Shown here one piece after another: positions 1 to 64,000 of a DNA stretch of 64,000 nucleotides. This DNA comes from Synechococcus sp. PCC 7336 (lineage in GTDB: Bacteria > Cyanobacteriota > Cyanobacteriia > Thermostichales > PCC-7336), in NCBI RefSeq assembly GCF_000332275.1, contig NZ_CM001776.1, forward strand, positions 3,470,008-3,534,007. The letters are read 5' to 3'. The notes below the pieces were generated by a model. The model did not search any database and was not told the DNA's origin. It saw only the letters and a list, made by a program, of their open reading frames with translations. Both the position numbers and the translations under genes were made by a program. The number at the start of each line of letters is the position of its first letter. Position 1 is the first letter of the stretch.

Positions 1-76
1 TAACAATCATCACCGTCTTTTTCCTTTAGCCGCTCAAACCCAGTATTTATCGGAGAAAATCACATCTAAAAAGTGA

Positions 77-424
77 ATTGCCTCTGACTCAATTATTGAC
101 CCAAATAGTAGAACCCAGAGCCCTCAACAGCGTGGACGTGAATCAGAGGCAAGAATTTTGGAGGAACTTGACCTTCCGAGTAATAATCAACGAGTAAGTT
201 CTCCGGAAGGCAATTCCATTCCTGACGCTCTAACAGATGATGTCTCTGTTGAGATTAAGGACACTCAAACTGTTTCAAACACTCGACAGATACGAATACA
301 GACGGATGCAGCACGAGAATCGGGAAGAAGATCCACTTTAATTACAGGAGAAAATACTCGGGTGTCGAGAAATGCTCAAGAATCATTTGATCAAGCTATT
401 CGTCGTCCAGATCTTGGACCATAA
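77..424 (+). CDS. Orphan toxin tip, restriction-endonuclease-like nuclease
   Basis: The frame is open to the stop at 424 but has no ATG. The first usable start, TTG at 158, falls inside the conserved part, so I read this as a displaced C-terminal toxin tip and not a free-standing gene. Visible elements are a Glu-bearing helix (RGRESEARILEEL), an Asp in IPDALTDD and a VEIKD strand about ten residues later. That E...D...ExK layout is the PD-(D/E)XK fold found in many Rhs/CdiA nuclease toxins. A DPN motif encoded by cccaaata (100-107) precedes the domain, and the same seam precedes the next two tips. A probable immunity gene follows after 17 bases. Nuclease assignment is by motif resemblance only. 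Confidence 0.55.
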   Translation: MASDSIIDPNSRTQSPQQRGRESEARILEELDLPSNNQRVSSPEGNSIPDALTDDVSVEIKDTQTVSNTRQIRIQTDAARESGRRSTLITGENTRVSRNAQESFDQAIRRPDLGP

Positions 425-441
425 TATTCAAGGAGGCATAA

Positions 442-1161
442 ATGTTAGTTGGCATAATTTACTTTGAAGAAATCAGAGCTAAAGAAGTTCTGAAAACATT
501 ATTTTCCTTTCCTGTTCCATTAAGACCTATTTCTTATAGCGAGGATGAAGAGCCTAGTTCGAAAAATACAAGAAAATTCAATGAGGGAAGTGCCAAGAAA
601 ATACTAAGTCAACCACCTCAAAAATACTTCCTTTCATCAGATTTTTGTCGATACAACTTTTTGCTTAGAGAAAGTTATGCAGCTCTTTTTATCGATAATT
701 TTTCTTCTCCACGTAGCTCCTCTTTGGATTTATTGATAGAAGAAATTTGTAATATGAATCCTTTCTTTGGATGTATCTGCGAAGGAGAAGAACGAGATCA
801 CAGAAACAGAGTTGTCAAAGTAATCGGCAAAAATACAATTGAATCATGGGTTGGTAGAAACCCTTTCAAGAAAGTGCCTGGACTCTACTGGAAGACTATT
901 TTTTCAAAACAGATTCTTCTTCAGAATAACCTCAAAATAGAAAAACTTAAAAAGCTTGCCAAACACTCCTCTACATTAAAAATTTCAACAGTTGTATTGA
1001 CCTTTTTTGATGATCCTCAAGACTGGAGAAAATATGCTGAGGCTTTGGACTCTGCCTGTAATTCATTAGATGGAATATTTTCGAAAGAACAAGTTTTGGC
1101 AGAGACTAGTCATATTGAGAACGTAATGCAATACATAACAGCAATATCAAAGTTCAAGTAG
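442..1161 (+). CDS. Probable immunity protein for the first toxin tip
   Basis: This 239-residue protein starts at ATG 442 behind a strong Shine-Dalgarno (AAGGAGG, 430-436), just after the stop of the upstream nuclease-like tip. It has no signal peptide or membrane helix and looks cytosolic. A central segment (WVGRNPFKKVPGLYW) resembles a motif I associate with immunity proteins next to polymorphic toxins, but I cannot assign a Pfam name. The base composition is A/T-rich compared with the YD-repeat genes, as is usual for horizontally exchanged immunity genes. Its role is inferred from position: tip, immunity, then the next tip begins only a few bases after its stop. Confidence 0.6.
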   Translation: MLVGIIYFEEIRAKEVLKTLFSFPVPLRPISYSEDEEPSSKNTRKFNEGSAKKILSQPPQKYFLSSDFCRYNFLLRESYAALFIDNFSSPRSSSLDLLIEEICNMNPFFGCICEGEERDHRNRVVKVIGKNTIESWVGRNPFKKVPGLYWKTIFSKQILLQNNLKIEKLKKLAKHSSTLKISTVVLTFFDDPQDWRKYAEALDSACNSLDGIFSKEQVLAETSHIENVMQYITAISKFK

Positions 1162-1163
1162 TT

Positions 1164-1724
1164 AATAGGCAGGCTACTGGCCCAAATAGAGTAGCGAGTC
1201 CAGGTCTAAACACGCCTCTCAGCTCTAATTCAGTAGTTCTTGATTCTAACGCTGCAATTGCCTTGAGGAACCAGAGCCAAGGGGCTAGTCTCAATCCTAT
1301 TGATCAGGCCACAGTCGACCGACTGCAGAGCCTAGGATCGGATCTAAGAATAACTAGTAGAGGTGCTGGAGAATTACCGACAGCACCATCTGGTCTAGGA
1401 CAAGTACCTACAACTGTTAGTAGCAGTAGCCCTGAATTCCAGTCTTTACTAACTGAATTACAACAACCTGGTCGCATTGTAGGCGGACCAAGAGGGACTG
1501 CTGACAGACAAATTGTAGCTGAAGCATTCTTTGCTGATGTTGAATCCGGTGTAGTTCCTCAACTCATCACAGCGGATCGAAGTATGTTCAATAATTTAGC
1601 CAGAATTGCAAATATAAACCCAGCCAAACTCAACGGTCTTACCATACCCAGGGCTTTTCCACAGGGATTTGATGTAACAATCAATTCAAGAACAATTCGT
1701 GTTATACCGATAGAAACACCATAA
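1164..1724 (+). CDS. Orphan toxin tip, PIN-like ribonuclease
   Basis: The reading frame is open from just after the previous immunity gene and has no ATG; a TTG at 1263 would cut off the first catalytic motif. After the seam ATGPNR it reads SSNSVVLDSNAAIAL, a typical first strand of a PIN domain with its first Asp. A Glu in RGAGELPT, the stretch TADRQIVAEAFFAD and finally ITADRSMFNN supply the remaining acidic positions in the usual order. PIN domains are Mg-dependent RNases, as in VapC. I infer a displaced C-terminal toxin domain that needs fusion to a core to be delivered. The zinc-ribbon gene directly downstream is its probable immunity partner. Confidence 0.6.
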   Translation, partial: NRQATGPNRVASPGLNTPLSSNSVVLDSNAAIALRNQSQGASLNPIDQATVDRLQSLGSDLRITSRGAGELPTAPSGLGQVPTTVSSSSPEFQSLLTELQQPGRIVGGPRGTADRQIVAEAFFADVESGVVPQLITADRSMFNNLARIANINPAKLNGLTIPRAFPQGFDVTINSRTIRVIPIETP

Positions 1725-1738
1725 AACCAAGGTTAATT

Positions 1739-2128
1739 ATGGCATTTGACTTTTTTGTTGGCCTTTTAAAATGCCCCAACTGTGCTTTTGTGTCAAAGGC
1801 AGATAGCTCAACAAATATACAGATTAAAATTCGCAAACAGCCATCATTTGAATGCTTCGGGATTGGTGATATTTTGGAGGCCACCTTGGAAGATCTCAAG
1901 GGTGGAGGGTACGAAACTCTTCGCCTTCCTGATGAAGGAAAAGATATAATTTTAATTGACATGTGGGATTGCCCGAATTGTGGGCAGGCTCGAAACTGGG
2001 TAAAGATAGTTATAAGAAATGGCAAGATTGTTGATATATCAGCAGTTGAAAATAAGAAAGAAATACTAAGTAAAGCTCATTTTCTAGTCGATGAATGTGC
2101 TCACGACATAGGATATTGGCCCAAATAA
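1739..2128 (+). CDS. Small zinc-ribbon protein, probable immunity to the PIN-like tip
   Basis: This 129-residue protein starts 15 bases after the stop of the PIN-like tip. Two CPNC knuckles (near residues 12-15 and 78-81) are arranged as a split zinc ribbon. The rest is mixed alpha/beta with an acidic C-terminal part. I do not recognise a named family. Position between two toxin tips argues for immunity to the upstream PIN domain. Its stop codon overlaps, in a different frame, the seam where the next tip begins (cccaaata, 2120-2127). Confidence 0.55.
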   Translation: MAFDFFVGLLKCPNCAFVSKADSSTNIQIKIRKQPSFECFGIGDILEATLEDLKGGGYETLRLPDEGKDIILIDMWDCPNCGQARNWVKIVIRNGKIVDISAVENKKEILSKAHFLVDECAHDIGYWPK

Positions 2129-2487
2129 TTCAGCAGTAACGGTTTTTCGAGTTGATGAGAATGCATTTCCTGCCCGTATCAATGTCGGAGAAAATGGCCA
2201 AATAGATGTCCCTACTATAACTACAAGAAGTGGAGGTGAGAGGGCTTTATTCCTAAATTTTGACCAGCCACAGCGAGCTAGACAATTTGCTCTCGAAAAT
2301 AGACAGGGCAATGCTACTGTTACAGCTGTCGATGTAGATACATCACTCTTAGAAAATCTAAGGCAGCGGTCAATCTTTGATAGAGGTGAACAGGTTTTAA
2401 CTGATTCCAGTTCACCATTGAGAGTTGATATTAATCAAGCACCTGATCAATTTGGCCTGCGAACACCTGAAGATATTCAGTTGTTTA

Positions 2488-3348
2488 GAACGTGTCTGAA
2501 AAGTCTCAAGCCAGCCTACGAAGCATGAGATTGACCATAGCAGCGTAAAGCATCGTCTCACTCGTAGTGGGCAAATATTCGTAGTCCTTGCTCAAGCGAC
2601 GGTATCGACCAAACCAGGCAAAGGTGCGCTCAACCACCCATCGCCGAGGTAAAAGCTGGAACCCTTTTTGCTCAGCAGGCCGTTGTACGACTTCAATAGT
2701 CCAGCCAAACGCTTGCTCAACCCAAGCCACAAAAGATTTGCCACCAAAGGTTTTATCGGTCCAAATCAATTGCAAGCAACTCCACATACTGGCAAACCAA
2801 ATCCCCAGCAAGGTGAGGCCGTCATGGTCGGAGCGTCGGGCACTGTGGACCTTGGCACCCAGCAGTAGACCCATCGTATCAACCAGGATAGTGCGCTTGC
2901 GACCTTTAACTTTTTTGCCTCCATCAAAGCCTGTTTCTTGAGCGGCACCAGCTGTTTTGACCGATTGGGAATCCAGGCAGGCTGCCGAGGGAGAAGGATT
3001 GCGCCCCACCGTTTCTCTCAGTTGCTGGCGCAGAGCATGGTTGAGAGCTTCCCAGGTGCCATCGGCTTCCCACTGACGGAAGTAATGGTAGACCGTTTGC
3101 CAAGCGGGGAAGTCGTGGGGCAGCAGACGCCAGGCACATCCGGCTCTCAACAGATAGAAGATGGCATTGACCACTTCGAAAACGTTGACGCTGCGGGGAC
3201 GACCGCCTGGCTTAGCTGGCGGTAATAGCGGAGCTAGAAGCTCGCACTGGGCAGGGGTTAGATCGGTGTCGTAGGATTGGCGTGTCATTGGTTGGGAGGC
3301 TCTAACTCAGCCTCTCAACTTTATCTGCTGACCTTTTCAGACACGCTC
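2488..3348 (-). mobile_element. IS5-family insertion sequence (861 bp), complete
   Basis: The element is bounded by inverted repeats starting GA(A/G)CGTGTCTGAAAAG and flanked by the 3-bp direct repeat TTA (2485-2487 and 3349-3351). It carries one transposase on the minus strand. Insertion is inside a toxin-tip reading frame, which closes seamlessly when the element is removed. The clean ends and target repeat suggest a recent insertion. Confidence 0.88.
2506..3288 (-). CDS. IS5-family transposase
   Basis: This intact 260-residue DDE transposase opens with the DUF4096-type domain (LTPAQCELLAPLLPPAKPGGRPR). It continues with CLDSQSVKTA, the DDE_Tnp_1 segment GKKVKGRKRTILVD, and ends with RWVVERTFAWFGRYRRLSKDYE, which carries the catalytic Glu. 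It fills almost the whole IS. No frameshift or internal stop is visible, so the element may be active. Confidence 0.93.
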   Translation of the reverse strand: MTRQSYDTDLTPAQCELLAPLLPPAKPGGRPRSVNVFEVVNAIFYLLRAGCAWRLLPHDFPAWQTVYHYFRQWEADGTWEALNHALRQQLRETVGRNPSPSAACLDSQSVKTAGAAQETGFDGGKKVKGRKRTILVDTMGLLLGAKVHSARRSDHDGLTLLGIWFASMWSCLQLIWTDKTFGGKSFVAWVEQAFGWTIEVVQRPAEQKGFQLLPRRWVVERTFAWFGRYRRLSKDYEYLPTTSETMLYAAMVNLMLRRLA

Positions 3349-3657
3349 TTAGAAATTCCATCATTCCTGGAAGCGGCAGGGTGGTAGACCCAAATGATCT
3401 ATAAATTCCTGAAGTCATTATACAAGTACTCTTAGGCTATGATCGATTTCAAGGAGCGATTAATGTATATACTTAACTAAGGTTGCTCGCATAGTTTGGC
3501 TTGGAACTTAAAGCGAGACAGTCAGAACAGTTTCTTCTTGGCCTATAATGGCTAGAACACTTATTAGATCAAGTCTGACTCTATGAGGTTGTAATCTTTG
3601 CGGCACAAGATGTCCTGGCCTCAATGGACAGCTCATAATCTTTTCTCAAGTTGTCTC

Positions 3658-3993
3658 ATGAAAGTAATGCAGAAAGTTTTTATCATCCCTTTTCATGTAA
3701 AGGTATTAAATGATTCTATAATGCCAAAACAGTTCAATGGAGCTTATGTAAGCTGCTTTGTTTATTCTATTGATTATGTTGATGCTGTCGAAAAAGCATT
3801 GAAGAAACTTGCAGATGATGGACTTCATCCCGAGGAAATTTTGCAGCCAATTAACGAAATGAAGCTATCCGATTGGGAAGAATATCTAAGGAATACCTGG
3901 CTAGAAAATGTTAATGATCTTCCCAGGCAGAAGGATTTTGAAAAAGCCATGAAGTCAGGGTTAGTAATCTATAGTCCATTTTCATCATACTAA
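3658..3993 (+). CDS. Probable immunity protein for the third tip
   Basis: I chose ATG 3658 (MKVMQKVFIIPFHVKVLNDS) over the TTG at 3598 because the earlier residues look unconserved. The 111-residue product contains GAYVSCFVYSIDYVDAVEKALKKLADDGLHPEEILQPI, written here in parts: GAYVSCFV, then DAVEKALKKL, then HPEEILQPI. This kind of small acidic alpha/beta protein is common behind FRV-type Rhs tips. It is separated from its tip by about 250 bases. I infer that it protects against the tip interrupted by IS5. Confidence 0.5.
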   Translation: MKVMQKVFIIPFHVKVLNDSIMPKQFNGAYVSCFVYSIDYVDAVEKALKKLADDGLHPEEILQPINEMKLSDWEEYLRNTWLENVNDLPRQKDFEKAMKSGLVIYSPFSSY

Positions 3994-4012
3994 TTTTTGA
4001 TCGGAGAAAATT

Positions 4013-4651
4013 CTAGTCGGCTTCTATTTTTTCTTTAAGTGATTGAGAAAGAGGATATTCTTCTTCTTTTGGCAATAGCTTCTCTGCTTCTTTAATTTTA
4101 CTATTCTCTATTAAGCAATAAATTTGCCTTGCTAACATAGTGATTTCAGTAATGCTTTGAATCCACTCGTTAACATATAAATCAACAGCCAACTTCGATA
4201 AGCCTATTTGGATAGATCGATATTCGAGTGGCTGTAAGTTCAAATTACGTTCGGGATCCCATTGAATACGGACGGGAGTTTTATTCTTGTTTTTTAGCCA
4301 TTCTTCTCTATTTACAAATTTTCTAGATTGATGACTTAAAAAACTATGCTCTAACGCCCAATTAAAGCCTTCTCTCGAAATATCAATAGCAAGGATTCTA
4401 CTTTGCCCACTCTCCTTCATACCCCAGCCAGAGCGATACATCATCCAAAGGAAAGATGGCTTAATCCATGTCATTCGCGCAAATTGGAATGATGGCGCTA
4501 CAAAAGTACCATTTTCAAGTGCTGCGTCAGCAATAGCGTCTCCATAAGCCTGGTAAACGCGAATAGTTGTGTCATTGTACATAGCCCTGATTTGTTTGTG
4601 AGAAATTACCATTGCTAATATAAGGCTCCAGCCAGAGTTTTCAGAACCCAT
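4013..4651 (-). CDS. DUF4291 family protein
   Basis: This 212-residue protein matches the DUF4291 pattern: QIRAMYNDTTIRVYQAY near the start, then MTWIKPSFLWMMYRSGW, REGFNWAL, VRIQWDPERN and RSIQIGLS. The family is widespread and of unknown biochemical function. The start could also be the internal Met at 4612 (MVISHKQIR), since the first 13 residues are not typical. It lies on the minus strand among plus-strand toxin modules, so it is either unrelated cargo or an orphan immunity-like gene. Confidence 0.8.
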   Translation of the reverse strand: MGSENSGWSLILAMVISHKQIRAMYNDTTIRVYQAYGDAIADAALENGTFVAPSFQFARMTWIKPSFLWMMYRSGWGMKESGQSRILAIDISREGFNWALEHSFLSHQSRKFVNREEWLKNKNKTPVRIQWDPERNLNLQPLEYRSIQIGLSKLAVDLYVNEWIQSITEITMLARQIYCLIENSKIKEAEKLLPKEEEYPLSQSLKEKIEAD

Positions 4652-4694
4652 TTCATTTAAACAGCAGGACCCTCCTGAAGGCCACTACAAGTTT

Positions 4695-4850
4695 GTCCCG
4701 AGGCTGATACGGTAATGAAGTCGCTTTGTTCCGCCTGTTCCGCATCGCCGCTCATCAAGCGCACGGTCGTGCAACGGCAATGCTAGTCCCCCCACCCGCG
4801 CTAATCGCACCTCCCATCGCCCGCGCAACCCCGCTAATGCCCAAAGTTCC
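4695..4850 (+). repeat. Dispersed intergenic repeat, copy 1
   Basis: About 155 bases beginning gtcccgaggctgatac recur almost unchanged at 32,723-32,892. Both copies lie next to Rhs module sequence. The left copy runs directly into the last residues of a YD core (YRYVGNSPLNF). No protein is evident. It may mark a recombination boundary. Confidence 0.7.
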
Positions 4851-4852
4851 AT

Positions 4853-5728
4853 TTATATCGCTATGTGGGCAACAGCCCGCTCAACTTTATCGACCCCAGT
4901 GGCAATCAGGCAGAGTCGCCACTTCAATTTAATTTGAGCGTGGAGAGCGGCTCTACTATTCCCCAAGCAACTATTAACGAGCTACGCGATCGCTCCAACG
5001 AGATCGCTGAAGGTAGTAAGACATCCCTTCCCGAAACAACCATTAACCAGACACTTGCGAGAGATCGAGAGATCGCCGAGCTGAGAGCAACGGAATTCAG
5101 CCCAGTCAACCCCGAGCCTGTGTCTTTTGATGAGAGGACTTCTGTATCACCAAGCGCTGAAGCCCCCGAACCGCCGATTGCCGAAGCTCCCGAACAGCCC
5201 ACTCTAACTCCCGAGCCAATCATTGACGAAGGGGCCGATATCATCATCACGCAGGACGATCTACCCCCGCGCGCTCCCTCTCCCAATCAAGGCACCGAGC
5301 TGTCCAATAGCGAGCACAACCCCGTGCCCGAGCCTGCGGTCGACGAGCCGGAAGCAGAAATCAACGAGCCAGAAGAGCCCCTACCACCTCGGGATCCCCG
5401 CCCCAATCGTCCCCGCGATCCTCGTCGCCGAGTTGGACCCTTTGTGGTGTCTCCCGATGCTGTGAATGGCACCGATGGACCAGATGTTGCTGGAATCCAA
5501 CCTTCGACTACTCCTGAAACAGCTCCTTTAACTGAGCCCCAGCCAATTAACCCAGACCAGTTTGTACGAGAAGTGGTTACCGGTGGCGTTGTCACTGGAG
5601 CTGCTGTGGGGATAGCGATCGCAGGGTTTACAGCACTAGCCCCAGCAGCACTACCAGTAGCAGCCACCATTCTCGGTGTGGTAGCCCTCGGGACGACTTT
5701 GAATAATATCGGTCGTCGCTTGGACTGA
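4853..5728 (+). CDS. YD-core remnant with long Pro/Glu-rich pre-toxin linker
   Basis: The frame begins with LYRYVGNSPLNFIDPSGN, the last residues of an Rhs core and the conserved DPSG cleavage-site region. It then runs through about 220 residues rich in Pro, Glu and Asp and a hydrophobic Gly/Ala segment (VVTGGVVTGAAVGIAIAG and following) that could be membrane-active. It stops at RRLD. No ATG is near the start; GTG 4865 is possible. The toxin tip that follows is in another frame, so the linker and its tip are no longer one protein. The rest of the core is missing and replaced by a dispersed repeat. Confidence 0.7.
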   Translation, partial: LYRYVGNSPLNFIDPSGNQAESPLQFNLSVESGSTIPQATINELRDRSNEIAEGSKTSLPETTINQTLARDREIAELRATEFSPVNPEPVSFDERTSVSPSAEAPEPPIAEAPEQPTLTPEPIIDEGADIIITQDDLPPRAPSPNQGTELSNSEHNPVPEPAVDEPEAEINEPEEPLPPRDPRPNRPRDPRRRVGPFVVSPDAVNGTDGPDVAGIQPSTTPETAPLTEPQPINPDQFVREVVTGGVVTGAAVGIAIAGFTALAPAALPVAATILGVVALGTTLNNIGRRLD

Positions 5729-6054
5729 ATAATAGTTTGTTAGATGATAATGTTCTGGGTGCTATAGATCGATTGGGAGTAGATCCAAGTAGTATCAATC
5801 TTTCTCCAGATGGAACTGTCACTGCAAGAATTGATGTCTCTGAAACTTTAGCAAGAGATGATATCGATTTACTTCTCAATGTCTTTAGAGAGCAGGGGGC
5901 AACTAGAGTAAGCATTGAGTCAGGATTTATCGTAAATGAAAAACTGGCTAATACTTTGACTAGGCTTGCAGAAAGAGGACGAAGCTTTCAAGGAGGTAGA
6001 GTAAGACTTAGTGACTCACCCAATACAGATTTCATTATTGATTTTGACCTATGA
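5728..6054 (+). CDS. Out-of-frame toxin tip (LLDDNVLGAIDRLG type)
   Basis: The frame reads LNNSLLDDNVLGAIDRLGVD and continues for about 105 residues to FIIDFDL. It begins exactly where the upstream linker terminates, but one base out of frame. TTG 5737 could start translation. The family is unknown to me, but a fragment of the same domain (GLLDNDLLDAIDRLG) occurs at 30,070-30,138, which supports it as a real mobile tip. Its stop overlaps the ATG of the next gene (ATGA at 6051), which indicates a tightly coupled toxin-immunity pair. Confidence 0.6.
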   Translation, partial: NNSLLDDNVLGAIDRLGVDPSSINLSPDGTVTARIDVSETLARDDIDLLLNVFREQGATRVSIESGFIVNEKLANTLTRLAERGRSFQGGRVRLSDSPNTDFIIDFDL

Positions 6055-6491
6055 ATCAAAATATAAAACGAGATAAATGGTACGAGAACAGGATTCTTTG
6101 GCGTGCCGAACAACACAAATTATTTGATAAAAGATGTCTGAGGTATGTAGATGCTCCTGAAAAGGTAAAAGAGGTGATTGAATCTTGTTCAAAGTATAAA
6201 GGTATTCCAGTTTTACTTTTCTTTAGAAATAGTGAACTTTGGACTTTACTCACAACAAATGAAGTAGTATCCTTCTATGACGGTAAGTTACGCTCAGGTG
6301 AACTAGATCTCGTTCAGAAAAAAGTAAAGATCAAAAGAAATGGAAGCAATGGTTCTAATCAATCTAATAGTGTCAAAGAAAGTGAGTTTATATCACTGGC
6401 TAACTTAGGCGTCACAGTTTGGGCTCCTGCTGGATCTGAGCTGTTCGCTCTAATGAATATCCTACAAATGTTTCCCCTCAACATCAAATAG
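6051..6491 (+). CDS. Probable immunity protein, ATGA-coupled to the upstream tip
   Basis: This 146-residue protein begins with the ATG that overlaps the stop of the toxin tip. It is basic and A/T-rich with no signal peptide. It contains WYENRILWRAEQHKLFDKRC, VLLFFRNSELWTLLTTNEV and a C-terminal LGVTVWAPAGSELFALMNI segment. I recognise no named domain. Translational coupling to a tip is the main reason to call it immunity. Confidence 0.6.
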   Translation: MNQNIKRDKWYENRILWRAEQHKLFDKRCLRYVDAPEKVKEVIESCSKYKGIPVLLFFRNSELWTLLTTNEVVSFYDGKLRSGELDLVQKKVKIKRNGSNGSNQSNSVKESEFISLANLGVTVWAPAGSELFALMNILQMFPLNIK

Positions 6492-6620
6492 GGTGAATGA
6501 GAACAGACCCATTGAAAAAACGAAACTTTGACAATAGCTTTGAAAGAGATCTGGGTGAGTCTGCGAAAAATCAATCTCTGACTTGCATAAGAACATCATA
6601 AATTCAATGTGTTAGCATGA

Positions 6621-6983
6621 CTAACTTGTACTTCTATTGTGCTTCCTTTCTGCCTTTATATATATCTCTTTTGGTGCTTCTTCAAAGTAATATAATAAGG
6701 CTGGGCATAGCCAGCCTTCCAAATCCCACTCAGAGGACTTGTACCAGTTACCCTCATACTCTTCCTTAACCCAGATCAAGCTTTGTTGAAAGCCAGGAAA
6801 TGGTTTGGCCGAGAAAATAAGTTTAAAGCCTTTATTGGCTTCTGGCATATCTTTTGAAATACGATCAATCATTTCAGGTATTCCAAAGACAAATGGTTCT
6901 TTCGTAAGCCCCATTTCAGCGTCGTCAAATACCCATGTATCCTGATATTTATATGGGAAGACTACCATTAGTGAATTACTCAT
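6621..6983 (-). CDS. DUF6717-like small protein
   Basis: The 120-residue product has the pattern MSNSLMVVFPYKYQDTWVFD, TKEPFVFGIPEMID, FSAKPFPGFQ and EGWLCPALLYYFEEAP. I associate this with the DUF6717 family of small proteins of unknown function. It is monocistronic on the minus strand between a toxin-immunity pair and the giant YD gene. It could be an orphan immunity gene or unrelated. The family name is from memory and moderately sure. Confidence 0.6.
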   Translation of the reverse strand: MSNSLMVVFPYKYQDTWVFDDAEMGLTKEPFVFGIPEMIDRISKDMPEANKGFKLIFSAKPFPGFQQSLIWVKEEYEGNWYKSSEWDLEGWLCPALLYYFEEAPKEIYIKAERKHNRSTS

Positions 6984-7168
6984 ATATTAGATCCCTTGCA
7001 CAATTGTTTTTGTGATACAATATAAGTCCAACTATAAAAATCTATTTTCCTCTGTGACATTAACGTTCACACCTGAAGTGCTGAAGATGTAAATATCTTG
7101 AAAAGTCTTTTGTTGTACCATTAAATCTTTTTAGCAAGAGTTCTAAATAGACCTCTTATCTTGGCAAT

Positions 7169-7284
7169 AGTCCGGACAGTTTTTACGAAAATGGCTGAAA
7201 CCCGCATTCTACCGTTGATGATTGGGGCATCCAGAGGGGCTGAAACCCGCATTCTACCGTTGCCTCTGAAAAACTGTCCGAAGT
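7169..7284. mobile_element. Short inverted-repeat element (MITE-like), copy 1
   Basis: The 116-bp element has 16-bp termini AGTCCGGACAGTTTTT and ACTTCGGACAGTTTTT in inverted orientation. Inside is a 25-bp direct repeat (7193-7217 and 7238-7262). A diverged second copy is at 23,524-23,649. In both places the element sits immediately 5' of a truncated YD-repeat sequence. No coding capacity. Confidence 0.7.
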
Positions 7285-7298
7285 GTTGATCTTGGGTT

Positions 7299-8138
7299 GT
7301 GTTTCAGCTCATGACATTATCCTATGATATAACCCCGAAGCTCCTACGGTGGCGACTGACCTTCAATGGGGTGGCGGATACTCGCGCTCAGTTGGTGGCG
7401 GGGGGGAATGTCTCGTTTAACAGCCCCGCGATGTTGGTGGGGTCAGTGTTGACTCGGGGCAATCTCACTTTTAACGAAAGCATTACGGTTGTTGCCGAAC
7501 CTGCGGGCAATCCCCAGCCGGATACGATCGCCCCCGTAGTAACGGCTGGGTTAGCTAACGATACGGGGGCTGAGAGTGGGGATGGGATTACCAATGACTC
7601 CGCCATAAGCGGTCAAGTGACTGACAATCGCACTGTAGCGGGGTTGGTGGCTCGGTTTGCCAATGGGCTCAATCCCGAGTTTGTGGATGTGCTGGCCAAT
7701 GTGCAGGCAGATGGCAGCTTTAGCTTCACGAACGACCAACTGGCGAGCATTTATGGCGGCGCATTGCCCGATGGGCCATTAACGCTGCAGTTGGTGGCAC
7801 AGGATAGCTCGGGCAATCTCTCGGAGCCTGTGGAGTTGGCATTTGTGCTCGATACGGCTGCACCTGGGCTGGGGACACCCGAGTTGTTGGCTGGGAGTGA
7901 CAGCGGTTCGAGCGATGCCGATGGGATGAGCAATGCCGAGCCATTGGAGTTTGCTGTTGCAGCAGAAGTAGGCAGTAGCGTTCAGCTATTTGTGGACGGG
8001 CAGCTCGTGTCTCAGGCGATCGCCACCGATGTCGCGACTGTGTTTGCGATCGCTCAGCTAGCTGAAGGGAGCGCGAAGTCACCGCAACCGCGACCGATGC
8101 AGCGGGGAACAGCAACACGTCAGAGGCGATCGCGGTGA
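7299..8138 (+). pseudogene. Giant YD-repeat protein, segment 1 (N-terminal, Ig-like)
   Basis: The frame has a region VADTRAQLVAGGNVSFNSP and a following GNLTFN repeat, then bacterial Ig-like repeats (TIAPVVTAGLANDTGAESGDGITND). No signal peptide is present and the first 15 residues look like chance extension from just after a MITE-like element, so the true 5' end is missing. Near 8070 the frame is lost: the last 25 residues are out of register, while the -1 frame continues as REVTATATDAAGNSNTSEA. A single missing base explains this. The segment belongs with the next three. Confidence 0.75.
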
Positions 8139-10585
8139 CGGTAGACCGTCAAGCACCGCAGGCGGCGGTGGAGAGCATTGCCGATGGGGCTGAGATTGCT
8201 GAAGGGGCTCGCTTGCAGGGGACAGTTGCCGGGACGGGCTCGGCGATCGCCAGTTTGAGCTATCAGTTTGAGGGCACGGCTGCAGTTGAGGTGCCGGTGA
8301 ATCCCGATGGCAGTTTTGATGTGGCGATAAGTTTGGCGGGGGCGATCGAGGGAGCCCAGAGTCTGACGGTTAGAGCGGTCGATGTGGCAAGAAATGAAAT
8401 TGTTTCGACCTTTGCCGTAACGGTGCTGCTGGCGGGAGACGAGGATGTTGCCCCGCCCGAGCTGTCGGTGGAACTGACGAGCGATACCGGAGTTGATGGG
8501 GATGGGATTACGTCCGAGGTGGCTGTTGCGGGCACAGTTTCAGATGAATCTGCAATAACGTTGCTGCGGGCAGGTCTGGATGGCGTGCCGGTAGCCGAGT
8601 TTGTGGATATCTCTACAGCACTCAATCCCGATGGCAGTTTTGCCCTGTCTGCCGAGCAATTGCTGCAACTGTTTGGCGAGCTAGCCGATGGCGAGCACAC
8701 CCTCAGCTTTGTGGCAGCGGATGAATTTGGCAATGTGTCGGCGATCGCCGCTCTGACTTTTACCCTCGACACCACCGGTCCCGACCTGACGATTCTGGCT
8801 CCCATCGTCAATGCCGAGCACAGCGGTACGGCTCGACTGATTGGCTCGGTGGGCGATACCTCCGGCCCTCTGACGGCCCAGTTCAGTCTCGACGGCCAAG
8901 CTGCGACTGCGGTGGACTTGCAGTCTGATGGCAGCTTCGATGTGGCGATCGGCAGCACTCCTCTGGCAGAAGGTACTTATCAACTGACCTTGGAGGCCAC
9001 CGATCTCGCGGGCAATCGCAGCCAAACCCAACTCTCCTTCCAAGTCTCCCCCGATTTCGTGCTCGGTCCCAATGACGGCACTGGGTTTGGCGTTCGGACT
9101 GAAGATGCCATTGTGCTCGACGAACGCGATAGTTTCCTCGTTCAGACCGACCGCACGATTGACCTGCCCCTAGGCGAAGGCTCGCGCACCCTCCGCTTTG
9201 ACCTAGAGACAGACTTCGATACTTCTGCCACGGGAGGTGCGGTTGAAGACCAACTGTTGGTTTATTTGCTCGATCCAGTTACGGGCGCAACGCTGCTAGG
9301 TGAAGACGGAACAGCGCTTTTCTCACTCGCAGGCGATCGCGCTGACTTTATCCCTGGCTTGGTGCGCTTCGACGGCTCGGCGGTCGAGATCGACCTCACC
9401 CGTTTGAGCGAGGTCAACTCCGCTCAACTGGTGGTGCAGTTGGTTAATGCCGATGGGGATACCGGCTCCTCGGTGCAGTTGAGTAACATTACGGTCGAGA
9501 TTGACCCCGAAGGGAATGAAGCACCCCTCTTCCCCGAGAACGACGCCTTTGCGACAGCAGCAGGCGAACTGGATTTGAGCCAGCTGACGGTGGCAAGCGC
9601 CGACACGATTGAGCTCAACTTCGACACCGTCAGCTTGGAAGCCGAGACGGGGCTCTACCAGGCAGAAGTGCAAATTCGCAATGCCGGGACTGAAGTCTTG
9701 GGTCGTCGGGTGGCGATCGTCTTCTCCAATTTGCCGGAGGGGGTGGAGTTATTGTCTGCCTCTGGCTTTGATGGCGAGGGCAATCCTTACATCAATTTGG
9801 GCAATGCCATCTTCTCGGGCGGATTGGATATCGGTCAGTTCTCCGATGTGGTGACCCTCAGCTTCAGCAATCCCGAACTGCTGCAGCTCGATTTGCAGGC
9901 GACTGTGCTGTCGGGGGGAGCTAACCGAGCGCCGGTCTTCGAACCCCTACCGCCTCTGGAGGTCATGCCGGGGGACACGCTATCGCTGCCGCTGACGGCA
10001 ACGGATGCGGATGGGGATACGGTCACCTTCCGAATTCAGGCGGATGGTCCTCTGCCTGCGGGCACGTTGGAGGGTAATGGCCGTCTGGTGTTCCGGCCTC
10101 AACTGGATGAGATTGGCAGTTACAGCTTCACGTTGGTGGCCACCGATGGCGGAGCTGAGGTTCGTCAGCAAGTGACGCTCGATGTGGTGGCCGACCCGGT
10201 TACCACCACTCGTTTTTCGGGCACGGTGGCCAGCACCGAAGCCGATCCGGTGACGGGGGATCAACTGCGCCTGGAGGGGGTACGGGTGACGTTGGGCAAT
10301 GCTGAAACGTTTACGAGTGCGGATGGGTCGTTCGCCATCGAATTGCTTGGGGAATTGCAGGGGGACGAGATTCTGCAGGTACATGGCGATTCAGTAGAAG
10401 GAACTTTTCCCTTCATTGCCGAACAATTGCCCCTACTTCTGGGGCAAGAGGCGATCGCTGGAGTGAACAAACGTCATTACTCGACCGATTTATCTGCCCC
10501 CGATCGATCTTGCGAACGGTCAGGCGATCGATCCGGCTGTGGATGTTCTCGTCACCACGGAGGCGATTCCGGGGGCAGCGGTTGA
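8135..10585 (+). pseudogene. Giant YD-repeat protein, segment 2 (Ig-like and cadherin-like)
   Basis: This segment effectively starts near 8076, where the frame continues from segment 1. It holds several bacterial Ig-like repeats, each ending like FTLDTTGPDL. A cohesin/cadherin-like stretch follows (TATDADGDTVTFRIQADGPLPAG), then a carboxypeptidase-regulatory-like repeat (TSADGSFAIELLGELQGDE). Around 10,468 one extra A in gtgaacaaacgtc shifts the frame. Read with the extra base removed it continues NNVITRPIYLPPIDLANGQ into segment 3. Such repeats normally form an extracellular stalk ahead of the Rhs shell. Confidence 0.8.
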
Positions 10586-13500
10586 GGTGAGTGCGAACTC
10601 GCTCAAGGTGGTGGACGAGAGCGGCCAGTTTCAGGATTTCGCAGGCAGTTTGAGCATTACTGAGGTGCCACCCGAATTGACTCCTGCTGCTCTACCGGAG
10701 GGCTTGCTGCCGGATTTGGTGGTGACGATTCAGCCTGCCGAGTTGGTGTTCGAGATTCCCGCCGCACTCACTCTGCCCAACCTGACAGGATATGGTCCCG
10801 GAGAGTTACTCGATCTGCACTCCATCGATCCGAATACGGGCGAGTTTGTCATTGTGGGGACGGGACGGGTCAGCGACGATGGCTCGGTCATCGAAACCAT
10901 TGAAGGGGGCATTCGCACCAGTAGTTGGCACGGTTTTGGCATTCCGGCCTCAGGTAACCCCATTGAGTCAGAATCCCTCAACCTGAACCACGATCTCAGT
11001 GCAGAGGAACACCCTTGTCCCTTACCAGCTACTTCTTCAGTCGATGCCTTTTCCGGCAGGTTAACGGAAACTCACGATTTGGTCAGCTACTTGTCGGTGG
11101 GAGTAGAGCGCAGCCTTCAACTGACCTACGACTCGGAGCGAGCCAATCCGTCACCGATTGTTTACTTCGGTCGCGAAAGCGCTCGCCAGGGGCGCGCAAC
11201 AGAAGACTTCCTCACCGCTAGACTGACGCTGAATCTCGACGGCTTCGACTATGTCGTCCCTGGCTTCTCGGGTGGGGGAGGTCTGGGAGCCGGATTCCAT
11301 TTTTGGAGAGCGGATGGCGACACTATCTTTGGCAGCTTTCGCGGCGCGCTTCAGGCAGAGCTGCAGGAGGTAGCCTCCGGTCAATATGCTTACACCTTAG
11401 AGAGCGGCATCCTCTTCCGACCCGGCGAGCGTTTTCGGGGCAGCCTCGATTCGCAATCTGGCGAGCTGATTGTGGTCAATACGGTTGCGAGCTTCTTTGG
11501 GGCCGGTTGGGGATTGCAGGGCTTGCAGGAGATTGTTGAGAATGCCGATGGCTCTCTGCTACTGATCGATGGCGATGGGAGCGAGTTGGTGTTTGATGCG
11601 CCTGCTGCTGGAGGAGATGTATATCAATCGCCCGCTGGAGATTTCTCCACCCTAGAGCGGCTGGCTGACGGTAGCTTCCAACGGACTTTCACAGATCGCA
11701 CCGTGCATCGTTTTAACGCCGACAACCAGCTACTCTCCGTGACCGATCGCAATAGTAACCAGACCCAATACGTCTACAACGAGTTGGGGCAGTTACAGGC
11801 GATCGTCGATCCAGTGGGTCTGGAAACCAGCTTTACCTATGGTGCGGACGGTCGCGTCGATACGATTACCGATCCGGCTGAGCGGGTGACGCAACTGGAG
11901 CACGACGAATTTGGAAATCTGACTCGTATCACCGACCCAGACGGCAGTAGCCGCAGCTTCGAGTACGACCGGGAGCACAACCTAACTGCCGAAGTCGACC
12001 AGTTAGACAACCGCGAAGAAACCTACTACGATTTTGCCGGTCGCGCCACGGGGGCACTCAGAAAAGATGGTTCCACTATCCAGATCGCTAGCGCACAACA
12101 AGGACTATTCCGACCCGAGCTGACGAGCAATCTAGAGACTGCGCCAGAGGTTCTCCCCCGTCTCGAGCCCACGGCCAACTATGCCGATGGCAGTGGGAAC
12201 GTTACCAGCATCAGCCTAGACCGGGCCGGTCAACCCACTGGGATTAGCGACCGATTGGGCGATGCAGATGTGCTGTTTTTTAGCGAACAGAACCAAGTCT
12301 CAGCATCCACAGATGCAAGGGGAGCCACCACCAACTTTGTCTATGACGAGCGTGGCAATGTTATTGAGAGTAGCGATGAAATATTCTCGGTTGCAGCATC
12401 GCAGCCGAGTCAGTTCGACTTCTTGCCCACTCAAACCCTCTTCAATAACGGCATTGATATCCCTCGCTCCCCGGTCACTGCAGATATCAATCACGATGGA
12501 CATATCGATATCGTTGCAGCCACAAACACAGAGCTCTCTGTCCAATTGGGCAATGGCAGGGCTCAATTTGGCCCTCGGATGCTCTCGGAGATTGGTTTCG
12601 AGCCATCCATGTTTGTTTTGGGAGATTTCAATGGTGACGCTCTCCTAGATCTAGCTGCAGTTAACTTTGGCGAGGATAGCCTGTCGATTTATCGAGGTGA
12701 CGGTGCGGGCAGGTTTGAATTTGAAGATCGCTTTGCCATCTCAGTGCCAGATGACTCTACAGATGGGGCTGCTTCGTTGGAGTTGACGGACATTGCGGTG
12801 GCAGACCTCGATGGGGATGGCGAGCTCGACATTGCAGTCAGCGGTACAGGCAGGCAAAGTATCCGGGTGCCCGACACTGGTGGCGGTTATGGCGGCGGTT
12901 ATGGGGGTGGCTACGGAGGGGGCTATGGCGGTGGTTTCACGACCATCTTTGAAGATTACGAACGCGTCTTTACCTTCTCTAGAGAGACCGATGGCAGCCT
13001 CGCTCAACTGGGAGAGTTCGAGCTGCGTGCAGAAGCAGACCAAATTCAGTTAGGAGATATCGATCTGGATGGCGATGCCGATCTGATCTACTTTTCACGT
13101 TCGAGCATCTCTGTTGCTCTAGGGGATGGGGATGGAACTTTTACTGCTGATAATACGTTTCTTGCTGCCCCTGATGCAGTTTTTCCAAATCTTTCTGAGA
13201 TCGAGTTAGCCGATTTCGATAACGATGGCTTCCTCGATTTAGTCACCTTGACGAGTGGAGCCTTCTTTGCTCCTTCTGGGCCTAGAATGAGCTCTACCGA
13301 TCGCGTCTCGATCTGGTTGGGTAATGGCAGCGGAAACTTCAGCTTGAATGCTTTCCGAAGGGTCAATCTTTTCACCGATTCCCTGGCGATCGGGGATGTC
13401 GATCGCGATGGCAATCTCGATGTGGCGGTTTCTACTCTCTCGGGTGGTGACGAGCTGTTTGTCTTCAGTACGGATGGAGAGGGGCAGTTTGTCTTCAATC

Positions 13501-15641
13501 AATTGGGGAATGAATTTGCCAATGATGCAGGCATTACCGATCTCTCGCTGGCAGATTTGGATGGGGATGGAGCGGACGATCTGGTCGGGTTCAGTCAGTC
13601 CGAGCGTCGCATCGCTTTTCGGCGCAATGGTCGGGCAGTTCAAACCAGACAAACGTTTGAGTACGATTCGGTTTTCAATCAGCTGACTCGCTCTACCGAT
13701 GAGTTGGGGCGCGACACGTTCTTCGAACTCGATCCTACTACGGGCAATGTATTGGTGGCCCGACAGGTTGTGGGCCAAGACGATCGCATCTCTGGTGAAA
13801 CTGATGATGTCGTAACCCAGTTCACCTATACCGCATTGGGATTGGTGGACACCATCACCGATGCCCTCGGTCGCGTCATCGACAACGACTATGACGCATT
13901 TGGTCGCTTGATTGCCACTACCTTTGCTGTCGGCACGACCGATGAAGCCACCGTCCGTCAAGAATATGACGATCTGAGCGGCAACATCTCAGCCTTCACA
14001 AACGAACTGGGCAATCGCACCGAGTACGAGTTCGATTCGAACAATCGCCTAACTCAAATTGTTGAAGCCGATCCCGATGGGGAGGGACCCTTAAGCTCTC
14101 CCGTGACTCTCTTTGATTACGATGAACGGGGTAATGTCCTCTCAGTTCGGGACGCGAATGGCAATCTCACACGGTTTGAGTATGACGAACGCGATCGGGT
14201 TGTTGCCACCCTCGATGCTCTCGAACAACAGGCCACGTTTGCCTATGATTTGCGGGGCAACCTCATCGCTGAAACAGATTTCAACGGAAATCTGACTGAA
14301 TATCGCTACGATAGCCGCAGTCGTCGCATTGAAGAAATTGATGCTGAAGGATTCTCAACTCAGTTCTCCTATGACCGAAATGGCAACTTGCTCTCTGTGA
14401 CCGATCCGCGTGGAAATACTACACGGTACGAGTACGATGCCCGCGATCGCTTGACGGAAATAGTTGATGCCGTTGGGAATTCAACTCGATACGAATACGA
14501 TCTAGCGGACAACCTAATTTCTGTAGCAGATCGCAACACTAATCGAACGGAATTTGCATACGACGAGCTCGATCGCCTTATCGAGCAAATCGATGCCGAT
14601 AGCAATAGCGCTCTATTTGAAGATGACAAGCTCGGCAATCTAGTACGTCAAACCAACCGGCGCGGATTCGCTCTCGAATTTGAATACGATGCTCGCAATC
14701 GTCTAGTTAAAACCAGAGATCCATTAGACGGACAAGTTTTGTTTTCCTATGATAATGCCAACAATCTATTGTCTGTGACCGATGAATTAAACCGAACGAC
14801 TCAGTTCAGCTACGATGCCCTCAATCGCCAAACTGAAATCCTCGATCCCTTATTGCAATCCACACAGTTTAGGTACGATCCCATTGGAAATTTGCTAGGT
14901 GTTGACGAAGAGTTAGGTCGCACTGTTGAGTACGCTTACGACCCACTCAATCGTCTCACGACCATTACCAACGCCTTTGAAGATACCGTTGAGTACGGCT
15001 ACGACGAAAACAGCAGTCTCACGTCCATTACTGACGAACTGAATCGCACGATCGCCTTCACCTATGACGGTCGGAATCTCCAGACCAGCGTTACCGATCC
15101 GCTAGAAAACACTACAACTACTACCTATGACGGAAATGGCAATGTGGTATCCGTTGCCGATGCCTTAGGCAACACCATTACCTTCGCCTACGACGAACTC
15201 AATCGCTTGGCAAGCAATACCGACGCCAATGGAGATCCAACAACTTACACCTACGATGCGGAGGGGAATTTAGCTTCCCTGCTCGACCCTGCCGGTAACC
15301 TAACTACCTACGAGTACGATCGCCTCAATCGCTTGGTGTTGGAAACCAATCAACTGCTGAATAGCCGCAGCTATGACTATGACGAAGTCGGCAATTTAGT
15401 GAGTCGCACCGATCGCAACAACCGCCGCACGGTCTATATCTACGATCCACTCAACCGACTGACGAACGAACAGTTCTTGGGGATGGAGGGGCGATCGAGC
15501 GCAGTTTCACTTACACCTACGATGCGGCCAGCCAATTGCGCGCTGCTGGCGACGCTCTCTACACCTATAGCTACGATTACGATCTGGCCGGTCGGCTCAC
15601 TTCGGTCTCGAACGTCGGCTCGGTCGGTGTCCCCGAAGTGA
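10539..15641 (+). CDS. Giant YD-repeat protein, segment 3 (Rhs shell with FG-GAP block)
   Basis: This is the main body, effectively 10,471-15,480. Order: pre-Rhs domain (TSWHGFGIPASGNP), an Rhs N-terminal part (VDAFSGRLTETHDLV, FFGAGWGLQGLQEIV), then YD repeats such as RNSNQTQYVYNELGQL. At about 12,450-13,640 the YD series is interrupted by about seven FG-GAP/VCBS Ca-binding repeats (ADINHDGHIDIV, GDFNGDALLDLA, ADLDGDGELDIA and so on), split by a Gly-Tyr tract (GGGYGGGYGGGY, about 12,880-12,938). YD repeats then resume. At 15,480 the run gggg has one G fewer than the homologous ggggg at 27,650, which causes the frameshift; the last 50 residues are out of frame. Confidence 0.88.
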   Translation: MDVLVTTEAIPGAAVEVSANSLKVVDESGQFQDFAGSLSITEVPPELTPAALPEGLLPDLVVTIQPAELVFEIPAALTLPNLTGYGPGELLDLHSIDPNTGEFVIVGTGRVSDDGSVIETIEGGIRTSSWHGFGIPASGNPIESESLNLNHDLSAEEHPCPLPATSSVDAFSGRLTETHDLVSYLSVGVERSLQLTYDSERANPSPIVYFGRESARQGRATEDFLTARLTLNLDGFDYVVPGFSGGGGLGAGFHFWRADGDTIFGSFRGALQAELQEVASGQYAYTLESGILFRPGERFRGSLDSQSGELIVVNTVASFFGAGWGLQGLQEIVENADGSLLLIDGDGSELVFDAPAAGGDVYQSPAGDFSTLERLADGSFQRTFTDRTVHRFNADNQLLSVTDRNSNQTQYVYNELGQLQAIVDPVGLETSFTYGADGRVDTITDPAERVTQLEHDEFGNLTRITDPDGSSRSFEYDREHNLTAEVDQLDNREETYYDFAGRATGALRKDGSTIQIASAQQGLFRPELTSNLETAPEVLPRLEPTANYADGSGNVTSISLDRAGQPTGISDRLGDADVLFFSEQNQVSASTDARGATTNFVYDERGNVIESSDEIFSVAASQPSQFDFLPTQTLFNNGIDIPRSPVTADINHDGHIDIVAATNTELSVQLGNGRAQFGPRMLSEIGFEPSMFVLGDFNGDALLDLAAVNFGEDSLSIYRGDGAGRFEFEDRFAISVPDDSTDGAASLELTDIAVADLDGDGELDIAVSGTGRQSIRVPDTGGGYGGGYGGGYGGGYGGGFTTIFEDYERVFTFSRETDGSLAQLGEFELRAEADQIQLGDIDLDGDADLIYFSRSSISVALGDGDGTFTADNTFLAAPDAVFPNLSEIELADFDNDGFLDLVTLTSGAFFAPSGPRMSSTDRVSIWLGNGSGNFSLNAFRRVNLFTDSLAIGDVDRDGNLDVAVSTLSGGDELFVFSTDGEGQFVFNQLGNEFANDAGITDLSLADLDGDGADDLVGFSQSERRIAFRRNGRAVQTRQTFEYDSVFNQLTRSTDELGRDTFFELDPTTGNVLVARQVVGQDDRISGETDDVVTQFTYTALGLVDTITDALGRVIDNDYDAFGRLIATTFAVGTTDEATVRQEYDDLSGNISAFTNELGNRTEYEFDSNNRLTQIVEADPDGEGPLSSPVTLFDYDERGNVLSVRDANGNLTRFEYDERDRVVATLDALEQQATFAYDLRGNLIAETDFNGNLTEYRYDSRSRRIEEIDAEGFSTQFSYDRNGNLLSVTDPRGNTTRYEYDARDRLTEIVDAVGNSTRYEYDLADNLISVADRNTNRTEFAYDELDRLIEQIDADSNSALFEDDKLGNLVRQTNRRGFALEFEYDARNRLVKTRDPLDGQVLFSYDNANNLLSVTDELNRTTQFSYDALNRQTEILDPLLQSTQFRYDPIGNLLGVDEELGRTVEYAYDPLNRLTTITNAFEDTVEYGYDENSSLTSITDELNRTIAFTYDGRNLQTSVTDPLENTTTTTYDGNGNVVSVADALGNTITFAYDELNRLASNTDANGDPTTYTYDAEGNLASLLDPAGNLTTYEYDRLNRLVLETNQLLNSRSYDYDEVGNLVSRTDRNNRRTVYIYDPLNRLTNEQFLGMEGRSSAVSLTPTMRPANCALLATLSTPIATITIWPVGSLRSRTSARSVSPK

Positions 15642-17536
15642 TGTTGGACTACAGTTACGATCGCCAGAACAACCTCACCTCTGTGACCGACAGCATCAAT
15701 GGCGTCGAAGCTGGGTTGGAAACCTTTGAGTATGACTTGCTCGATCGTGTCACTCGCATCACTCAGTCAGGTAATGGTGTAGCTGAGAAGGCGGTCGCCT
15801 TTGCCTATGATGCGGCCAGTCAGCTGACGCAGTTGGACAGCTTTAGCGACCTGGCCCAAACTCAGTTGGTCGCTAGCTCTCTCTACAGCTACGATCTCGC
15901 TGGCAGGCTGGAGCAGATCGAGCAGTCGAATGATGGAGGTGCGATCGCCAAGTATCGCTATCAGTACGATGCTGCCAATCGGATTACCCAACTGGTGTCT
16001 CCCGATGGAGTGAGCAACTTCACCTACGATGCTCGCGACCAGTTGACCTCTGCAGAGCAAGGCTTTCAGACAGATGAGGCTTACAGCTACGATGCCAATG
16101 GCAATCGCACGAATGTTGGCTATCTCACGGGACCTAACAATCAACTCCTGGAAGACGAGCAATATCGATACGACTACGACGGCGAAGGCAATCGCATTCG
16201 TCAGACGGAGAAAGTGACTGGCGAAGTCACCGAATATGACTGGGACCATCGCAATCAACTGATAGCAGTAGTCACCCGCGATGCGGCAGGTAACATCACC
16301 CTCTCGGCGGAATATGACTACGACGTGTTCGGTCGCCGCATCCTCAAAACGGTGGACTCTGATGGGGATGGGATCTTAGCGGCGGAAACGGAACGGTTTG
16401 TTTATGATGGCGAGCATATTGCGCTGGTGTTTGATGGCAACGGTAATCTGGCTTATCGGTATTTGCATGGACCGGCGATCGACCAGGTATTGGCTCAGGA
16501 AGATGCTGAGGGGTCGGTACTGTTTGCCCTGACTGATCATCTCGGGAGTGTTCGAGATCTGGTTGATACGCAAGGCAATGTAGCCAACCACATCAGCTAC
16601 GACAGTTTTGGCAATATTACCGGACAGACCAATTCCAATATTGAATTCCGCTTTGCCTATACAGGTCGCGAGTTCGATGTAGAAACGGGGCTGTACTATT
16701 ATCGAGCTCGCTACTACGATCCCTCCCTCGGACAGTTCATCAGCCAAGATCCACTAAGTTTCGGTGCTGGAGATGCCAACCTAAACCGCTATGTTGGGAA
16801 TTCTCCCCTCAACTTTACCGATCCTTCTGGTAATGTTTTTGCACCAGCTCTAGCTCCACCCGTTCTGACTGTCATCGCCAAAGCTGCATTAACTGCTGCA
16901 GCTGCTACAGCAGCGGTTGCGACTGCGCCTGTTTCGGTTCCTGTTATCGCAGGCAGTATTGTTGGAGCGGCTGTGGTGGGAGGCGTGGTTGGATTGGCGC
17001 TAGAGCAGCAAGCGCGACAAGCGAGCAGTCAAACGACTTTTAATCTGGCAGCATCGGCAGTAATCGATCTGACTCAATCTGTTGGTGACTCAAACACTCT
17101 GAGCCAAGCTCCTCCTATACCTTTAGATATCACCGATCTTAAGGGCATACCGCTTGAAAATCTATTACCTCAAGTCTTTGGAGGAGAAGACTCTATCAAG
17201 GATGCGATCAACGTTCTTCTCCCTCCGATCGATCTAAGTGTCGGAAAGGAACTTATTCAAAATATATTATCATCTGATTTTGATGAGTTTCTACATCCAA
17301 ATCCAGAGCAGCTATTGAGCAGACCTGGACAAATAGCAAGAGCACTCGATCTCGACATTGATGAGGTGAATACGAGGATTCATAGAGCCAAAAGAGATCC
17401 TAGTGTACGTGCAAATCAAGGCCGGAGAAATCCAGATATTGGGGTTGATCCCGAAACTGGTGATATCTTTATTGAAATTGTCGAACTCGGAAAAGGTATA
17501 TTTTCCGGAGACGCTATTGGCAATATATTTGACTAG
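15536..17536 (+). CDS. Giant YD-repeat protein, segment 4 (core end plus toxin tip)
   Basis: The frame joins segment 3 at about 15,481. It contains the last YD repeats and the Rhs-associated core signature YYYRARYYDPSLGQFISQDP followed by RYVGNSPLNFTDPSGN. Next come a hydrophobic Ala/Gly/Val stretch (about residues 440-490), a pre-toxin linker (IDLTQSVGDSNTLSQAPPIP, LKGIPLENLLPQ) shared with two other modules, and the tip. The tip ends HRAKRDPSVRANQGRRNPDI, GVDPETGDIFIEI and GDAIGNIFD, a common Rhs tip type with an NPD...GDxIGN pattern and unknown catalytic class. The DUF4279 gene 17 bases downstream is its immunity. Confidence 0.88.
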   Translation: MRAAGDALYTYSYDYDLAGRLTSVSNVGSVGVPEVMLDYSYDRQNNLTSVTDSINGVEAGLETFEYDLLDRVTRITQSGNGVAEKAVAFAYDAASQLTQLDSFSDLAQTQLVASSLYSYDLAGRLEQIEQSNDGGAIAKYRYQYDAANRITQLVSPDGVSNFTYDARDQLTSAEQGFQTDEAYSYDANGNRTNVGYLTGPNNQLLEDEQYRYDYDGEGNRIRQTEKVTGEVTEYDWDHRNQLIAVVTRDAAGNITLSAEYDYDVFGRRILKTVDSDGDGILAAETERFVYDGEHIALVFDGNGNLAYRYLHGPAIDQVLAQEDAEGSVLFALTDHLGSVRDLVDTQGNVANHISYDSFGNITGQTNSNIEFRFAYTGREFDVETGLYYYRARYYDPSLGQFISQDPLSFGAGDANLNRYVGNSPLNFTDPSGNVFAPALAPPVLTVIAKAALTAAAATAAVATAPVSVPVIAGSIVGAAVVGGVVGLALEQQARQASSQTTFNLAASAVIDLTQSVGDSNTLSQAPPIPLDITDLKGIPLENLLPQVFGGEDSIKDAINVLLPPIDLSVGKELIQNILSSDFDEFLHPNPEQLLSRPGQIARALDLDIDEVNTRIHRAKRDPSVRANQGRRNPDIGVDPETGDIFIEIVELGKGIFSGDAIGNIFD

Positions 17537-17553
17537 GAAGCAAAGGAGAGAAC

Positions 17554-17973
17554 ATGAATAGAACTAAATCTTGTCAGGCTAGTCTCTGTATTCTAAGTGA
17601 ACAAATGAGTGCCCATGAAATATCAGAAAAATTGGAGATTCAACCCAGTGAGTTTCATGAAAAAGGCACCCCTTACAACAAGAGTCGTCCAGGTGGAAGA
17701 CTTAGGAATGCAGCATCTTGGATCTTAGATAGTGGCTCAATATCAGATTCTTTAGAAGAGCACATTGAAGAATTGGCTTCTATAATTGAATCTAAAATAG
17801 ACGAATTTCAAGAGATAGCGAAAATCACCAAAATAGATATTTATTGTGGATTTTTTCCGAAAGATCTGGACGATCAAGGAGAGTTTTTCCTCGATTCTAA
17901 TCTTCTTAAGAGGCTTACTGCTATACCATTGGATATCATAGTTGTTTTATATCCGCCACATAAAGATATATGA
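17554..17973 (+). CDS. DUF4279 family immunity protein
   Basis: The 139-residue protein starts at ATG 17,554 behind AAAGGAGAG. It has the DUF4279 pattern: ASLCILSEQMSAHEISEKL, QPSEFHEKGTPYNKSRPGG, ASWILDSGS, LEEHIEELASIIESK and a final IPLDIIVVLYPP. DUF4279 proteins are frequent behind Rhs and contact-dependent toxins. It is expected to bind and block the NPD/GDxIGN tip encoded just upstream. Confidence 0.82.
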   Translation: MNRTKSCQASLCILSEQMSAHEISEKLEIQPSEFHEKGTPYNKSRPGGRLRNAASWILDSGSISDSLEEHIEELASIIESKIDEFQEIAKITKIDIYCGFFPKDLDDQGEFFLDSNLLKRLTAIPLDIIVVLYPPHKDI

Positions 17974-18023
17974 AGTGGCTTCACTCGAATTTTCCAGTAA
18001 CGCACTACTCAATACCAATGAAT

Positions 18024-18254
18024 GCCTGACCAGCCACACCTACAATGCGGAGGGGAAGTTAGCCTCCCTGCTCGACCTTGCCGGTAACCTATGATAGCCT
18101 CAATCGCTTGGTGCTAGAAACCAATCAACTGCTGGATAGCCGTCTCTACGATTATGACGAAGTCGGCAATCTGGTGGGTCTGACCGACCGCAACAACCGC
18201 CGCACCATCTATACCTACGACCCGCTCGACCGACTGGCGAACGAGCAGTTCTTG
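18024..18254 (+). pseudogene. YD-core fragment, 5' part of module interrupted by a MITE
   Basis: The sequence encodes HTYNAEGKLASLLDLAGNL, then after a small deletion SLNRLVLETNQLLDSRLYDY, EVGNLVGLTDRNNRR and LANEQFL. It is colinear with 15,250-15,480 of the giant gene. About 11 bases are missing relative to that copy between GNL and SLNR. The piece stops at a 244-bp insertion and continues in frame at 18,507. No start codon makes sense, so it is a recombination relic. Confidence 0.75.
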
Positions 18255-18498
18255 GGTAGGGTGATCAGCCTGTAAACAAGGTTTCCTGCACTTTTTGTGT
18301 CCTTGGATCTCTACACAAAAGCTTAATCTATAATGCTTGTGTAGTTTGGCAAGTAGACACAGTCAGTGATGGCCTTTCCGATTCATGCAACTTCTATGTC
18401 ACCCATAAACTGGCTGAAATGCCTGTCTTGCCTGCACTAAGGAGGTTTTATGGGCAACGCAGAAATCTGGTGAACCTAAGGGACAAAGTAATCATCCT
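18255..18498. mobile_element. 244-bp MITE-like insertion with 8-bp target repeat
   Basis: The insertion is flanked by AGTTCTTG direct repeats (18,247-18,254 and 18,499-18,506). Its ends, AGGGTGATCAG and (reverse complement) AGGATGATTAC, are imperfect inverted repeats. It splits a YD-repeat frame. Excising it with one repeat gives QFLSDGGAVERSF, matching QFLGDSGAIERSF at 27,650. No coding capacity. Confidence 0.8.
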
Positions 18499-18506
18499 AG
18501 TTCTTG

Positions 18507-20699
18507 AGTGATGGAGGGGCGGTAGAGCGCAGTTTTGCCTATAACTACGACGCCGCTAGCCAACTGATGAGTGCGGGAGACAGCCTTTATACCTATACTT
18601 ACGATTACGATCTAGCCGGTCGGCTCACCTTGGTTTCAAACGTAGGCTCGGTGGGTGTTCCGGAGGTGGCATTGAACTACAGTTACGATCGCCAAAACAA
18701 CCTCACTTCCGTCACCGATACGATCAATGGTGTCGAAGCAGGGATAGAAACCTTCGAATATGACCGACTCGATCGCGTCACGCGCATCACTCAATCGGGT
18801 ACAGGAGTGTCAGAAAAGGCTGTTACCTTTGCTTACGATGCAGCTAGTCAACTGACGCAGTTAGACAGCTTTAGCGACCTAGCCCAAACTCAGTTGGTCG
18901 CTAGCTCTCGCTACAGCTACGATCTCGCGGGCAGGCTGGAGTTGATCGAGCAGTCGAATGATGGAGGTGCGATCGCCGAGTATCGCTATCAGTACGATGC
19001 GGCCAATCGCATTACTGAGTTAGTTTCAATCGATGGGGTCAGCAGCTTCAGCTATGACGAGCGCAGTCAACTCATCTCGGCAGAGCATAGCTTCCAGACT
19101 GATGAGGTTTACACCTATGACGCCAATGGCAATCGCACCAATGACGGCTCTCGCTCAGGCCCTGACAATCGATTGCTCGAAGACGAGCAATTCCTCTACG
19201 ACTACGACAATGAGGGCAACCGCATTCGTCAGACGGACAGAGCGACTGGAGAGGTCACCGAATACGAGTTCGACCATCGCAATCAATTGAGAGCGGTTGT
19301 CACCCGCGATAGCAATGGCAACACCATTCTCTCGGCGGAATATGATTACGATGTCTTCGGTCGTCGCATTCTCAGAACGGTTGACTCAGATGGGGACGGA
19401 GCTTTAGCCGCGCAAACGGAGCGGTTTGTTTATGATGGCGAGCATATCGCTTTGGTGTTTGATGGCGAGGGCAATCTGGCTTATCGCTATTTGCACGGTC
19501 CGGCGATCGATCGAGTATTGGCTCAGGAAGATGCCGAAGGCACAGTACTGTTTGCTCTGACCAACCATCTGGGGAGTGTTCGAGACCTTGTTGATGCGGA
19601 GGGAAATGTCGTTAACCACCTCACCTACGACAGTTTTGGCAACATTACCAGTCAAAGCAATCCTGAGGTTGAGTTCCGCTTTAGCTATGCAGGCCGCGAG
19701 TTTGATGATGAAACCGGCTTGTTCTATAACCGGGCTCGCTACCTCGACCCCTCAACCGGACAGTTCATCAGTCAAGATCCATTAGGCTTTGGTGCTGGCG
19801 ATACCAATCTCTATCGCTATGTCTTCAATAATCCTCTCTCTTTCAATGATCCCAGTGGTCTGCAAGCGTTCGTGCCAACCTTATCTCTAAACGATCAAGA
19901 CTTTGATGGCAGGGACGATTCGTCAGAGCCAGGGGCAATCGATTTAGATGGCGATGGGGAAATCGACGATAGCGGTCTTGCCTCTGAGTTATTTGGCTCG
20001 GCTTTAGCGGGGCTCTCCATTCTGCGGGCGCCCGCTTCCCCAATTAATTTACCGTCGCCGACGCCTATCGAGCTCACTCCAGATGTTGGCGATGCCAATA
20101 CTCCCAGTCAGTTACCTGATATTCCTGTGGATTTACCAAGCCTGGAGGGTATACCGCTTGGAGAGAATATCGGTCAAATTTTGGTTTTGGGAAATGATGC
20201 GATTCAAACTGCGCAAGATATCGCTGACGCTATTCTCGAATCAACGGATCTCGATGCGGCAAGGGAGATTATTGAGAATAGTCATATCCTTCTCTCCGAA
20301 ACCCCAAATAGTGGAGTTGCTAATGACCCGAGAATCAGACTAACTAATATGCAAGATCCCGATGCTCAAGATCTTGCATCTAGCCTTGGTGGGCAGGCTA
20401 GCGTAGAAATAGATGGGTTTGGGAATAGAGAGTTTGATGCGGTGAGCGATCAATTTATTGCTCAAGCTTTTGGTCCAAGCGAGCCAGGAGCGACACCATC
20501 ATTTCAAGGTAATCCAAGCAACTTTTTAAGTAAGTCGAGACGAACACAAATCAGAACCACACTGGATGCTGCTGCTTCAATTGAACGAGATGCTTTTTTC
20601 CGGTTTAGAGGAGGGACTCCAGATCGGTCAGTCTTAGATTTTATTTCCAGAAACGCACAACGGAGGAACGTTAATTTCCAAATAGAGGTGATTGACTAA
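18507..20699 (+). CDS. Displaced Rhs module: core fragment plus nuclease-like tip
   Basis: About 720 residues. It contains a run of YD repeats almost identical to segment 4 of the giant gene and the signature AGREFDDETGLFYNRARYLD with SQDPLGFGAGDTNLYRYV. A DxDxDG Ca-binding-like loop (IDLDGDGEIDDSG) and the shared pre-toxin linker (LTPDVGDANTPSQLPDIPVD) follow. The tip (from about 20,300) contains LGGQASVEIDGFGNREFDAV, SDQFIAQ, NFLSKSRRTQIRTT and FRGGTPDRSVLDFI. This resembles a restriction-endonuclease-fold toxin. The module lacks the N-terminal shell and is a silent reserve tip unless recombined. Immunity follows at 20,757. Confidence 0.82.
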   Translation, partial: SDGGAVERSFAYNYDAASQLMSAGDSLYTYTYDYDLAGRLTLVSNVGSVGVPEVALNYSYDRQNNLTSVTDTINGVEAGIETFEYDRLDRVTRITQSGTGVSEKAVTFAYDAASQLTQLDSFSDLAQTQLVASSRYSYDLAGRLELIEQSNDGGAIAEYRYQYDAANRITELVSIDGVSSFSYDERSQLISAEHSFQTDEVYTYDANGNRTNDGSRSGPDNRLLEDEQFLYDYDNEGNRIRQTDRATGEVTEYEFDHRNQLRAVVTRDSNGNTILSAEYDYDVFGRRILRTVDSDGDGALAAQTERFVYDGEHIALVFDGEGNLAYRYLHGPAIDRVLAQEDAEGTVLFALTNHLGSVRDLVDAEGNVVNHLTYDSFGNITSQSNPEVEFRFSYAGREFDDETGLFYNRARYLDPSTGQFISQDPLGFGAGDTNLYRYVFNNPLSFNDPSGLQAFVPTLSLNDQDFDGRDDSSEPGAIDLDGDGEIDDSGLASELFGSALAGLSILRAPASPINLPSPTPIELTPDVGDANTPSQLPDIPVDLPSLEGIPLGENIGQILVLGNDAIQTAQDIADAILESTDLDAAREIIENSHILLSETPNSGVANDPRIRLTNMQDPDAQDLASSLGGQASVEIDGFGNREFDAVSDQFIAQAFGPSEPGATPSFQGNPSNFLSKSRRTQIRTTLDAAASIERDAFFRFRGGTPDRSVLDFISRNAQRRNVNFQIEVID

Positions 20700-20756
20700 T
20701 ACTCCTTATAAATAATTTGTCAAATTATAAATAATTTGTCAAAACTAAGAAGGCCA

Positions 20757-21095
20757 ATGAAAGATTATTCAGCATACTTAATTCTTAATAAAATAGATCA
20801 AAGTACAATATCCTTGATCAAAGGAATTGCCAATAGATTCAAGTTAGAAGTTGATATTGGAGAGAATTATTTTGAATTTGATTATTCAGGACGCGATAAA
20901 AATCATTATGTTGTTCGTTTCTTTGCTGAGTTGGCTGCTATTATTGTTGATTGTAAAGGCGAAATAATTTGTGAGATCATTAATGATGAAGGTGACAATT
21001 CATATGAGTTCTTCTCGATAGAAAATGGTGAATTGTTTTGCCAGCCTGGGGAGATATTGAGAGGAGTAAAAGAAAAAGTTTCTTTTTCAGGTTAG
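20757..21095 (+). CDS. Probable immunity protein for the 20.7-kb tip
   Basis: I chose ATG 20,757 (MKDYSAYLILNKIDQSTISL), preceded by AAGAAGG, over an earlier TTG at 20,736. The 112-residue acidic protein is alpha/beta with no membrane segment. It lies 57 bases behind the nuclease-like tip. Between them a 17-bp sequence ataaataatttgtcaaa is present twice in tandem (20,709-20,743), possibly regulatory. Family unknown to me. Confidence 0.6.
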   Translation: MKDYSAYLILNKIDQSTISLIKGIANRFKLEVDIGENYFEFDYSGRDKNHYVVRFFAELAAIIVDCKGEIICEIINDEGDNSYEFFSIENGELFCQPGEILRGVKEKVSFSG

Positions 21096-21135
21096 CTGCT
21101 TATTCCCACCCTCGAAGCTAATACGGTCGGGTCGG

Positions 21136-22083
21136 GAACTTGATAAGGAGACAGGCTTTTACTACTATCGAGCTTGTTATTATACTGCCGAGCAAGGACG
21201 TTTCCTCAGTGAAGATCTCCTTGGTTTTGAGACAGGCGATACCAATCTATCTCGCTATGTTTTTAACTCACCGTTGAACTATACCGATCCCTCTGGATTA
21301 GTTAGCACCTCTACTCTAGGCAACAGTTTGAGTTCAGGTCCCTCAGGGCAATCCACGGGGGATTTACCCTCCAATTTAATTTCTGGAACCTTTTTGGACT
21401 CTGAAACCAGTTTTGTCGACCCTCGGCCACCAACAGGTGGATCGGCTCCTAGATTTAACATTCCCGCATCACCTAGTGGCCCTGGCAGTCTTCCCAGAGG
21501 TGGTGGCCCTGGCAGGCTCCCTACAAGTGGTGGCCCTGGCAGGCTCCCTACAAGTGCTGGACCAGGCAGGCTCCCTACAAGTGCTGGACCAGGTGGTGGC
21601 CCAACGAGACCAGTTCCAAATTCAGCAGCAGGCGGTGGCTCAACTAGGCCAGCTCCAAATTCAACAGTGGTTGGTGGCCCAACAAGACCAGTTCCAAATT
21701 CAGCAGCAGGTGGTAGCTCAGGCAGACGAGTTCCAAACCCAGGAGGTCGTTTAGGAAATGTACAAACGCGTGCGAAGACCCAGGAAGTTATTAATGATCT
21801 AAGGAATCGTGGATTTACTTCGATTCAAACCGAAGTTCATTTCCGTACAGGATCTCAAGGACAGGGTAGAAATAGGTTTGCTGATGTAGTTGGCACAAAT
21901 CCTCAAACAGGTCAAGTTGAGAGCATACAAATTGGAAGAACCTTACGGAGCGATAATCGCGTTCCTATCATTCGCGAGCGGAGAGCGCTTGATGACATAA
22001 TCTTTTCTCCAGATATTCAAAACTTTTCACCTTCAACGATTCGATTTGTTGATGTTAATCGGCCAAGTGTTATTCAACCATAA
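21136..22083 (+). CDS. Displaced Rhs module with Gly/Pro linker repeats and nuclease-like tip
   Basis: The frame opens with the final core signature only (RSGRELDKETGFYYYRACYY, SRYVFNSPLNYTDPSGL), more diverged than the other cores here. A low-complexity linker follows with tandem GGPGRLPTS units and three GPTRPVPNSAAGG-like units (21,480-21,740). The tip (from about 21,770) reads TQEVINDLRNRGFTSIQTEV, NRFADVVGTNPQTGQ, VESIQIGRT and IIRERRALDDI. FADVV followed by SIQIG suggests a D...QxG variant of the restriction-endonuclease fold. There is no start codon in the core part; TTG 21,274 is the first candidate. Confidence 0.68.
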   Translation, partial: ELDKETGFYYYRACYYTAEQGRFLSEDLLGFETGDTNLSRYVFNSPLNYTDPSGLVSTSTLGNSLSSGPSGQSTGDLPSNLISGTFLDSETSFVDPRPPTGGSAPRFNIPASPSGPGSLPRGGGPGRLPTSGGPGRLPTSAGPGRLPTSAGPGGGPTRPVPNSAAGGGSTRPAPNSTVVGGPTRPVPNSAAGGSSGRRVPNPGGRLGNVQTRAKTQEVINDLRNRGFTSIQTEVHFRTGSQGQGRNRFADVVGTNPQTGQVESIQIGRTLRSDNRVPIIRERRALDDIIFSPDIQNFSPSTIRFVDVNRPSVIQP

Positions 22084-22091
22084 ACTTAACC

Positions 22092-22226
22092 ATGAGCAAG
22101 GATATTTTTTCTCCCGCCATAAATATAGTGTTCTCGCTGGGGTATACTACCTCACATCAGATTAGATTAAACAGCCACCATTCAACCAATTGCTCGAAAG
22201 TGAGGCTGACTTCTCTTGCCAATTGA
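22092..22226 (+). CDS. 44-residue ORF behind the tip, possible truncated immunity gene
   Basis: An ATG eight bases after the toxin stop opens MSKDIFSPAINIVFSLGYTT and ends after 44 codons. Position is exactly where an immunity gene should start, but the length is too short for one. It may be a decayed immunity gene, or chance. No homology is recognised. Confidence 0.3.
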   Translation: MSKDIFSPAINIVFSLGYTTSHQIRLNSHHSTNCSKVRLTSLAN

Positions 22227-22364
22227 ACAGACAGACATGATAATAGTTCCTGCCATTCTTGTGCTGTTTTGTATGAAAACTTGACAGAATGAAACATCTA
22301 GGATGATACTAGGAGATTAGAGATATATCCTTGCAGCTAGTAGTCTATTATCTTCAATGTAATC

Positions 22365-22814
22365 ATGATGGGGAAACAAATAAATCTATACCGAAATAAT
22401 GCAATAGAGGCACGTATCATTGATGCGTGTAAACACTTGGGTTTGAAACAATATAACGATCTAAATGGGTGCTGGTTTGCCTATCAAAAGCCAGGAGATA
22501 ATTGGTTCGAATCAGACGTTATTCAATACTCGGATAGTCTGGGTAAAGACACACACCAGGCCCGTTTATGGACGGGCTCTGTCAATCCTGAGTTCATAGC
22601 AGTGTTTGAAAAGCTGAGACGATTTATTAAATCGAAATCGCGTTTCGATAGACCATCGAGTCTCTGGATTTGGAAAGACTATGATCATGAATTTGTTTCA
22701 TACTACTCTGAAAAGCAGCAGAACTTGGATACATTAGTACGCAAGAATATAGAGTATGCCCGTAGTATTCTGGGTGCAAACATTATATCTGATGACGAAC
22801 ACCTAGAGCGATGA
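22365..22814 (+). CDS. Hypothetical 149-residue protein, candidate immunity
   Basis: This A/T-rich gene encodes a protein with YNDLNGCWFAYQKPGDNWFE, HQARLWTGSVNPEF and a lysine-rich middle (RRFIKSKSRFDRPSSLWIWK). No family is recognised. It is the first full-length gene behind the 22.1-kb tip, though 280 bases away, so it could be that tip's immunity protein or an orphan from another module. Confidence 0.45.
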   Translation: MMGKQINLYRNNAIEARIIDACKHLGLKQYNDLNGCWFAYQKPGDNWFESDVIQYSDSLGKDTHQARLWTGSVNPEFIAVFEKLRRFIKSKSRFDRPSSLWIWKDYDHEFVSYYSEKQQNLDTLVRKNIEYARSILGANIISDDEHLER

Positions 22815-23171
22815 TAAATGTTAGGTCTACCGACCTGTCTAAACCCTGTCTAACCTAGTTTAATGGGCACCTCGATTAATTCAAGTTTGTTGAGAATAGA
22901 GTCGATTTATTGAGAATACTCAACGAGTTTTCAATAGTTTCAGCCTTTGATTTTTTGGCGAAAGCAATTTTTCGAGGGCCCCTAATGTTTAACTTTCTTC
23001 TTTCGGTCATATAAGAAACTCGATAAATTTAAAGAGTCTTAGAGCTGATTTGTAAACAAATGTGTACCTCTTATCCCATAAGGGTTTCAGTGTTTTTGCC
23101 TGTTTTGAAGTGAATTGACTAAAAACCAGTCCTGGTAAAGCCTAGAGATACCTTAAGGTTTACTTTGCAAA
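22815..23171. other. Intergenic, no feature seen
   Basis: About 350 A/T-rich bases between the hypothetical gene and the DUF6572-like gene. I see no open frame, repeat shared with the rest of the window, or RNA-like structure here. Confidence 0.5.
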
Positions 23172-23477
23172 TTAGCTCTTACACTGCAAATCAATATTTA
23201 CATTGTAAGGACTAAGCTGTAGTCTGATAGCTTCTAGAAACTCACTGGTCTTTGCATCTGGTTCATGACTACAGTCGATTTGAATCGTTACATTATCGAT
23301 CCTTACATTAGAATACATCTTTTGTAAATGTCCATCAACTATAAACTCCATATAGCTATTGATTTTGTCTTGTAATTCAAGAAGTTGATTGACACTACCA
23401 TCCCAGGGCCTAACCTCAATAATGGATAGAATAACTTCATGCTTTTCTGGATTGTATGCAGCCATATCAATCATCAA
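23172..23477 (-). CDS. DUF6572-like small protein, orphan immunity candidate
   Basis: The 101-residue product reads IDMAAYNPEKHEVILSIIEV, WDGSVNQLLELQDKINSYME and ends with a helical segment (SEFLEAIRLQLSPY). This is the pattern I associate with DUF6572, found next to polymorphic toxins. No tip lies beside it: the flanking DNA is a MITE-like element and a YD scrap on the other strand. I therefore read it as an orphan immunity gene left after rearrangement. Confidence 0.6.
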   Translation of the reverse strand: MMIDMAAYNPEKHEVILSIIEVRPWDGSVNQLLELQDKINSYMEFIVDGHLQKMYSNVRIDNVTIQIDCSHEPDAKTSEFLEAIRLQLSPYNVNIDLQCKS

Positions 23478-23523
23478 TTCTACGCTCCACTAAAACTAAA
23501 AATAACGATATGGAATTTACATT

Positions 23524-23649
23524 AGTCTGGACAGTTTTGGCATTAAGCCTGAAACGCTTGATTTCTCGTAGGCGAAGCTTGGTGTGCAGAGGGCTGAAAC
23601 CCTCATTCTCTCGTCGCTGATCGGCCGGATCTAAAAACTGCCCGGAGTA
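23524..23649. mobile_element. Short inverted-repeat element (MITE-like), copy 2
   Basis: Ends AGTCTGGACAGTTTT and (reverse complement) ACTCCGGGCAGTTTTT match those of the element at 7169-7284. The interior is related (ggctgaaaccctcattctctcg) but diverged. As with copy 1, the DNA just to its right is a truncated YD-repeat coding sequence. Confidence 0.6.
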
Positions 23650-23658
23650 TTGACCCAA

Positions 23659-23727
23659 TTCTTCTGCAATCTCGATGATAACCTGATTGCTGTTACAGAC
23701 TCGCGTGGGAACTCGACTCGATATACA
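23659..23727 (+). pseudogene. YD-repeat scrap
   Basis: The plus strand encodes NLDDNLIAVTDSRGNSTRYT in frame, a single diverged YD repeat. It is cut on the left by a MITE-like element and on the right by a 92-bp TA-flanked element. It is the smallest core relic in the window. Confidence 0.6.
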
Positions 23728-23819
23728 TATAGCGATCCTAAATGAATTGTAAATCTCGATCCTTGCCGGCACTGGGTTTCAGGTCTCTCAGCATTCACGA
23801 CTGACTTATGACTGCTATA
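23728..23819. mobile_element. 92-bp IS630-type MITE, copy 1
   Basis: The element runs from TATAGCGATCC to GACTGCTATA, with TA at each border. A copy of exactly the same length is at 52,767-52,858. Its ends resemble the end of the IS630 element at 36,128 (TATAGCAGCCCTAAATCAG). It is therefore a plausible deletion derivative mobilised by that transposase. Confidence 0.7.
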
Positions 23820-24070
23820 GTCCTCTTTTGTCATATTGGGATAAGCTCAATAAATTGATAGATAACTTTTTTAGGATTGAGCTACTTGAAAAAAGAATGC
23901 TCCTCGCCTGTAATAGCTGTTCTGTAAGAATTTGAGGATTTCATCCCTGCATTTGCCGTCAGTTTGACGATCAGATTTAAAGTTGTGGAAAGCTTTTACT
24001 CTTGAATATAGAGCTCTCTTATGAATAAGAATAAACTCTCTAGTCTTTGCCCCGTATACATCTAGGGCTT
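23820..24070. repeat. 250-bp dispersed repeat, copy 1
   Basis: The block beginning tcctcttttgtcatattggg recurs with about 95% identity at 36,129-36,379. In both places it directly abuts an IS630-type end. On the minus strand a frame without stops reads GAKTREFILIHKRALYSRVK, AFHNFKSDRQTDGKCRDEIL and is preserved in both copies, suggesting part of an unrecognised gene or mobile element. Confidence 0.65.
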
Positions 24071-24094
24071 GTCATCAGTTAGGACATGTGTCAT

Positions 24095-25818
24095 GTAACC
24101 GCTCACCTTCCCCCCTTGAATGCAGCTTCCTAGATTAAGGCAGTCGCCATAAATCTCAGTGATTCTTGAACTCTGTATAGCCTGTTTAGGGCTCATACTT
24201 TGGCTATCAGACAACGGCTAGCGAGATGGCTCGACTGAGCAAAGCAGACCTGGAACAAATGGGAGAGGAGTATTTTCGTGCTCTCGACCCAGAGCGTTTA
24301 GTGGAAGTGGCCAAGAACCTGCACGGGCTAGCTGTCGAGCAGTTAGAAAAGCTTGAGGAAACCTCTCAGACGAGTTCGCGTCCGCCCTCGTCAGACAATC
24401 CCTATCACTCATCGAAGCGGCAAGAGGAATCTGCGGACGCTTGCCAGGATGGGCTCTGCGAGCAGACGCCCGAGCCAGCCCAGACGCCTGAGAGTGCCAG
24501 TGCCGGTAGTGCCGATAGCCCAGACTCTGGCAAAGAAGCGGGCAAGCGCAAAGCCGGCAAGCAACCTGGAGCCCAAGGGAAATGGCGCACTCAGCCGCTC
24601 AAAGCAGAGCGAACCATCGAGCATTATCCTCAGCAGTGCGCTGCTTGTAATGCCCAATTAGACAATGCTCAAGTGAACCCTGCTCCTTATATGGGCTACT
24701 ACCAGTTCGAGCTGGTGAGCGAAGGCAGCGGGTTTAGGATTGAGTGCCAACTGCATCACTATTACGGTGCTACCTGTAGCTGTGGTCATCACACTCAAGC
24801 AGCTCCAGGCAAGGGGGACTGTTCAACCGTGACCGGTCGCCAAGTGCAGTTGCAATTGAAGGAGTATACGTTGGTGGGACCGATGCTGGGGAGCTTTCTC
24901 GCCAGTTTGTCGGTGCGCTATCGTCTGTCCAGAGCGAAGATTCAGGAATTTCTACAGGACTGGGCAGGCATCGAGTTAAGTGTTGGCAGCATTGACCGCA
25001 GTATCCGAGAAGCAGGTCTGGCTTGTCGACCGGTGGTGGAGGAGTTGAGTGAGCAGTTGCAGCCAGCGGATGTCCTCCATCTGGATGAGACTCCCTGGTA
25101 CGAATGGGGACGGCTCTGTTGGCTGTGGGTTGCCACCAGCAGTACCATCGCAGTCTTCTTCATTGGCCGACGCACCAAACAGATGCTGTTGCACATCGTG
25201 ACGACAGCGTTTGTGGGCTGGTTGGTCAGCGATGGTTATGGGGCCTACCGCTGGTACGAACATCGCCAGCGCTGCTTAGCCCATTTGATTCGTAAAGCGC
25301 TGGCCTTAGCCCAAGCTGTTGAGCGAGAGGCTAGACAATTGGCACAGTGGCTTTTAGAGGAGATGCGAGAGCTGATCCATGCTATGGCCACAGCGGCTAG
25401 TGACGACCCTGACGACCCTGGCGTTATCCGCTTACAAAAGGTCGCTCTGATCGCTACTGGCAGTGAGCATCCTAAGCTCAAGGCCTTAGCTCAGGAGATC
25501 CTCAATGATTGGGATGCGGTTGTAGCTTTTGTCTACAATCCACACTTACCCGTCACCAATCATCAAGCTGAGCGGGCTTTACGTCATGCTGTCATTGCCC
25601 GACGCATTGGCTATGGCACCCGCTCTGCCGAAGGGAGCCAGGCTTATGCAGCCCTACTCAGTGTGATGGAGACTTGTCGGCTCAGAGGTATCAATCCTTG
25701 GACTTATCTCGCTCAGGTGATTGCAGACAGACGCAAGGGCTTGGATGCACCACCCTTTCCTGATTCTCTAATACTGGCTAGCTAGCCACTCTTTTGAGGG
25801 GGGAAGGTGAACGGTTAC
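24095..25818 (+). mobile_element. IS66-family insertion sequence
   Basis: The 1.72-kb element has inverted ends GTAACCGCTCACCTTCCCCC and (reverse complement) GTAACCGTTCACCTTCCCCC. It contains only a TnpC-type transposase; accessory tnpA/tnpB genes are absent, as in many single-gene IS66 relatives. I find no 8-bp target repeat, so a flank was probably lost. Confidence 0.85.
24226..25785 (+). CDS. IS66-family transposase
   Basis: The 519-residue protein has an N-terminal coiled coil (LVEVAKNLHGLAVEQLEKLEE), a QTSSRPPSSDNP segment and a zinc-binding region (CAACNAQ... CSCGH). The DDE core follows, with LHLDETPWYEWG, VSDGYGAYRW and HQAERALRHAVIARRIGYGT, the last carrying the catalytic Glu. No disruption is visible. 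Confidence 0.93.
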   Translation: MARLSKADLEQMGEEYFRALDPERLVEVAKNLHGLAVEQLEKLEETSQTSSRPPSSDNPYHSSKRQEESADACQDGLCEQTPEPAQTPESASAGSADSPDSGKEAGKRKAGKQPGAQGKWRTQPLKAERTIEHYPQQCAACNAQLDNAQVNPAPYMGYYQFELVSEGSGFRIECQLHHYYGATCSCGHHTQAAPGKGDCSTVTGRQVQLQLKEYTLVGPMLGSFLASLSVRYRLSRAKIQEFLQDWAGIELSVGSIDRSIREAGLACRPVVEELSEQLQPADVLHLDETPWYEWGRLCWLWVATSSTIAVFFIGRRTKQMLLHIVTTAFVGWLVSDGYGAYRWYEHRQRCLAHLIRKALALAQAVEREARQLAQWLLEEMRELIHAMATAASDDPDDPGVIRLQKVALIATGSEHPKLKALAQEILNDWDAVVAFVYNPHLPVTNHQAERALRHAVIARRIGYGTRSAEGSQAYAALLSVMETCRLRGINPWTYLAQVIADRRKGLDAPPFPDSLILAS

Positions 25819-25838
25819 AAGAGCTTGGAGTTAGAGCC

Positions 25839-26261
25839 ATGTCAGATGATGAGTATCGACGTAAGGGCGAACTTGCAATGCGGCTCCGAAGAAACGGGGA
25901 TTATGAAGCTGCATATCATTTATTTGTTGAGCTCATTTCAAGATTTCCGCAGAAATTTGGAATGCACTTAATGGCTGGTGATATGGCAGATAAAACAAAC
26001 CGATTTGAGGAAAAAGAAAAGCATTTTAAAAATGCATCAAGGTTATATCCAACACATGAGTTTGCATCTGTATTATACTTTCATGCACTTTTGGACAATG
26101 GAAGAAAATCCGATGCCATCTTAGAAATGAAGCGCTTCTACTCAGTTGGAAAACCAAATGAATACAGACAATTAATTAAAGACCTCAAAGAAGGAGCAAT
26201 AAAATCAGAGTCATCAAAAAAATTCCTTTTACAAATAGAAGATGCCTTAAATACTACTTAA
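25839..26261 (+). CDS. TPR-like small protein, orphan immunity paralogue A
   Basis: I chose ATG 25,839 (MSDDEYRRKGELAMRLRRNG), because codons before it belong to the IS66 end. The 140-residue protein has two TPR-like helical pairs (DYEAAYHLFVELISRFPQK, MHLMAGDMADKTNRF) and FASVLYFHALLDNGRKSDAI, RFYSVGKPNEY. The same family occurs twice at 48.8-49.7 kb. Such proteins accompany Rhs tips as immunity genes. The partner tip is absent here; an IS66 lies immediately upstream. Confidence 0.65.
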   Translation: MSDDEYRRKGELAMRLRRNGDYEAAYHLFVELISRFPQKFGMHLMAGDMADKTNRFEEKEKHFKNASRLYPTHEFASVLYFHALLDNGRKSDAILEMKRFYSVGKPNEYRQLIKDLKEGAIKSESSKKFLLQIEDALNTT

Positions 26262-26270
26262 AATAATAGG

Positions 26271-26507
26271 GGCTAATCGGTTCTGACTATGCTATTTTTG
26301 ACTCAAAGTACCACCAACAAAGTAGAGCTCTAGTTTTGAAGTTTTCAAAGTTTCTAAAGCCATAGCCTAATCTCTTAATCAGTTTAAGCTTGTTGTTGAT
26401 TCTTTCAACTATACCGCTGCTTGTTTTCTGGTCAAAGTAACCACAGATCTCTCCACACCATCTCACAATTGTCCCATAGCTTTCAGGAAAATATCCCTTT
26501 GATTTCT
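26271..26507 (-). pseudogene. C-terminal relic of an ISL3-family transposase (type B)
   Basis: The minus strand encodes SKGYFPESYGTIVRWCGEIC, SSGIVERINNKLKLIKRLGY and GFRNFENFKTRALLCWWYF before a stop, which is the typical end of ISL3 transposases. The outer end at 26,271 (GGCTAATCGGTTCTGACTAT) resembles the type-B ISL3 end at 53,874. The rest of the gene is missing beyond the adjoining MITE. Confidence 0.75.
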
Positions 26508-26681
26508 GGCTCTACCGGACTTGGTATGCTAGTTCCGACCTGATAATCCCTCAAAGCCTTATTAGCTAAGGGTTTGTTGGCAAAACACCCTTTTCTGGAG
26601 ACAAAATCGCATATAAGCCTTACTGAGTAAGGGGTTTGGTCAGTTACAAGCTTCCATCAGCATAACAGGTACCGAAGAACC
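26508..26681. mobile_element. 174-bp ISL3-derived MITE, copy 1
   Basis: Ends GGCTCTACCGGACTTGGTAT and (reverse complement) GGTTCTTCGGTACCTGTTAT are inverted repeats like ISL3 type-B termini. A nearly identical copy in opposite orientation is at 53,645-53,818. TTTGATTTCT occurs on both sides (26,498-26,507 and 26,685-26,694), probably the target duplication. It lies between an ISL3 relic and the start of a YD core. Confidence 0.75.
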
Positions 26682-26685
26682 TAAT

Positions 26686-29600
26686 TTGATTTCTCTAGGC
26701 GATCGCAATAACAATCGGACTGAGTTTCGATATGACGAACTCGATCGCCTTATCGAGCAAATCGATGCCGATAGCAATAGCGCTCTATTTGAATATGACA
26801 AGCTTGGCAATCTAGTACGTCAAACCAACCGGCGCGGATTCAGCTTCGAGCTCGAATACGATGCTCGCAACCGGCTTGTTAGGACAACCGATGCACTGAA
26901 CGGTCAAATTTCCTATGCTTACGACGGAGCGAGTAACTTACTCTCAGAAACTGATGAATTAGACCGAACCACCCAGTTTCGTTACGATGCGCTCAATCGC
27001 CAAGTTGAAATCCTCGATCCCCTGCTGCAGTCTACTCAATTTAGATACGACCTTGTTGGGAATTTAGTCGGAGTTGATGGCGAGTTAAATCGTACTGTTG
27101 AGTACGCTTACGACGAACTCAATCGCCTGACCACCATTACCAATGCCTTGGACGATGCCATTGCTTATGGCTATGACAGCAACGGCAATCTGACCTCCAT
27201 CACGGACGAACTCGCTCGCACTATTACTTTCACTTACGATGCTCGGAATTTCCAAACCAGTGTTATCGATCCTTTCGAAAACAGCATCACCACTGCCTAT
27301 GACAGCATCGGTAATGCCGTATCCGTTACCGATGCACTGGGCGACACCACTGTCTCCACCTACGACGAACTCAACCGGCTACTGAGCACCACTGATGCTA
27401 ATGGAGATGAGGCAACTTACACCTATGATGCCGAGGGCAATTTAACCTCTCTGCTCGACCCCGCTGGCAACCTAACCACCTATCAATACGATCGCCTCAA
27501 TCGCTTGGTGTTGGAAACCAATCAATTGGGGGATAGCCGTAGCTTCGATTATGACGAAGTCGGCAACTTGGTGGGTCGCACCGATCGCAACAACCGCCGC
27601 ACGGTCTATATCTACGATCCACTCAACCGACTGACGAACGAACAGTTCTTGGGGGATAGTGGGGCGATCGAGCGCAGTTTCACTTACACCTACGATGCGG
27701 CCAGCCAATTGCGCGCTGCTGGCGACGCTCTCTACACCTATAGCTACGATTACGATCTAGCCGGGCGGCTCACTTCGGTCTCGAATGTCGGCTCGGTGGG
27801 TGCTCCCGAAGTGACGTTGGACTATACCTACGATCGCCAGAACAACCTCACTTCTGTGACCGACACCATCAACGGAGTGGAAGCAGGAATAGAAATCTTC
27901 GAGTACGATCTGCTCGATCGAGTCACGCGCATCACTCAATCGGGTACAGGAGTGTCAGAAAAGGCTGTTACCTTTGCTTACGATGCAGCTAGTCAACTGA
28001 CGCAGTTGGACAGCTTTAGCGACTTAGCCCAAACTCAGTTGGTCGCTAGCTCTCTCTACAGCTACGATCTCGCTGGCAGGCTGGAGCAGATCTCGCAATC
28101 GAATGATGGAGGTGCGATCGCCGAGTATCGCTATCAGTACGATGCTGCCAATCGGATTACCCAACTGGTATCCCCCGATGGAGTGAGCAACTTCACCTAC
28201 GATGCTCGCGACCAGTTGACCTCGGCAGAGCACGGCTTTCAGACAGATGAGGCTTACAGCTACGATGCCAATGGCAATCGCACGAATGTTGGCTATCTCA
28301 CGGGACCTAACAATCAACTCCTGGAAGACGAGCAATATCGATACGACTACGACGGCGAAGGCAATCGCATTCGTCAGACGGAGAAAGTGACTGGCGAAGT
28401 CACCGAATATGACTGGGACCATCGCAATCAATTGAGAGCGGTTGCTACCCGCGATAGCAATGGCAACACCATTCTCTCGGCGGAATATGATTACGATGTC
28501 TTCGGTCGTCGCATTCTCAGAACGGTTGACTCAGATGGGGATGGAGCCCTAGCCGCAGAAACGGAGCGGTTTGTTTATGATGGCGAGCATATCGCTTTGG
28601 TGTTTGATGGCGAAGGCAATCTGACTTATCGCTATTTGCACGGTCTGTCGATCGATCGAGTATTGGCTCAGGAAGATTCAGAAGGCACAGTCCTGTTTTC
28701 TTTGACCGACCATCTCGGGACCGTGCGGGATCTGTTGGCTGCCGATGGAAATGTTGTCAACCACCTCAGCTACGGCAGTTTTGGCAATATTACCGGACAG
28801 ACCAATCCCAATATTGAATTCCGCTTTGCTTACACAGGTCGTGAGTTCGATGGGGAAACCGGGCTGTATTATTATCGAGCTCGCTATTACGATCCCTCTG
28901 CTGGGCAGTTCATCAGTCAAGATCCACTAAGTTTCGGTGCTGGAGATGCCAACCTTTATCGATACGTCTTCAATTCCCCTCTTGCTTTCACCGATCCCTC
29001 CGGCCAGATTATTGTGACGGCGTTAGTGACCGCCATAGTCGTGAGTATTGCTACCGAATTGATATTGCCAGATGCCATTCCAGATGGAACTGACGTGCAG
29101 CAAAGTCGAGATCTCGAGCGTGCTGCGCTTGAAGCTACTATTGAGACTGGGGCTGCGCTATTTACAGGAAATGTTGCTCCTCTAGGAGAAACATTATTCA
29201 GTGCGACAGTTGAAGCATTGACAAGAGAGAGTAGCGAACAGCTAGCCTTTGCTGTTGTCCAAGGAAGTGCCCGAGAAGCATTGGAGAATGCCGCAGAGAG
29301 CGCTGCGCGATCTGGAGCTGACACAATACTTAATCCCCGAAATCTCACTGCCGCAGATAATGTTGGGAGAGCGGCCTTAGAGCGTTTTCAAGCCATTAAC
29401 CCTAGTGCTCCTTTCCTTTCAAGCGTAGATAATGTAAATCCCTCTACCCCAGTGGGAAGGCGAGGAGGAGACCCAACAAGAGGAGGACCTATCCAAGTAC
29501 CTCCTCCAGCTAACACAAGAACGACGATAGGAAACCGTGAGTTTAGTGGTCATACACTTGACCGTATGCAAGAACAAGGTCTTGTTCCTTCAGTTGTTGA

Positions 29601-29742
29601 AGACGCGATTCAGAATGGACAAAGATCTGCTGGTCGGGATGGGACCGATCTTTTCTTCAGTCCTGAAAATAATGTCACTGTTGTCGTAGATAATGCAACA
29701 GGTTCTGTCATTACTGCTGACTTTGGGAATTTTGTGAGGTGA
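26686..29742 (+). CDS. Displaced Rhs module with DUF4258-like tip
   Basis: This 1018-residue frame is the longest displaced module. It holds about 20 uninterrupted YD repeats from NLISLGDRNNNRTEFRYDEL onward. The core signature follows (YYYRARYYDPSAGQFISQDP, RYVFNSPLAFTDPSG), then a linker of its own that lacks the pre-toxin segment shared by the other cores. The tip (from about 29,520) reads GNREFSGHTLDRMQEQGLVP, SVVEDAIQNGQ, NNVTVVVDNATGSVITADFG. The H...DRMxxxG...VVxxAI pattern fits DUF4258 / the BECR group of RNase toxins. It serves here as the unbroken reference for the frameshift at 15,480. TTG 26,686 is not a natural start. Confidence 0.85.
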   Translation: MISLGDRNNNRTEFRYDELDRLIEQIDADSNSALFEYDKLGNLVRQTNRRGFSFELEYDARNRLVRTTDALNGQISYAYDGASNLLSETDELDRTTQFRYDALNRQVEILDPLLQSTQFRYDLVGNLVGVDGELNRTVEYAYDELNRLTTITNALDDAIAYGYDSNGNLTSITDELARTITFTYDARNFQTSVIDPFENSITTAYDSIGNAVSVTDALGDTTVSTYDELNRLLSTTDANGDEATYTYDAEGNLTSLLDPAGNLTTYQYDRLNRLVLETNQLGDSRSFDYDEVGNLVGRTDRNNRRTVYIYDPLNRLTNEQFLGDSGAIERSFTYTYDAASQLRAAGDALYTYSYDYDLAGRLTSVSNVGSVGAPEVTLDYTYDRQNNLTSVTDTINGVEAGIEIFEYDLLDRVTRITQSGTGVSEKAVTFAYDAASQLTQLDSFSDLAQTQLVASSLYSYDLAGRLEQISQSNDGGAIAEYRYQYDAANRITQLVSPDGVSNFTYDARDQLTSAEHGFQTDEAYSYDANGNRTNVGYLTGPNNQLLEDEQYRYDYDGEGNRIRQTEKVTGEVTEYDWDHRNQLRAVATRDSNGNTILSAEYDYDVFGRRILRTVDSDGDGALAAETERFVYDGEHIALVFDGEGNLTYRYLHGLSIDRVLAQEDSEGTVLFSLTDHLGTVRDLLAADGNVVNHLSYGSFGNITGQTNPNIEFRFAYTGREFDGETGLYYYRARYYDPSAGQFISQDPLSFGAGDANLYRYVFNSPLAFTDPSGQIIVTALVTAIVVSIATELILPDAIPDGTDVQQSRDLERAALEATIETGAALFTGNVAPLGETLFSATVEALTRESSEQLAFAVVQGSAREALENAAESAARSGADTILNPRNLTAADNVGRAALERFQAINPSAPFLSSVDNVNPSTPVGRRGGDPTRGGPIQVPPPANTRTTIGNREFSGHTLDRMQEQGLVPSVVEDAIQNGQRSAGRDGTDLFFSPENNVTVVVDNATGSVITADFGNFVR

Positions 29743-29749
29743 CTGAATC

Positions 29750-30052
29750 ATGAATCAATACGACCAGCGTCAATATATTCTGATGAGGCAATGTTTAGAG
29801 GGTTTTGAGTCTGGTAATGTCAAGATAAATGTCTTGATCAACTCTCTTCGAGGCTTGATTGATGTATTGGAAGAACCAGAAAAGGAATGGAAGACTTCAT
29901 TCAGTCGAGCCTGGTGGGTTCTGGAAGAAATTTATTCTATTACTTCAGCCCGAGGAGAAACTCATTTTTCAGAAGCAAACCAGAAAGAAATATGGCAAGC
30001 CGTAGATCAAATGAAGAATATGCTTAACGCAGTTATCATAGGGTCCAAGTAG
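29750..30052 (+). CDS. Immunity protein for the DUF4258-like tip
   Basis: The 100-residue all-helical protein starts at ATG 29,750, eight bases after the toxin stop. It reads MNQYDQRQYILMRQCLEGFE, INSLRGLIDVLEEPEKEWKT, FSRAWWVLEEIYS. I recognise this small helical type from other Rhs/DUF4258 pairs. Cytosolic; predicted to bind the tip. Confidence 0.72.
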   Translation: MNQYDQRQYILMRQCLEGFESGNVKINVLINSLRGLIDVLEEPEKEWKTSFSRAWWVLEEIYSITSARGETHFSEANQKEIWQAVDQMKNMLNAVIIGSK

Positions 30053-30141
30053 TGAAATTGCTGGTAGTGGACTTGATATTTCTAATGGTTTGTTAGACAA
30101 CGATCTATTAGATGCAATAGATCGACTAGGGATTAAGGTAA
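30053..30141 (+). pseudogene. Toxin-tip fragment related to the 5.7-kb tip
   Basis: The frame GPSSEIAGSGLDISNGLLDN, DLLDAIDRLGIK matches LNNSLLDDNVLGAIDRLGVD of the tip at 5728-6054. It is cut after about 30 residues and fuses directly into YD-core DNA. It shows that this tip type existed twice. Confidence 0.65.
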
Positions 30142-30147
30142 GCGCAA

Positions 30148-30239
30148 GAAAAATTTTGCTTACGATGCTACCAGTCAACTGACGCAGTTGGACAGTTTTA
30201 GCGATTTAGCTCAAACTCAGTTGGTCGCCAGTTCTACCT
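30148..30239 (+). pseudogene. YD-core fragment left of a MITE
   Basis: This short stretch encodes FAYDATSQLTQLDSFSDLAQ, TQLVASST and stops at the 210-bp insertion. Beyond it the core resumes in frame at 30,450. Its 5' end is a recombination joint with the toxin-tip fragment. Confidence 0.7.
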
Positions 30240-30449
30240 GTCCGTTCGAACATTTTTCCTGGTGTAACGGGATTTTATTTCCTACAGATAAGCACTACAT
30301 GTAGCGTGTCGAAAAACTGATATCCATCGACCGCATTAAAACAGGCATAGATCATACTGCTGGTATTTTGTCAACTAATTGCAAAGGCCCTGAAACACTG
30401 ATTCCACCGTGGATAATTCGGGGACTCGATCCAAAATGCTCGAACGGTG
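30240..30449. mobile_element. 210-bp MITE-like insertion with 10-bp target repeat
   Basis: The ends TCCGTTCGAACATTTTT and (reverse complement) ACCGTTCGAGCATTTTG are inverted repeats. AGTTCTACCT flanks both sides (30,230-30,239 and 30,450-30,459). Excision restores LVASSTYTYDLAGRLEQ in the YD core. No coding capacity. It is unrelated in sequence to the 244-bp element. Confidence 0.82.
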
Positions 30450-32249
30450 AGTTCTACCTATACCTACGATCTCGCGGGCAGGCTGGAGCAGATCTCGCAA
30501 TCGAATGATGGAGGTGCGATCGCCGAGTATCGGTATCGCTATCAGTACGATGCGGCCAATCGCATTACTGAGTTAGTTTCAATCGATGGGGTCAGCAGCT
30601 TCAGCTATGACGAGCGCAGTCAGCTCATCTCGGCAGAGCATAGCTTCCAGACTGATGAGGTTTACACCTATGACGCCAATGGCAATCGCACCAATGACGG
30701 CTCTCGCTCAGGCCCTGACAATCGATTGCTCGAAGACGAGCAATTCCTCTACGACTACGATGACGAGGGCAACCGCATTCGCCAGACGGACAGAGCGACT
30801 GGAGAGGTCACCGAATACGAGTTCGACCATCGCAATCAATTGAGAGCAGTAGTCACCCGCGATAGCAATGGCAACACCATTCTCTCGGCGGAATATGATT
30901 ACGATGTCTTCGGTCGTCGCATTCTCAGAACGGTTGACTCAGATGGGGACGGAGCTTTAGCCGCGCAAACGGAGCGGTTTGTTTATGATGGCGAGCATAT
31001 CGCTTTGGTGTTTGATGGCGAGGGCAATCTGGCTTACCGCTATTTGCACGGTCCGGCGATCGATCGAGTATTGGCTCAGGAAGATGCCGAAGGCACAGTA
31101 CTGTTTGCTCTGACCGACCATCTGGGGAGTGTTCGAGACCTTGTTGATGCGGAGGGAAATGTCGTTAACCACCTCACCTACGACAGTTTTGGCAACATTA
31201 CCAGTCAAAGCAATCCTGAGGTTGAGTTCCGCTTTAGCTATGCAGGCCGCGAGTTTGATGACGAAACCGGCTTGTTCTATAACCGGGCTCGCTACCTCGA
31301 CCCCTCAACCGGACAGTTCATCAGTCAAGATCCATTAGGTTTCGGTGCTGGCGATACCAATCTCTATCGATATGTCGCCAATTCTCCACTCAACTTTACC
31401 GATCCGTCAGGTAACGCGTTTGCGCCAGCTCTAGCACTACCCATTGTGAGTGTGGTCGCTCAAGCAGCATTAACTACTGCAGCTGCAGCTGCAGTGATTG
31501 CGACGGCTCCGGTTTCGCTGCCCGTTATTGTCGGCGGTACTGTTGGAGCGGCTGTGGTGGGAGGAGCGATTGGGGTTGCACTAGACCAGCAAGCCCGACA
31601 AGCAAGCAGTCAGATAACACTTAATGCTAGGTTGGCGATCGATCTCACTCCAGATGTTGGCGATGCCAATACTCCGAGCCAATTGCCTCTTATTCCTGTA
31701 GATATACCTGGTCTTGAGGGCATACAGCTTGGAGAATTAGTAAATCAAGTCCTTGGAGGAGACTCCATCCAAGATTTGCAAGATGTAGTCGACTCTATTC
31801 TTGGCCCAACCGACCTCGGTGCGGCAGACGAACTTATTGCTCAAGCTCACATCCTTTTATCAGAAGACACAAATAATTCAGCAGGTGGTGTTATCAATCG
31901 ACGCCAAGAAGTCGCAGACTTATTTGACTCATCTAATCCTCGAAGTGGAATAGAGATAGGAGATAGAACGTTACTTCCCAAGCCAAATAGTAGAAATACA
32001 CCGATTTTTCAAGGTGCTTCTGAGGCTGAAGTCAAGCAGGTTTTTGCTGAACTATCTGGTGTAGATCGGCTGCCACCTCCCAGAGTCATACCAGGCAGAG
32101 GTGAAGTTATCTCTATAAGTACACCTGATGGTACATTTACCTTGCGAAACTTCTCTAACTCGGCATCAGAGACAGGCCAAGCATTTACGATCGATCTACC
32201 AAGAGGAGTCGGAAGAAGAGGGACTGCTGAAATAAAGTTCTTGAGATAA
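30447..32249 (+). CDS. Displaced Rhs module with unknown tip
   Basis: About 600 residues. YD repeats are almost identical to the 18.5-kb module, with core end GQFISQDPLGFGAGDTNLYR and YVANSPLNFTDPSGN. A hydrophobic Ala/Val/Gly segment and the shared pre-toxin linker (LTPDVGDANTPSQLPLIPVD, GLEGIQLGELVNQ) follow. The tip (from about 31,880) contains EAEVKQVFAELSGVDRLPPP, GRGEVISISTPDGTFTLRNF and ends AEIKFLR; I do not know its activity. The 5' end is broken by a MITE and a recombination joint. The DUF596 gene follows as immunity. Confidence 0.8.
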   Translation: MSSTYTYDLAGRLEQISQSNDGGAIAEYRYRYQYDAANRITELVSIDGVSSFSYDERSQLISAEHSFQTDEVYTYDANGNRTNDGSRSGPDNRLLEDEQFLYDYDDEGNRIRQTDRATGEVTEYEFDHRNQLRAVVTRDSNGNTILSAEYDYDVFGRRILRTVDSDGDGALAAQTERFVYDGEHIALVFDGEGNLAYRYLHGPAIDRVLAQEDAEGTVLFALTDHLGSVRDLVDAEGNVVNHLTYDSFGNITSQSNPEVEFRFSYAGREFDDETGLFYNRARYLDPSTGQFISQDPLGFGAGDTNLYRYVANSPLNFTDPSGNAFAPALALPIVSVVAQAALTTAAAAAVIATAPVSLPVIVGGTVGAAVVGGAIGVALDQQARQASSQITLNARLAIDLTPDVGDANTPSQLPLIPVDIPGLEGIQLGELVNQVLGGDSIQDLQDVVDSILGPTDLGAADELIAQAHILLSEDTNNSAGGVINRRQEVADLFDSSNPRSGIEIGDRTLLPKPNSRNTPIFQGASEAEVKQVFAELSGVDRLPPPRVIPGRGEVISISTPDGTFTLRNFSNSASETGQAFTIDLPRGVGRRGTAEIKFLR

Positions 32250-32266
32250 TTTTTGGATACGTAATA

Positions 32267-32626
32267 ATGATTAAAATAGATGGCTTAAATGATATCATAT
32301 CGACCTCATTTGGCATGTGGATTACAGCCTTATTTGGAAACATTCCGGCTTACAATCCAGGCATAAGTTTTGGCGACCAAAAAGAAGTGTTCTTTTATAT
32401 TTTAAAGAAGCTACTTGACGAGAAGAAAATATATTTTGAAGATCCAAAGTCAAAATTTGGGAGTCGAATTATTTGGGATGAAGATACAAGTACGATTATC
32501 CAATACTTGCTAGATCGTTGGCCAAAAAGTGCTAAAGATGAAAATGACGTAGACTTAAATACTTACTTTTATGAAATCCCTGTAATACTCTGGGTGGGTG
32601 ATAACGGCAGGCTATATTCTTCATAA
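32267..32626 (+). CDS. DUF596-like immunity protein
   Basis: The 119-residue protein has the DUF596 pattern GDQKEVFFYILKKLLDEKKI, IWDEDTSTIIQYLLDRWP and YFYEIPVILWVGDNG. It starts 17 bases after the toxin stop. DUF596 proteins occur as immunity genes in contact-dependent and Rhs loci. It is the last gene before the inverted ISL3 copy. Confidence 0.72.
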   Translation: MIKIDGLNDIISTSFGMWITALFGNIPAYNPGISFGDQKEVFFYILKKLLDEKKIYFEDPKSKFGSRIIWDEDTSTIIQYLLDRWPKSAKDENDVDLNTYFYEIPVILWVGDNGRLYSS

Positions 32627-32722
32627 AAGTAGCTGGGTGGGTACCACCCACGGCATCATCTGGGGGTAGGGAGCAGTGTAGGGTGGCTCCTGTCCACGGA
32701 ATTGGAGCTCAGACTCATGTCC

Positions 32723-32892
32723 GTCCCCGAGGCTGATACTGTAATGAAGTCGCTTTGCTCCGCCTGTTCCGCATCGCCGGTGATCAAGCGCACGGTCGTG
32801 CAACGGCAATGCTAGTCCCCCCACCCGCGCTAATCGCGCCTCCCAATTCGCGCCAAGCCGCCCCCGCGCAACCCCGCTAATGCCCAACAGTG
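32723..32892. repeat. Dispersed intergenic repeat, copy 2
   Basis: This stretch is nearly identical to 4695-4850, apart from a 15-bp insertion near its right end. It lies between the DUF596 gene and the ISL3 copy. Function unknown. Confidence 0.7.
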
Positions 32893-32964
32893 CCATCAAC
32901 GAAGCGGGGGCAACGCACCCACCCACCCGCCGTAGCTGCTTGGCGCGGGGATAAAACCATCAGG

Positions 32965-34843
32965 TGCAAAATAACGCCAACTTCGGCACCCTAATCACGC
33001 CCAACTTCGGGGTCTTGTCCGCTTTTGGTGATGCAGAGAAGGTATAGGAGAATACCAGGTGCAAACCCTCACTCTGCCAAGCCCGTGGAACTTTTACAGC
33101 ATCTCCTGCCCAGCCAAACGGATGTGAGCTTGAACAGTTGGAGTATCGATCCGGCCAACCAACAGCTCGTTGTTAACCTCTGCTCGACTCAAACGGTGGC
33201 CTGTTGCCCGCTGTGTCATCGCTCCACCGATCGCATCCATAGCCACTATGAGAGAACGTTGAGGGATCTGCCATTAGTTCAATTCACGCTGACGATATTG
33301 CTCCAAGTCTGTAAGTTCTTCTGCCTCAACGAGCGTTGCCCTCGGCGTATCTTTACGGAGCGTCTGCCCGAGGTTGTCGCGCCTTGGGCCAGACGCACGA
33401 CTCGCTACACGGCTCAACTGGAAGCGATGGGCTTAGCCCTCGGTGGTTCGGCAGCAGCCCGCTTGAGCCATCAGCTCGGATACGGATACAGCCCGCACAC
33501 CATCTTGCGAGCCATCTCCAAATTGCCCCTACCAGTCATGGCCACGCCAAAGATATGGGGGGGGGGATTAATTTCGCCGTTTCGCACGGGTCATCATTAC
33601 GGAACGATCCTGGGTCGAACTGGGAGACCACCCAACCGATCGCACTAACTCCCCGACCGGGCGGCTGGGACCTTAGCAGCCTGGTTGAAAGAGCATCCTG
33701 GGCGGTGAAGATTTTCTCGAGAGATCGCTCCAAAGCCTACAGGCGAGGCATGAGCGATGGAGCACCCGATGCCATCCAGGTAGCCGATCGCTTTCATCTG
33801 TTGCAGAATCTCGAAGAGGCTTTAGAGAAAGTCTTTAAGGGACAAACCCAGTCGCTCGAACAGGTTGAGCAGCAACAGATTCAAGCCCAACAGCCAACCG
33901 AAGCACCGACCCCCGAAGCTGCTCCGGATAGATATCGAACCCAAAGGGAAGTCAATCGGGCCATACGACTGGAGAAGTGGGAACAAACCCATGCTCTACG
34001 CAAGCAAGGCTATGCCATTAAAGACATTGCCCATCACCTCGGCATTGGCGAGCGAACGGTGTATACCTACCTGGCCGCGTCAACGTTTCCGGAATGGCAA
34101 TATCCTGTGGGGCGGCGGAGAAACCCCAGTTGTTTGGATCCATACAAGGCTTACCTGTCAGAGCAATGGCAGCAAGGGCGCCAACAAACTAAACAGTTGT
34201 TTGGCGAGATCCAACAGCAAGGGTACCCGGGCAGCTATATGACCGTCGCCCGTTACACTCGGCAGTTGCGTTGCTCTCTGCCCTCCATCAAGCCCAGCCG
34301 AGAATCCCTCAATGACTTACCGGGTCGGGGACCAGCGCCATCACCCGCCACACCAGTGTCAGAGCCTTTGAGTGCCAAGCGGGCGGCTTGGCTGCTGTTG
34401 ACACGGCCTGAAAACCTTACGCCTGAGGAGAAAACCCTGCTGGAAAAACTGGGCCAGCAGCCAAAGTTATCGGGGGCGATCGCTCTGGCTCAGGGGTTCA
34501 TCAAACTGGTGCGCGAGCGACTGCCTGGGGAATTCGACGATTGGCTGGAGACAGCTGTGAGCAGCTCAATCAAGGCATTACGGAGTTTTGCCAAGGGTCT
34601 TCAAGAAGATTACGATGCGGTGAAAGCAGCTCTCACACTCGAGGTGAGCAATGGGCCAGTGGAGGGTCAAAACAACCGACTAAAAATGCTGAAACGGCAG
34701 ATGTTTGGAAGGGCTGGGCTCGAGCTATTGGCCAAGCGCCTCATCCTAATCAGTTGATTCTTATACGAAATAAGCGCCTCATTTAGGACAGATTTAACGA
34801 TCACCAAAAGCGGACAAGACCCCGAAGTTGGCGTTATTTTGCA
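32965..34843 (+). mobile_element. ISL3-family element (type A), copy 1; left endpoint of the inversion
   Basis: The element begins TGCAAAATAACGCCAACTTC with an internal 24-bp duplication of the end (to 33,010). It finishes at TTTTGCA 34,843 without that duplication. The two ends do not match each other, but each matches the partner end of the other copy at 49,951-51,820. CTTGG follows at 34,844-34,848. Its transposase is frameshifted. Confidence 0.83.
33031..34757 (+). pseudogene. ISL3-family transposase, disrupted by clustered indels
   Basis: The protein matches the intact copy at 50,061-51,779 from MQRRYRRIPGANPHSAKPVE to RLILIS. Between 33,555 and 33,720 at least five one- or two-base differences destroy the frame, including a run of ten G where the other copy has ggggg followed by tgg. 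Sequence on both sides is practically identical. The clustering could be real decay or poor base calls at this spot in a repeat. Confidence 0.82.
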
Positions 34844-35397
34844 CTTGGCAGATTCTGTTGCCCGCCATTACGATTGTGAGCTGTTTTCTGCACTAGGTGC
34901 TCAAGCTCCGCCGAGGGTGCCGCCGTCTACCCCAGTTGTTCGCGCAACTCAACCAGCGACTGTGGCACATCTATCACGCCTCCACTAAAGCCCAGTTTTC
35001 TCAACGGCTGCGGCGCTTTTATGAGTGGAGTAAGACCCAGCCCAACCTTGAGGCTCTACAACAACTGCGCATCCGCCGCTTCTGGCAGCAGGGAGACCGC
35101 TTTGCCTTGGCCTACGACTGGCCAGGTGCCTATCGCACTAGTGCTCATCTTGACCGCTTAATGAATTATCAAGACCGACTGTTGTTTGCCATGCAGTATT
35201 TTCATGGCACGCAGGACTCGGCAAAACTCTACCTGCGCTCAATGGCTCTACTGTGGAACTTCCATCCCTATGGCACCCGCACCCGAGACCGTTGTCCACA
35301 GCGCCATTCTCCTTTTGCCGAGCTCAATGGCTTCTGCTATCACGACAACTGGTTGCGCAACTTGCTGCTGGCCTCCTCCATGAATGGACGTAGACAG
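34844..35397 (+). pseudogene. C-terminal half of a split DDE transposase X
   Basis: From TGG at 34,846 the frame reads WQILLPAITIVSCFLH, an in-frame TAG (34,894-34,896), then LKLRRGCRRLPQLFAQLNQR, LWHIYHASTKAQFSQRLRRF and ends GFCYHDNWLRNLLLASSMNG. The N-terminal half lies on the other strand at 51,821-52,519. Joined at CTTGG they give TQQAWQILLP without a gap. The family is a DDE transposase I cannot name. The TAG replaces the usual AW in HAWLKL-like sequences, so the gene is dead in any case. Confidence 0.75.
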
Positions 35398-35412
35398 CCT
35401 CACACTGACTGA

Positions 35413-36128
35413 CCACAAAATCCGTTAGAACCAGTTCTATTCGTTCTCCCTTTGGACCCCACACGTAACCACAAACATCTCCCCAGAGAAGATGACACTC
35501 GTCAATCAAATACACCACAAGCTTTCCAGACTCTATGTCTTCTCGATTGGACTCCAGCAATTCACAGATCTCTTGATGTTTCTTCTTGACTGCTTCATCA
35601 TCTCTTTTTGGATTCTTTTTTTGCGACTTCTTCCAACTGATGCCTGCTTCTTTAAAAAGCTCGTAGTAGCTTTGCTTTGACTTGAAACAGACATTATAAT
35701 TATCTTCAATATGATTTTCTAATTCTGGCAAGCTCCAAGAATTCTGAGTTTTGATCCACTCAATAATTTCTTCACGTTCTTCTGGATTGAGATATCCTAC
35801 AGAACCTTGATAACCCAGCCTTAATGCTTCAATACCTCCCAGAGCAAAATTTACTTTCCACTTGCTGATAAAGGGAAGCGATACCTCTAGTATCGCCTGA
35901 ATCTGAGCTCGGCTCATACCCTCAATCAGCATCCGAACAGCCAAAGCCCTTTTGAGCTCTCGAGAGTCAGGATTGCTTTCAATAAACTCTCTTAGTTCCT
36001 TTAATGCATCTACTTCAGCCTTCTCTATATTGCCTGTCTGACTACTTTTAGACATTTCATACACCTCTCAAGATATCTAACTTGATTATAACATCTTGAA
36101 AAATCACAACTGATTTAGGGCTGCTATA
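35413..36128 (-). mobile_element. IS630-family relic, 3' end lost
   Basis: The right end at 36,128 reads TATAGCAGCCCTAAATCAG outward-in, bordered by TA. The left part is cut where transposase X begins. Its terminus resembles both ends of the 92-bp MITE found at 23.7 and 52.8 kb. Confidence 0.7.
35420..36055 (-). pseudogene. IS630-family transposase, truncated
   Basis: It starts MSKSSQTGNIEKAEVDALKE, with an N-terminal HTH (MSRAQIQAILEVSLPFISKW) and the winged part (GYLNPEEREEIIEWIKTQNS). The first catalytic Asp region is LVVYLIDECHLLWGDVCGYV. The frame is real to about IELVLTDF, after which it runs into foreign DNA; the second Asp and the Glu are missing. Confidence 0.85.
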
Positions 36129-36379
36129 TCCCTCTTCTGTCATATTGGGATAAGCTCGATAAATTGATAGATAACTTTTTTAGGATTGAGCTACTTGAAA
36201 AAAGAATGCTACTCGCCTGTAATAGCTGTTCTGTAAGGATTTGAGGATTTCATCTCTGCATTTGCCTTCAGTTTGACGATCGGATTTAAAGTTGTGGAAA
36301 GCTTTTACTCTTGAATATAGAGCTCTCTTATGAATAAGAATAAACCCTCTAGTCTTTGCCCCGTATGCACCTGGGGCTT
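36129..36379. repeat. 250-bp dispersed repeat, copy 2
   Basis: Near-identical to 23,820-24,070, same orientation, again directly adjoining an IS630-type end. The minus-strand frame (FILIHKRALYSRVKAFHNFK) is open here as well. Confidence 0.65.
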
Positions 36380-36555
36380 ATATTTATATTTTCTCCACAC
36401 CATCTGTATCAATGCTCCGGACAGAATTAGGCTGCTATAGCCCCGTAGCCAAGCAGGTTCTGGTAGCTGGGGTGGGATTTAATTGAACTTGGCTCCAACT
36501 CAAACATGGAAATAAATAAGTCCAACAGATGCTCGTTAAGGGCAAGCCGTTTGTA

Positions 36556-38032
36556 AGCTCGACTTTATCCAGCAACGAGCAGTAAGTGACAGGTAGTCCT
36601 CTTGGGTATGAGCACTGCTGCAGAGCTAAGCTGGTATCTCTGTCAAAGCCTTCTTGTTGATGTTGAATCTGCCAACGGAACTAGCCAGCTTGCTGCTGCC
36701 ATTTGCCAACTTGTTTTCAACCAGCGTCTGGAATTCAGCCCAAGTGCTAGTTGTCGGAGCCATCCTCGCCCCCGGCAAGCGGACCGTAAGCGCAATACTG
36801 CGAGTCATGGGGTTGGGCCAGCAGCGGCAGTTTCAGAATTACCACCGCGTCCTCAATCGCGCCCAATGGTCTAGCTTGGCGGTTAGCCAGGTTCTGTTAC
36901 ATCTGCTGTTGGCCTTCTTTCATCCAGTGGGCCCGCTGGTCTTTGGCTTGGACGATACGCTCGAGCGACACAGAGGAGCCTAAATCAAGGCCAAAGGCAT
37001 CTATCGAGATCCGGTGCGCTCCAGCCGCAGTCATTTTGTCAAAGCCAGTGGCCTGCGTTGGTTGAGCTTGATGCTACTGGCTGAGATTCCCTGGGCAGAG
37101 CGGGTTTGGGCTTTACCGGTGTTAACGGCATTAGCTCCGTCCGAGCGCTACAACCACAGCCGCAATTGTCGACACAAGACTCTGACTGACTGGGGCAGGC
37201 AGGTAGTCGTTCGAGTTCGACGCTGGCTACCCTCTCGTGAGATGGTCGTTACCTGCGATAGCAGCTTTGCTGCTTTGGATTTCCTGGATGCTTTGCGCCG
37301 ATTGCCCCAACCAGTCCATGTGATTACTCGCTTACGGCTGGATGCTGCTTTGTATGAACCCGCTCCTGTTCGCCAACCAGGGCAGATGGGTCGTCCCCGA
37401 CGTAAGGGTCGAAGACTGCCCACTCTCGCACAAGTCTTGAGCAGTGCCGATACTCAATGGTTCAGGGCAAGTATCTCCCCTTGGTATGGTGGAGACACCC
37501 GTGAGGTTGACATGGCTACGGGGACTGCGGTCTGGTATCACGTCGGCAAGCCAGTGGTGCCGATTCGATGGGTCTTGCTGCGGGACCCTCAAGGTCAGTT
37601 TGAGCCTCAAGCTTTGCTCTTTACAAATTTGGATTACTCGCCAGAACAAATTGTGCGGTGGTTCGTACGCCGCTGGCAAGTAGAAGTCACGTTCGAGCAA
37701 GTGCGGGCTCACTTGGGCGTCGAGACGCAGAGGCAATGGTCGGATTTAGCGATCGCTCGCACAACTCCGGCATTGTTTGGCTTGTTCTCCTTCGTCACTC
37801 TAATGGCCGATCAATTGCAACGGCAATCTCGCTTCAAGATCCGACAGGCAGCATGGTATTCCAAGTCTTTGCCCACCTTTGCAGATGCGATCGCTTGGGT
37901 CCGCTCTGAGCTTTGGGTTTCGACTTTTTCCATGTCTCATGATTCACCTGAGATGGTAAAAGTTCCACGCTCCTTGCTGAACCGTATGACTGACGTGCTC
38001 ACCTATGCGGCCTAGATGGATAAAGTCGAGCT
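36556..38032 (+). mobile_element. IS4/IS701-like element
   Basis: The element is bounded by the 16-bp inverted repeat AGCTCGACTTTATCCA (36,556-36,571) and its complement (38,017-38,032). I cannot see a clear target duplication, so the exact ends may lie a few bases further out. It contains one DDE transposase with a nonsense codon. Confidence 0.7.
36654..38015 (+). pseudogene. IS4/IS701-like transposase with one in-frame stop
   Basis: Part 1 ends FGLDDTLERHRGA at TAA 36,981-36,983. The same frame continues without any shift as IKAKGIYRDPVRSSRSHFVK, so one substitution (for example AAA to TAA) split the gene. Part 2 contains MVVTCDSSFAALDFLDALRR and RRWQVEVTFEQVRAHLGVET, carrying the second Asp and the Glu. 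A restart at 37,014 would lack the first catalytic Asp. Confidence 0.85.
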
Positions 38033-38075
38033 CAGGACTATCTTTGAATGAAATAACCCTGCCTCAGGGCCTATG

Positions 38076-38178
38076 GTTAGGTTTGATGGCCAACTTGCGG
38101 TAGCTAGACCAATTAGGGCGATCGCAGGTTAGCACTCCCAATTTTGCCCACAAAATTTAAGGACAGTAGAAACCTAAC
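38076..38178. repeat. GTTAGGT...ACCTAAC repeat, copy 1
   Basis: A 103-bp unit with GTTAGGTTTGATGGCCAACT at one end and ACCTAAC at the other, containing GGGCGATCGCAGG and TTTAAGGACA. Related copies are at 39,260-39,363 and, cut by IS21, at 42,743-42,806. This copy lacks the extra hairpin that precedes the others. Confidence 0.7.
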
Positions 38179-38303
38179 GGTCGTACTCAGGGGCGCGGAA
38201 GTAACCTAGAATTCAAACGAATGACGTATAAATTAAGCGTTCCTTGCAACACAGTGTTAGCCTGTCCTATACTTAAACAAAATGTAAGCGTCCTCACTGT
38301 CTT

Positions 38304-38534
38304 ATGGACTATCGTGACATAATCACCATTGAGCCGGATAAGCGTGGCGGAAAACCCTGTATTCGCCGGATGCGGATCACGGTCTACGATGTGTTGGGCT
38401 GGTTAGCTGCTGGAATGTCCTTCGCTGAGATTACTGACGATTTCCCAGAGTTGACGGAAACAGACATAAGAGCATGTCTAGAGTTTGCAGCCGATCGCGA
38501 TCATCGCCTAGTTACTTCAGTGAGTGCAACTTGA
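38304..38534 (+). CDS. DUF433 antitoxin-like protein
   Basis: The 76-residue product reads DIITIEPDKRGGKPCIRRMR, ITVYDVLGWLAAGMSFAEIT and FPELTETDIRACLEFAADR, the DUF433 VapB-type pattern with a winged HTH. Its stop overlaps the TTG start of the PIN-like gene, the usual antitoxin-toxin order. It probably neutralises that toxin and represses the operon. Confidence 0.88.
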   Translation: MDYRDIITIEPDKRGGKPCIRRMRITVYDVLGWLAAGMSFAEITDDFPELTETDIRACLEFAADRDHRLVTSVSAT

Positions 38535-38863
38535 AGTTACTGTTTGACCAGAACTTGAGCCGAAAGTTGGTAAGCCGTTTGGATGATATTTTCCCTGGAT
38601 CTAGCCACGTACAATTTCATAGGCTAGCGGAGAAGACAGATACGGAGATCTGGGAGTTTTCGAAGCAAAATGATTTCTGTATTGTGACCCAAGATGCAGA
38701 CTTTGCAGAAAGAAGCCGATTGTATGGTTCTCCACCTAAGGTGGTGTGGCTACGGTGTGGCAATACATCAACCAGTCAAGTTGAAGCTTTAATACGGGGT
38801 AGCAAGGAAGCAACGCAAGCACTTTTGAATGATGCTGATTTACACTGTCTAGAATTGCACTAG
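38531..38863 (+). CDS. DUF5615 PIN-like toxin
   Basis: I place the start at TTG 38,531 (LKLLFDQNLSRKLVSRL), because DUF5615 proteins begin KxLFDxNLS and the TTG overlaps the antitoxin stop. Further acidic positions are FCIVTQDADFAERSRLYG and the Glu in QVEALIRG. The 110-residue protein is a predicted RNase partner of the DUF433 antitoxin. Confidence 0.86.
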   Translation: MKLLFDQNLSRKLVSRLDDIFPGSSHVQFHRLAEKTDTEIWEFSKQNDFCIVTQDADFAERSRLYGSPPKVVWLRCGNTSTSQVEALIRGSKEATQALLNDADLHCLELH

Positions 38864-39176
38864 AACCGATCGCAATAAAACAATGCTAATACGCAAAAAA
38901 GATTAAGAATAATCGCACCTAAACCCAATCTAGTCAGAAACTTATAGTTTTAATGAGCACTTTTCAGTTCTTCTCACTAACGTCGTCAAATACTATATTT
39001 CCCCCCTACCCCCCCCCCACTAGTGGGAGATTTAGGGGGCCGAGTGCAATACCTAAAAACTCCAGATCTCCATATAGATTAGATTTATATCAAAAGCTTT
39101 AAATCAGAACACAAAGGCTGAAAATGAAGCAACCAAAAGACTAAAGGCGAAGCAAAAATATGAGTGGAGAAACTAA
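38864..39176. other. Intergenic, low-complexity C run only
   Basis: Three hundred A/T-rich bases without a plausible gene. The only notable sequence is the C-rich run at 39,002-39,019, followed by a G-rich stretch that could pair with it (39,024-39,041), possibly a terminator-like hairpin. Confidence 0.4.
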
Positions 39177-39363
39177 GGCCAACGGTCTTGAGGTTGGCGG
39201 TGCTAGATCAACTCTCAACGAAGAGTAATAATTTTGCTAAGCATCCGCTGCGGTGAAGGGTTAGGTTTGATGGCTCACTTGCAATAGCCAAACCAATTAA
39301 GGCGATCGCAGGCTAGCACCTCCCAATTTCACCCACAAAACTTAAGGACAACAGAGACCTAAC
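39177..39363. repeat. Hairpin plus GTTAGGT repeat, copy 2
   Basis: This copy starts with a hairpin GGCCAAC-loop-GTTGGCGG (39,177-39,200), then about 60 conserved bases, then the GTTAGGT...ACCTAAC unit (39,260-39,363). The hairpin stems differ from the 42.66-kb copy by paired changes that keep the pairing. It lies just 3' of the gene at 39,390-40,478. Confidence 0.65.
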
Positions 39364-39389
39364 GCCCAAGATCAGCGGCAGCAAATAAC

Positions 39390-40478
39390 CTATGCATCAC
39401 CACCAGGATCTTCTGACTGTCCGCTCCAACGAAGTGTTCGACCGCTGTCGCCTCCATCTTCCACTCCTCCAAACAAAGGTTTATCTCTATTATTCAGCCA
39501 TTCGAGAATGCGATCAGGACAGCGCAGCATAGGTTGATTTTCTTCCAATAACTTTAGTTCTTGAGCTGTCAAAGTTCGGGCTACTATCATGGATTTACCA
39601 TCAGAACTTGTAGTTTTTACCATCAATAATGAACCGACTTGAATACATGCATCTGGTACTTCTTTCAGCACATTTACAAGGGAGGAAACAGCATCTGCTT
39701 GATGTTCATTTGCCTCAGCTTGTGGCTTATCTAAATAATTTGTCTGGATCGCTCGTTCTATTTTTTTAAGTCTCTTCTGTACATGTTTCTGCGAAACAGC
39801 GTCTTGAGTTCGATAAAATATTTGCTTCCACCATGATCCCTGCTCACTTGGGAATTCACCAGTTTTTTCAAAGCCAATTAATCCAGACATCTCATCAAGA
39901 GCGATGAGCAAATTACTTAGCTCATCAGAACTTGGTACAGGATCAGAAACGTAAATTCGTACAGGTATATACCGTTTTATATCAATACTAGCAATATCAG
40001 CTCCTGTAGTCAAAAGCCATAAATAAGATTGAATTTCAGCTTTAGAAAGCTCTAATTGATTATTTCTATTTAAGTTCTCGGAATCTAATCTTGTCTGTGC
40101 TTGTTGAATCGATTCCAATTGTCTATTTACACCATCCAACCGATGAAATACTGAATCTTCTAATTCTCTACGGAAACGCTGAACTGTAAATTCTGCTACT
40201 TCCTGTGCTTCGTCTCTTAATGCCCTTCTTGAGTAAAGATCTTTCCTGCCTCTAGGATCTTCTCTCAAAATCAGATCCTCAAAGTCACCACTCTGAATTA
40301 GATCTTCAAGTAGAATATCTAATTCTTTTTCTCCTGTGTGTATATCTAGCATTTGAGGTAATCGCCTTTCCAGAAATCTGTCCAGAAGCATTGCATATCT
40401 CCGCTCACTGGTATTTGCCAGTCTAGATAAGACAAGAGCAATCGCTAGAAGATTGCTGTCATCACTTCTCGAAACCAT
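39390..40478 (-). CDS. Hypothetical coiled-coil protein, cassette-like
   Basis: I use ATG 40,478 (MVSRSDDSNLLAIALVLSRL). The 362-residue protein has a helical N-terminal part, a long coiled coil in the middle (RRELEDSVFHRLDGVNRQLE, SIQQAQTRLDSENLNRNNQL) and an alpha/beta C-terminal half (KRYIPVRIYVSDPVP, DACIQVGSLLMVKTT). No named domain is recognised. An attC-like palindrome lies directly upstream, and a GTTAGGT-type repeat directly downstream, suggesting a gene-cassette origin. Confidence 0.65.
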   Translation of the reverse strand: MVSRSDDSNLLAIALVLSRLANTSERRYAMLLDRFLERRLPQMLDIHTGEKELDILLEDLIQSGDFEDLILREDPRGRKDLYSRRALRDEAQEVAEFTVQRFRRELEDSVFHRLDGVNRQLESIQQAQTRLDSENLNRNNQLELSKAEIQSYLWLLTTGADIASIDIKRYIPVRIYVSDPVPSSDELSNLLIALDEMSGLIGFEKTGEFPSEQGSWWKQIFYRTQDAVSQKHVQKRLKKIERAIQTNYLDKPQAEANEHQADAVSSLVNVLKEVPDACIQVGSLLMVKTTSSDGKSMIVARTLTAQELKLLEENQPMLRCPDRILEWLNNRDKPLFGGVEDGGDSGRTLRWSGQSEDPGGDA

Positions 40479-40531
40479 GCAATTATCTCCAGATTTCAAA
40501 AAATATACGCATGTCTACTCGACAATTAAAG

Positions 40532-40633
40532 CAGTCGAACGCCTGGCTTCACCGGCACTTGACGGCAACGACCGGAGCGGCAGCGAAGGGAGGCAGCAGT
40601 CAAGTGTCCGCGTACAAGCTGTTGTTAGGCGGA
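40532..40633 (-). other. attC-like recombination site
   Basis: Read on the minus strand this 102-bp imperfect palindrome begins with GCCTAAC (RYYYAAC consensus) and ends with GTTCGAC (one mismatch to GTTRRRY). Inside is a perfect 8-bp inverted repeat CACTTGAC (40,556-40,563 and 40,599-40,606). It sits between the stop of the TcmP gene and the start of the next gene, both on the minus strand, as in an integron cassette array. No integrase is in the window. Confidence 0.5.
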
Positions 40634-40644
40634 CTTTTAGATTG

Positions 40645-41763
40645 CTAATCTGGAAACGTCACCTGGATGTAGTCTGCAAACCCCCTATTGCTCCTCCTGC
40701 CCGTTGTTGAAATTCTGGATTCATCCTCCATCTTCTTTAACACCTCCTTGTAGTTCCTGCTGATATACGGGGTGTCAACGCAGTGTTGCTCGTAGATCTC
40801 TTTCATCGTTAACGTGCGGCCTCTGAACGAACTGAGGAGAAGTTGCTCCAGTTCATCCAATGGCCGGTTGAGCTCGAATAGCAACTTCTGTTCCGCAGAA
40901 GACGGTGGAACAAATTCAAACGATGGAACACCTTGATTCTCTTTCGATGATTCCTTCGCCATGACCTCTTTCATCACTTCATAACCCTTAAAAGCCTTGG
41001 ATACGAAGATCAGGTGGTGCGTAGTACGCTTGCCGCTTTGATTCTTGAAACAAAACGGTAGGACGTATCGGTGCCCGAAGGATTTGAGGACCTGTGCCAA
41101 ACTTTCGACTATGGTTGTTTCTCTTTCCTGTGATGACATGCCATTCAACCTGGCTGACAGAGCTTCAGCTTCATCGCCGAATAATGCTTCCATGTGTTGT
41201 TTGACTAGTGGATTAGACAGCCCTGCATTTATCCGAGAGTAGTTGAAGAAAAAAATGCAGTCACAGCCCCAATCTTTCAGGAATGCATCGACAAGTCGCA
41301 GCGAAAGCCCTTTGTATCCCCAAGGATCAATAAATGCAAACAAAGGGATTGTTATAATCTCTTCGAATTGCTTGGCAATATCCTCTCCCACTTCTTCGTT
41401 CCAGACGATTGGAGAGTTTTTTAATCGGGAAATATTCTCAAGTTCGCCAATTGCGGATAGGAGTGAGCTTGAGTGATCTTCGTTCTTATCGTTGAGGATT
41501 GTTACCAGTCTCTCGCTGATCTCCGGATCATCTAGTGCTCGGTTTAGAATTCGAAGTGGAGTAGATATTGACCCATCTTTGTATCTACCTGGCCCAGCAA
41601 ACAGATCTACATATCCCAGCTTCTGGGTACGTCTTGGAAAACGTTTCTGAGTTGCGATAATAATCTTCGCCCAAGCCACAAAGTACTTCTCGACGATGGT
41701 CGCCTTTACGACTGACTGCTCTTGGGATTCGTCGAAAAACTTATCGCTGCTACTTGGGGACAT
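40645..41763 (-). CDS. tcmP: Three-Cys-motif partner protein TcmP
   Basis: I chose ATG 41,763 (MSPSSSDKFFDESQEQSVVK), which has the strong SD AAGGACAAGGA; the frame also extends to 41,808 into the upstream gene. The 372-residue protein shows the TcmP pattern: ATIVEKYFVAWAKIIIATQ, YVDLFAGPGRYKDGS and FIDPWGYKGLSLRLVD, then FFFNYSRIN. The family is a Rossmann-like, methyltransferase-related fold of unknown reaction and is encoded next to DUF5131/three-Cys proteins. That partner overlaps or adjoins it here. Confidence 0.88.
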   Translation of the reverse strand: MSPSSSDKFFDESQEQSVVKATIVEKYFVAWAKIIIATQKRFPRRTQKLGYVDLFAGPGRYKDGSISTPLRILNRALDDPEISERLVTILNDKNEDHSSSLLSAIGELENISRLKNSPIVWNEEVGEDIAKQFEEIITIPLFAFIDPWGYKGLSLRLVDAFLKDWGCDCIFFFNYSRINAGLSNPLVKQHMEALFGDEAEALSARLNGMSSQERETTIVESLAQVLKSFGHRYVLPFCFKNQSGKRTTHHLIFVSKAFKGYEVMKEVMAKESSKENQGVPSFEFVPPSSAEQKLLFELNRPLDELEQLLLSSFRGRTLTMKEIYEQHCVDTPYISRNYKEVLKKMEDESRISTTGRRSNRGFADYIQVTFPD

Positions 41764-41783
41764 TCCTTGTCCTTTTCTTTTTG

Positions 41784-42593
41784 CTAAGTTGCCGGAAGCT
41801 GATTCCACATTAATTCATCAAGCAACCGACCAGTGTTTTTCTTGCCAACTTTGACGAATTTCTCGCCATACCAAACTTCCACTTTCTTTGTGACAAACTG
41901 GTCTCCCATCTCTTGTGCGGGAAACCAGTCACCCCACTGCTTGAAGTGAAAAGGTACATTGTGCTGGACGCAAACGTCCCGGATATGTCTAAACCAATCA
42001 GGGGAGGTGGGCCTTGCCTTTGAGCCCGTTTCGCCACCAGTAATTACCCAAGAAAGACTGCTAATCCATCGCGAAAGATCTAAATCTTCAAGCAATGGTT
42101 CGCAAGAAAGAAACTTCACCCTAGCATTGCTCTCTACGAGTTTGGGTATTCGTTTCAGGGCTGCGGCTTGGTCCTCAACTGTTGTCCCTAACCACACGTT
42201 TGTCGGCCAGTTGTCCCCCCAAGGAGTCAAGCGCCCAGCGAGATGCGGTCGTTTTGTGAGCAAGAGCCAGTCCAAGTTTGGAGTGTCCTCTATGAGCTGC
42301 CAGAGGCGCCTCCTATACTTGTTGAGGTCTTGGCGCCATTCAAATACGTCAGCCATAGAAGCGCAAAACACTCGCTTACGGCCAGACTCACCGGCCTCCT
42401 TATCCCAGACTAGCGGTTGCATCCAATAGTTGTCACTGAGAGACCTTCTTTCAGCTCTGTGGCCCCATACTGAATGGCCAGTTCGTTTTGCCCAGGCTTC
42501 GGCATAGCAGTTGTCGCAAGCAGGGGAAACCTTGGTACATCCCCACCAAGGATTGAAAGTATGATCAGTCCACTCGATCTTGGAATCTCGCAT
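41784..42593 (-). CDS. DUF5131 (phage Gp37/Gp68) three-Cys-motif protein
   Basis: I use ATG 42,593 (MRDSKIEWTDHTFNPWWGCT). The 269-residue protein carries the cysteine motif CTKVSPACDNCYAE, which suggests a radical-SAM-like Fe-S site. It also has FCASMADVFEWR, LLLTKRPHL and VWLGTTVEDQ, SCEPLLEDL, WVITGGETGSKARP. It precedes tcmP by 20 bases on the same strand, forming the known two-gene pair. The substrate is not known. Confidence 0.9.
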   Translation of the reverse strand: MRDSKIEWTDHTFNPWWGCTKVSPACDNCYAEAWAKRTGHSVWGHRAERRSLSDNYWMQPLVWDKEAGESGRKRVFCASMADVFEWRQDLNKYRRRLWQLIEDTPNLDWLLLTKRPHLAGRLTPWGDNWPTNVWLGTTVEDQAAALKRIPKLVESNARVKFLSCEPLLEDLDLSRWISSLSWVITGGETGSKARPTSPDWFRHIRDVCVQHNVPFHFKQWGDWFPAQEMGDQFVTKKVEVWYGEKFVKVGKKNTGRLLDELMWNQLPAT

Positions 42594-42656
42594 GGGCCGA
42601 GTATACACCTGTATTTATAACCAGTATAGCCCTTGTGTACTGGGCAGATGTATCGG

Positions 42657-42806
42657 TCCGCCTAACGTCCTTGAGGTTAGCGGTGCTAGATAACCTCTCA
42701 ACGAAGAGCAATAGTTTTGCCAAGCATCCGCTGCGGCGAATGGTTAGGTTTGATGGCCAACTTACAATAGCTAAACCCATTAGGGCGATCGCAGGCTAGC
42801 ACTATC
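42657..42806. repeat. Hairpin plus GTTAGGT repeat, copy 3, cut by IS21
   Basis: The copy starts with hairpin CCGCCTAAC-loop-GTTAGCGG (42,657-42,682) and runs through the GTTAGGT unit to the IS21 boundary at 42,807. The right part of the unit (to ACCTAAC) is lost. Together with copy 2 it brackets the DUF5131, tcmP and coiled-coil genes. Confidence 0.65.
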
Positions 42807-42894
42807 TGGCGACAATGATCTTGGCCGCCAAGTGTCAATCATCTTGGCCGGTGAAAGCGGAAACTAAGCAGCAACCCATATCCCCATCTGCACA

Positions 42895-44496
42895 GTGCCC
42901 GGTCAACGAATCAATCAACGACAGGTCAAGATCTATATGAATGCAAGAGAGGGAGGTTGCGAGCAGGAAGCTGCGGCAGCCAAAGCTGGAATATCAACCC
43001 GAAGCAGTCGACGAATTGAGAGGGGGGAGCATCAACCGGGAAAGGCGCGTCAGCGCTGGCGCAGTCGCCCAGATCCGCTAGAGGCTGTGTGGGAAAGTGA
43101 GCTGGAACCGTTGCTGCGTCGGGAACCGAAGCTCAAACCGATGACCCTGTTGCTCTATCTACAGAGGAAGCACCCTGGCGAGTATTCCCGTTCCATCTTG
43201 AGAACGCTGCAAAGGCGAGTGCAGCAATGGCGAGCCCAGCATGGCCCAGCCAAAGAAGTGATGTTTCCCCAGGAGCATCGTCCAGGCGAGCAAGGTCTGT
43301 CGGATTACACGCAACTGAAACAGGTGAAGGTCACCATCGGGGGAGAAGCCTTTGCCCACCTGCTCTATCACTACCGTCTGGCCTACAGCGGTTGGCAATA
43401 TGTGGAGATTGTGGAAGGGGGGGAAAGTTTCATCAGTCTCTCCGAATGCCTGCAAAATGCCCTGCATGAATGTGGCGGAGTGCCCAAAGCACATCGCACC
43501 GATAGCCTCAGTGCTGCCTATCGCAACCTGGGAGGACGAGCGGAAAAAGACTTGAGTTTCAGCTACCAAAAGCTGTGCGAACACTACCGCATGCGGCCCA
43601 GTCGGAATAACCGGGGTCAGGGTCACGAGAACGGTTCCATCGAATCCCCGCACGGTCACTTCAAACAGCGATTACGCCAAGCCCTGCTGCTGCGGGGAAG
43701 CACGGACTTCGACTCGAAAGCCGACTATCAGGCTTGTATTGCCGAAGTGGTGGCCTCTCTCAATCAGAGCTGCGAGGCAGAGTTCGGCATCGAACGAGAA
43801 TTTCTGGGAGCTCTGCCGACTCATCGTCACCCGGATTGCGAAGTGCTCTCGGTTAAGGTGACTCGCAACAGTACCATCAGCGTGTGCTGTATCCTCTACA
43901 CCGTCCCCTCTCGATTGATTGGCCAGCGACTGACGATCCACTTACACCACGACCGCTTGGTGGGGTTTGTGGGTCTGCAACCAGTGGTGGAGTTGAAGCG
44001 ATTGCACGTGCCCAAAGAGGCTCCCAGCCGCCGGGGTCGCCAGCTCGATTACCGGCATGTGATTGACAGTTTGAGGAGCAAGCCGAGAGCCCTGCTCAAC
44101 TGTCAATGGCGCGAGCAGCTCCTTCCCAGCGAGGACTACCGCCGTTTGTGGGGCCAGTTTCTCGAGCAGTTCGGTTCCGATACTGCTTGCCGGTTGATGG
44201 TGGCATCCCTCTACATCGCCGCCAAACAAGACAAGCAACAGGCGGTGCTGGAGTATCTCGAATCTCAGTTTGCGGCCCAAAGCTTGACCCTATCTGGCTT
44301 GCAGCAACAGTTCGGGCAGACTCAATCCTCCCCCCATCCGCTGGAGGTACATCAACATTCTTTATTCGACTACGACCAACTGATTTGCCATGACTCTATC
44401 CAATCCCCGCATCCAGCAGACCCTACCGCTATTGCTCAAATCCCTGCGCCTGCCCCACATGCTCAAACAGTGGAGCTCCCTGGAGCAACAGGCTAG
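42895..44496 (+). CDS. istA: IS21 transposase IstA
   Basis: The 533-residue protein has an N-terminal HTH (RINQRQVKIYMNAREGGCEQ, AGISTRSSRRIERG) and the rve integrase core with LSDYTQLKQVKVTIGGEAFA, RTDSLSAAYRNLGG and GHENGSIESPHGHFKQRLRQ, the DDE positions. The GTG start follows the left end. Its 3' end overlaps istB by about 100 bases, the normal IS21 arrangement. Confidence 0.92.
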   Translation: MPGQRINQRQVKIYMNAREGGCEQEAAAAKAGISTRSSRRIERGEHQPGKARQRWRSRPDPLEAVWESELEPLLRREPKLKPMTLLLYLQRKHPGEYSRSILRTLQRRVQQWRAQHGPAKEVMFPQEHRPGEQGLSDYTQLKQVKVTIGGEAFAHLLYHYRLAYSGWQYVEIVEGGESFISLSECLQNALHECGGVPKAHRTDSLSAAYRNLGGRAEKDLSFSYQKLCEHYRMRPSRNNRGQGHENGSIESPHGHFKQRLRQALLLRGSTDFDSKADYQACIAEVVASLNQSCEAEFGIEREFLGALPTHRHPDCEVLSVKVTRNSTISVCCILYTVPSRLIGQRLTIHLHHDRLVGFVGLQPVVELKRLHVPKEAPSRRGRQLDYRHVIDSLRSKPRALLNCQWREQLLPSEDYRRLWGQFLEQFGSDTACRLMVASLYIAAKQDKQQAVLEYLESQFAAQSLTLSGLQQQFGQTQSSPHPLEVHQHSLFDYDQLICHDSIQSPHPADPTAIAQIPAPAPHAQTVELPGATG

Positions 44497-45178
44497 CGAG
44501 CAGGGATGGTCCTACGGTCAATTTCTCGCCGCTCTGTGCGAACAGGAGCAGGCTCAGCGCTACCACAACCGGGTACAGCGCTATCTCAAGCAGGCTCAGT
44601 TGCCTCCCGGCAAGTCGCTGACCAATTTCAACTTTGACCACTGCCCCCATCTCAATCAGACTCAACTGATGCAGTTAGCTAATGACCGGGGTTGGTTGGA
44701 GCGAGGAGAAAATTTGCTCTTGTTCGGACCCAGTGGAGTTGGGAAAACTCATGTCATTACGGCTGTATCCCGCTCCCTGATTGAGTTAGGCGCTCGGGTG
44801 AAGTTCGTCAGTGCCACCACTCTGGTGCAGCAGTTACAGCAGGCTAAGCTTGAGCTTTCACTACCGACTCAGCTGCTGGCTCTCGATCAGTTCGAGTTGT
44901 TGGTGCTTGACGATATTGGTTACGTCAAACGCTCGGAGGCTGAAACGTCGGTGCTCTTCGAGCTGATCTCCCATCGCTACGAACGGCGCAGTTTGGCCAT
45001 CACTTCCAATCATCCCTTCAGTGCTTGGGATTCTATTTTTGCCGACACCATCATGACGGTTGCGGCGGTCGATCGCCTCGTGCATCACGCCACCATCATC
45101 GAGATTCAAACTGAAAGTTTCCGGCGACAGAAGGCCGTTGAGTCTCACTCTGTTGGCGATCGCAACCCGGCAGGATAG
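44390..45178 (+). CDS. istB: IS21 helper ATPase IstB
   Basis: The 262-residue AAA+ protein has Walker A (LLLFGPSGVGKTH), Walker B (LLVLDDIGYVKR) and sensor region SLAITSNHPFSAWDSIF. It helps IstA choose targets. The last 42 codons are repeated three times, degenerately, in the DNA directly downstream. Confidence 0.93.
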   Translation: MTLSNPRIQQTLPLLLKSLRLPHMLKQWSSLEQQASEQGWSYGQFLAALCEQEQAQRYHNRVQRYLKQAQLPPGKSLTNFNFDHCPHLNQTQLMQLANDRGWLERGENLLLFGPSGVGKTHVITAVSRSLIELGARVKFVSATTLVQQLQQAKLELSLPTQLLALDQFELLVLDDIGYVKRSEAETSVLFELISHRYERRSLAITSNHPFSAWDSIFADTIMTVAAVDRLVHHATIIEIQTESFRRQKAVESHSVGDRNPAG

Positions 45179-45480
45179 TTGACGCCACTGCTTTCACCGA
45201 TCGCTGTTTGGATAGCGCGACAAACATCGCGATTCCAACTGAGGTTCCCAGCCATAGCAGGCTGTCGAGACTCGCATTCTTAGCGGATCGCAACCCGGCA
45301 GGATGCTTGACGCCACTGCTTTCACCGATCGCTGTTTGGATAGCGCGACAAACACTGCGATTCCAACTGAGAGTTCCCAGCCACAGCAGGCCGTCGAGGT
45401 TTGCATTTTTGGCGATCGCAACTCGACAGGATGGCTGACGCCACTGCTCTCACCGAGCACTTCTTGGCTGATGCGACCAT
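45179..45480 (+). repeat. Degenerate tandem copies of the istB 3' end
   Basis: Three units of about 126 bp each contain a gattccaactgag block, a cagcaggc(c/t)gtcgag block and a gatcgcaacccggcaggat block. These align in order with the last 126 bp of istB (attcaaactgaaag, cagaaggccgttgag, gatcgcaacccggcaggat). One frame still reads VDATAFTDRCLDSATNTAIP. They lie inside the IS, ahead of its right end. Confidence 0.65.
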
Positions 45481-45487
45481 CATCCGC

Positions 45488-47610
45488 TTACTGCGCGTTA
45501 CAGTAACCGGTCAGAATGATTGACGCCGACCGGCCAGGATGGTTGACATTTAATATGTAGGTATAGCTGGAGTCGAAGTCACGGATGCCAATCAGTTGAC
45601 TGGCGGCATCGTAGCTATAGTCGATCTGGTCAACTGTGCTACCTACACTGTCTGAGAAGCGTTCTTGTGAGAGGCGATCGAGTAAATCGTAGCTGTAATC
45701 GGTTTGACGACCGTTGCGATCGATGAGGCTAGTTAAGTTACCGACTGCGTTGTAGCTAAAAGTGCGGCTGTCGCCCAGAGGATTGGTTTCGCGCACCAAT
45801 AGGTCGCGGGCGTCATACTCATACGTGGTGGTGTTGCCGGAGGCGTCAGTGAAGGATGCGAGGGTACCGACAGCGGTATAGCTGGAGGTGGTGGTAAACC
45901 CGAGTGGATCGATAGTAGCGATCTCTCGATTGAGCTCGTCGTAAACAAAGCGGGTGGTATTGCCCAAAGCATCGGCTTGCGAGGTCAAATTGCTGACGGC
46001 GTCGTAGCTGAACAGTGTCGAGTTACCCAAGGCATCGGTGATGCGAGTTTGTCGGTTGAGCTCGTCATAACCGAAGCGAGTAGTGCGCCCCAACTCATCA
46101 GTAAAGGCAGTCTGATTGCCAACAGCATCGTAGATGAAGTTGATGCTATTCCCCAAAGCATTGGTGGTTTGGGTAAGGCGGTTGAGGACGTCATACTCAG
46201 AAGTCGTCACTCGCCCTAAGGCATCCTCGATAGCGTTAAGGTTGCCGACAGCGTCGTAGTTAAACAGGGTGGAGTTGCCGAGGGCATCGGTGATGCGAAT
46301 TTGTTGATTGAGCGCGTCGTAACCGAAACTAGTGATGCGCCCTAACTCGTCTTTGGATGCAGTCAGATTTCCGACAGCGTCATAGGTAAAGTTGGTGCTA
46401 TCCCCCAAAGCGTTAGTAGTTTGTACCAGACGGTTGAGCTCGTCATACTCCGAAGTCGTGACGCGCCCTAATTCATCCTGGAAAGCCGTCAGATTTCCTG
46501 CCGCATCGTAGGTGAAATTGGTGCTGTCACCCAAGGTATTGGTGGTTTGCACCAGACGGTTTAGCTCGTCATACTCCGAAGTCGTGACGCGCCCTAATTC
46601 ATCCTGGAAAGCCGTCAGATTTCCTGCCGCATCGTAGGTGAAATTGGTGCTGTCACCCAAAGCATTGGTGGTTTGTACCAACCGATTGAACTCGTCATAC
46701 TCCGAAGTCGTAACACGTCCTAATTCATCTTGGAAGACAGTCAGATTCCCTGCCGCATCGTAGGTGAAATTGGTGCTGTCACCCAAAGCGTTAGTAGTTT
46801 GAACTAGACGGTTGAGTTTGTCATACTCCGAAGTCGTAACCCGGCCTGATTCATCCTGGAAAGCAATCAGATTGCTGACGGCATCGTAGGTGAAATTGGT
46901 GCTGTCACCCAAAGCATTGGTGGTTTGTACCAGACGATTGAGCTCGTCATACTCCGAAGTTGTGATACGCCCTAGCTCGTCTTGGAATGCAGTTAAATTC
47001 CCCGCCGCATCGTAGATGAAGTTGGTGCTGTCATCCAAGGCATTGGTGGTTTGCACCAAACGATTGAGCTCGTCATAGTTTGAGGTTGTAACGCGCCCTA
47101 ACTCATCTTGGGAGGCAGTCAAATTACCGACAGAATCATAGGTAAAGGTGACGCTGTCGCCTAAAGCATTAGTAGTCTGTACCAATCGATTGAGAACGTC
47201 ATACTCCGAAGTCGTAACCCGCCCTAATTCGTCTTGGAATGCAATCAGATTACCGACAGCATCGTAAGTATTTCTGAAACTATCACCTAAAATATTAGTG
47301 GTTTGAGTCAAGCGATTGAGATTATCGAATGCGAACGTCGTCACCCGACCGAGCTCGTCCTCCCGCGCGATAACGTTACCAACAGCGTCGTAGGTCAAAG
47401 TGACACGATCGCCTACAGCATTGGTGGTTTCCACCAAACGGTTGAGCCCGTCATAGCTGAGGGTGCTAACACGGCCTAATGCATCGATAGTCTCGATGAG
47501 ATTGCCTTCGCCGTCGTAACTCAGACGGTTAGTTTCTCCCAATGCATCCGTCACTTCGGCCAAACGATTCAGCTCGTCGTAGACCGAAGTCGTAATACGC
47601 CCTAGCTCAT
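45488..47610 (-). pseudogene. Second-type YD core with 126-bp tandem repeats, no tip
   Basis: The frame holds about 15 YD repeats of a very regular 42-residue unit (DELGRVTTSEYDELNRLVQT, then TNALGDSTNFTYDAAGNL). The DNA units of 126 bp are almost identical between 46,380 and 47,250. It ends at YSYDAASQLIGIRDFDSSYT and is cut by IS21 at 45,549, so core end and tip are gone. At its 5' end it is fused to the tail of another module. It is a different core type from the other modules and the giant gene. Confidence 0.8.
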
Positions 47611-48942
47611 CTTCAATTGCGATCTGGTTGCATTACCATTGGAAAACTCAGTCAGTGTAACTTGAGATACATTTGCACCTGTCCCCAAAAGAACAGCTCC
47701 CAAGGCGCTTGTTGCAACAACAGGTGCCAGTGCACCAGCAGCAGCTCCTACTCCAGCGGCGATTACCACATCGCCAATATCTATACTTCCTGTAGAAATA
47801 AGTTGGCCTGCAACCGAGCCAGCAGCCCCAGCCAGCAGCCCTATTCCGCCAGTAACCACAAATAATGGAACGAATTCACCAGTGGGATCGGTGAAGGTTG
47901 TAGGGCTATTAAAAACATATCTATAAAGGTTAGAATCACCTGCACTGAAGCCTAATTGATCTTGACTTACAAACTGTCCACTGGACGAGTCATAATAACG
48001 TCTTCTATTGTAGTAGAACCCAGTTTCTACGTTGAACTCGCGGCCTGTGAAACTAAATCGAAACTCAATACTGGGATTAGTTTGTCCAGTAATATTCCCA
48101 AAGCTATCGTAGAGAATGTGATTGACAATACTACCCCCTGCATCGACCAGATCTCGCACGGTCCCTAAATTATCGGTCAGAGTAAAGAGTGCTCTGCCCT
48201 GAGCATCTTCCTGAGCCAGTATTTGGTCTGTTACCGGACCGTGCAAATAGCGAGCAGTCAGATCGCCCTCGCCATCAAATACAAGAGAAATGTGCTCTTT
48301 GTCATACACAAAACGCTCCGTTTGCGCGGCTAAAGCTCCATCTCCATCCAGATCGACAGTTCTGAGAATGCGACGGCCGAAGACATCGTAGTCATATTCC
48401 GCCGAGAGGATGGTGTTGCCATCGCTATCGCGGGTAACAACTGTTCTCAATTGATTGCGATGGTCGAACTCGTATTCGGTGACCTCTCCAGTCGCTCTGT
48501 CCGTCTGACGAATGCGGTTGCCCTCATTGTCGTAGTCGTAGAGGAATTGCTCGTCTTCGAGCAATCGATTGTCAGGGCCTGAGCGAGAGCCGTCATTGGT
48601 GCGATTGCCATTGGCGTCATAGGTGTAAACCTCATCAGTCTGGAAGCTATGCTCTGCCGAGATGAGTTGACTGCGCTCGTCATAGCTGAAGCTGCTGACC
48701 CCATCGATTGAAACTAACTCAGTAATGCGATTGGCCGCATCGTACTGATAGCGATACTCGGCGATCGCACCTCCATCATTAAGCCTTGCTGTATCTGATT
48801 CCCGAGGTGTAATGTCTCTCCTCCAGCTAAATTTCGCCGCTCGCTCTCTCCACCGACTCAAGAAAAGTCTTAGTAGTGTTCGAGTTTTGGGCTGCTTCTC
48901 TGAAGTCTTCCAGGATTCGTTCGTATTCTTCCGGTTTCCCAA
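47602..48942 (-). pseudogene. YD core fragment with truncated tip linker
   Basis: Genuine YD sequence starts near 48,780 (NDGGAIAEYRYQYDAANRIT) and is nearly identical to the 18.5- and 30.4-kb modules. The first 55 residues come from other DNA. The core end is FTGREFNVETGFYYNRRRYY, SQDQLGFSAGDSNLYRYVFN, FTDPTGE. It is followed by a hydrophobic Gly/Ala/Val linker (VVTGGIGLLAGAAGSVAGQL). The tip is missing: at about 47,630 the frame is fused to the second-type core. Confidence 0.78.
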
Positions 48943-49256
48943 CTGAGTAGAAGCGCTGTATCTCTCGGATAGCTTCTTCGTTATGTCTGGTCCTCAACAA
49001 AGCATGAAAGTAACAGACCGAGCTTAACTCATTAGTTGAACTTATCTTTGAGGTGATTTTGAAAAAAATACTCCGATTCATCGAACAGCCCTATTTCCTT
49101 AGCCATTTCACCAGCCATCGGGTAGGCGGAACCTCTCTTCGGATACTTGGAAATTAATGCGACAAATGCCTTATAATCAGCTTGATATTTTTTTTAGCTT
49201 CGTAAAGCCATTGCATGCATAAACTGCTTTTCATATTCTTCGTCTTTCACAATCAT
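48827..49256 (-). pseudogene. TPR-like immunity paralogue C, frameshifted twice
   Basis: Starting at ATG 49,256 (MIVKDEEYEKQFMHAMALRS) the gene is in three frames. It continues KKYQADYKAFVALISKYPKR and MAGEMAKEIGLFDESEYFF, then SSVCYFHALLRTRHNEEAIR, RFYSVGKPEEYERILEDFRE. The breaks fall in A-runs near 49,190 and 49,060. It is a paralogue of the genes at 49,267 and 25,839. Frameshifts may be real or sequencing errors in homopolymers. Confidence 0.7.
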
Positions 49257-49266
49257 TGCCTCCAAG

Positions 49267-49695
49267 TCAAGTGTCATTTGATTGCAGCTCTGCCTCAATA
49301 GCCTCGAGGAAATCACTAGTTGCTTCAGAAGTTTTTGCCCCTTCACGAAGATCGTCCAACAACAGTTCATACTCTTTAGGTTCTCCAACTGAATAGAATC
49401 GTTTGAGTTCTAATATAGCTTCACGAATTTTTGAGTTCTTCATCAATGCATGAAAATAGAGCACTGAGGGAAGTTCTTTCTTTGGGCTCAGTGTTGACGT
49501 AATCCTAAAATGCTTTTCCACCTCGTCACGTAAGCCGAGCCTTTTCGCCATATCGCCAGCCATACCGTGTATTTCAGGTCTTCCGGGATACTGCGAGGCC
49601 AATTCAACAAACGCCTCGTAGGCAGCTTTGTAGTTCCCCTGCTGACGGAACTCCATCGCAAGTTCGAACTGCTTTGCATAATCTTCTTTTGACAC
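49267..49695 (-). CDS. TPR-like small protein, orphan immunity paralogue B
   Basis: The intact 142-residue protein reads MSKEDYAKQFELAMEFRQQG, NYKAAYEAFVELASQYPGRP, HGMAGDMAKRLGLRDEVEKH and LYFHALMKNSKIREAILELK, RFYSVGEPKEYE. It is about half identical to the 25.8-kb gene and directly precedes a broken third paralogue. Its tip is not present; upstream DNA encodes only a Gly-rich scrap (ILSGIGGVLTFIFSGLGGG) before the ISL3 copy. Confidence 0.68.
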   Translation of the reverse strand: MSKEDYAKQFELAMEFRQQGNYKAAYEAFVELASQYPGRPEIHGMAGDMAKRLGLRDEVEKHFRITSTLSPKKELPSVLYFHALMKNSKIREAILELKRFYSVGEPKEYELLLDDLREGAKTSEATSDFLEAIEAELQSNDT

Positions 49696-49950
49696 ACTCT
49701 AAACTCCTACTCAGTCAGCTGCGAAATCTCCACACGAAAGGCGAGAGGTGTTTCACTTTAGCTAAATGCTTTATGATCTGGCTCTATCTCACAAATATTT
49801 ACACCCTCTAAGGATCGTTTTGTTGTATGCAAGTAAGTGCTCTGACTTCGGCATGAATAAAGTTGATTAGAATTGGGTTCTGCCACTACCACCACCAAGT
49901 CCACTAAAAATAAATGTGAGAACACCTCCAATTCCCGAAAGTATTGTTGT

Positions 49951-51820
49951 TGCAAAATAACCCCAACTTCGGCACCCTAATCACGCCCAACTTCGGGGTC
50001 TTGTCCGCTTTTGGTGATCGTTAAATCTGTCCTAAATGAGGCGCTTATTTCGTATAAGAATCAACTGATTAGGATGAGGCGCTTGGCCAATAGCTCGAGC
50101 CCAGCCCTTCCAAACATCTGCCGTTTCAGCATTTTTAGTCGGTTGTTTTGACCCTCCACTGGCCCATTGCTCACCTCGAGTGTGAGAGCTGCTTTCACCG
50201 CATCGTAATCTTCTTGAAGACCCTTGGCAAAACTCCGTAATGCCTTGATTGAGCTGCTCACAGCTGTCTCCAGCCAATCGTCGAATTCCCCAGGCAGTCG
50301 CTCGCGCACCAGTTTGATGAACCCCTGAGCCAGAGCGATCGCCCCCGATAACTTTGGCTGCTGGCCCAGTTTTTCCAGCAGGGTTTTCTCCTCAGGCGTA
50401 AGGTTTTCAGGCCGTGTCAACAGCAGCCAAGCCGCCCGCTTGGCACTCAAAGGCTCTGACACTGGTGTGGCGGGTGATGGCGCTGGTCCCCGACCCGGTA
50501 AGTCATTGAGGGATTCTCGGCTGGGCTTGATGGAGGGCAGAGAGCAACGCAACTGCCGAGTGTAACGGGCGACGGTCATATAGCTGCCCGGGTACCCTTG
50601 CTGTTGGATCTCGCCAAACAACTGTTTAGTTTGTTGGCGCCCTTGCTGCCATTGCTCTGACAGGTAAGCCTTGTATGGATCCAAACAACTGGGGTTTCTC
50701 CGCCGCCCCACAGGATATTGCCATTCCGGAAACGTTGACGCGGCCAGGTAGGTATACACCGTTCGCTCGCCAATGCCGAGGTGATGGGCAATGTCTTTAA
50801 TGGCATAGCCTTGCTTGCGTAGAGCATGGGTTTGTTCCCACTTCTCCAGTCGTATGGCCCGATTGACTTCCCTTTGGGTTCGATATCTATCCGGAGCAGC
50901 TTCGGGGGTCGGTGCTTCGGTTGGCTGTTGGGCTTGAATCTGTTGCTGCTCAACCTGTTCGAGCGACTGGGTTTGTCCCTTAAAGACTTTCTCTAAAGCC
51001 TCTTCGAGATTCTGCAACAGATGAAAGCGATCGGCTACCTGGATGGCATCGGGTGCTCCATCGCTCATGCCTCGCCTGTAGGCTTTGGAGCGATCTCTCG
51101 AGAGAATCTTCACGCCAGGATGCTCTTTCAACCAGGCTGCTAAGGTCCCAGCCGCCCGGTCGGGGAGTAGTGCGATCGGTTGGTTGGTCTCCAAGTCGAC
51201 CAAGATCGTTCCGTAATGATGACCCGTGCGAAACGCGAAATCATCCACCCCCAATATCTTTGGCGTGGCCATGACTGGTAGGGGCAATTTGGAGATGGCT
51301 CGCAAGATGGTGTTGCGGCTGTATCCGTATCCGAGCTGATGGCTCAAGCGGGCTGCTGCCGAACCACCGAGGGCTAAGCCCATCGCTTCCAGTTGAGCCG
51401 TGTAGCGAGTCGTGCGTCTGGCCCAAGGCGCGACAACCTCGGGCAGACGCTCCGTAAAGATACGCCGAGGGCAACGCTCGTTGAGGCAGAAGAACTTACA
51501 GACTTGGAGCAATATCGTCAGCGTGAATTGAACCAATGGCAAATCCCTCAACGTTCTCTCATAGTGGCTATGGATGCGATCGGTGGAGCGATGACACAGC
51601 GGGCAACAGGCCACCGTTTGAGTCGAGCAGAGGTTAACAACGAGCTGTTGGTTGGCCGGATCGATACTCCAACTGTTCAAGCTCACATCCGTTTGGCTGG
51701 GCAGGAGATGCTGTAAAAGTTCCACGGGCTTGGCAGAGTGAGGGTTTGCACCTGGTATTCTCCTATACCTTCTCTGCATCACCAAAAGCGGACAAGACCC
51801 CGAAGTCGGATGAATATGCA
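49951..51820 (-). mobile_element. ISL3-family element (type A), copy 2; right endpoint of the inversion
   Basis: The left end (TGCAAAATAACCCCAACTTC) has the 24-bp internal duplication and the right end (reading TGCATATTCATCCGACTTCG inward) does not. CCAAG follows at 51,821-51,825, the complement of the CTTGG beside copy 1. Transposase intact. Orientation is opposite to copy 1. Confidence 0.85.
50061..51779 (-). CDS. ISL3-family transposase, intact
   Basis: I use ATG 51,779 (MQRRYRRIPGANPHSAKPVE), since the upstream codons belong to the terminus. The 572-residue protein has the ISL3 zinc-binding part (CCPLCHRSTDRIHSHYERTL, CLNERCPRRIF), then ILGVDDFAFRTGHHYGTILV, DLETNQPIALLPDRAAGTLA and IQVADRFHLLQNLEEALEKV. 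A helix-turn-helix insertion (GYAIKDIAHHLGIGERTVYT) and the end VEGQNNRLKMLKRQMFGRAG follow. It could mobilise both copies. Confidence 0.92.
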   Translation of the reverse strand: MQRRYRRIPGANPHSAKPVELLQHLLPSQTDVSLNSWSIDPANQQLVVNLCSTQTVACCPLCHRSTDRIHSHYERTLRDLPLVQFTLTILLQVCKFFCLNERCPRRIFTERLPEVVAPWARRTTRYTAQLEAMGLALGGSAAARLSHQLGYGYSRNTILRAISKLPLPVMATPKILGVDDFAFRTGHHYGTILVDLETNQPIALLPDRAAGTLAAWLKEHPGVKILSRDRSKAYRRGMSDGAPDAIQVADRFHLLQNLEEALEKVFKGQTQSLEQVEQQQIQAQQPTEAPTPEAAPDRYRTQREVNRAIRLEKWEQTHALRKQGYAIKDIAHHLGIGERTVYTYLAASTFPEWQYPVGRRRNPSCLDPYKAYLSEQWQQGRQQTKQLFGEIQQQGYPGSYMTVARYTRQLRCSLPSIKPSRESLNDLPGRGPAPSPATPVSEPLSAKRAAWLLLTRPENLTPEEKTLLEKLGQQPKLSGAIALAQGFIKLVRERLPGEFDDWLETAVSSSIKALRSFAKGLQEDYDAVKAALTLEVSNGPVEGQNNRLKMLKRQMFGRAGLELLAKRLILIS

Positions 51821-52519
51821 CCAAGCTTGTTGGGTAGCTTCCCAGCCATCTGTGTTGACTGTTTGGGGCTTGTAGTCCGGTTGCAGCGCTTGAGCCTGCT
51901 GCACAAACTCCAGATAGCCGCAGCGCAAGGCTTCTGTACTCGCGGCAGTGGTCAGACTAGCCCCTAAAATGCACCCCTGAGCCACGGTGGTGGGCAGGTA
52001 GACTCGTTGCCCTTGCCACCAGGTATGCTTCTCATCGGCCAGCAGATGCTCGGGCAAGCGTTCGGGGGCTTTGACCGTGGAGCCCACAATCGAGCAGCGA
52101 CCCAACGAGCGATAGGCTCGATACCAATACATGCTGTTGCGCCCCAGCACGTAAGCTAAGCCATCGAAGGGAACGCCAAAGCGGCACAGGTAGAGTCCTT
52201 TTTCCACCTGCTCGGTGCGCCCAACCATGTAGGGCATGACAAAATCTGGCCGCAGTTGATAGACCTCTTGGGTGGCATGCAACTCAATTCGACGCATGCG
52301 CAGCCCCAGCTTGCGCGAATAGACAAAGCTGTGAAAGCGGAAGCCCTGTTCGAAATGGGCAGGCAATAGCTCCGGATGCCGCCTCCACAGTTGCATCAGA
52401 TGGCTGCGGCAGGCATCGGCATTCTCCATCAAGCTCTGATACTGGGCTTCAGTCTCGACTGGCATGCAGATGCTCTTGTCTCCCCGTTTGGCTGCAGGCA
52501 CGATCGGCGTCTCATCCAC
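51821..52519 (-). pseudogene. N-terminal half of split DDE transposase X
   Basis: From GTG 52,519 it reads VDETPIVPAAKRGDKSICMP, RRIELHATQEVYQLRPDFVM, LLADEKHTWWQGQRVYLPTT and VNTDGWEATQQAW before the ISL3 end. The Asp residues in LLADEK and VNTDGW are candidate catalytic positions. The C-terminal half is at 34,844-35,397 on the other strand. The original gene start may lie further upstream and has been lost against the next ISL3 relic. Confidence 0.75.
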
Positions 52520-52556
52520 GACAAGCTAGCTCTATCAAACATCCATTGGTACTTCA

Positions 52557-53528
52557 CTATACACTGGTGCCATAGAATCCGTTAGAAGCAGAAATATATT
52601 TTGTTTTATTGATTGCTTCTAGCTTTTCCTCTCTTTCTGCTTTGCTCTCAATCTTTCCCGCAGCTTTCTTCTCTTTTCTTCTCTCTTTGTCTAGCTCTTC
52701 GTTGACTATCTTCATTACATGGAACCTATCTGCCACCACTGTCGCATTTGGCATCATTTCTTCAACTATAGCAATCCGATATGAATTGTAAATGCTGATC
52801 CTTGCCAGCACTGGGCTTCAGGCATCCTGACGTTTACAAATGGCTTAGGACCGCTATAGATCCCGGTATGGCCTCCACAGATCGATACTGGCTTCCACAA
52901 TTCTACTCAACACCTCTTCTCCCCATCCAGTAAAGACTTGACGCAATTCCTCTTGACGACGTGACTCTAGCAACATGAGTGGCTTCCTAAGATCTAGGTC
53001 CACTAAGACAGCACAATAGTTACCCTGTCCTTTGACTAATGAAATCTCATCGATTCCTAACCTCTTTAATCCTTCCGGTACTTCTTGAATTAATTGCTCG
53101 CCCAATTCATTGAGAATTGTTTGGATCTCATCATCACTTAGATCGTTGCGTTCTGCCACACTCCGGATATCACTATCCAAAACCTGACCAATGATTGCTC
53201 TGGCTAAGCGCTTTGTATAAGTTCTATTCTTGTCAACATGCTCTAGCACTTCACTGAATGGCTTTCCACAATTCTTACGCTTAAATTGACGGCGATTGAT
53301 TCGTAGATAAACAGATTGTCCACTCATTGGCAAGTCTCTAACTAAGTACCGGTGATTTTGGTGCAGTCTTCGACTCGTCTAACCGCAATGAGGACAAATG
53401 GCTTGTCGACTTTCTGACTCTAGTTCCAAGAAGATGCCGATACCTTCAAGAGTTTGATATCCTGTGACCCGAGACCCAGGCAGATCCAATGTCTCTGTGA
53501 GTAGTTTTTGACAGGCTATGGCGAGCAT
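52557..53528 (-). pseudogene. ISL3-family transposase (type B), nonsense-mutated and MITE-split
   Basis: From ATG 53,528 it reads MLAIACQKLLTETLDLPGSR, ICPHCG, an in-frame TAG, then TSRRLHQNHRYLVRDLPMSG and KRKNCGKPFSEVLEHVDKNR. The MITE at 52,767-52,858 follows DLWRPYRDL. Removing it with one TA gives DLWRPYRDLVEEMMPNATVV, ADRFHVMKIVNEELDKERRK, the expected ISL3 sequence. The last third is missing at this site. Confidence 0.8.
52767..52858. mobile_element. 92-bp IS630-type MITE, copy 2
   Basis: Same length, ends (TATAGCAATCC / TATAGCGGTCC) and interior (GATCCTTGCCAGCACTGGGC) as the copy at 23,728. It is inserted at TA in the ISL3 transposase gene, and its precise removal restores the frame. 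Confidence 0.82.
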
Positions 53529-53644
53529 ATTATGATCTTCTAAAGATGATATCTACATTATCATTCAGATATTTATATGATTCAATCTCTTGTAATCCAT
53601 GCTCAGTAAGAGCTCTGGCCTCGGAATAGAAGTTTTGATTTTAG

Positions 53645-53818
53645 GGTTCTTCGGTACCTGTTATGCTGATGGAAGCTTGTAAATGACCAAACCCCTTACC
53701 CAGTAAGGCTTATATGCCATGTTGTCTCCAGAAAAGGGTGTTTTGCCAACAAACTCTTAGCTAATAAGGCTTTGAGGGATTATCAGGCCGAAACTAGCAT
53801 ACCAAGTCCGGTAGAGCC
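53645..53818. mobile_element. 174-bp ISL3-derived MITE, copy 2
   Basis: Nearly identical to 26,508-26,681 but inverted. Ends GGTTCTTCGGTACCTGTTAT and GGCTCTACCGGACTTGGTAT resemble the type-B ISL3 terminus 55 bases to the right. No coding capacity. Confidence 0.78.
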
Positions 53819-53881
53819 GATTTTAGTAGATTTGTTCTTTTTGCCTTGTTTGGCATAGCAGGACCGGAAGAGCCAAATTAT

Positions 53882-54445
53882 TTAGGTTATATCTTTCTGA
53901 ATAGACGGTAAAGTTCTCGTGAAGGAGCTCGAGTAATATTGCGGATTGAACGACCATAACGGAGCATGCTTCGGGTAGGGGATTTGCACCCAACGACCGA
54001 TGATTTTCTCCCACCACCTTGCTTTATGAGGTAAACTTGCCACTTGAACGCAATGGCATCCATTCCATAGTGCGCCGATCGCATCTGTGTGAAAACCATC
54101 TCCAATAACAACCACTTGAATCGGTAGTAATCTCATGCTATATAATGCGATCTTGAAACTTTTTGGAAATGGTTTTTTAGCTCTGCCGATCGCATCTATC
54201 CCTAATCGCTCGGACCAGTAATTCACCCTATACTCGCGCTTTCCATTTGATAAGATAAATAGACTGAAACCCTCCTCCTGCGCCCGCTCAATCCAAGATT
54301 CAGAATTTGGTGAAAGATAGCGATCGTCTTCTGATACTATTGTGTTGTCTAAATCTAGAATAATCCCGCGAATTCCAATTTGTTTAAGTTGATTGAGATC
54401 TAAGGATGAGAGACTTGTACATCTTCTGAATGTTCTTCTAGACAT
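53882..54445 (-). CDS. YqeG-type HAD phosphatase
   Basis: The 187-residue protein carries HAD motif I in IILDLDNTIVSEDD, motif II in LFILSNGKRE, the Lys in RAKKPFPKSF and motif III in VVVIGDGFHTDAIGALWNGC. This matches the YqeG HAD-IIIA family found across cyanobacteria and Firmicutes; the substrate is unsettled. It is the first ordinary chromosomal gene after the mobile region. In motif III the usual GDQxxTD is GDGFHTD. Confidence 0.88.
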   Translation of the reverse strand: MSRRTFRRCTSLSSLDLNQLKQIGIRGIILDLDNTIVSEDDRYLSPNSESWIERAQEEGFSLFILSNGKREYRVNYWSERLGIDAIGRAKKPFPKSFKIALYSMRLLPIQVVVIGDGFHTDAIGALWNGCHCVQVASLPHKARWWEKIIGRWVQIPYPKHAPLWSFNPQYYSSSFTRTLPSIQKDIT

Positions 54446-54552
54446 TGGTTTGGATGTTTGGAATGCGACAATAAGGCTTAATGAAGACTATCTCATTTCA
54501 GTTCTGCAATCTAATTCCTAAGTCTTTTTTGCTAGAGGTTAAATTTTAAATG

Positions 54553-55554
54553 TTATGCGATCAGTCCTGCCGTTTGACATATATGAATGCCCACAATGAC
54601 AGCCACCCAAGATATGACGGTTACGAGAATAGGTATATCTGACAATAAAACATCTTCGGGTCTTTCTGTCGATTTGGTTGATTCTTGACCCAGCTCGAGC
54701 TTGCGATCGATGGTATCGACTAAGAACTGATATCGGAAGATTCCAAACATAACAAACGGTAATGTGAATAGCATCCAAGCAGTTGATGCACCGTTGACTA
54801 CTGGCCCAGAGCTCCAAAGGGCATAGCACATTACTGTGCTGGTGGTTGCCGTACTTTCCATGCGGTATAAGAAGGGAAGTGAATATCGCTGCAGCACAAA
54901 TCGCGTACTCCCTCCATATCTCAACATCATCTTGAGTTCAGCTTTGCGTTTCTCGATCGCCAAAAACAGAGAAAGCATGGCCGTGCAAAGCAGAAACCAG
55001 GGCGAGACCGGGATATCAGTACTGGCTGAACCTGCATAGGCTCGAAGTAGAAAGCCGGTTGCAATGGCTCCAATATCGGCAATGGGCTTGTGTTTGAGTT
55101 TCAAGTTGTAGGCAGTTTGCAGGAGGATGTAGGCAAAAAGCGTTAGAGCAAGAGTGGGCTTCCACAATCCGCTAACTAGGAGAGCTCCAATTAATAATCC
55201 CCCTGCCATTGCAATTGCGGTCGGTATGGCTACTTTACCTGCTGCAATCGGACGATTGCATTTCACCGGGTGCTGGCGATCGGATTCGAGATCGGCGATA
55301 TCATTCAGTAGGTAGAAGCCACTGGATACACAGCAAAATAATAGAAAGGCAATGAAGCAAGACCCAAGGGAATCCAACCGAAATGCAAATAATGGGACCG
55401 CAAAGACAATTAGATTTTTAGTCCATTGCCGAGGTCTTAGAGCCTTGAGATGTTCTGAGAACCTATGGTGCGAGGTTTCGGGTTGCATGACTGGAGGGCT
55501 CTCCCCTTCAGGTTCTAATAATTTTTCTCGCTCGTCTACAGGGTTGGTGTCCAT
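54553..55554 (-). CDS. UbiA-family prenyltransferase (decaprenyl-phosphate phosphoribosyltransferase-like)
   Basis: The 333-residue membrane protein has a hydrophilic N-terminus and about eight hydrophobic helices. Asp-rich motif 1 is LLNDIADLESDRQHPVKCNR followed by PIAAG. The second Asp region YNLKLKHKPIADIGAIATGF follows. The HLKALRPRQWTKNLIVF start and KHKPIADI are typical of the DPPR-synthase-like branch, which attaches phosphoribosyl to decaprenyl phosphate. In cyanobacteria the exact product is not established. Confidence 0.82.
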   Translation of the reverse strand: MDTNPVDEREKLLEPEGESPPVMQPETSHHRFSEHLKALRPRQWTKNLIVFAVPLFAFRLDSLGSCFIAFLLFCCVSSGFYLLNDIADLESDRQHPVKCNRPIAAGKVAIPTAIAMAGGLLIGALLVSGLWKPTLALTLFAYILLQTAYNLKLKHKPIADIGAIATGFLLRAYAGSASTDIPVSPWFLLCTAMLSLFLAIEKRKAELKMMLRYGGSTRFVLQRYSLPFLYRMESTATTSTVMCYALWSSGPVVNGASTAWMLFTLPFVMFGIFRYQFLVDTIDRKLELGQESTKSTERPEDVLLSDIPILVTVISWVAVIVGIHICQTAGLIA

Positions 55555-55861
55555 GATTTACTTGGCTTATCTGTATTGATATTCAATGGGAGTTGTTCGC
55601 TAGCGATAGATGATAGATTCAAGCCCTCTGGCTAGCTCCCTATACCCACGGAAAGTCGAGCTTTTCGGGCTCCATCTCAAAAACGGTCCAGACTGTTGTA
55701 CAGATGGAAATACTTCCCGTTTGTATGATGAGGTGTATCGCCTGTGGGGTCAATCAAACTGACGGGATCGCTATCTTCTGCAATCCCGGCACTGAATGGC
55801 GGTGGGTCCAGTTAGACAGCCTGCGTTTGTCTGAAGCGAATTTTTTGAGGCGAATCGATTT
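55555..55861. other. Intergenic between ubiA-like gene and mutM
   Basis: About 300 bases between divergently transcribed genes, so both promoters are expected here. I see no clear RNA gene. A frame beginning at 55,704 overlaps mutM and is probably chance. Confidence 0.4.
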
Positions 55862-56740
55862 GTGCCTGAATTACCTGAAGTTGAAACCGTCCGGCGCGAT
55901 CTCGAACGCTCGACGCTGCATCAAACGATCGCCAGCGTCGAAGTCCTGCTCGATCGCACCATCGCCCATCCCTCGCCTGCTGACTTCTGCAGTCGCTTGA
56001 GCGGCCAGCAACTGGTGGACTGGCAGCGACGGGGTAAATATTTGTTGGGGGAACTCAGCAGTGGCGATCGCCTCGGAGTTCACCTGCGCATGACCGGACA
56101 GTTACTCTGGCTGGAGTCCTCCGACGAACCGGTCCACAAACACACGCGGGTGCGCATGGCGATCGCCCAGGGCCGCGAATTGCGCTTCAACGATTGTCGC
56201 ACCTTCGGCCAAATCTGGTTGGTGCCCAGCGGCATCCCCACAGCGACAATTGTGACAGGGTTGGCCAAGTTGGGGCCGGAACCCTTAAGCCCCGAGTTTT
56301 CAGAGGAGTATTTTTACCAGCAGTTGCAAACAAGCCGCCGCCCGATTAAAAATGCCTTACTCGACCAGCGGTTAGTGGCGGGGGTGGGAAACATCTACGC
56401 AGATGAAGCCTTATTTCTCGCTCAGACGCATCCGCAGACCCCCTGCGATCGCTTCACCCGCCCCTGGAGTGCCCAACTCCGCGCCTGCCTCATTCAGGTC
56501 TTGAGTGACAGTATCGAGCAGCGGGGCACCAGCTTCAGTAGCTACCGCGATCTGGGTGGCGTTAACGGCAATTATCTGGGGCATGCATGGGTCTACAGCC
56601 GTAAGGGGAAACCCTGTCGGCGCTGCGATGGCGAGATTGTGCGGATTAAATTGGCGGGGCGATCGGCTCACTTTTGCCCCAACTGTCAATTTTCGTCGTC
56701 GGCCAAACTGACATCCTGGCTGCGCTGCCACAAACCGTAG
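55862..56740 (+). CDS. mutM: Formamidopyrimidine-DNA glycosylase
   Basis: The 292-residue protein starts at GTG so that the mature N-terminal Pro-Glu (PELPEVETVRRDLE), the Schiff-base catalytic pair, follows directly. The helix-two-turn-helix VAGVGNIYADEALFLAQTHP and the zinc finger CRRC...CPNC (residues about 255-275) are complete. It removes oxidised purines such as 8-oxoG. A conserved Lys is present in RGKYLLGEL. Its 3' end overlaps the convergent small gene by 55 bases. Confidence 0.95.
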   Translation: MPELPEVETVRRDLERSTLHQTIASVEVLLDRTIAHPSPADFCSRLSGQQLVDWQRRGKYLLGELSSGDRLGVHLRMTGQLLWLESSDEPVHKHTRVRMAIAQGRELRFNDCRTFGQIWLVPSGIPTATIVTGLAKLGPEPLSPEFSEEYFYQQLQTSRRPIKNALLDQRLVAGVGNIYADEALFLAQTHPQTPCDRFTRPWSAQLRACLIQVLSDSIEQRGTSFSSYRDLGGVNGNYLGHAWVYSRKGKPCRRCDGEIVRIKLAGRSAHFCPNCQFSSSAKLTSWLRCHKP

Positions 56741-56946
56741 AGATCGAGCACCGCAGTCAATTGCTTCTCTTCGGCTTCGGGGGATTGACTCACCACAATT
56801 GCTTCAATCTGGCTGTCGCCATAGCGAAACTGCTGGGCCTGACTCCATTCCAACTGGGCATCTACTCCAGGCACGCAACGCAGGTGGGCAGCTAACTCGC
56901 GGTAGACTGCCAGGGGCATGTCACGATACCGAATTGCGAATTGCAT
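56686..56946 (-). CDS. Conserved hypothetical protein (86 residues)
   Basis: I use ATG 56,946 (MQFAIRYRDMPLAVYRELAA), seven bases after the stop of the PedR-like gene, so the two are likely co-transcribed. The product is small and acidic with SQIEAIVVSQSPEAEEKQLT near the end. It resembles short cyanobacterial proteins of unknown function. It overlaps the convergent mutM tail. Confidence 0.7.
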   Translation of the reverse strand: MQFAIRYRDMPLAVYRELAAHLRCVPGVDAQLEWSQAQQFRYGDSQIEAIVVSQSPEAEEKQLTAVLDLYGLWQRSQDVSLADDEN

Positions 56947-56953
56947 AGAGGAG

Positions 56954-57229
56954 CTAGGCCGTTTGGGATTGGACTTCGCCAGAAGATAGAGTGCAACAGT
57001 TGACATCGTCCAGACAGACTTTGCCCCACTGCAAGGCCCAACGCACCAATGCCACACGATTGGCAGTTCGGGTTTTTTCTAAGATATTGCTGATGTGGTT
57101 ATCCACCGTGCGCTTGCTGATCTCTAGCCGCTTGGCAATATCCTGATTGGTCAAACCCGTTGCAATCAGCTCGACTACCTGCAATTCACGATCCGACAAA
57201 TTATCGTTAGTACGATAGGAGTTTTCCAT
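56954..57229 (-). CDS. pedR: Small LuxR-type regulator, PedR-like
   Basis: The 91-residue protein is almost only a LuxR/FixJ HTH: LSDRELQVVELIATGLTNQD, IAKRLEISKRTVDNHISNIL, followed by NRVALVRWALQWGKVCLDDV and CC. This matches the cyanobacterial PedR type, which senses photosynthetic electron transport, possibly through its cysteines. There is no receiver domain. The symbol rests on length and sequence pattern from memory. Confidence 0.75.
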   Translation of the reverse strand: MENSYRTNDNLSDRELQVVELIATGLTNQDIAKRLEISKRTVDNHISNILEKTRTANRVALVRWALQWGKVCLDDVNCCTLSSGEVQSQTA

Positions 57230-57342
57230 GCTGTCCGCCAGAACGTATATATACTCAATACCCTATGGCGACCATTGTAGAGGATCGACTTAGATGTGGC
57301 ACCTGCCGAGAGAAAAAAAAACTATGGGGCTGCAACTCTTGC

Positions 57343-57855
57343 CTAATTGGCCTCTGCATCTGTCGAATCGGATGGTCGAGTGCCGATGAAATCCTTGGGG
57401 CTTACCCCCTGCAAAAAGCGACGGAAAGCTTCTCGTTCGGCGTCGTCGGCATCCTGATCGACGGGAATTGAGGCTTCTGCAATCACCTCTTCCATCGTCC
57501 AAATGGGTGCATCCGCCCGCAGCGCAATGGCGATCGCATCGCTGGGCCGAGAGTCGATGTGAACGCTTTCTTCATCTTTGCGCAGGGTGATGGTGGCGTA
57601 AAATGTATCGTCCTTCAGCTCGCACACCACAATCTTGTCCACCGCATAGCCCAACTCTGTCCAAGAACTCAGGATCAAATCGTGGGTCATGGGGCGGGCG
57701 GGGGTTTGGCCGTCGAGGGCCTGCATAATGGCATTGGCCTCAGCTTTACCGACCCAAATGGGTAACGCTCGCCGTTCGCTGAGGTCTCGCAGAATCACAA
57801 TGGGCACGCGATTGGCAGCATCTAATGCAATCGCTGCAACCTCCATTTCCACCAT
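57343..57855 (-). CDS. Bifunctional nuclease (BFN/DUF151) family protein
   Basis: I chose ATG 57,855 (MVEMEVAAIALDAANRVPIV), which has GGGAGG nine bases upstream; the frame extends further back without typical sequence. Conserved parts are LRDLSERRALPIWVGKAEAN, ARPMTHDLILSSWTELGYAV, IDSRPSDAIAIALRADAPIW and FRRFLQGVSPKDF. DUF151 proteins have been reported as DNase/RNase in plants; the role in cyanobacteria is unclear. Confidence 0.88.
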   Translation of the reverse strand: MVEMEVAAIALDAANRVPIVILRDLSERRALPIWVGKAEANAIMQALDGQTPARPMTHDLILSSWTELGYAVDKIVVCELKDDTFYATITLRKDEESVHIDSRPSDAIAIALRADAPIWTMEEVIAEASIPVDQDADDAEREAFRRFLQGVSPKDFIGTRPSDSTDAEAN

Positions 57856-58064
57856 GATTCTGGCCTCCCGACCGCTGGGTAATTCGATCCTAACCATGCC
57901 CCATAGCTTTGACAAGCAGCCGAGATCGGGAGAAATTGCAAGAAAATGATTTGTTCTGTCAGTGCTTGACCGGTTGCAGAAACAATCGGATACCAATCGC
58001 AATCAATCGATAGATCGCCGCGATCAAAGATGTTTATCTGTCCCCACCACCCCACAAGATCGCC

Positions 58065-58742
58065 ATGTTCACTGGACTCATCCAAGCCACCGGTCGCCTG
58101 CAAACCGCAAACGAATCGCAAGTTCGCATCCACTGGCTGGGGGCCAGTCCCCAACTCTTGGGCGATTTGGAGTTGGGGGACAGTGTGGCGGTGGATGGGG
58201 TGTGTTTGACTGTGGCGCGGGGGACATCCGATGGCTTTATTGCCGATGTTTCGCCCGAAACGCTGGCCCGCACGACATTGGTCGATCGCCCCGCCAACCA
58301 TCTCGTCAATCTGGAGCGTTCGCTGCGGGTGGGGGGCAAGGTGGGGGGGCACTTCGTCACCGGTCACATCGATGGGATTGGCTATTTTGGCGAGGGCGTT
58401 GAAAGTGGAGCCGCTTGGGAATTGAGCTTTCGAGTACCCGAGCGGGTGGCAAAATATATCGTGCCCAAGGGCAGTATCGCCATCAACGGCATCAGTCTGA
58501 CAGTGGCAGATATGGAGGTTGGGGGGAGTGGGTTTAAGGTGGCTGTCATTCCCCATACCTACGAACTCACCAACTTATCTGCCCTCAAGCCGGGAGATCC
58601 AGTCAATCTAGAAGGGGATATTTTGGGCAAATATGTCGAGCAATTCTTGCTGGGGCGCAGGACGGAGACAACTGCCGAGCGGGTGCCGGTCGGCGAGCCC
58701 GCATTAGACCTGAGCTTTTTATCCGAACACGGTTTTTTGTAG
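58065..58742 (+). CDS. ribE: Riboflavin synthase, alpha chain
   Basis: The 225-residue protein has two lumazine-binding repeats. The first is MFTGLIQATGRLQTANESQV with LGDSVAVDGVCLTV and the second HFVTGHIDGIGYFG with GSIAINGISLTV. It converts two 6,7-dimethyl-8-ribityllumazine to riboflavin and a pyrimidinedione. It is divergent from the BFN gene, with about 210 bases between. Confidence 0.95.
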   Translation: MFTGLIQATGRLQTANESQVRIHWLGASPQLLGDLELGDSVAVDGVCLTVARGTSDGFIADVSPETLARTTLVDRPANHLVNLERSLRVGGKVGGHFVTGHIDGIGYFGEGVESGAAWELSFRVPERVAKYIVPKGSIAINGISLTVADMEVGGSGFKVAVIPHTYELTNLSALKPGDPVNLEGDILGKYVEQFLLGRRTETTAERVPVGEPALDLSFLSEHGFL

Positions 58743-58806
58743 GACTGGCCTCGATCGGAGACTCGCGCCTGTAGGATAAGGAGTTGATTGACCGCAAGAG
58801 GACGTT

Positions 58807-59499
58807 ATGGCGCTGACACCCAATGAATTGAAGAAAATGGCTGCTGAAGAGGCGGTCAAGCGCGTGCAATCGGGCATGGTGGTGGGACTGGGCACCGGTT
58901 CTACTGCTGCCTATGCCGTCAGCGCCATCGGCGATCGCATGAAAACAGAGGGGTTGAAGATTATCGGCGTGCCCACCTCCGCGCGCACGTTCGAGCAGGC
59001 CCAGTCCCTCGGCATTCCCCTTGCAACTTTGGAAGCACAGCCCAAATTGGATCTGGCGATCGATGGGGCTGACGAAATTGAACTGAGTTCCCTCAACTTG
59101 ATCAAGGGAGCGGGGGGGGCACTGCTGCGGGAGAAGCTAGTGGAGGTGAGCGCCGATCGCCTCATCATCGTGGCGGATAAGTCTAAAAAGGTGAATAAGC
59201 TGGGGGAGAAGTTTGCGCTACCCGTCGAGATTGTGCGGTTTGGTTGGAAGAGTACTTTCAGCCGTGTGGAGGCGCTCGGCTGCCAGCCCGTGTTGCGCCT
59301 GAGCGATGGTGGCGAACCGTTTATCACCGACGAGCAACATTACATCATTGATTGCCAATTCGGTCCGATGGACGATCCGGTGGCGATCGCCAATGCACTC
59401 AAAGCAACGGCAGGCGTCGTCGAGCACGGTCTCTTTATCGATATGACCGCCGAGGCGATCGTGGCCACCGATTCGGGTATCGAAGTATTGTCGAAGTAA
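58807..59499 (+). CDS. rpiA: Ribose-5-phosphate isomerase A
   Basis: The 230-residue protein has the RpiA motifs VVGLGTGSTAAYAVSAIG, IGVPTSARTFEQAQSLGIPL, LAIDGADEIELSSLNLIKGA and GGALLREKLVEVSADRLIIV, ending CQFGPMDDPVAIA. It interconverts ribose-5-P and ribulose-5-P in the Calvin and pentose-phosphate pathways. SD AGAGGA precedes ATG 58,807; it lies 64 bases behind ribE. Confidence 0.96.
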   Translation: MALTPNELKKMAAEEAVKRVQSGMVVGLGTGSTAAYAVSAIGDRMKTEGLKIIGVPTSARTFEQAQSLGIPLATLEAQPKLDLAIDGADEIELSSLNLIKGAGGALLREKLVEVSADRLIIVADKSKKVNKLGEKFALPVEIVRFGWKSTFSRVEALGCQPVLRLSDGGEPFITDEQHYIIDCQFGPMDDPVAIANALKATAGVVEHGLFIDMTAEAIVATDSGIEVLSK

Positions 59500-59555
59500 T
59501 CGACTTCTGCCGGGGTCGAGAGCGCCACATCCCCTGACCCCTAACGCTTGCCAGT

Positions 59556-60263
59556 ATGTGGGAAAAACCGCAGCGAATTACCCAGACGCATCTCAGGGTT
59601 CTCGACAAGGAACCCCACCGGTTTCGGCGACTGTTTCTAGATGGATTGGCGCTGCCTAACTTGCCGCGAAATCCTGAGGCGATCGAACGGGGCCAACAGT
59701 TTCACCAGCTCATGCAGCAACAGGCGCTGGCGTTGCCGATCGATGCGTTAGTGGCAGCCGATCGCGATCTGAAACGATATTTCGATGCCTACGAACGCCA
59801 TCCTCCCCCCTCGATTGAGGGCGATCGTCAAGCAGAATATCCTCTCGCCATCGCAATGCGGGGGTTCCAATTGTTCGGGGTTGTCGATCTGCTGGTGACA
59901 AATCGCGATCGCGCTCAAATTGTGGATTGGAAAACCTATCGCAGGCCGCGCGAGCTCCGAGAGCTGGAGTTCGATTGGCAAACTCGACTGTACCTATTTT
60001 TATTGGCCGAAACCCATGGCTATTCGCCGGCAATGCTATCGATGACCTACTGGTTTGCCGAAGCCCCCGATCGCCCTGTCACCCTTCACTACGATCGCGC
60101 TACCCATCAGGCCAACCGCCAAATCCTCGCTCGCCTGCTAGGCCAACTTGAAGATTGGCTGACTCACAACTCATTTCCTGACGGGAGCGAGTTCCAACGC
60201 GAGATCGCAGGAGCCGCTCGGCAACTGGATGTGGCTGATATCCCCCCTTTGCCGCTGCCCTAA
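59556..60263 (+). CDS. PD-(D/E)XK nuclease family protein (Cas4/RecB-like)
   Basis: The 235-residue protein has the N-terminal ITQTHLRVLDKEPHRFRRLF segment typical of this group. The active-site pattern is GVVDLLVTNRDRAQIVDWKT, then LYLFLLAETHGY. Cysteines of a Cas4 Fe-S cluster are absent. No CRISPR genes are near, so a general DNA-repair role is more likely. Confidence 0.85.
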   Translation: MWEKPQRITQTHLRVLDKEPHRFRRLFLDGLALPNLPRNPEAIERGQQFHQLMQQQALALPIDALVAADRDLKRYFDAYERHPPPSIEGDRQAEYPLAIAMRGFQLFGVVDLLVTNRDRAQIVDWKTYRRPRELRELEFDWQTRLYLFLLAETHGYSPAMLSMTYWFAEAPDRPVTLHYDRATHQANRQILARLLGQLEDWLTHNSFPDGSEFQREIAGAARQLDVADIPPLPLP

Positions 60264-60324
60264 AAGGGATACGATCTGACGGCGGTTACCAGCAAATCCA
60301 AGCAATCGCCCAAGCTTCAGAGGT

Positions 60325-60819
60325 TCAAGCCCGATTCCAAGCAAAGCGAACTTGACCGGGCAAATACTGAGCGATTTCTGAGTTTGATTCCGAACTCAGA
60401 ACTGCTTTTATCGCCCCGAACACAGCGATCGTGACATCCGTAGCACCTACATTTTTAGGCACTCCAGCTTCCTCTTGAATCCGACGCAGAAACATCTCAT
60501 CCCTAACATCCAAGGGAGCGCGAACCTGGCTCAACCAGCGGACTAACGGATTGGTATCGCGCCACAGTTGGGCGATCGATCCCGTTTGCAGATCGAGCCC
60601 GGATTCAATCTCGTCGAGTTCGGCCGCAATGCGGTTGGAGGCTTCAGTGGGCATGAGATCGCGAATCGAGCGAAATACCACTTCTGCAATATCGCGGGCA
60701 TCGTAGGTGCTATCTAGACCGCCATTAGCGGCCACTGCTTCTAGAAAAACCTGGTAAGGAGAGGGAGAGTCGACCTCTGCGGCAGGGTCTGGAGAGGAGG
60801 AAATCTCGGCTGCTGTCAT
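60325..60819 (-). CDS. DUF2267 family protein
   Basis: The 164-residue protein has two related helical repeats: YDARDIAEVVFRSIRDLMPT then, later, VTIAVFGAIKAVLSSESNSE with IAQYLPGQVRFAWN, the DUF2267 hallmark. Function unknown. It is convergent with the PD-(D/E)XK gene. Confidence 0.85.
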   Translation of the reverse strand: MTAAEISSSPDPAAEVDSPSPYQVFLEAVAANGGLDSTYDARDIAEVVFRSIRDLMPTEASNRIAAELDEIESGLDLQTGSIAQLWRDTNPLVRWLSQVRAPLDVRDEMFLRRIQEEAGVPKNVGATDVTIAVFGAIKAVLSSESNSEIAQYLPGQVRFAWNRA

Positions 60820-60921
60820 GGGTGAACCTTAAAAGCTTTAACTGTGGACTGAGGAGGACGAGCTGCGATCGCATCGTGGAAAGTGTCCATCGATGGAGCT
60901 AGCCTGCGGCGAGAGAATCAG

Positions 60922-61131
60922 TCAGTGGGTTGTCGCTGGGGCAAGACCAGTGTCCGAAATCATCCGATCTAGAAGTGCGTCTAGTTGCTCTAACGTAATC
61001 AGCCCAAACTGCCAGAGCACCATGTGCAGTGGACCTTGCAAGCGTTGAGCGTGGCGCATCGCCAGGTCGAGTTCTTCAGCAGAGACTGAAAACTCTTCCC
61101 GCAGCACTTTAACCAGATCGGTATCGGACAT
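60922..61131 (-). CDS. DUF2949 family protein
   Basis: I use the Met at 61,131 (MSDTDLVKVLREEFSVSAEE). The 69-residue protein continues LALRHAQ-like sequence (LDLAMRHAQRLQGPLHMVLW) and QFGLITLEQLDALLD. This is a small helical family seen in cyanobacteria. Function unknown. Confidence 0.82.
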   Translation of the reverse strand: MSDTDLVKVLREEFSVSAEELDLAMRHAQRLQGPLHMVLWQFGLITLEQLDALLDRMISDTGLAPATTH

Positions 61132-61266
61132 TAGAGGAGCCAAAGGCAGTAAAGCAACTATAACGGCTTTAATTAACTTTTGTAAACAAATTGAGAAAAA
61201 GGAATCCCCCGAGGCGGTCTTGGCCGTCTGACGTAGGTCTATTCGCTGGGTGGAGAAGAAAGAGGG

Positions 61267-62559
61267 TTAGCTAAATTGTTGAGTTAACTCTGCTGTCTTC
61301 AACACCACCTCTCGTTCTCGACCGTTGCGGTTAATGGATAGAGTGACCTCCGTCCCCACTGGCAAGCCCGAGATCGCGCCCTGCATCTGGCTGGCTTCGG
61401 TAACCGCCTCGCCATTGAGACCGATGATGATATCCCCGCCCTGCAAGCCAGCCGCAGCTGCAGGGGACTTCGCCACCACATCCACAATCAAGACGCCACT
61501 GGTGACGGTTTCGTCGAAATTAAAGCTCAGATCCCGCTGCTGTAACTGCTCCACCACTTCGGGGGAAAGCGTATTCATCCGCACCCCCACATAAGAGCGC
61601 ACGACCTTACCGTTGCTTAACAATTGATCGAGAATAATTTGGGCTTCATTGACTGGAATAGCAAAGCCAATCCCTTCTGCGCCGCGAATAATGGCCGTGT
61701 TAATCCCCACCACTTCGCCATCGATATTAATCAGCGGGCCACCCGAATTGCCGGGATTGATGGCTGCATCTGTTTGAATGAAATCAATGCGGCGATCGCC
61801 CACTCGAATTTCCTGGCTGGTGCGGCCCAAAGCACTAACGATCCCTGCCGTAACGCTATTGCTCAGCCCTAACGGACTGCCGAGGGCAACCACCCATTCG
61901 CCAGGACGCAACAGGCCGGAGTCGCCAAACCCAATGGCAGGCAACGGTTCATCGGTTTCCAACTGCACGACAGCCAAATCAGTGAGGGGATCGCGGCCGA
62001 TCACTCGCCCTGCATATTCTCGTCCGTCGGCCAGGGTGGCCCTCACCACGTCCGCATTGTTGACGACGTGGGCATTGGTGACGACCATCCCCGCTTCGCT
62101 AACAATAAAACCCGATCCAGACCCTCGTTGTTCGAAGCCTCTGCCTCTGGGCGATCGCTCCGGATCTCGCTCGTTGGGTCGACGGGGACCGGGTTCGGGT
62201 AAAAAGTCATCTAAAAAGCGCCGGAAAGGGGTGCGGGGAGCAGAGTTGTCTGGATTGACTGCTATGCGGCGGGCTGTTTGTAATTGCACGACAGCAGGAG
62301 CAGCCCGCTCGGCAGCGTCGGCAATAAAGTTGAGGCCGTAATTGCTCCGTTCGCTGGGGGCTGAGAGTTCGTCACTGAGATCGAAGATGGGATTCTCAAC
62401 GTCGTGGGAGGGCGAGGGAAAAGATTCTGCGGCTGATGGATTGTCTGCTCGGGGTTGCGAGGGCCGCTCGATCGCACTGCTGCAGGCTACCAGGGATAAC
62501 AGCCCTACCCCAACGCAAGACCGGACTATCCAACGAAGAGACGGAGAAGTGGGAGACAT
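61267..62559 (-). CDS. HhoA/HtrA-type serine protease, probable lipoprotein
   Basis: I chose Met 62,559 because a lipoprotein signal follows (LRWIVRSCVGVGLLSLVACS, lipobox LVAC). The 430-residue protein has the trypsin-like triad His in TNAHVVNNADVV, Asp in RDPLTDLAVVQLE and Ser in AAINPGNSGGPLI. One PDZ domain follows (SPAAAAGLQGGDIIIGLNGE). It acts in protein quality control at the membrane or periplasm. A basic Pro/Arg linker precedes the protease domain. Confidence 0.92.
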   Translation of the reverse strand: MSPTSPSLRWIVRSCVGVGLLSLVACSSAIERPSQPRADNPSAAESFPSPSHDVENPIFDLSDELSAPSERSNYGLNFIADAAERAAPAVVQLQTARRIAVNPDNSAPRTPFRRFLDDFLPEPGPRRPNERDPERSPRGRGFEQRGSGSGFIVSEAGMVVTNAHVVNNADVVRATLADGREYAGRVIGRDPLTDLAVVQLETDEPLPAIGFGDSGLLRPGEWVVALGSPLGLSNSVTAGIVSALGRTSQEIRVGDRRIDFIQTDAAINPGNSGGPLINIDGEVVGINTAIIRGAEGIGFAIPVNEAQIILDQLLSNGKVVRSYVGVRMNTLSPEVVEQLQQRDLSFNFDETVTSGVLIVDVVAKSPAAAAGLQGGDIIIGLNGEAVTEASQMQGAISGLPVGTEVTLSINRNGREREVVLKTAELTQQFS

Positions 62560-62684
62560 GCGCGATCGCCGGTGACAGGGCCGACGCCTCAAACAGACCA
62601 ATATGCTGAAATTCTAACTGTTCTGCCTCGGGGATTGGGTTACGGAACCGGAATCTCTGCGCTGAAGGTGATGGTGCCGCGCGT

Positions 62685-63278
62685 TTATTCCCGATCCTGT
62701 TTGGGCGCAAAGGCAATATCTTCGTAAATGCCTGCCATTGCGAGCTCGACAGGGATACTTGCCATTGTTACGGTTGTTTCCAGCCCTTCGTAAGACGTTA
62801 AAACCCATTGAGTGTCTGTCGTTTTGATGTAGCGATCGATGAATGGTCGAGATTGGCTGACCAGTAAGTATTCCGAGAAAGTTGGGATGGAGCGGTAGTA
62901 AAGGAATTTATTGCCTCGATCGTAGGCTTCTGTCGAGGGGGATAGGACTTCAACGATGAGTTTTGGATTCAGAATTTCATCTCGGCGGTTGTCGTTGAAC
63001 TGGGGTGGCCCCTCGATAGCTGCGATATCTGCGTAGGTACCTCGTCGGTATTGAGGAATCCAAATGCGTAAATCGCTGGTGATGGGTTTGAAGGAGGTGC
63101 CTTTCAGGGCAATTCGCAACAGGGCATAGATATTGCCAGCAATCTGGCTGTGCTCTAACGTACCTCCCGGCATAAGGGCGACTCCCCCATTGCGGTACTC
63201 GTGGCGCTCTTCCGAGGCTTCTTCCAAGGCCCGATAAGCAGTGAGGGTATAGGGTTGCGCGAGGGTGGGAGCAGTCAT
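62685..63278 (-). CDS. Uma2 family (DUF820) endonuclease-like protein
   Basis: The 197-residue protein shows the Uma2 layout: EEASEERHEYRNGGVALMPG, TSFKPITSDLRIWIPQYRRG, TYADIAAIEG and LIVEVLSPSTEAYDRGNKFL. The D...ExL core and fold resemble restriction endonucleases. The family is strongly amplified in cyanobacteria and its role is unknown. Confidence 0.92.
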   Translation of the reverse strand: MTAPTLAQPYTLTAYRALEEASEERHEYRNGGVALMPGGTLEHSQIAGNIYALLRIALKGTSFKPITSDLRIWIPQYRRGTYADIAAIEGPPQFNDNRRDEILNPKLIVEVLSPSTEAYDRGNKFLYYRSIPTFSEYLLVSQSRPFIDRYIKTTDTQWVLTSYEGLETTVTMASIPVELAMAGIYEDIAFAPKQDRE

Positions 63279-63553
63279 GGCGATCGCCCTGCAAAGGCTT
63301 TGCTGTCAGGGTAGCTCATCTGGGCGAAAGCCTCGATTGGCGATCGCTCTCTCGATGATTTCGAAATAGAAAATCGAGCAATCGTAACGCAAAATTTGAC
63401 GGGAATTCTCTTGGGTCAACCGAGTGGCGTAAAAGCTGTTTCTCCCCTCTCCCTGGGGCTATCCATTAGGCACAAGTCGATGGAGAGCTTACTGTGACTG
63501 GATTATAAACTGCAGTAGAGACTGAAGCAGTTGTAGCCGGAGGGAGAGAAACC

Positions 63554-64000
63554 ATGCAAGATTGGGTCAGCCAAGAAATCAACCCGATCCACTTCGCCGA
63601 TTTGCGACATGCAAAGCGGTTGGGGCAGATCGTCACAGACTTGAGTGAGCAGCCCACAGCGAGCGTGCCTCAGGCGAGTGGGAATGCCTCAGTGGCCCAA
63701 GGAACCTATCGATTTTGGGCCAACCCGAAGGTGAGCACGAGCAGCATTCTGGACAGTCATCGTGATGGAGTGGTCAGGCGGGCCCTCACGGGCAAGACGG
63801 TGCTGGCCATTCAAGACACAACGGATTTCGACTTCACCACTCACCCCCAGACCGAAGGGCTGGGCTTCATCAATCAAAGCCATCAACAGGGAATCAAAGT
63901 CCACAGTTGTTTTGCGGTGAGCGGCGAGGGAGAACCCTTAGGTCTGTTGAGTCAATTCATCTGGAATCGCAAACAGCGGCGCGGGAAGAAAGAAAAACGC
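63554..64000 (+). CDS. IS4-family transposase, cut by the window edge
   Basis: ATG 63,554 opens MQDWVSQEINPIHFADLRHA, the Tn5-like N-terminal DNA-binding domain, then ASVPQASGNASVAQGTYRFW. The first catalytic Asp region follows (VLAIQDTTDFDFTTHPQTEG). The frame is open to the last base. The left end of the element is probably near 63,455, but I cannot verify it. Confidence 0.88.
   Translation, partial: MQDWVSQEINPIHFADLRHAKRLGQIVTDLSEQPTASVPQASGNASVAQGTYRFWANPKVSTSSILDSHRDGVVRRALTGKTVLAIQDTTDFDFTTHPQTEGLGFINQSHQQGIKVHSCFAVSGEGEPLGLLSQFIWNRKQRRGKKEKR

What the first reader, a model, noticed from the sequence alone, without database searches (positions are those of the whole stretch)
45549..47610. 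Near-perfect 126-bp tandem array in a second-type YD core
The 42-residue units are almost identical at DNA level from about 46,380 to 47,250, unlike the diverged repeats of the other cores. Such an array can expand or contract by slippage and may be collapsed or mis-sized in the assembly. It indicates recent amplification and a second Rhs lineage.
Basis: seen in the sequence. Interest (0 to 1): 0.5.

Follow-up and report, generated by a model that had tools for sequence, protein, structure and literature searches.

The report
Displaced fragment of an Rhs gene
The repeat array is real but less uniform than described, and it is a silent, recently copied piece of a larger Rhs (YD-repeat) gene found elsewhere in the same genome, cut off at both ends, which is an ordinary kind of Rhs-locus debris with one clear trace of gene conversion.

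Summary
The 126-bp array exists: 16 units of 42 residues lie on the minus strand. It is not near-perfect. Neighbouring units are 34-96% identical in DNA; only units 8 and 9 reach 96%. DNA similarity still exceeds 500 synonymous shuffles of the same protein, so some amplification is recent. The feature is not a gene. Window 45556-47631 is a 2,076-bp copy, with nine differences, of the middle of a 2,663-aa Rhs reading frame about 73 kb away in inverted orientation. It lacks both ends: on its 5' side it abuts, out of frame, another Rhs fragment that has lost its toxin tip; on its 3' side it ends exactly at an IS21-like element. Seven of the nine differences fall within 42 bp and match paralogues, a gene-conversion tract. 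A paralogue shows a 378-bp duplication inside its array, so size changes in 126-bp steps do occur. A second core lineage is supported by a tree. Known kind: a displaced Rhs core fragment. Assembly caution is fair: the seven N gaps found all lie in Rhs clusters.

The parts
45556..47631 (-). Displaced internal fragment of an Rhs/YD core: 16 double-YD (42-aa) units, no start, no core end, no tip
   Evidence: 99.57% identical over 2,076 bp (9 differences) to C1:3440538-3442613; RHS_repeat E 2.2e-146, 16 stretches; YD_repeat_2x E 1.7e-103
46430..47059 (-). Most homogeneous stretch of the array (units 5-9); units 8 and 9 are 96% identical
   Evidence: unit matrix; lag-126 profile against synonymous shuffles
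45926..45967 (-). Gene-conversion tract (at least 42 bp, at most 71 bp, 45918-45988): seven synonymous differences from the source gene, all equal to paralogues
   Evidence: 0 of 200,000 random placements put 7 of 9 differences within 42 bp
47602..48942 (-). Neighbouring Rhs fragment of the other core type: core end plus hydrophobic linker, toxin tip missing; its frame runs into the array out of register and stops
   Evidence: Rhs_assc_core E 9.2e-20; frames; junction; tree
42802..45555 (+). IS21-like element (istA 42895-44496, istB 44390-45178) whose right end is the 3' boundary of the array fragment; no target duplication seen
   Evidence: second copy at C1:2589183-2591936, 100% as printed, sets the ends; IstB_IS21 E 4.9e-66; flanks
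42660..42801 (-). attC-like integron repeat interrupted by the IS21-like element
   Evidence: 28 further places in the genome; alignment; chance control

Best explanation
This is a silent, displaced fragment of an Rhs polymorphic-toxin gene. The array arose inside a full-length YD core by unequal recombination or slippage between 126-bp units; each step adds or removes a whole double-YD unit and keeps the frame. A 2,076-bp internal piece of that gene was later copied, in inverted orientation about 73 kb away, into a zone of Rhs remnants. Its 5' edge was joined to another Rhs fragment, with loss of that fragment's toxin tip, and its 3' edge was cut by an IS21-like element, most simply by recombination between IS copies or an IS-adjacent deletion. 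After the copying, one 42-71 bp tract was overwritten from a paralogous core. The fragment most likely has no role as a protein; at most it is recombination substrate. Shown: the copy, its boundaries, the frame break, the conversion pattern, the duplication in a paralogue. Inferred: which copy is the source, the order of events, the IS mechanism, the absence of expression.
For: 2,076-bp match with nine differences to the middle of a 2,663-aa reading frame. The fragment lacks the core end that the source frame has (Rhs_assc_core). The neighbouring frame 47602-48942 enters the array out of register and stops. The 3' boundary coincides with the IS end as defined by a second IS copy. On its other side the IS interrupts an attC-like repeat that continues in the other copies read, so what originally lay across the IS is gone. 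Two other array-bearing frames of the genome (C1:3454862 and C1:501334) also start abruptly in mid-repeat. Conversion: inside 45918-45988 the window equals paralogues L011 and L012 at every site, while flanking sites follow the source gene; the source gene's density of differences from the paralogues looks the same inside and outside the tract, so the window copy is the likelier recipient, and the source gene's own variant has no other match within 3 mismatches in the genome. Unequal exchange: paralogue units 4-5 recur as 7-8 at 100 and 99%, and paralogues hold different unit numbers.
Against: No intact relative of the lost tip was found, so the exact 5' join cannot be placed against an undisturbed sequence. 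No IS copy carrying a reciprocal Rhs flank was seen among the copies read, so the IS step is inference only. Displaced Rhs fragments described in print lie just downstream of their gene as direct repeats; this one is about 73 kb away and inverted. Expression was not tested. The start and N-terminal part of the source frame were not examined, so it is shown to be open, not shown to be functional.
Confidence: 0.83

Rival explanations
1. Assembly artefact: reads of the source gene's array were placed a second time between an Rhs remnant and a repeated IS, and the apparent conversion tract is a chimeric path through paralogous reads.
For: All seven 100-N gaps found in 489,005 fetched bases (overlaps included) lie in two Rhs clusters, four of them just upstream of the window start, and none in ten 20-kb stretches elsewhere. 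Array and IS are both repeats, and the tract shares up to 71 bp with paralogues.
Against: The window has no N. The 5' junction joins the array directly to sequence of the other core type. Two further differences outside the tract, one changing an amino acid, separate the copies. A chimera would need two switch points within 71 bp.
Confidence: 0.1
2. A functional orphan module: the array fragment and the preceding core end are expressed, or are swapped onto a full-length gene to change its shell.
For: Orphan CT/immunity modules of CDI and Rhs loci are functional in enterobacteria (PMC3150448, passages); the conversion tract shows that copies do exchange sequence.
Against: No tip, no core end, out of frame with the preceding ORF, cut by an IS. 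An orphan module is defined by its toxin/immunity pair, which is absent from the fragment.
Confidence: 0.05

Closest known systems
Dissociated rhs core fragments and tips of Enterobacteriaceae (Jackson et al. 2009, PMC2935791; passages read)
   Same: Fragments of core nearly identical to a full gene in the same genome, mostly silent; two E. coli strains there carry a core fragment without any obvious tip, as here.
   Different: Those lie downstream of the gene as direct repeats and carry a tip as a rule; this one is about 73 kb away, inverted, tipless, and ends at an IS.
Orphan rhs-CT / cdiA-CT modules (Poole et al. 2011, PMC3150448; passages read)
   Same: Fragmentary genes without start signals in a toxin locus; some cdiA orphans there are disrupted by IS elements.
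   Different: Orphan modules are defined by a toxin/immunity pair; here only mid-core repeats remain.
YD/RHS repeat shell of Rhs proteins (e.g. PDB 7q97, 8qja, best PDB sequence matches)
   Same: Same repeat family over most of the fragment.
   Different: The fragment holds only part of a shell; its fold was predicted at low confidence (mean pLDDT 55.8, all beta).

Membership tests
Rhs/YD-repeat protein family | Tandem RHS/YD repeats | tested here: met
   RHS_repeat 474.5 bits, 16 stretches; YD_repeat_2x 335.4 bits, 14 stretches
Rhs/YD-repeat protein family | RHS repeat-associated core end (TIGR03696) | tested here: not met
   Absent from the fragment's reading frame; present in the source frame (84.9 bits) and in the neighbouring frame (70.9 bits). 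So it is a piece of a member, not a complete member
Rhs/YD-repeat protein family | Complete gene with start and variable C-terminal tip | tested here: not met
   Both ends missing
Displaced (dissociated) rhs core fragment | Core nearly identical to a full gene of the same genome | tested here: met
   99.57% over 2,076 bp
Displaced (dissociated) rhs core fragment | Downstream of its parent gene, same orientation | tested here: not met
   About 73 kb away and inverted
Displaced (dissociated) rhs core fragment | Carries a C-terminal tip | tested here: not met
   Fragment ends at the IS end inside the repeats; tipless core fragments are described in PMC2935791
IS21 family (flanking element) | istA and istB | tested here: met
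   IstB_IS21 223.1 bits; for istA only Mu-transpos_C_2, 29.4 bits over its cut-off of 27
IS21 family (flanking element) | Target-site duplication | tested here: not met
   Flanks differ on the two sides, consistent with rearrangement after insertion; the other complete copy shows none either

The most novel reading that the evidence does not exclude
Silent, inverted core fragments serve as donors and acceptors of sequence for live Rhs cores, so that the YD shell itself, and not only the toxin tip, changes in whole 42-residue steps through ectopic conversion and unequal exchange; the inverted 2-kb copies could also flip the roughly 73 kb between them.
Probability: 0.12. Interest if true: 0.5.

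Novelty: new member of a known kind. Interest (0 to 1): 0.25.

Why it matters
It turns a vague near-perfect repeat into a chain of events that can be put in order: array growth, copying, IS truncation and gene conversion within one genome. It indicates that YD-core arrays change length in frame-preserving 126-bp steps, which bears on how variable the Rhs shell can be. Otherwise it is ordinary Rhs-locus turnover.

Tried and rejected
A separate second-type gene at 45549-47610: rejected, both ends are missing. A near-perfect array: rejected by the unit matrix. Repeat similarity forced by protein conservation alone: rejected by synonymous shuffles. IS insertion with target duplication: none seen. 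Copy number across strains: no close genome available (own genome only of 39, besides the own genome 4 of 291 with protein matches, 53% identity or less, whose five loci, tested at lags 57-399, peak at 0.78 and have no window at 0.80). One relative from genome contigs, 29% identical in its best segment, was not pursued. Structure prediction gave a low-confidence all-beta model, so no fold search was run. A first tree used four rows in the wrong orientation and was discarded; one search replaces it. Literature: searches; only passages of PMC3150448, PMC2935791 and PMC3482391 were read, the rest as search listings.

Full report
Observation. The minus strand of 45549-47610 does encode a tandem array of 42-residue double-YD units. 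TRF reports period 126 at 46337-47266, 7.4 copies, 82% matches. Reading the frame gives 16 units. The pairwise matrix shows a hump: adjacent identities rise from 53% at the 5' edge to 96% between units 8 and 9 and fall to 34% at the 3' edge. So 'almost identical from 46,380 to 47,250' is too strong. As a control I reshuffled synonymous codons 500 times, keeping protein and codon use: the observed maximum at lag 126 (0.968) and the extent at 0.80 or more (459 positions) exceed every shuffle (at most 0.865 and 184). The DNA similarity is therefore real and partly recent. Six other Rhs reading frames in the window, the neighbouring frame at 47602-48942 included, peak at 0.40-0.60.

What it is. 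The window lies in a single 5,066,637-base record at C1:3470008-3534007. A second copy of the array lies at C1:3440538-3442613 on the other strand, inside a 2,663-aa open frame, C1:3437039-3445027, that also has the Rhs core-end domain. The two copies differ at nine of 2,076 positions. Outside 45556-47631 the similarity stops at once. At 45555/45556 the neighbour is the end of an IS21-like element, defined by a second IS copy elsewhere. At 47631 the neighbour is the linker of a different Rhs fragment (47602-48942) whose frame runs into the array out of register and stops; its own tip is missing. In the tree that neighbouring fragment groups with window cores of the first type (90/93, long branch), whereas the array's source gene and three relatives form a clade at 99/95.

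Conversion. Seven of the nine differences lie within 45926-45967; in 0 of 200,000 random placements did 7 of 9 fall so close. At all seven sites the window equals the three paralogues L010, L011 and L012. Over the maximal tract 45918-45988 it equals L011 and L012 fully, and L010 but for one base, while sites on both sides follow the source gene. Since the source gene differs from the paralogues at about the same density inside the tract as outside, the window copy is the likelier recipient (inference). The source gene's variant has no second match within three mismatches in the genome.

Array size change. The nearest long array, in a 5,099-aa frame at C1:3085000-3100296, has its own hump of similar units, and its units 4 and 5 recur as 7 and 8 at 100 and 99%, a 378-bp duplication. 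Two other array-bearing frames (C1:3454862 and C1:501334) begin abruptly in mid-repeat; the 3' units of the first (units 5-8) are 99-100% identical to those of the 5,099-aa frame. A profile of the 42-aa unit gives 32, 40, 10 and 6 matches in the four frames (source, 5,099-aa, C1:3454862, C1:501334) and 16 in the window fragment.

Assembly. Seven runs of exactly 100 N were found in 489,005 fetched bases (overlaps included), all in two Rhs clusters: four at C1:3463426-3470007, the last ending immediately before the window, and three at C1:1155902-1163267. None lay in ten 20-kb stretches that I took elsewhere (these were not checked for Rhs genes). The window itself has none. The assembly therefore looks like a gapped scaffold that breaks in Rhs clusters; this supports checking by long reads but does not show that the array is mis-sized.

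Relatives. None of 38 other genomes matched the array DNA. Of 291 genomes of the class, four besides the own one had protein matches at the chosen cut-off, with 53% identity or less, and their five loci showed no lag from 57 to 399 with identity of 0.80 or more.

Known kind. Jackson et al. (PMC2935791, passages) describe silent, truncated core fragments in Rhs loci, including fragments without a tip; Poole et al. (PMC3150448, passages) describe orphan modules, some cdiA ones disrupted by IS elements. The present fragment fits the first description except for place and orientation. I found no paper on YD-array size change in the searches, which cover only open-licence papers.

Noticed in passing
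window 38073-38136, 39181-39319, 42660-42801: attC-like integron repeats; one search lists 28 places besides 42660-42801, many clustered near integron-integrase matches (TIGR02249, 380.9 bits at C1:927338-928087, over its cut-off; partial matches at C1:2574022-2575093 and C1:4251138-4251437). The window seems to hold outlying cassettes.
   Followed up: partly
window 40645-42608: A DUF5131 gene and a gene with a GMT-like wHTH domain side by side between attC-like repeats; both match PADLOC candidate defence models (PDC-M30A, PDC-M30B/M41B): perhaps a defence cassette of the integron.
   Followed up: partly
window 45103-45456: A 128-bp unit repeated 2.8 times inside the right end of the IS21-like element, overlapping the end of istB.
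   Followed up: no
window 49987-51809 and 32993-34831: Near-identical element copies (99.8 and 98.7% to C1:497627-499456), with an ISL3-type transposase in the first.
   Followed up: no
C1:3463426-3470007 and C1:1155902-1163267 (outside the window; L010, L058, L059): Seven 100-N gaps, all in Rhs clusters.
   Followed up: yes
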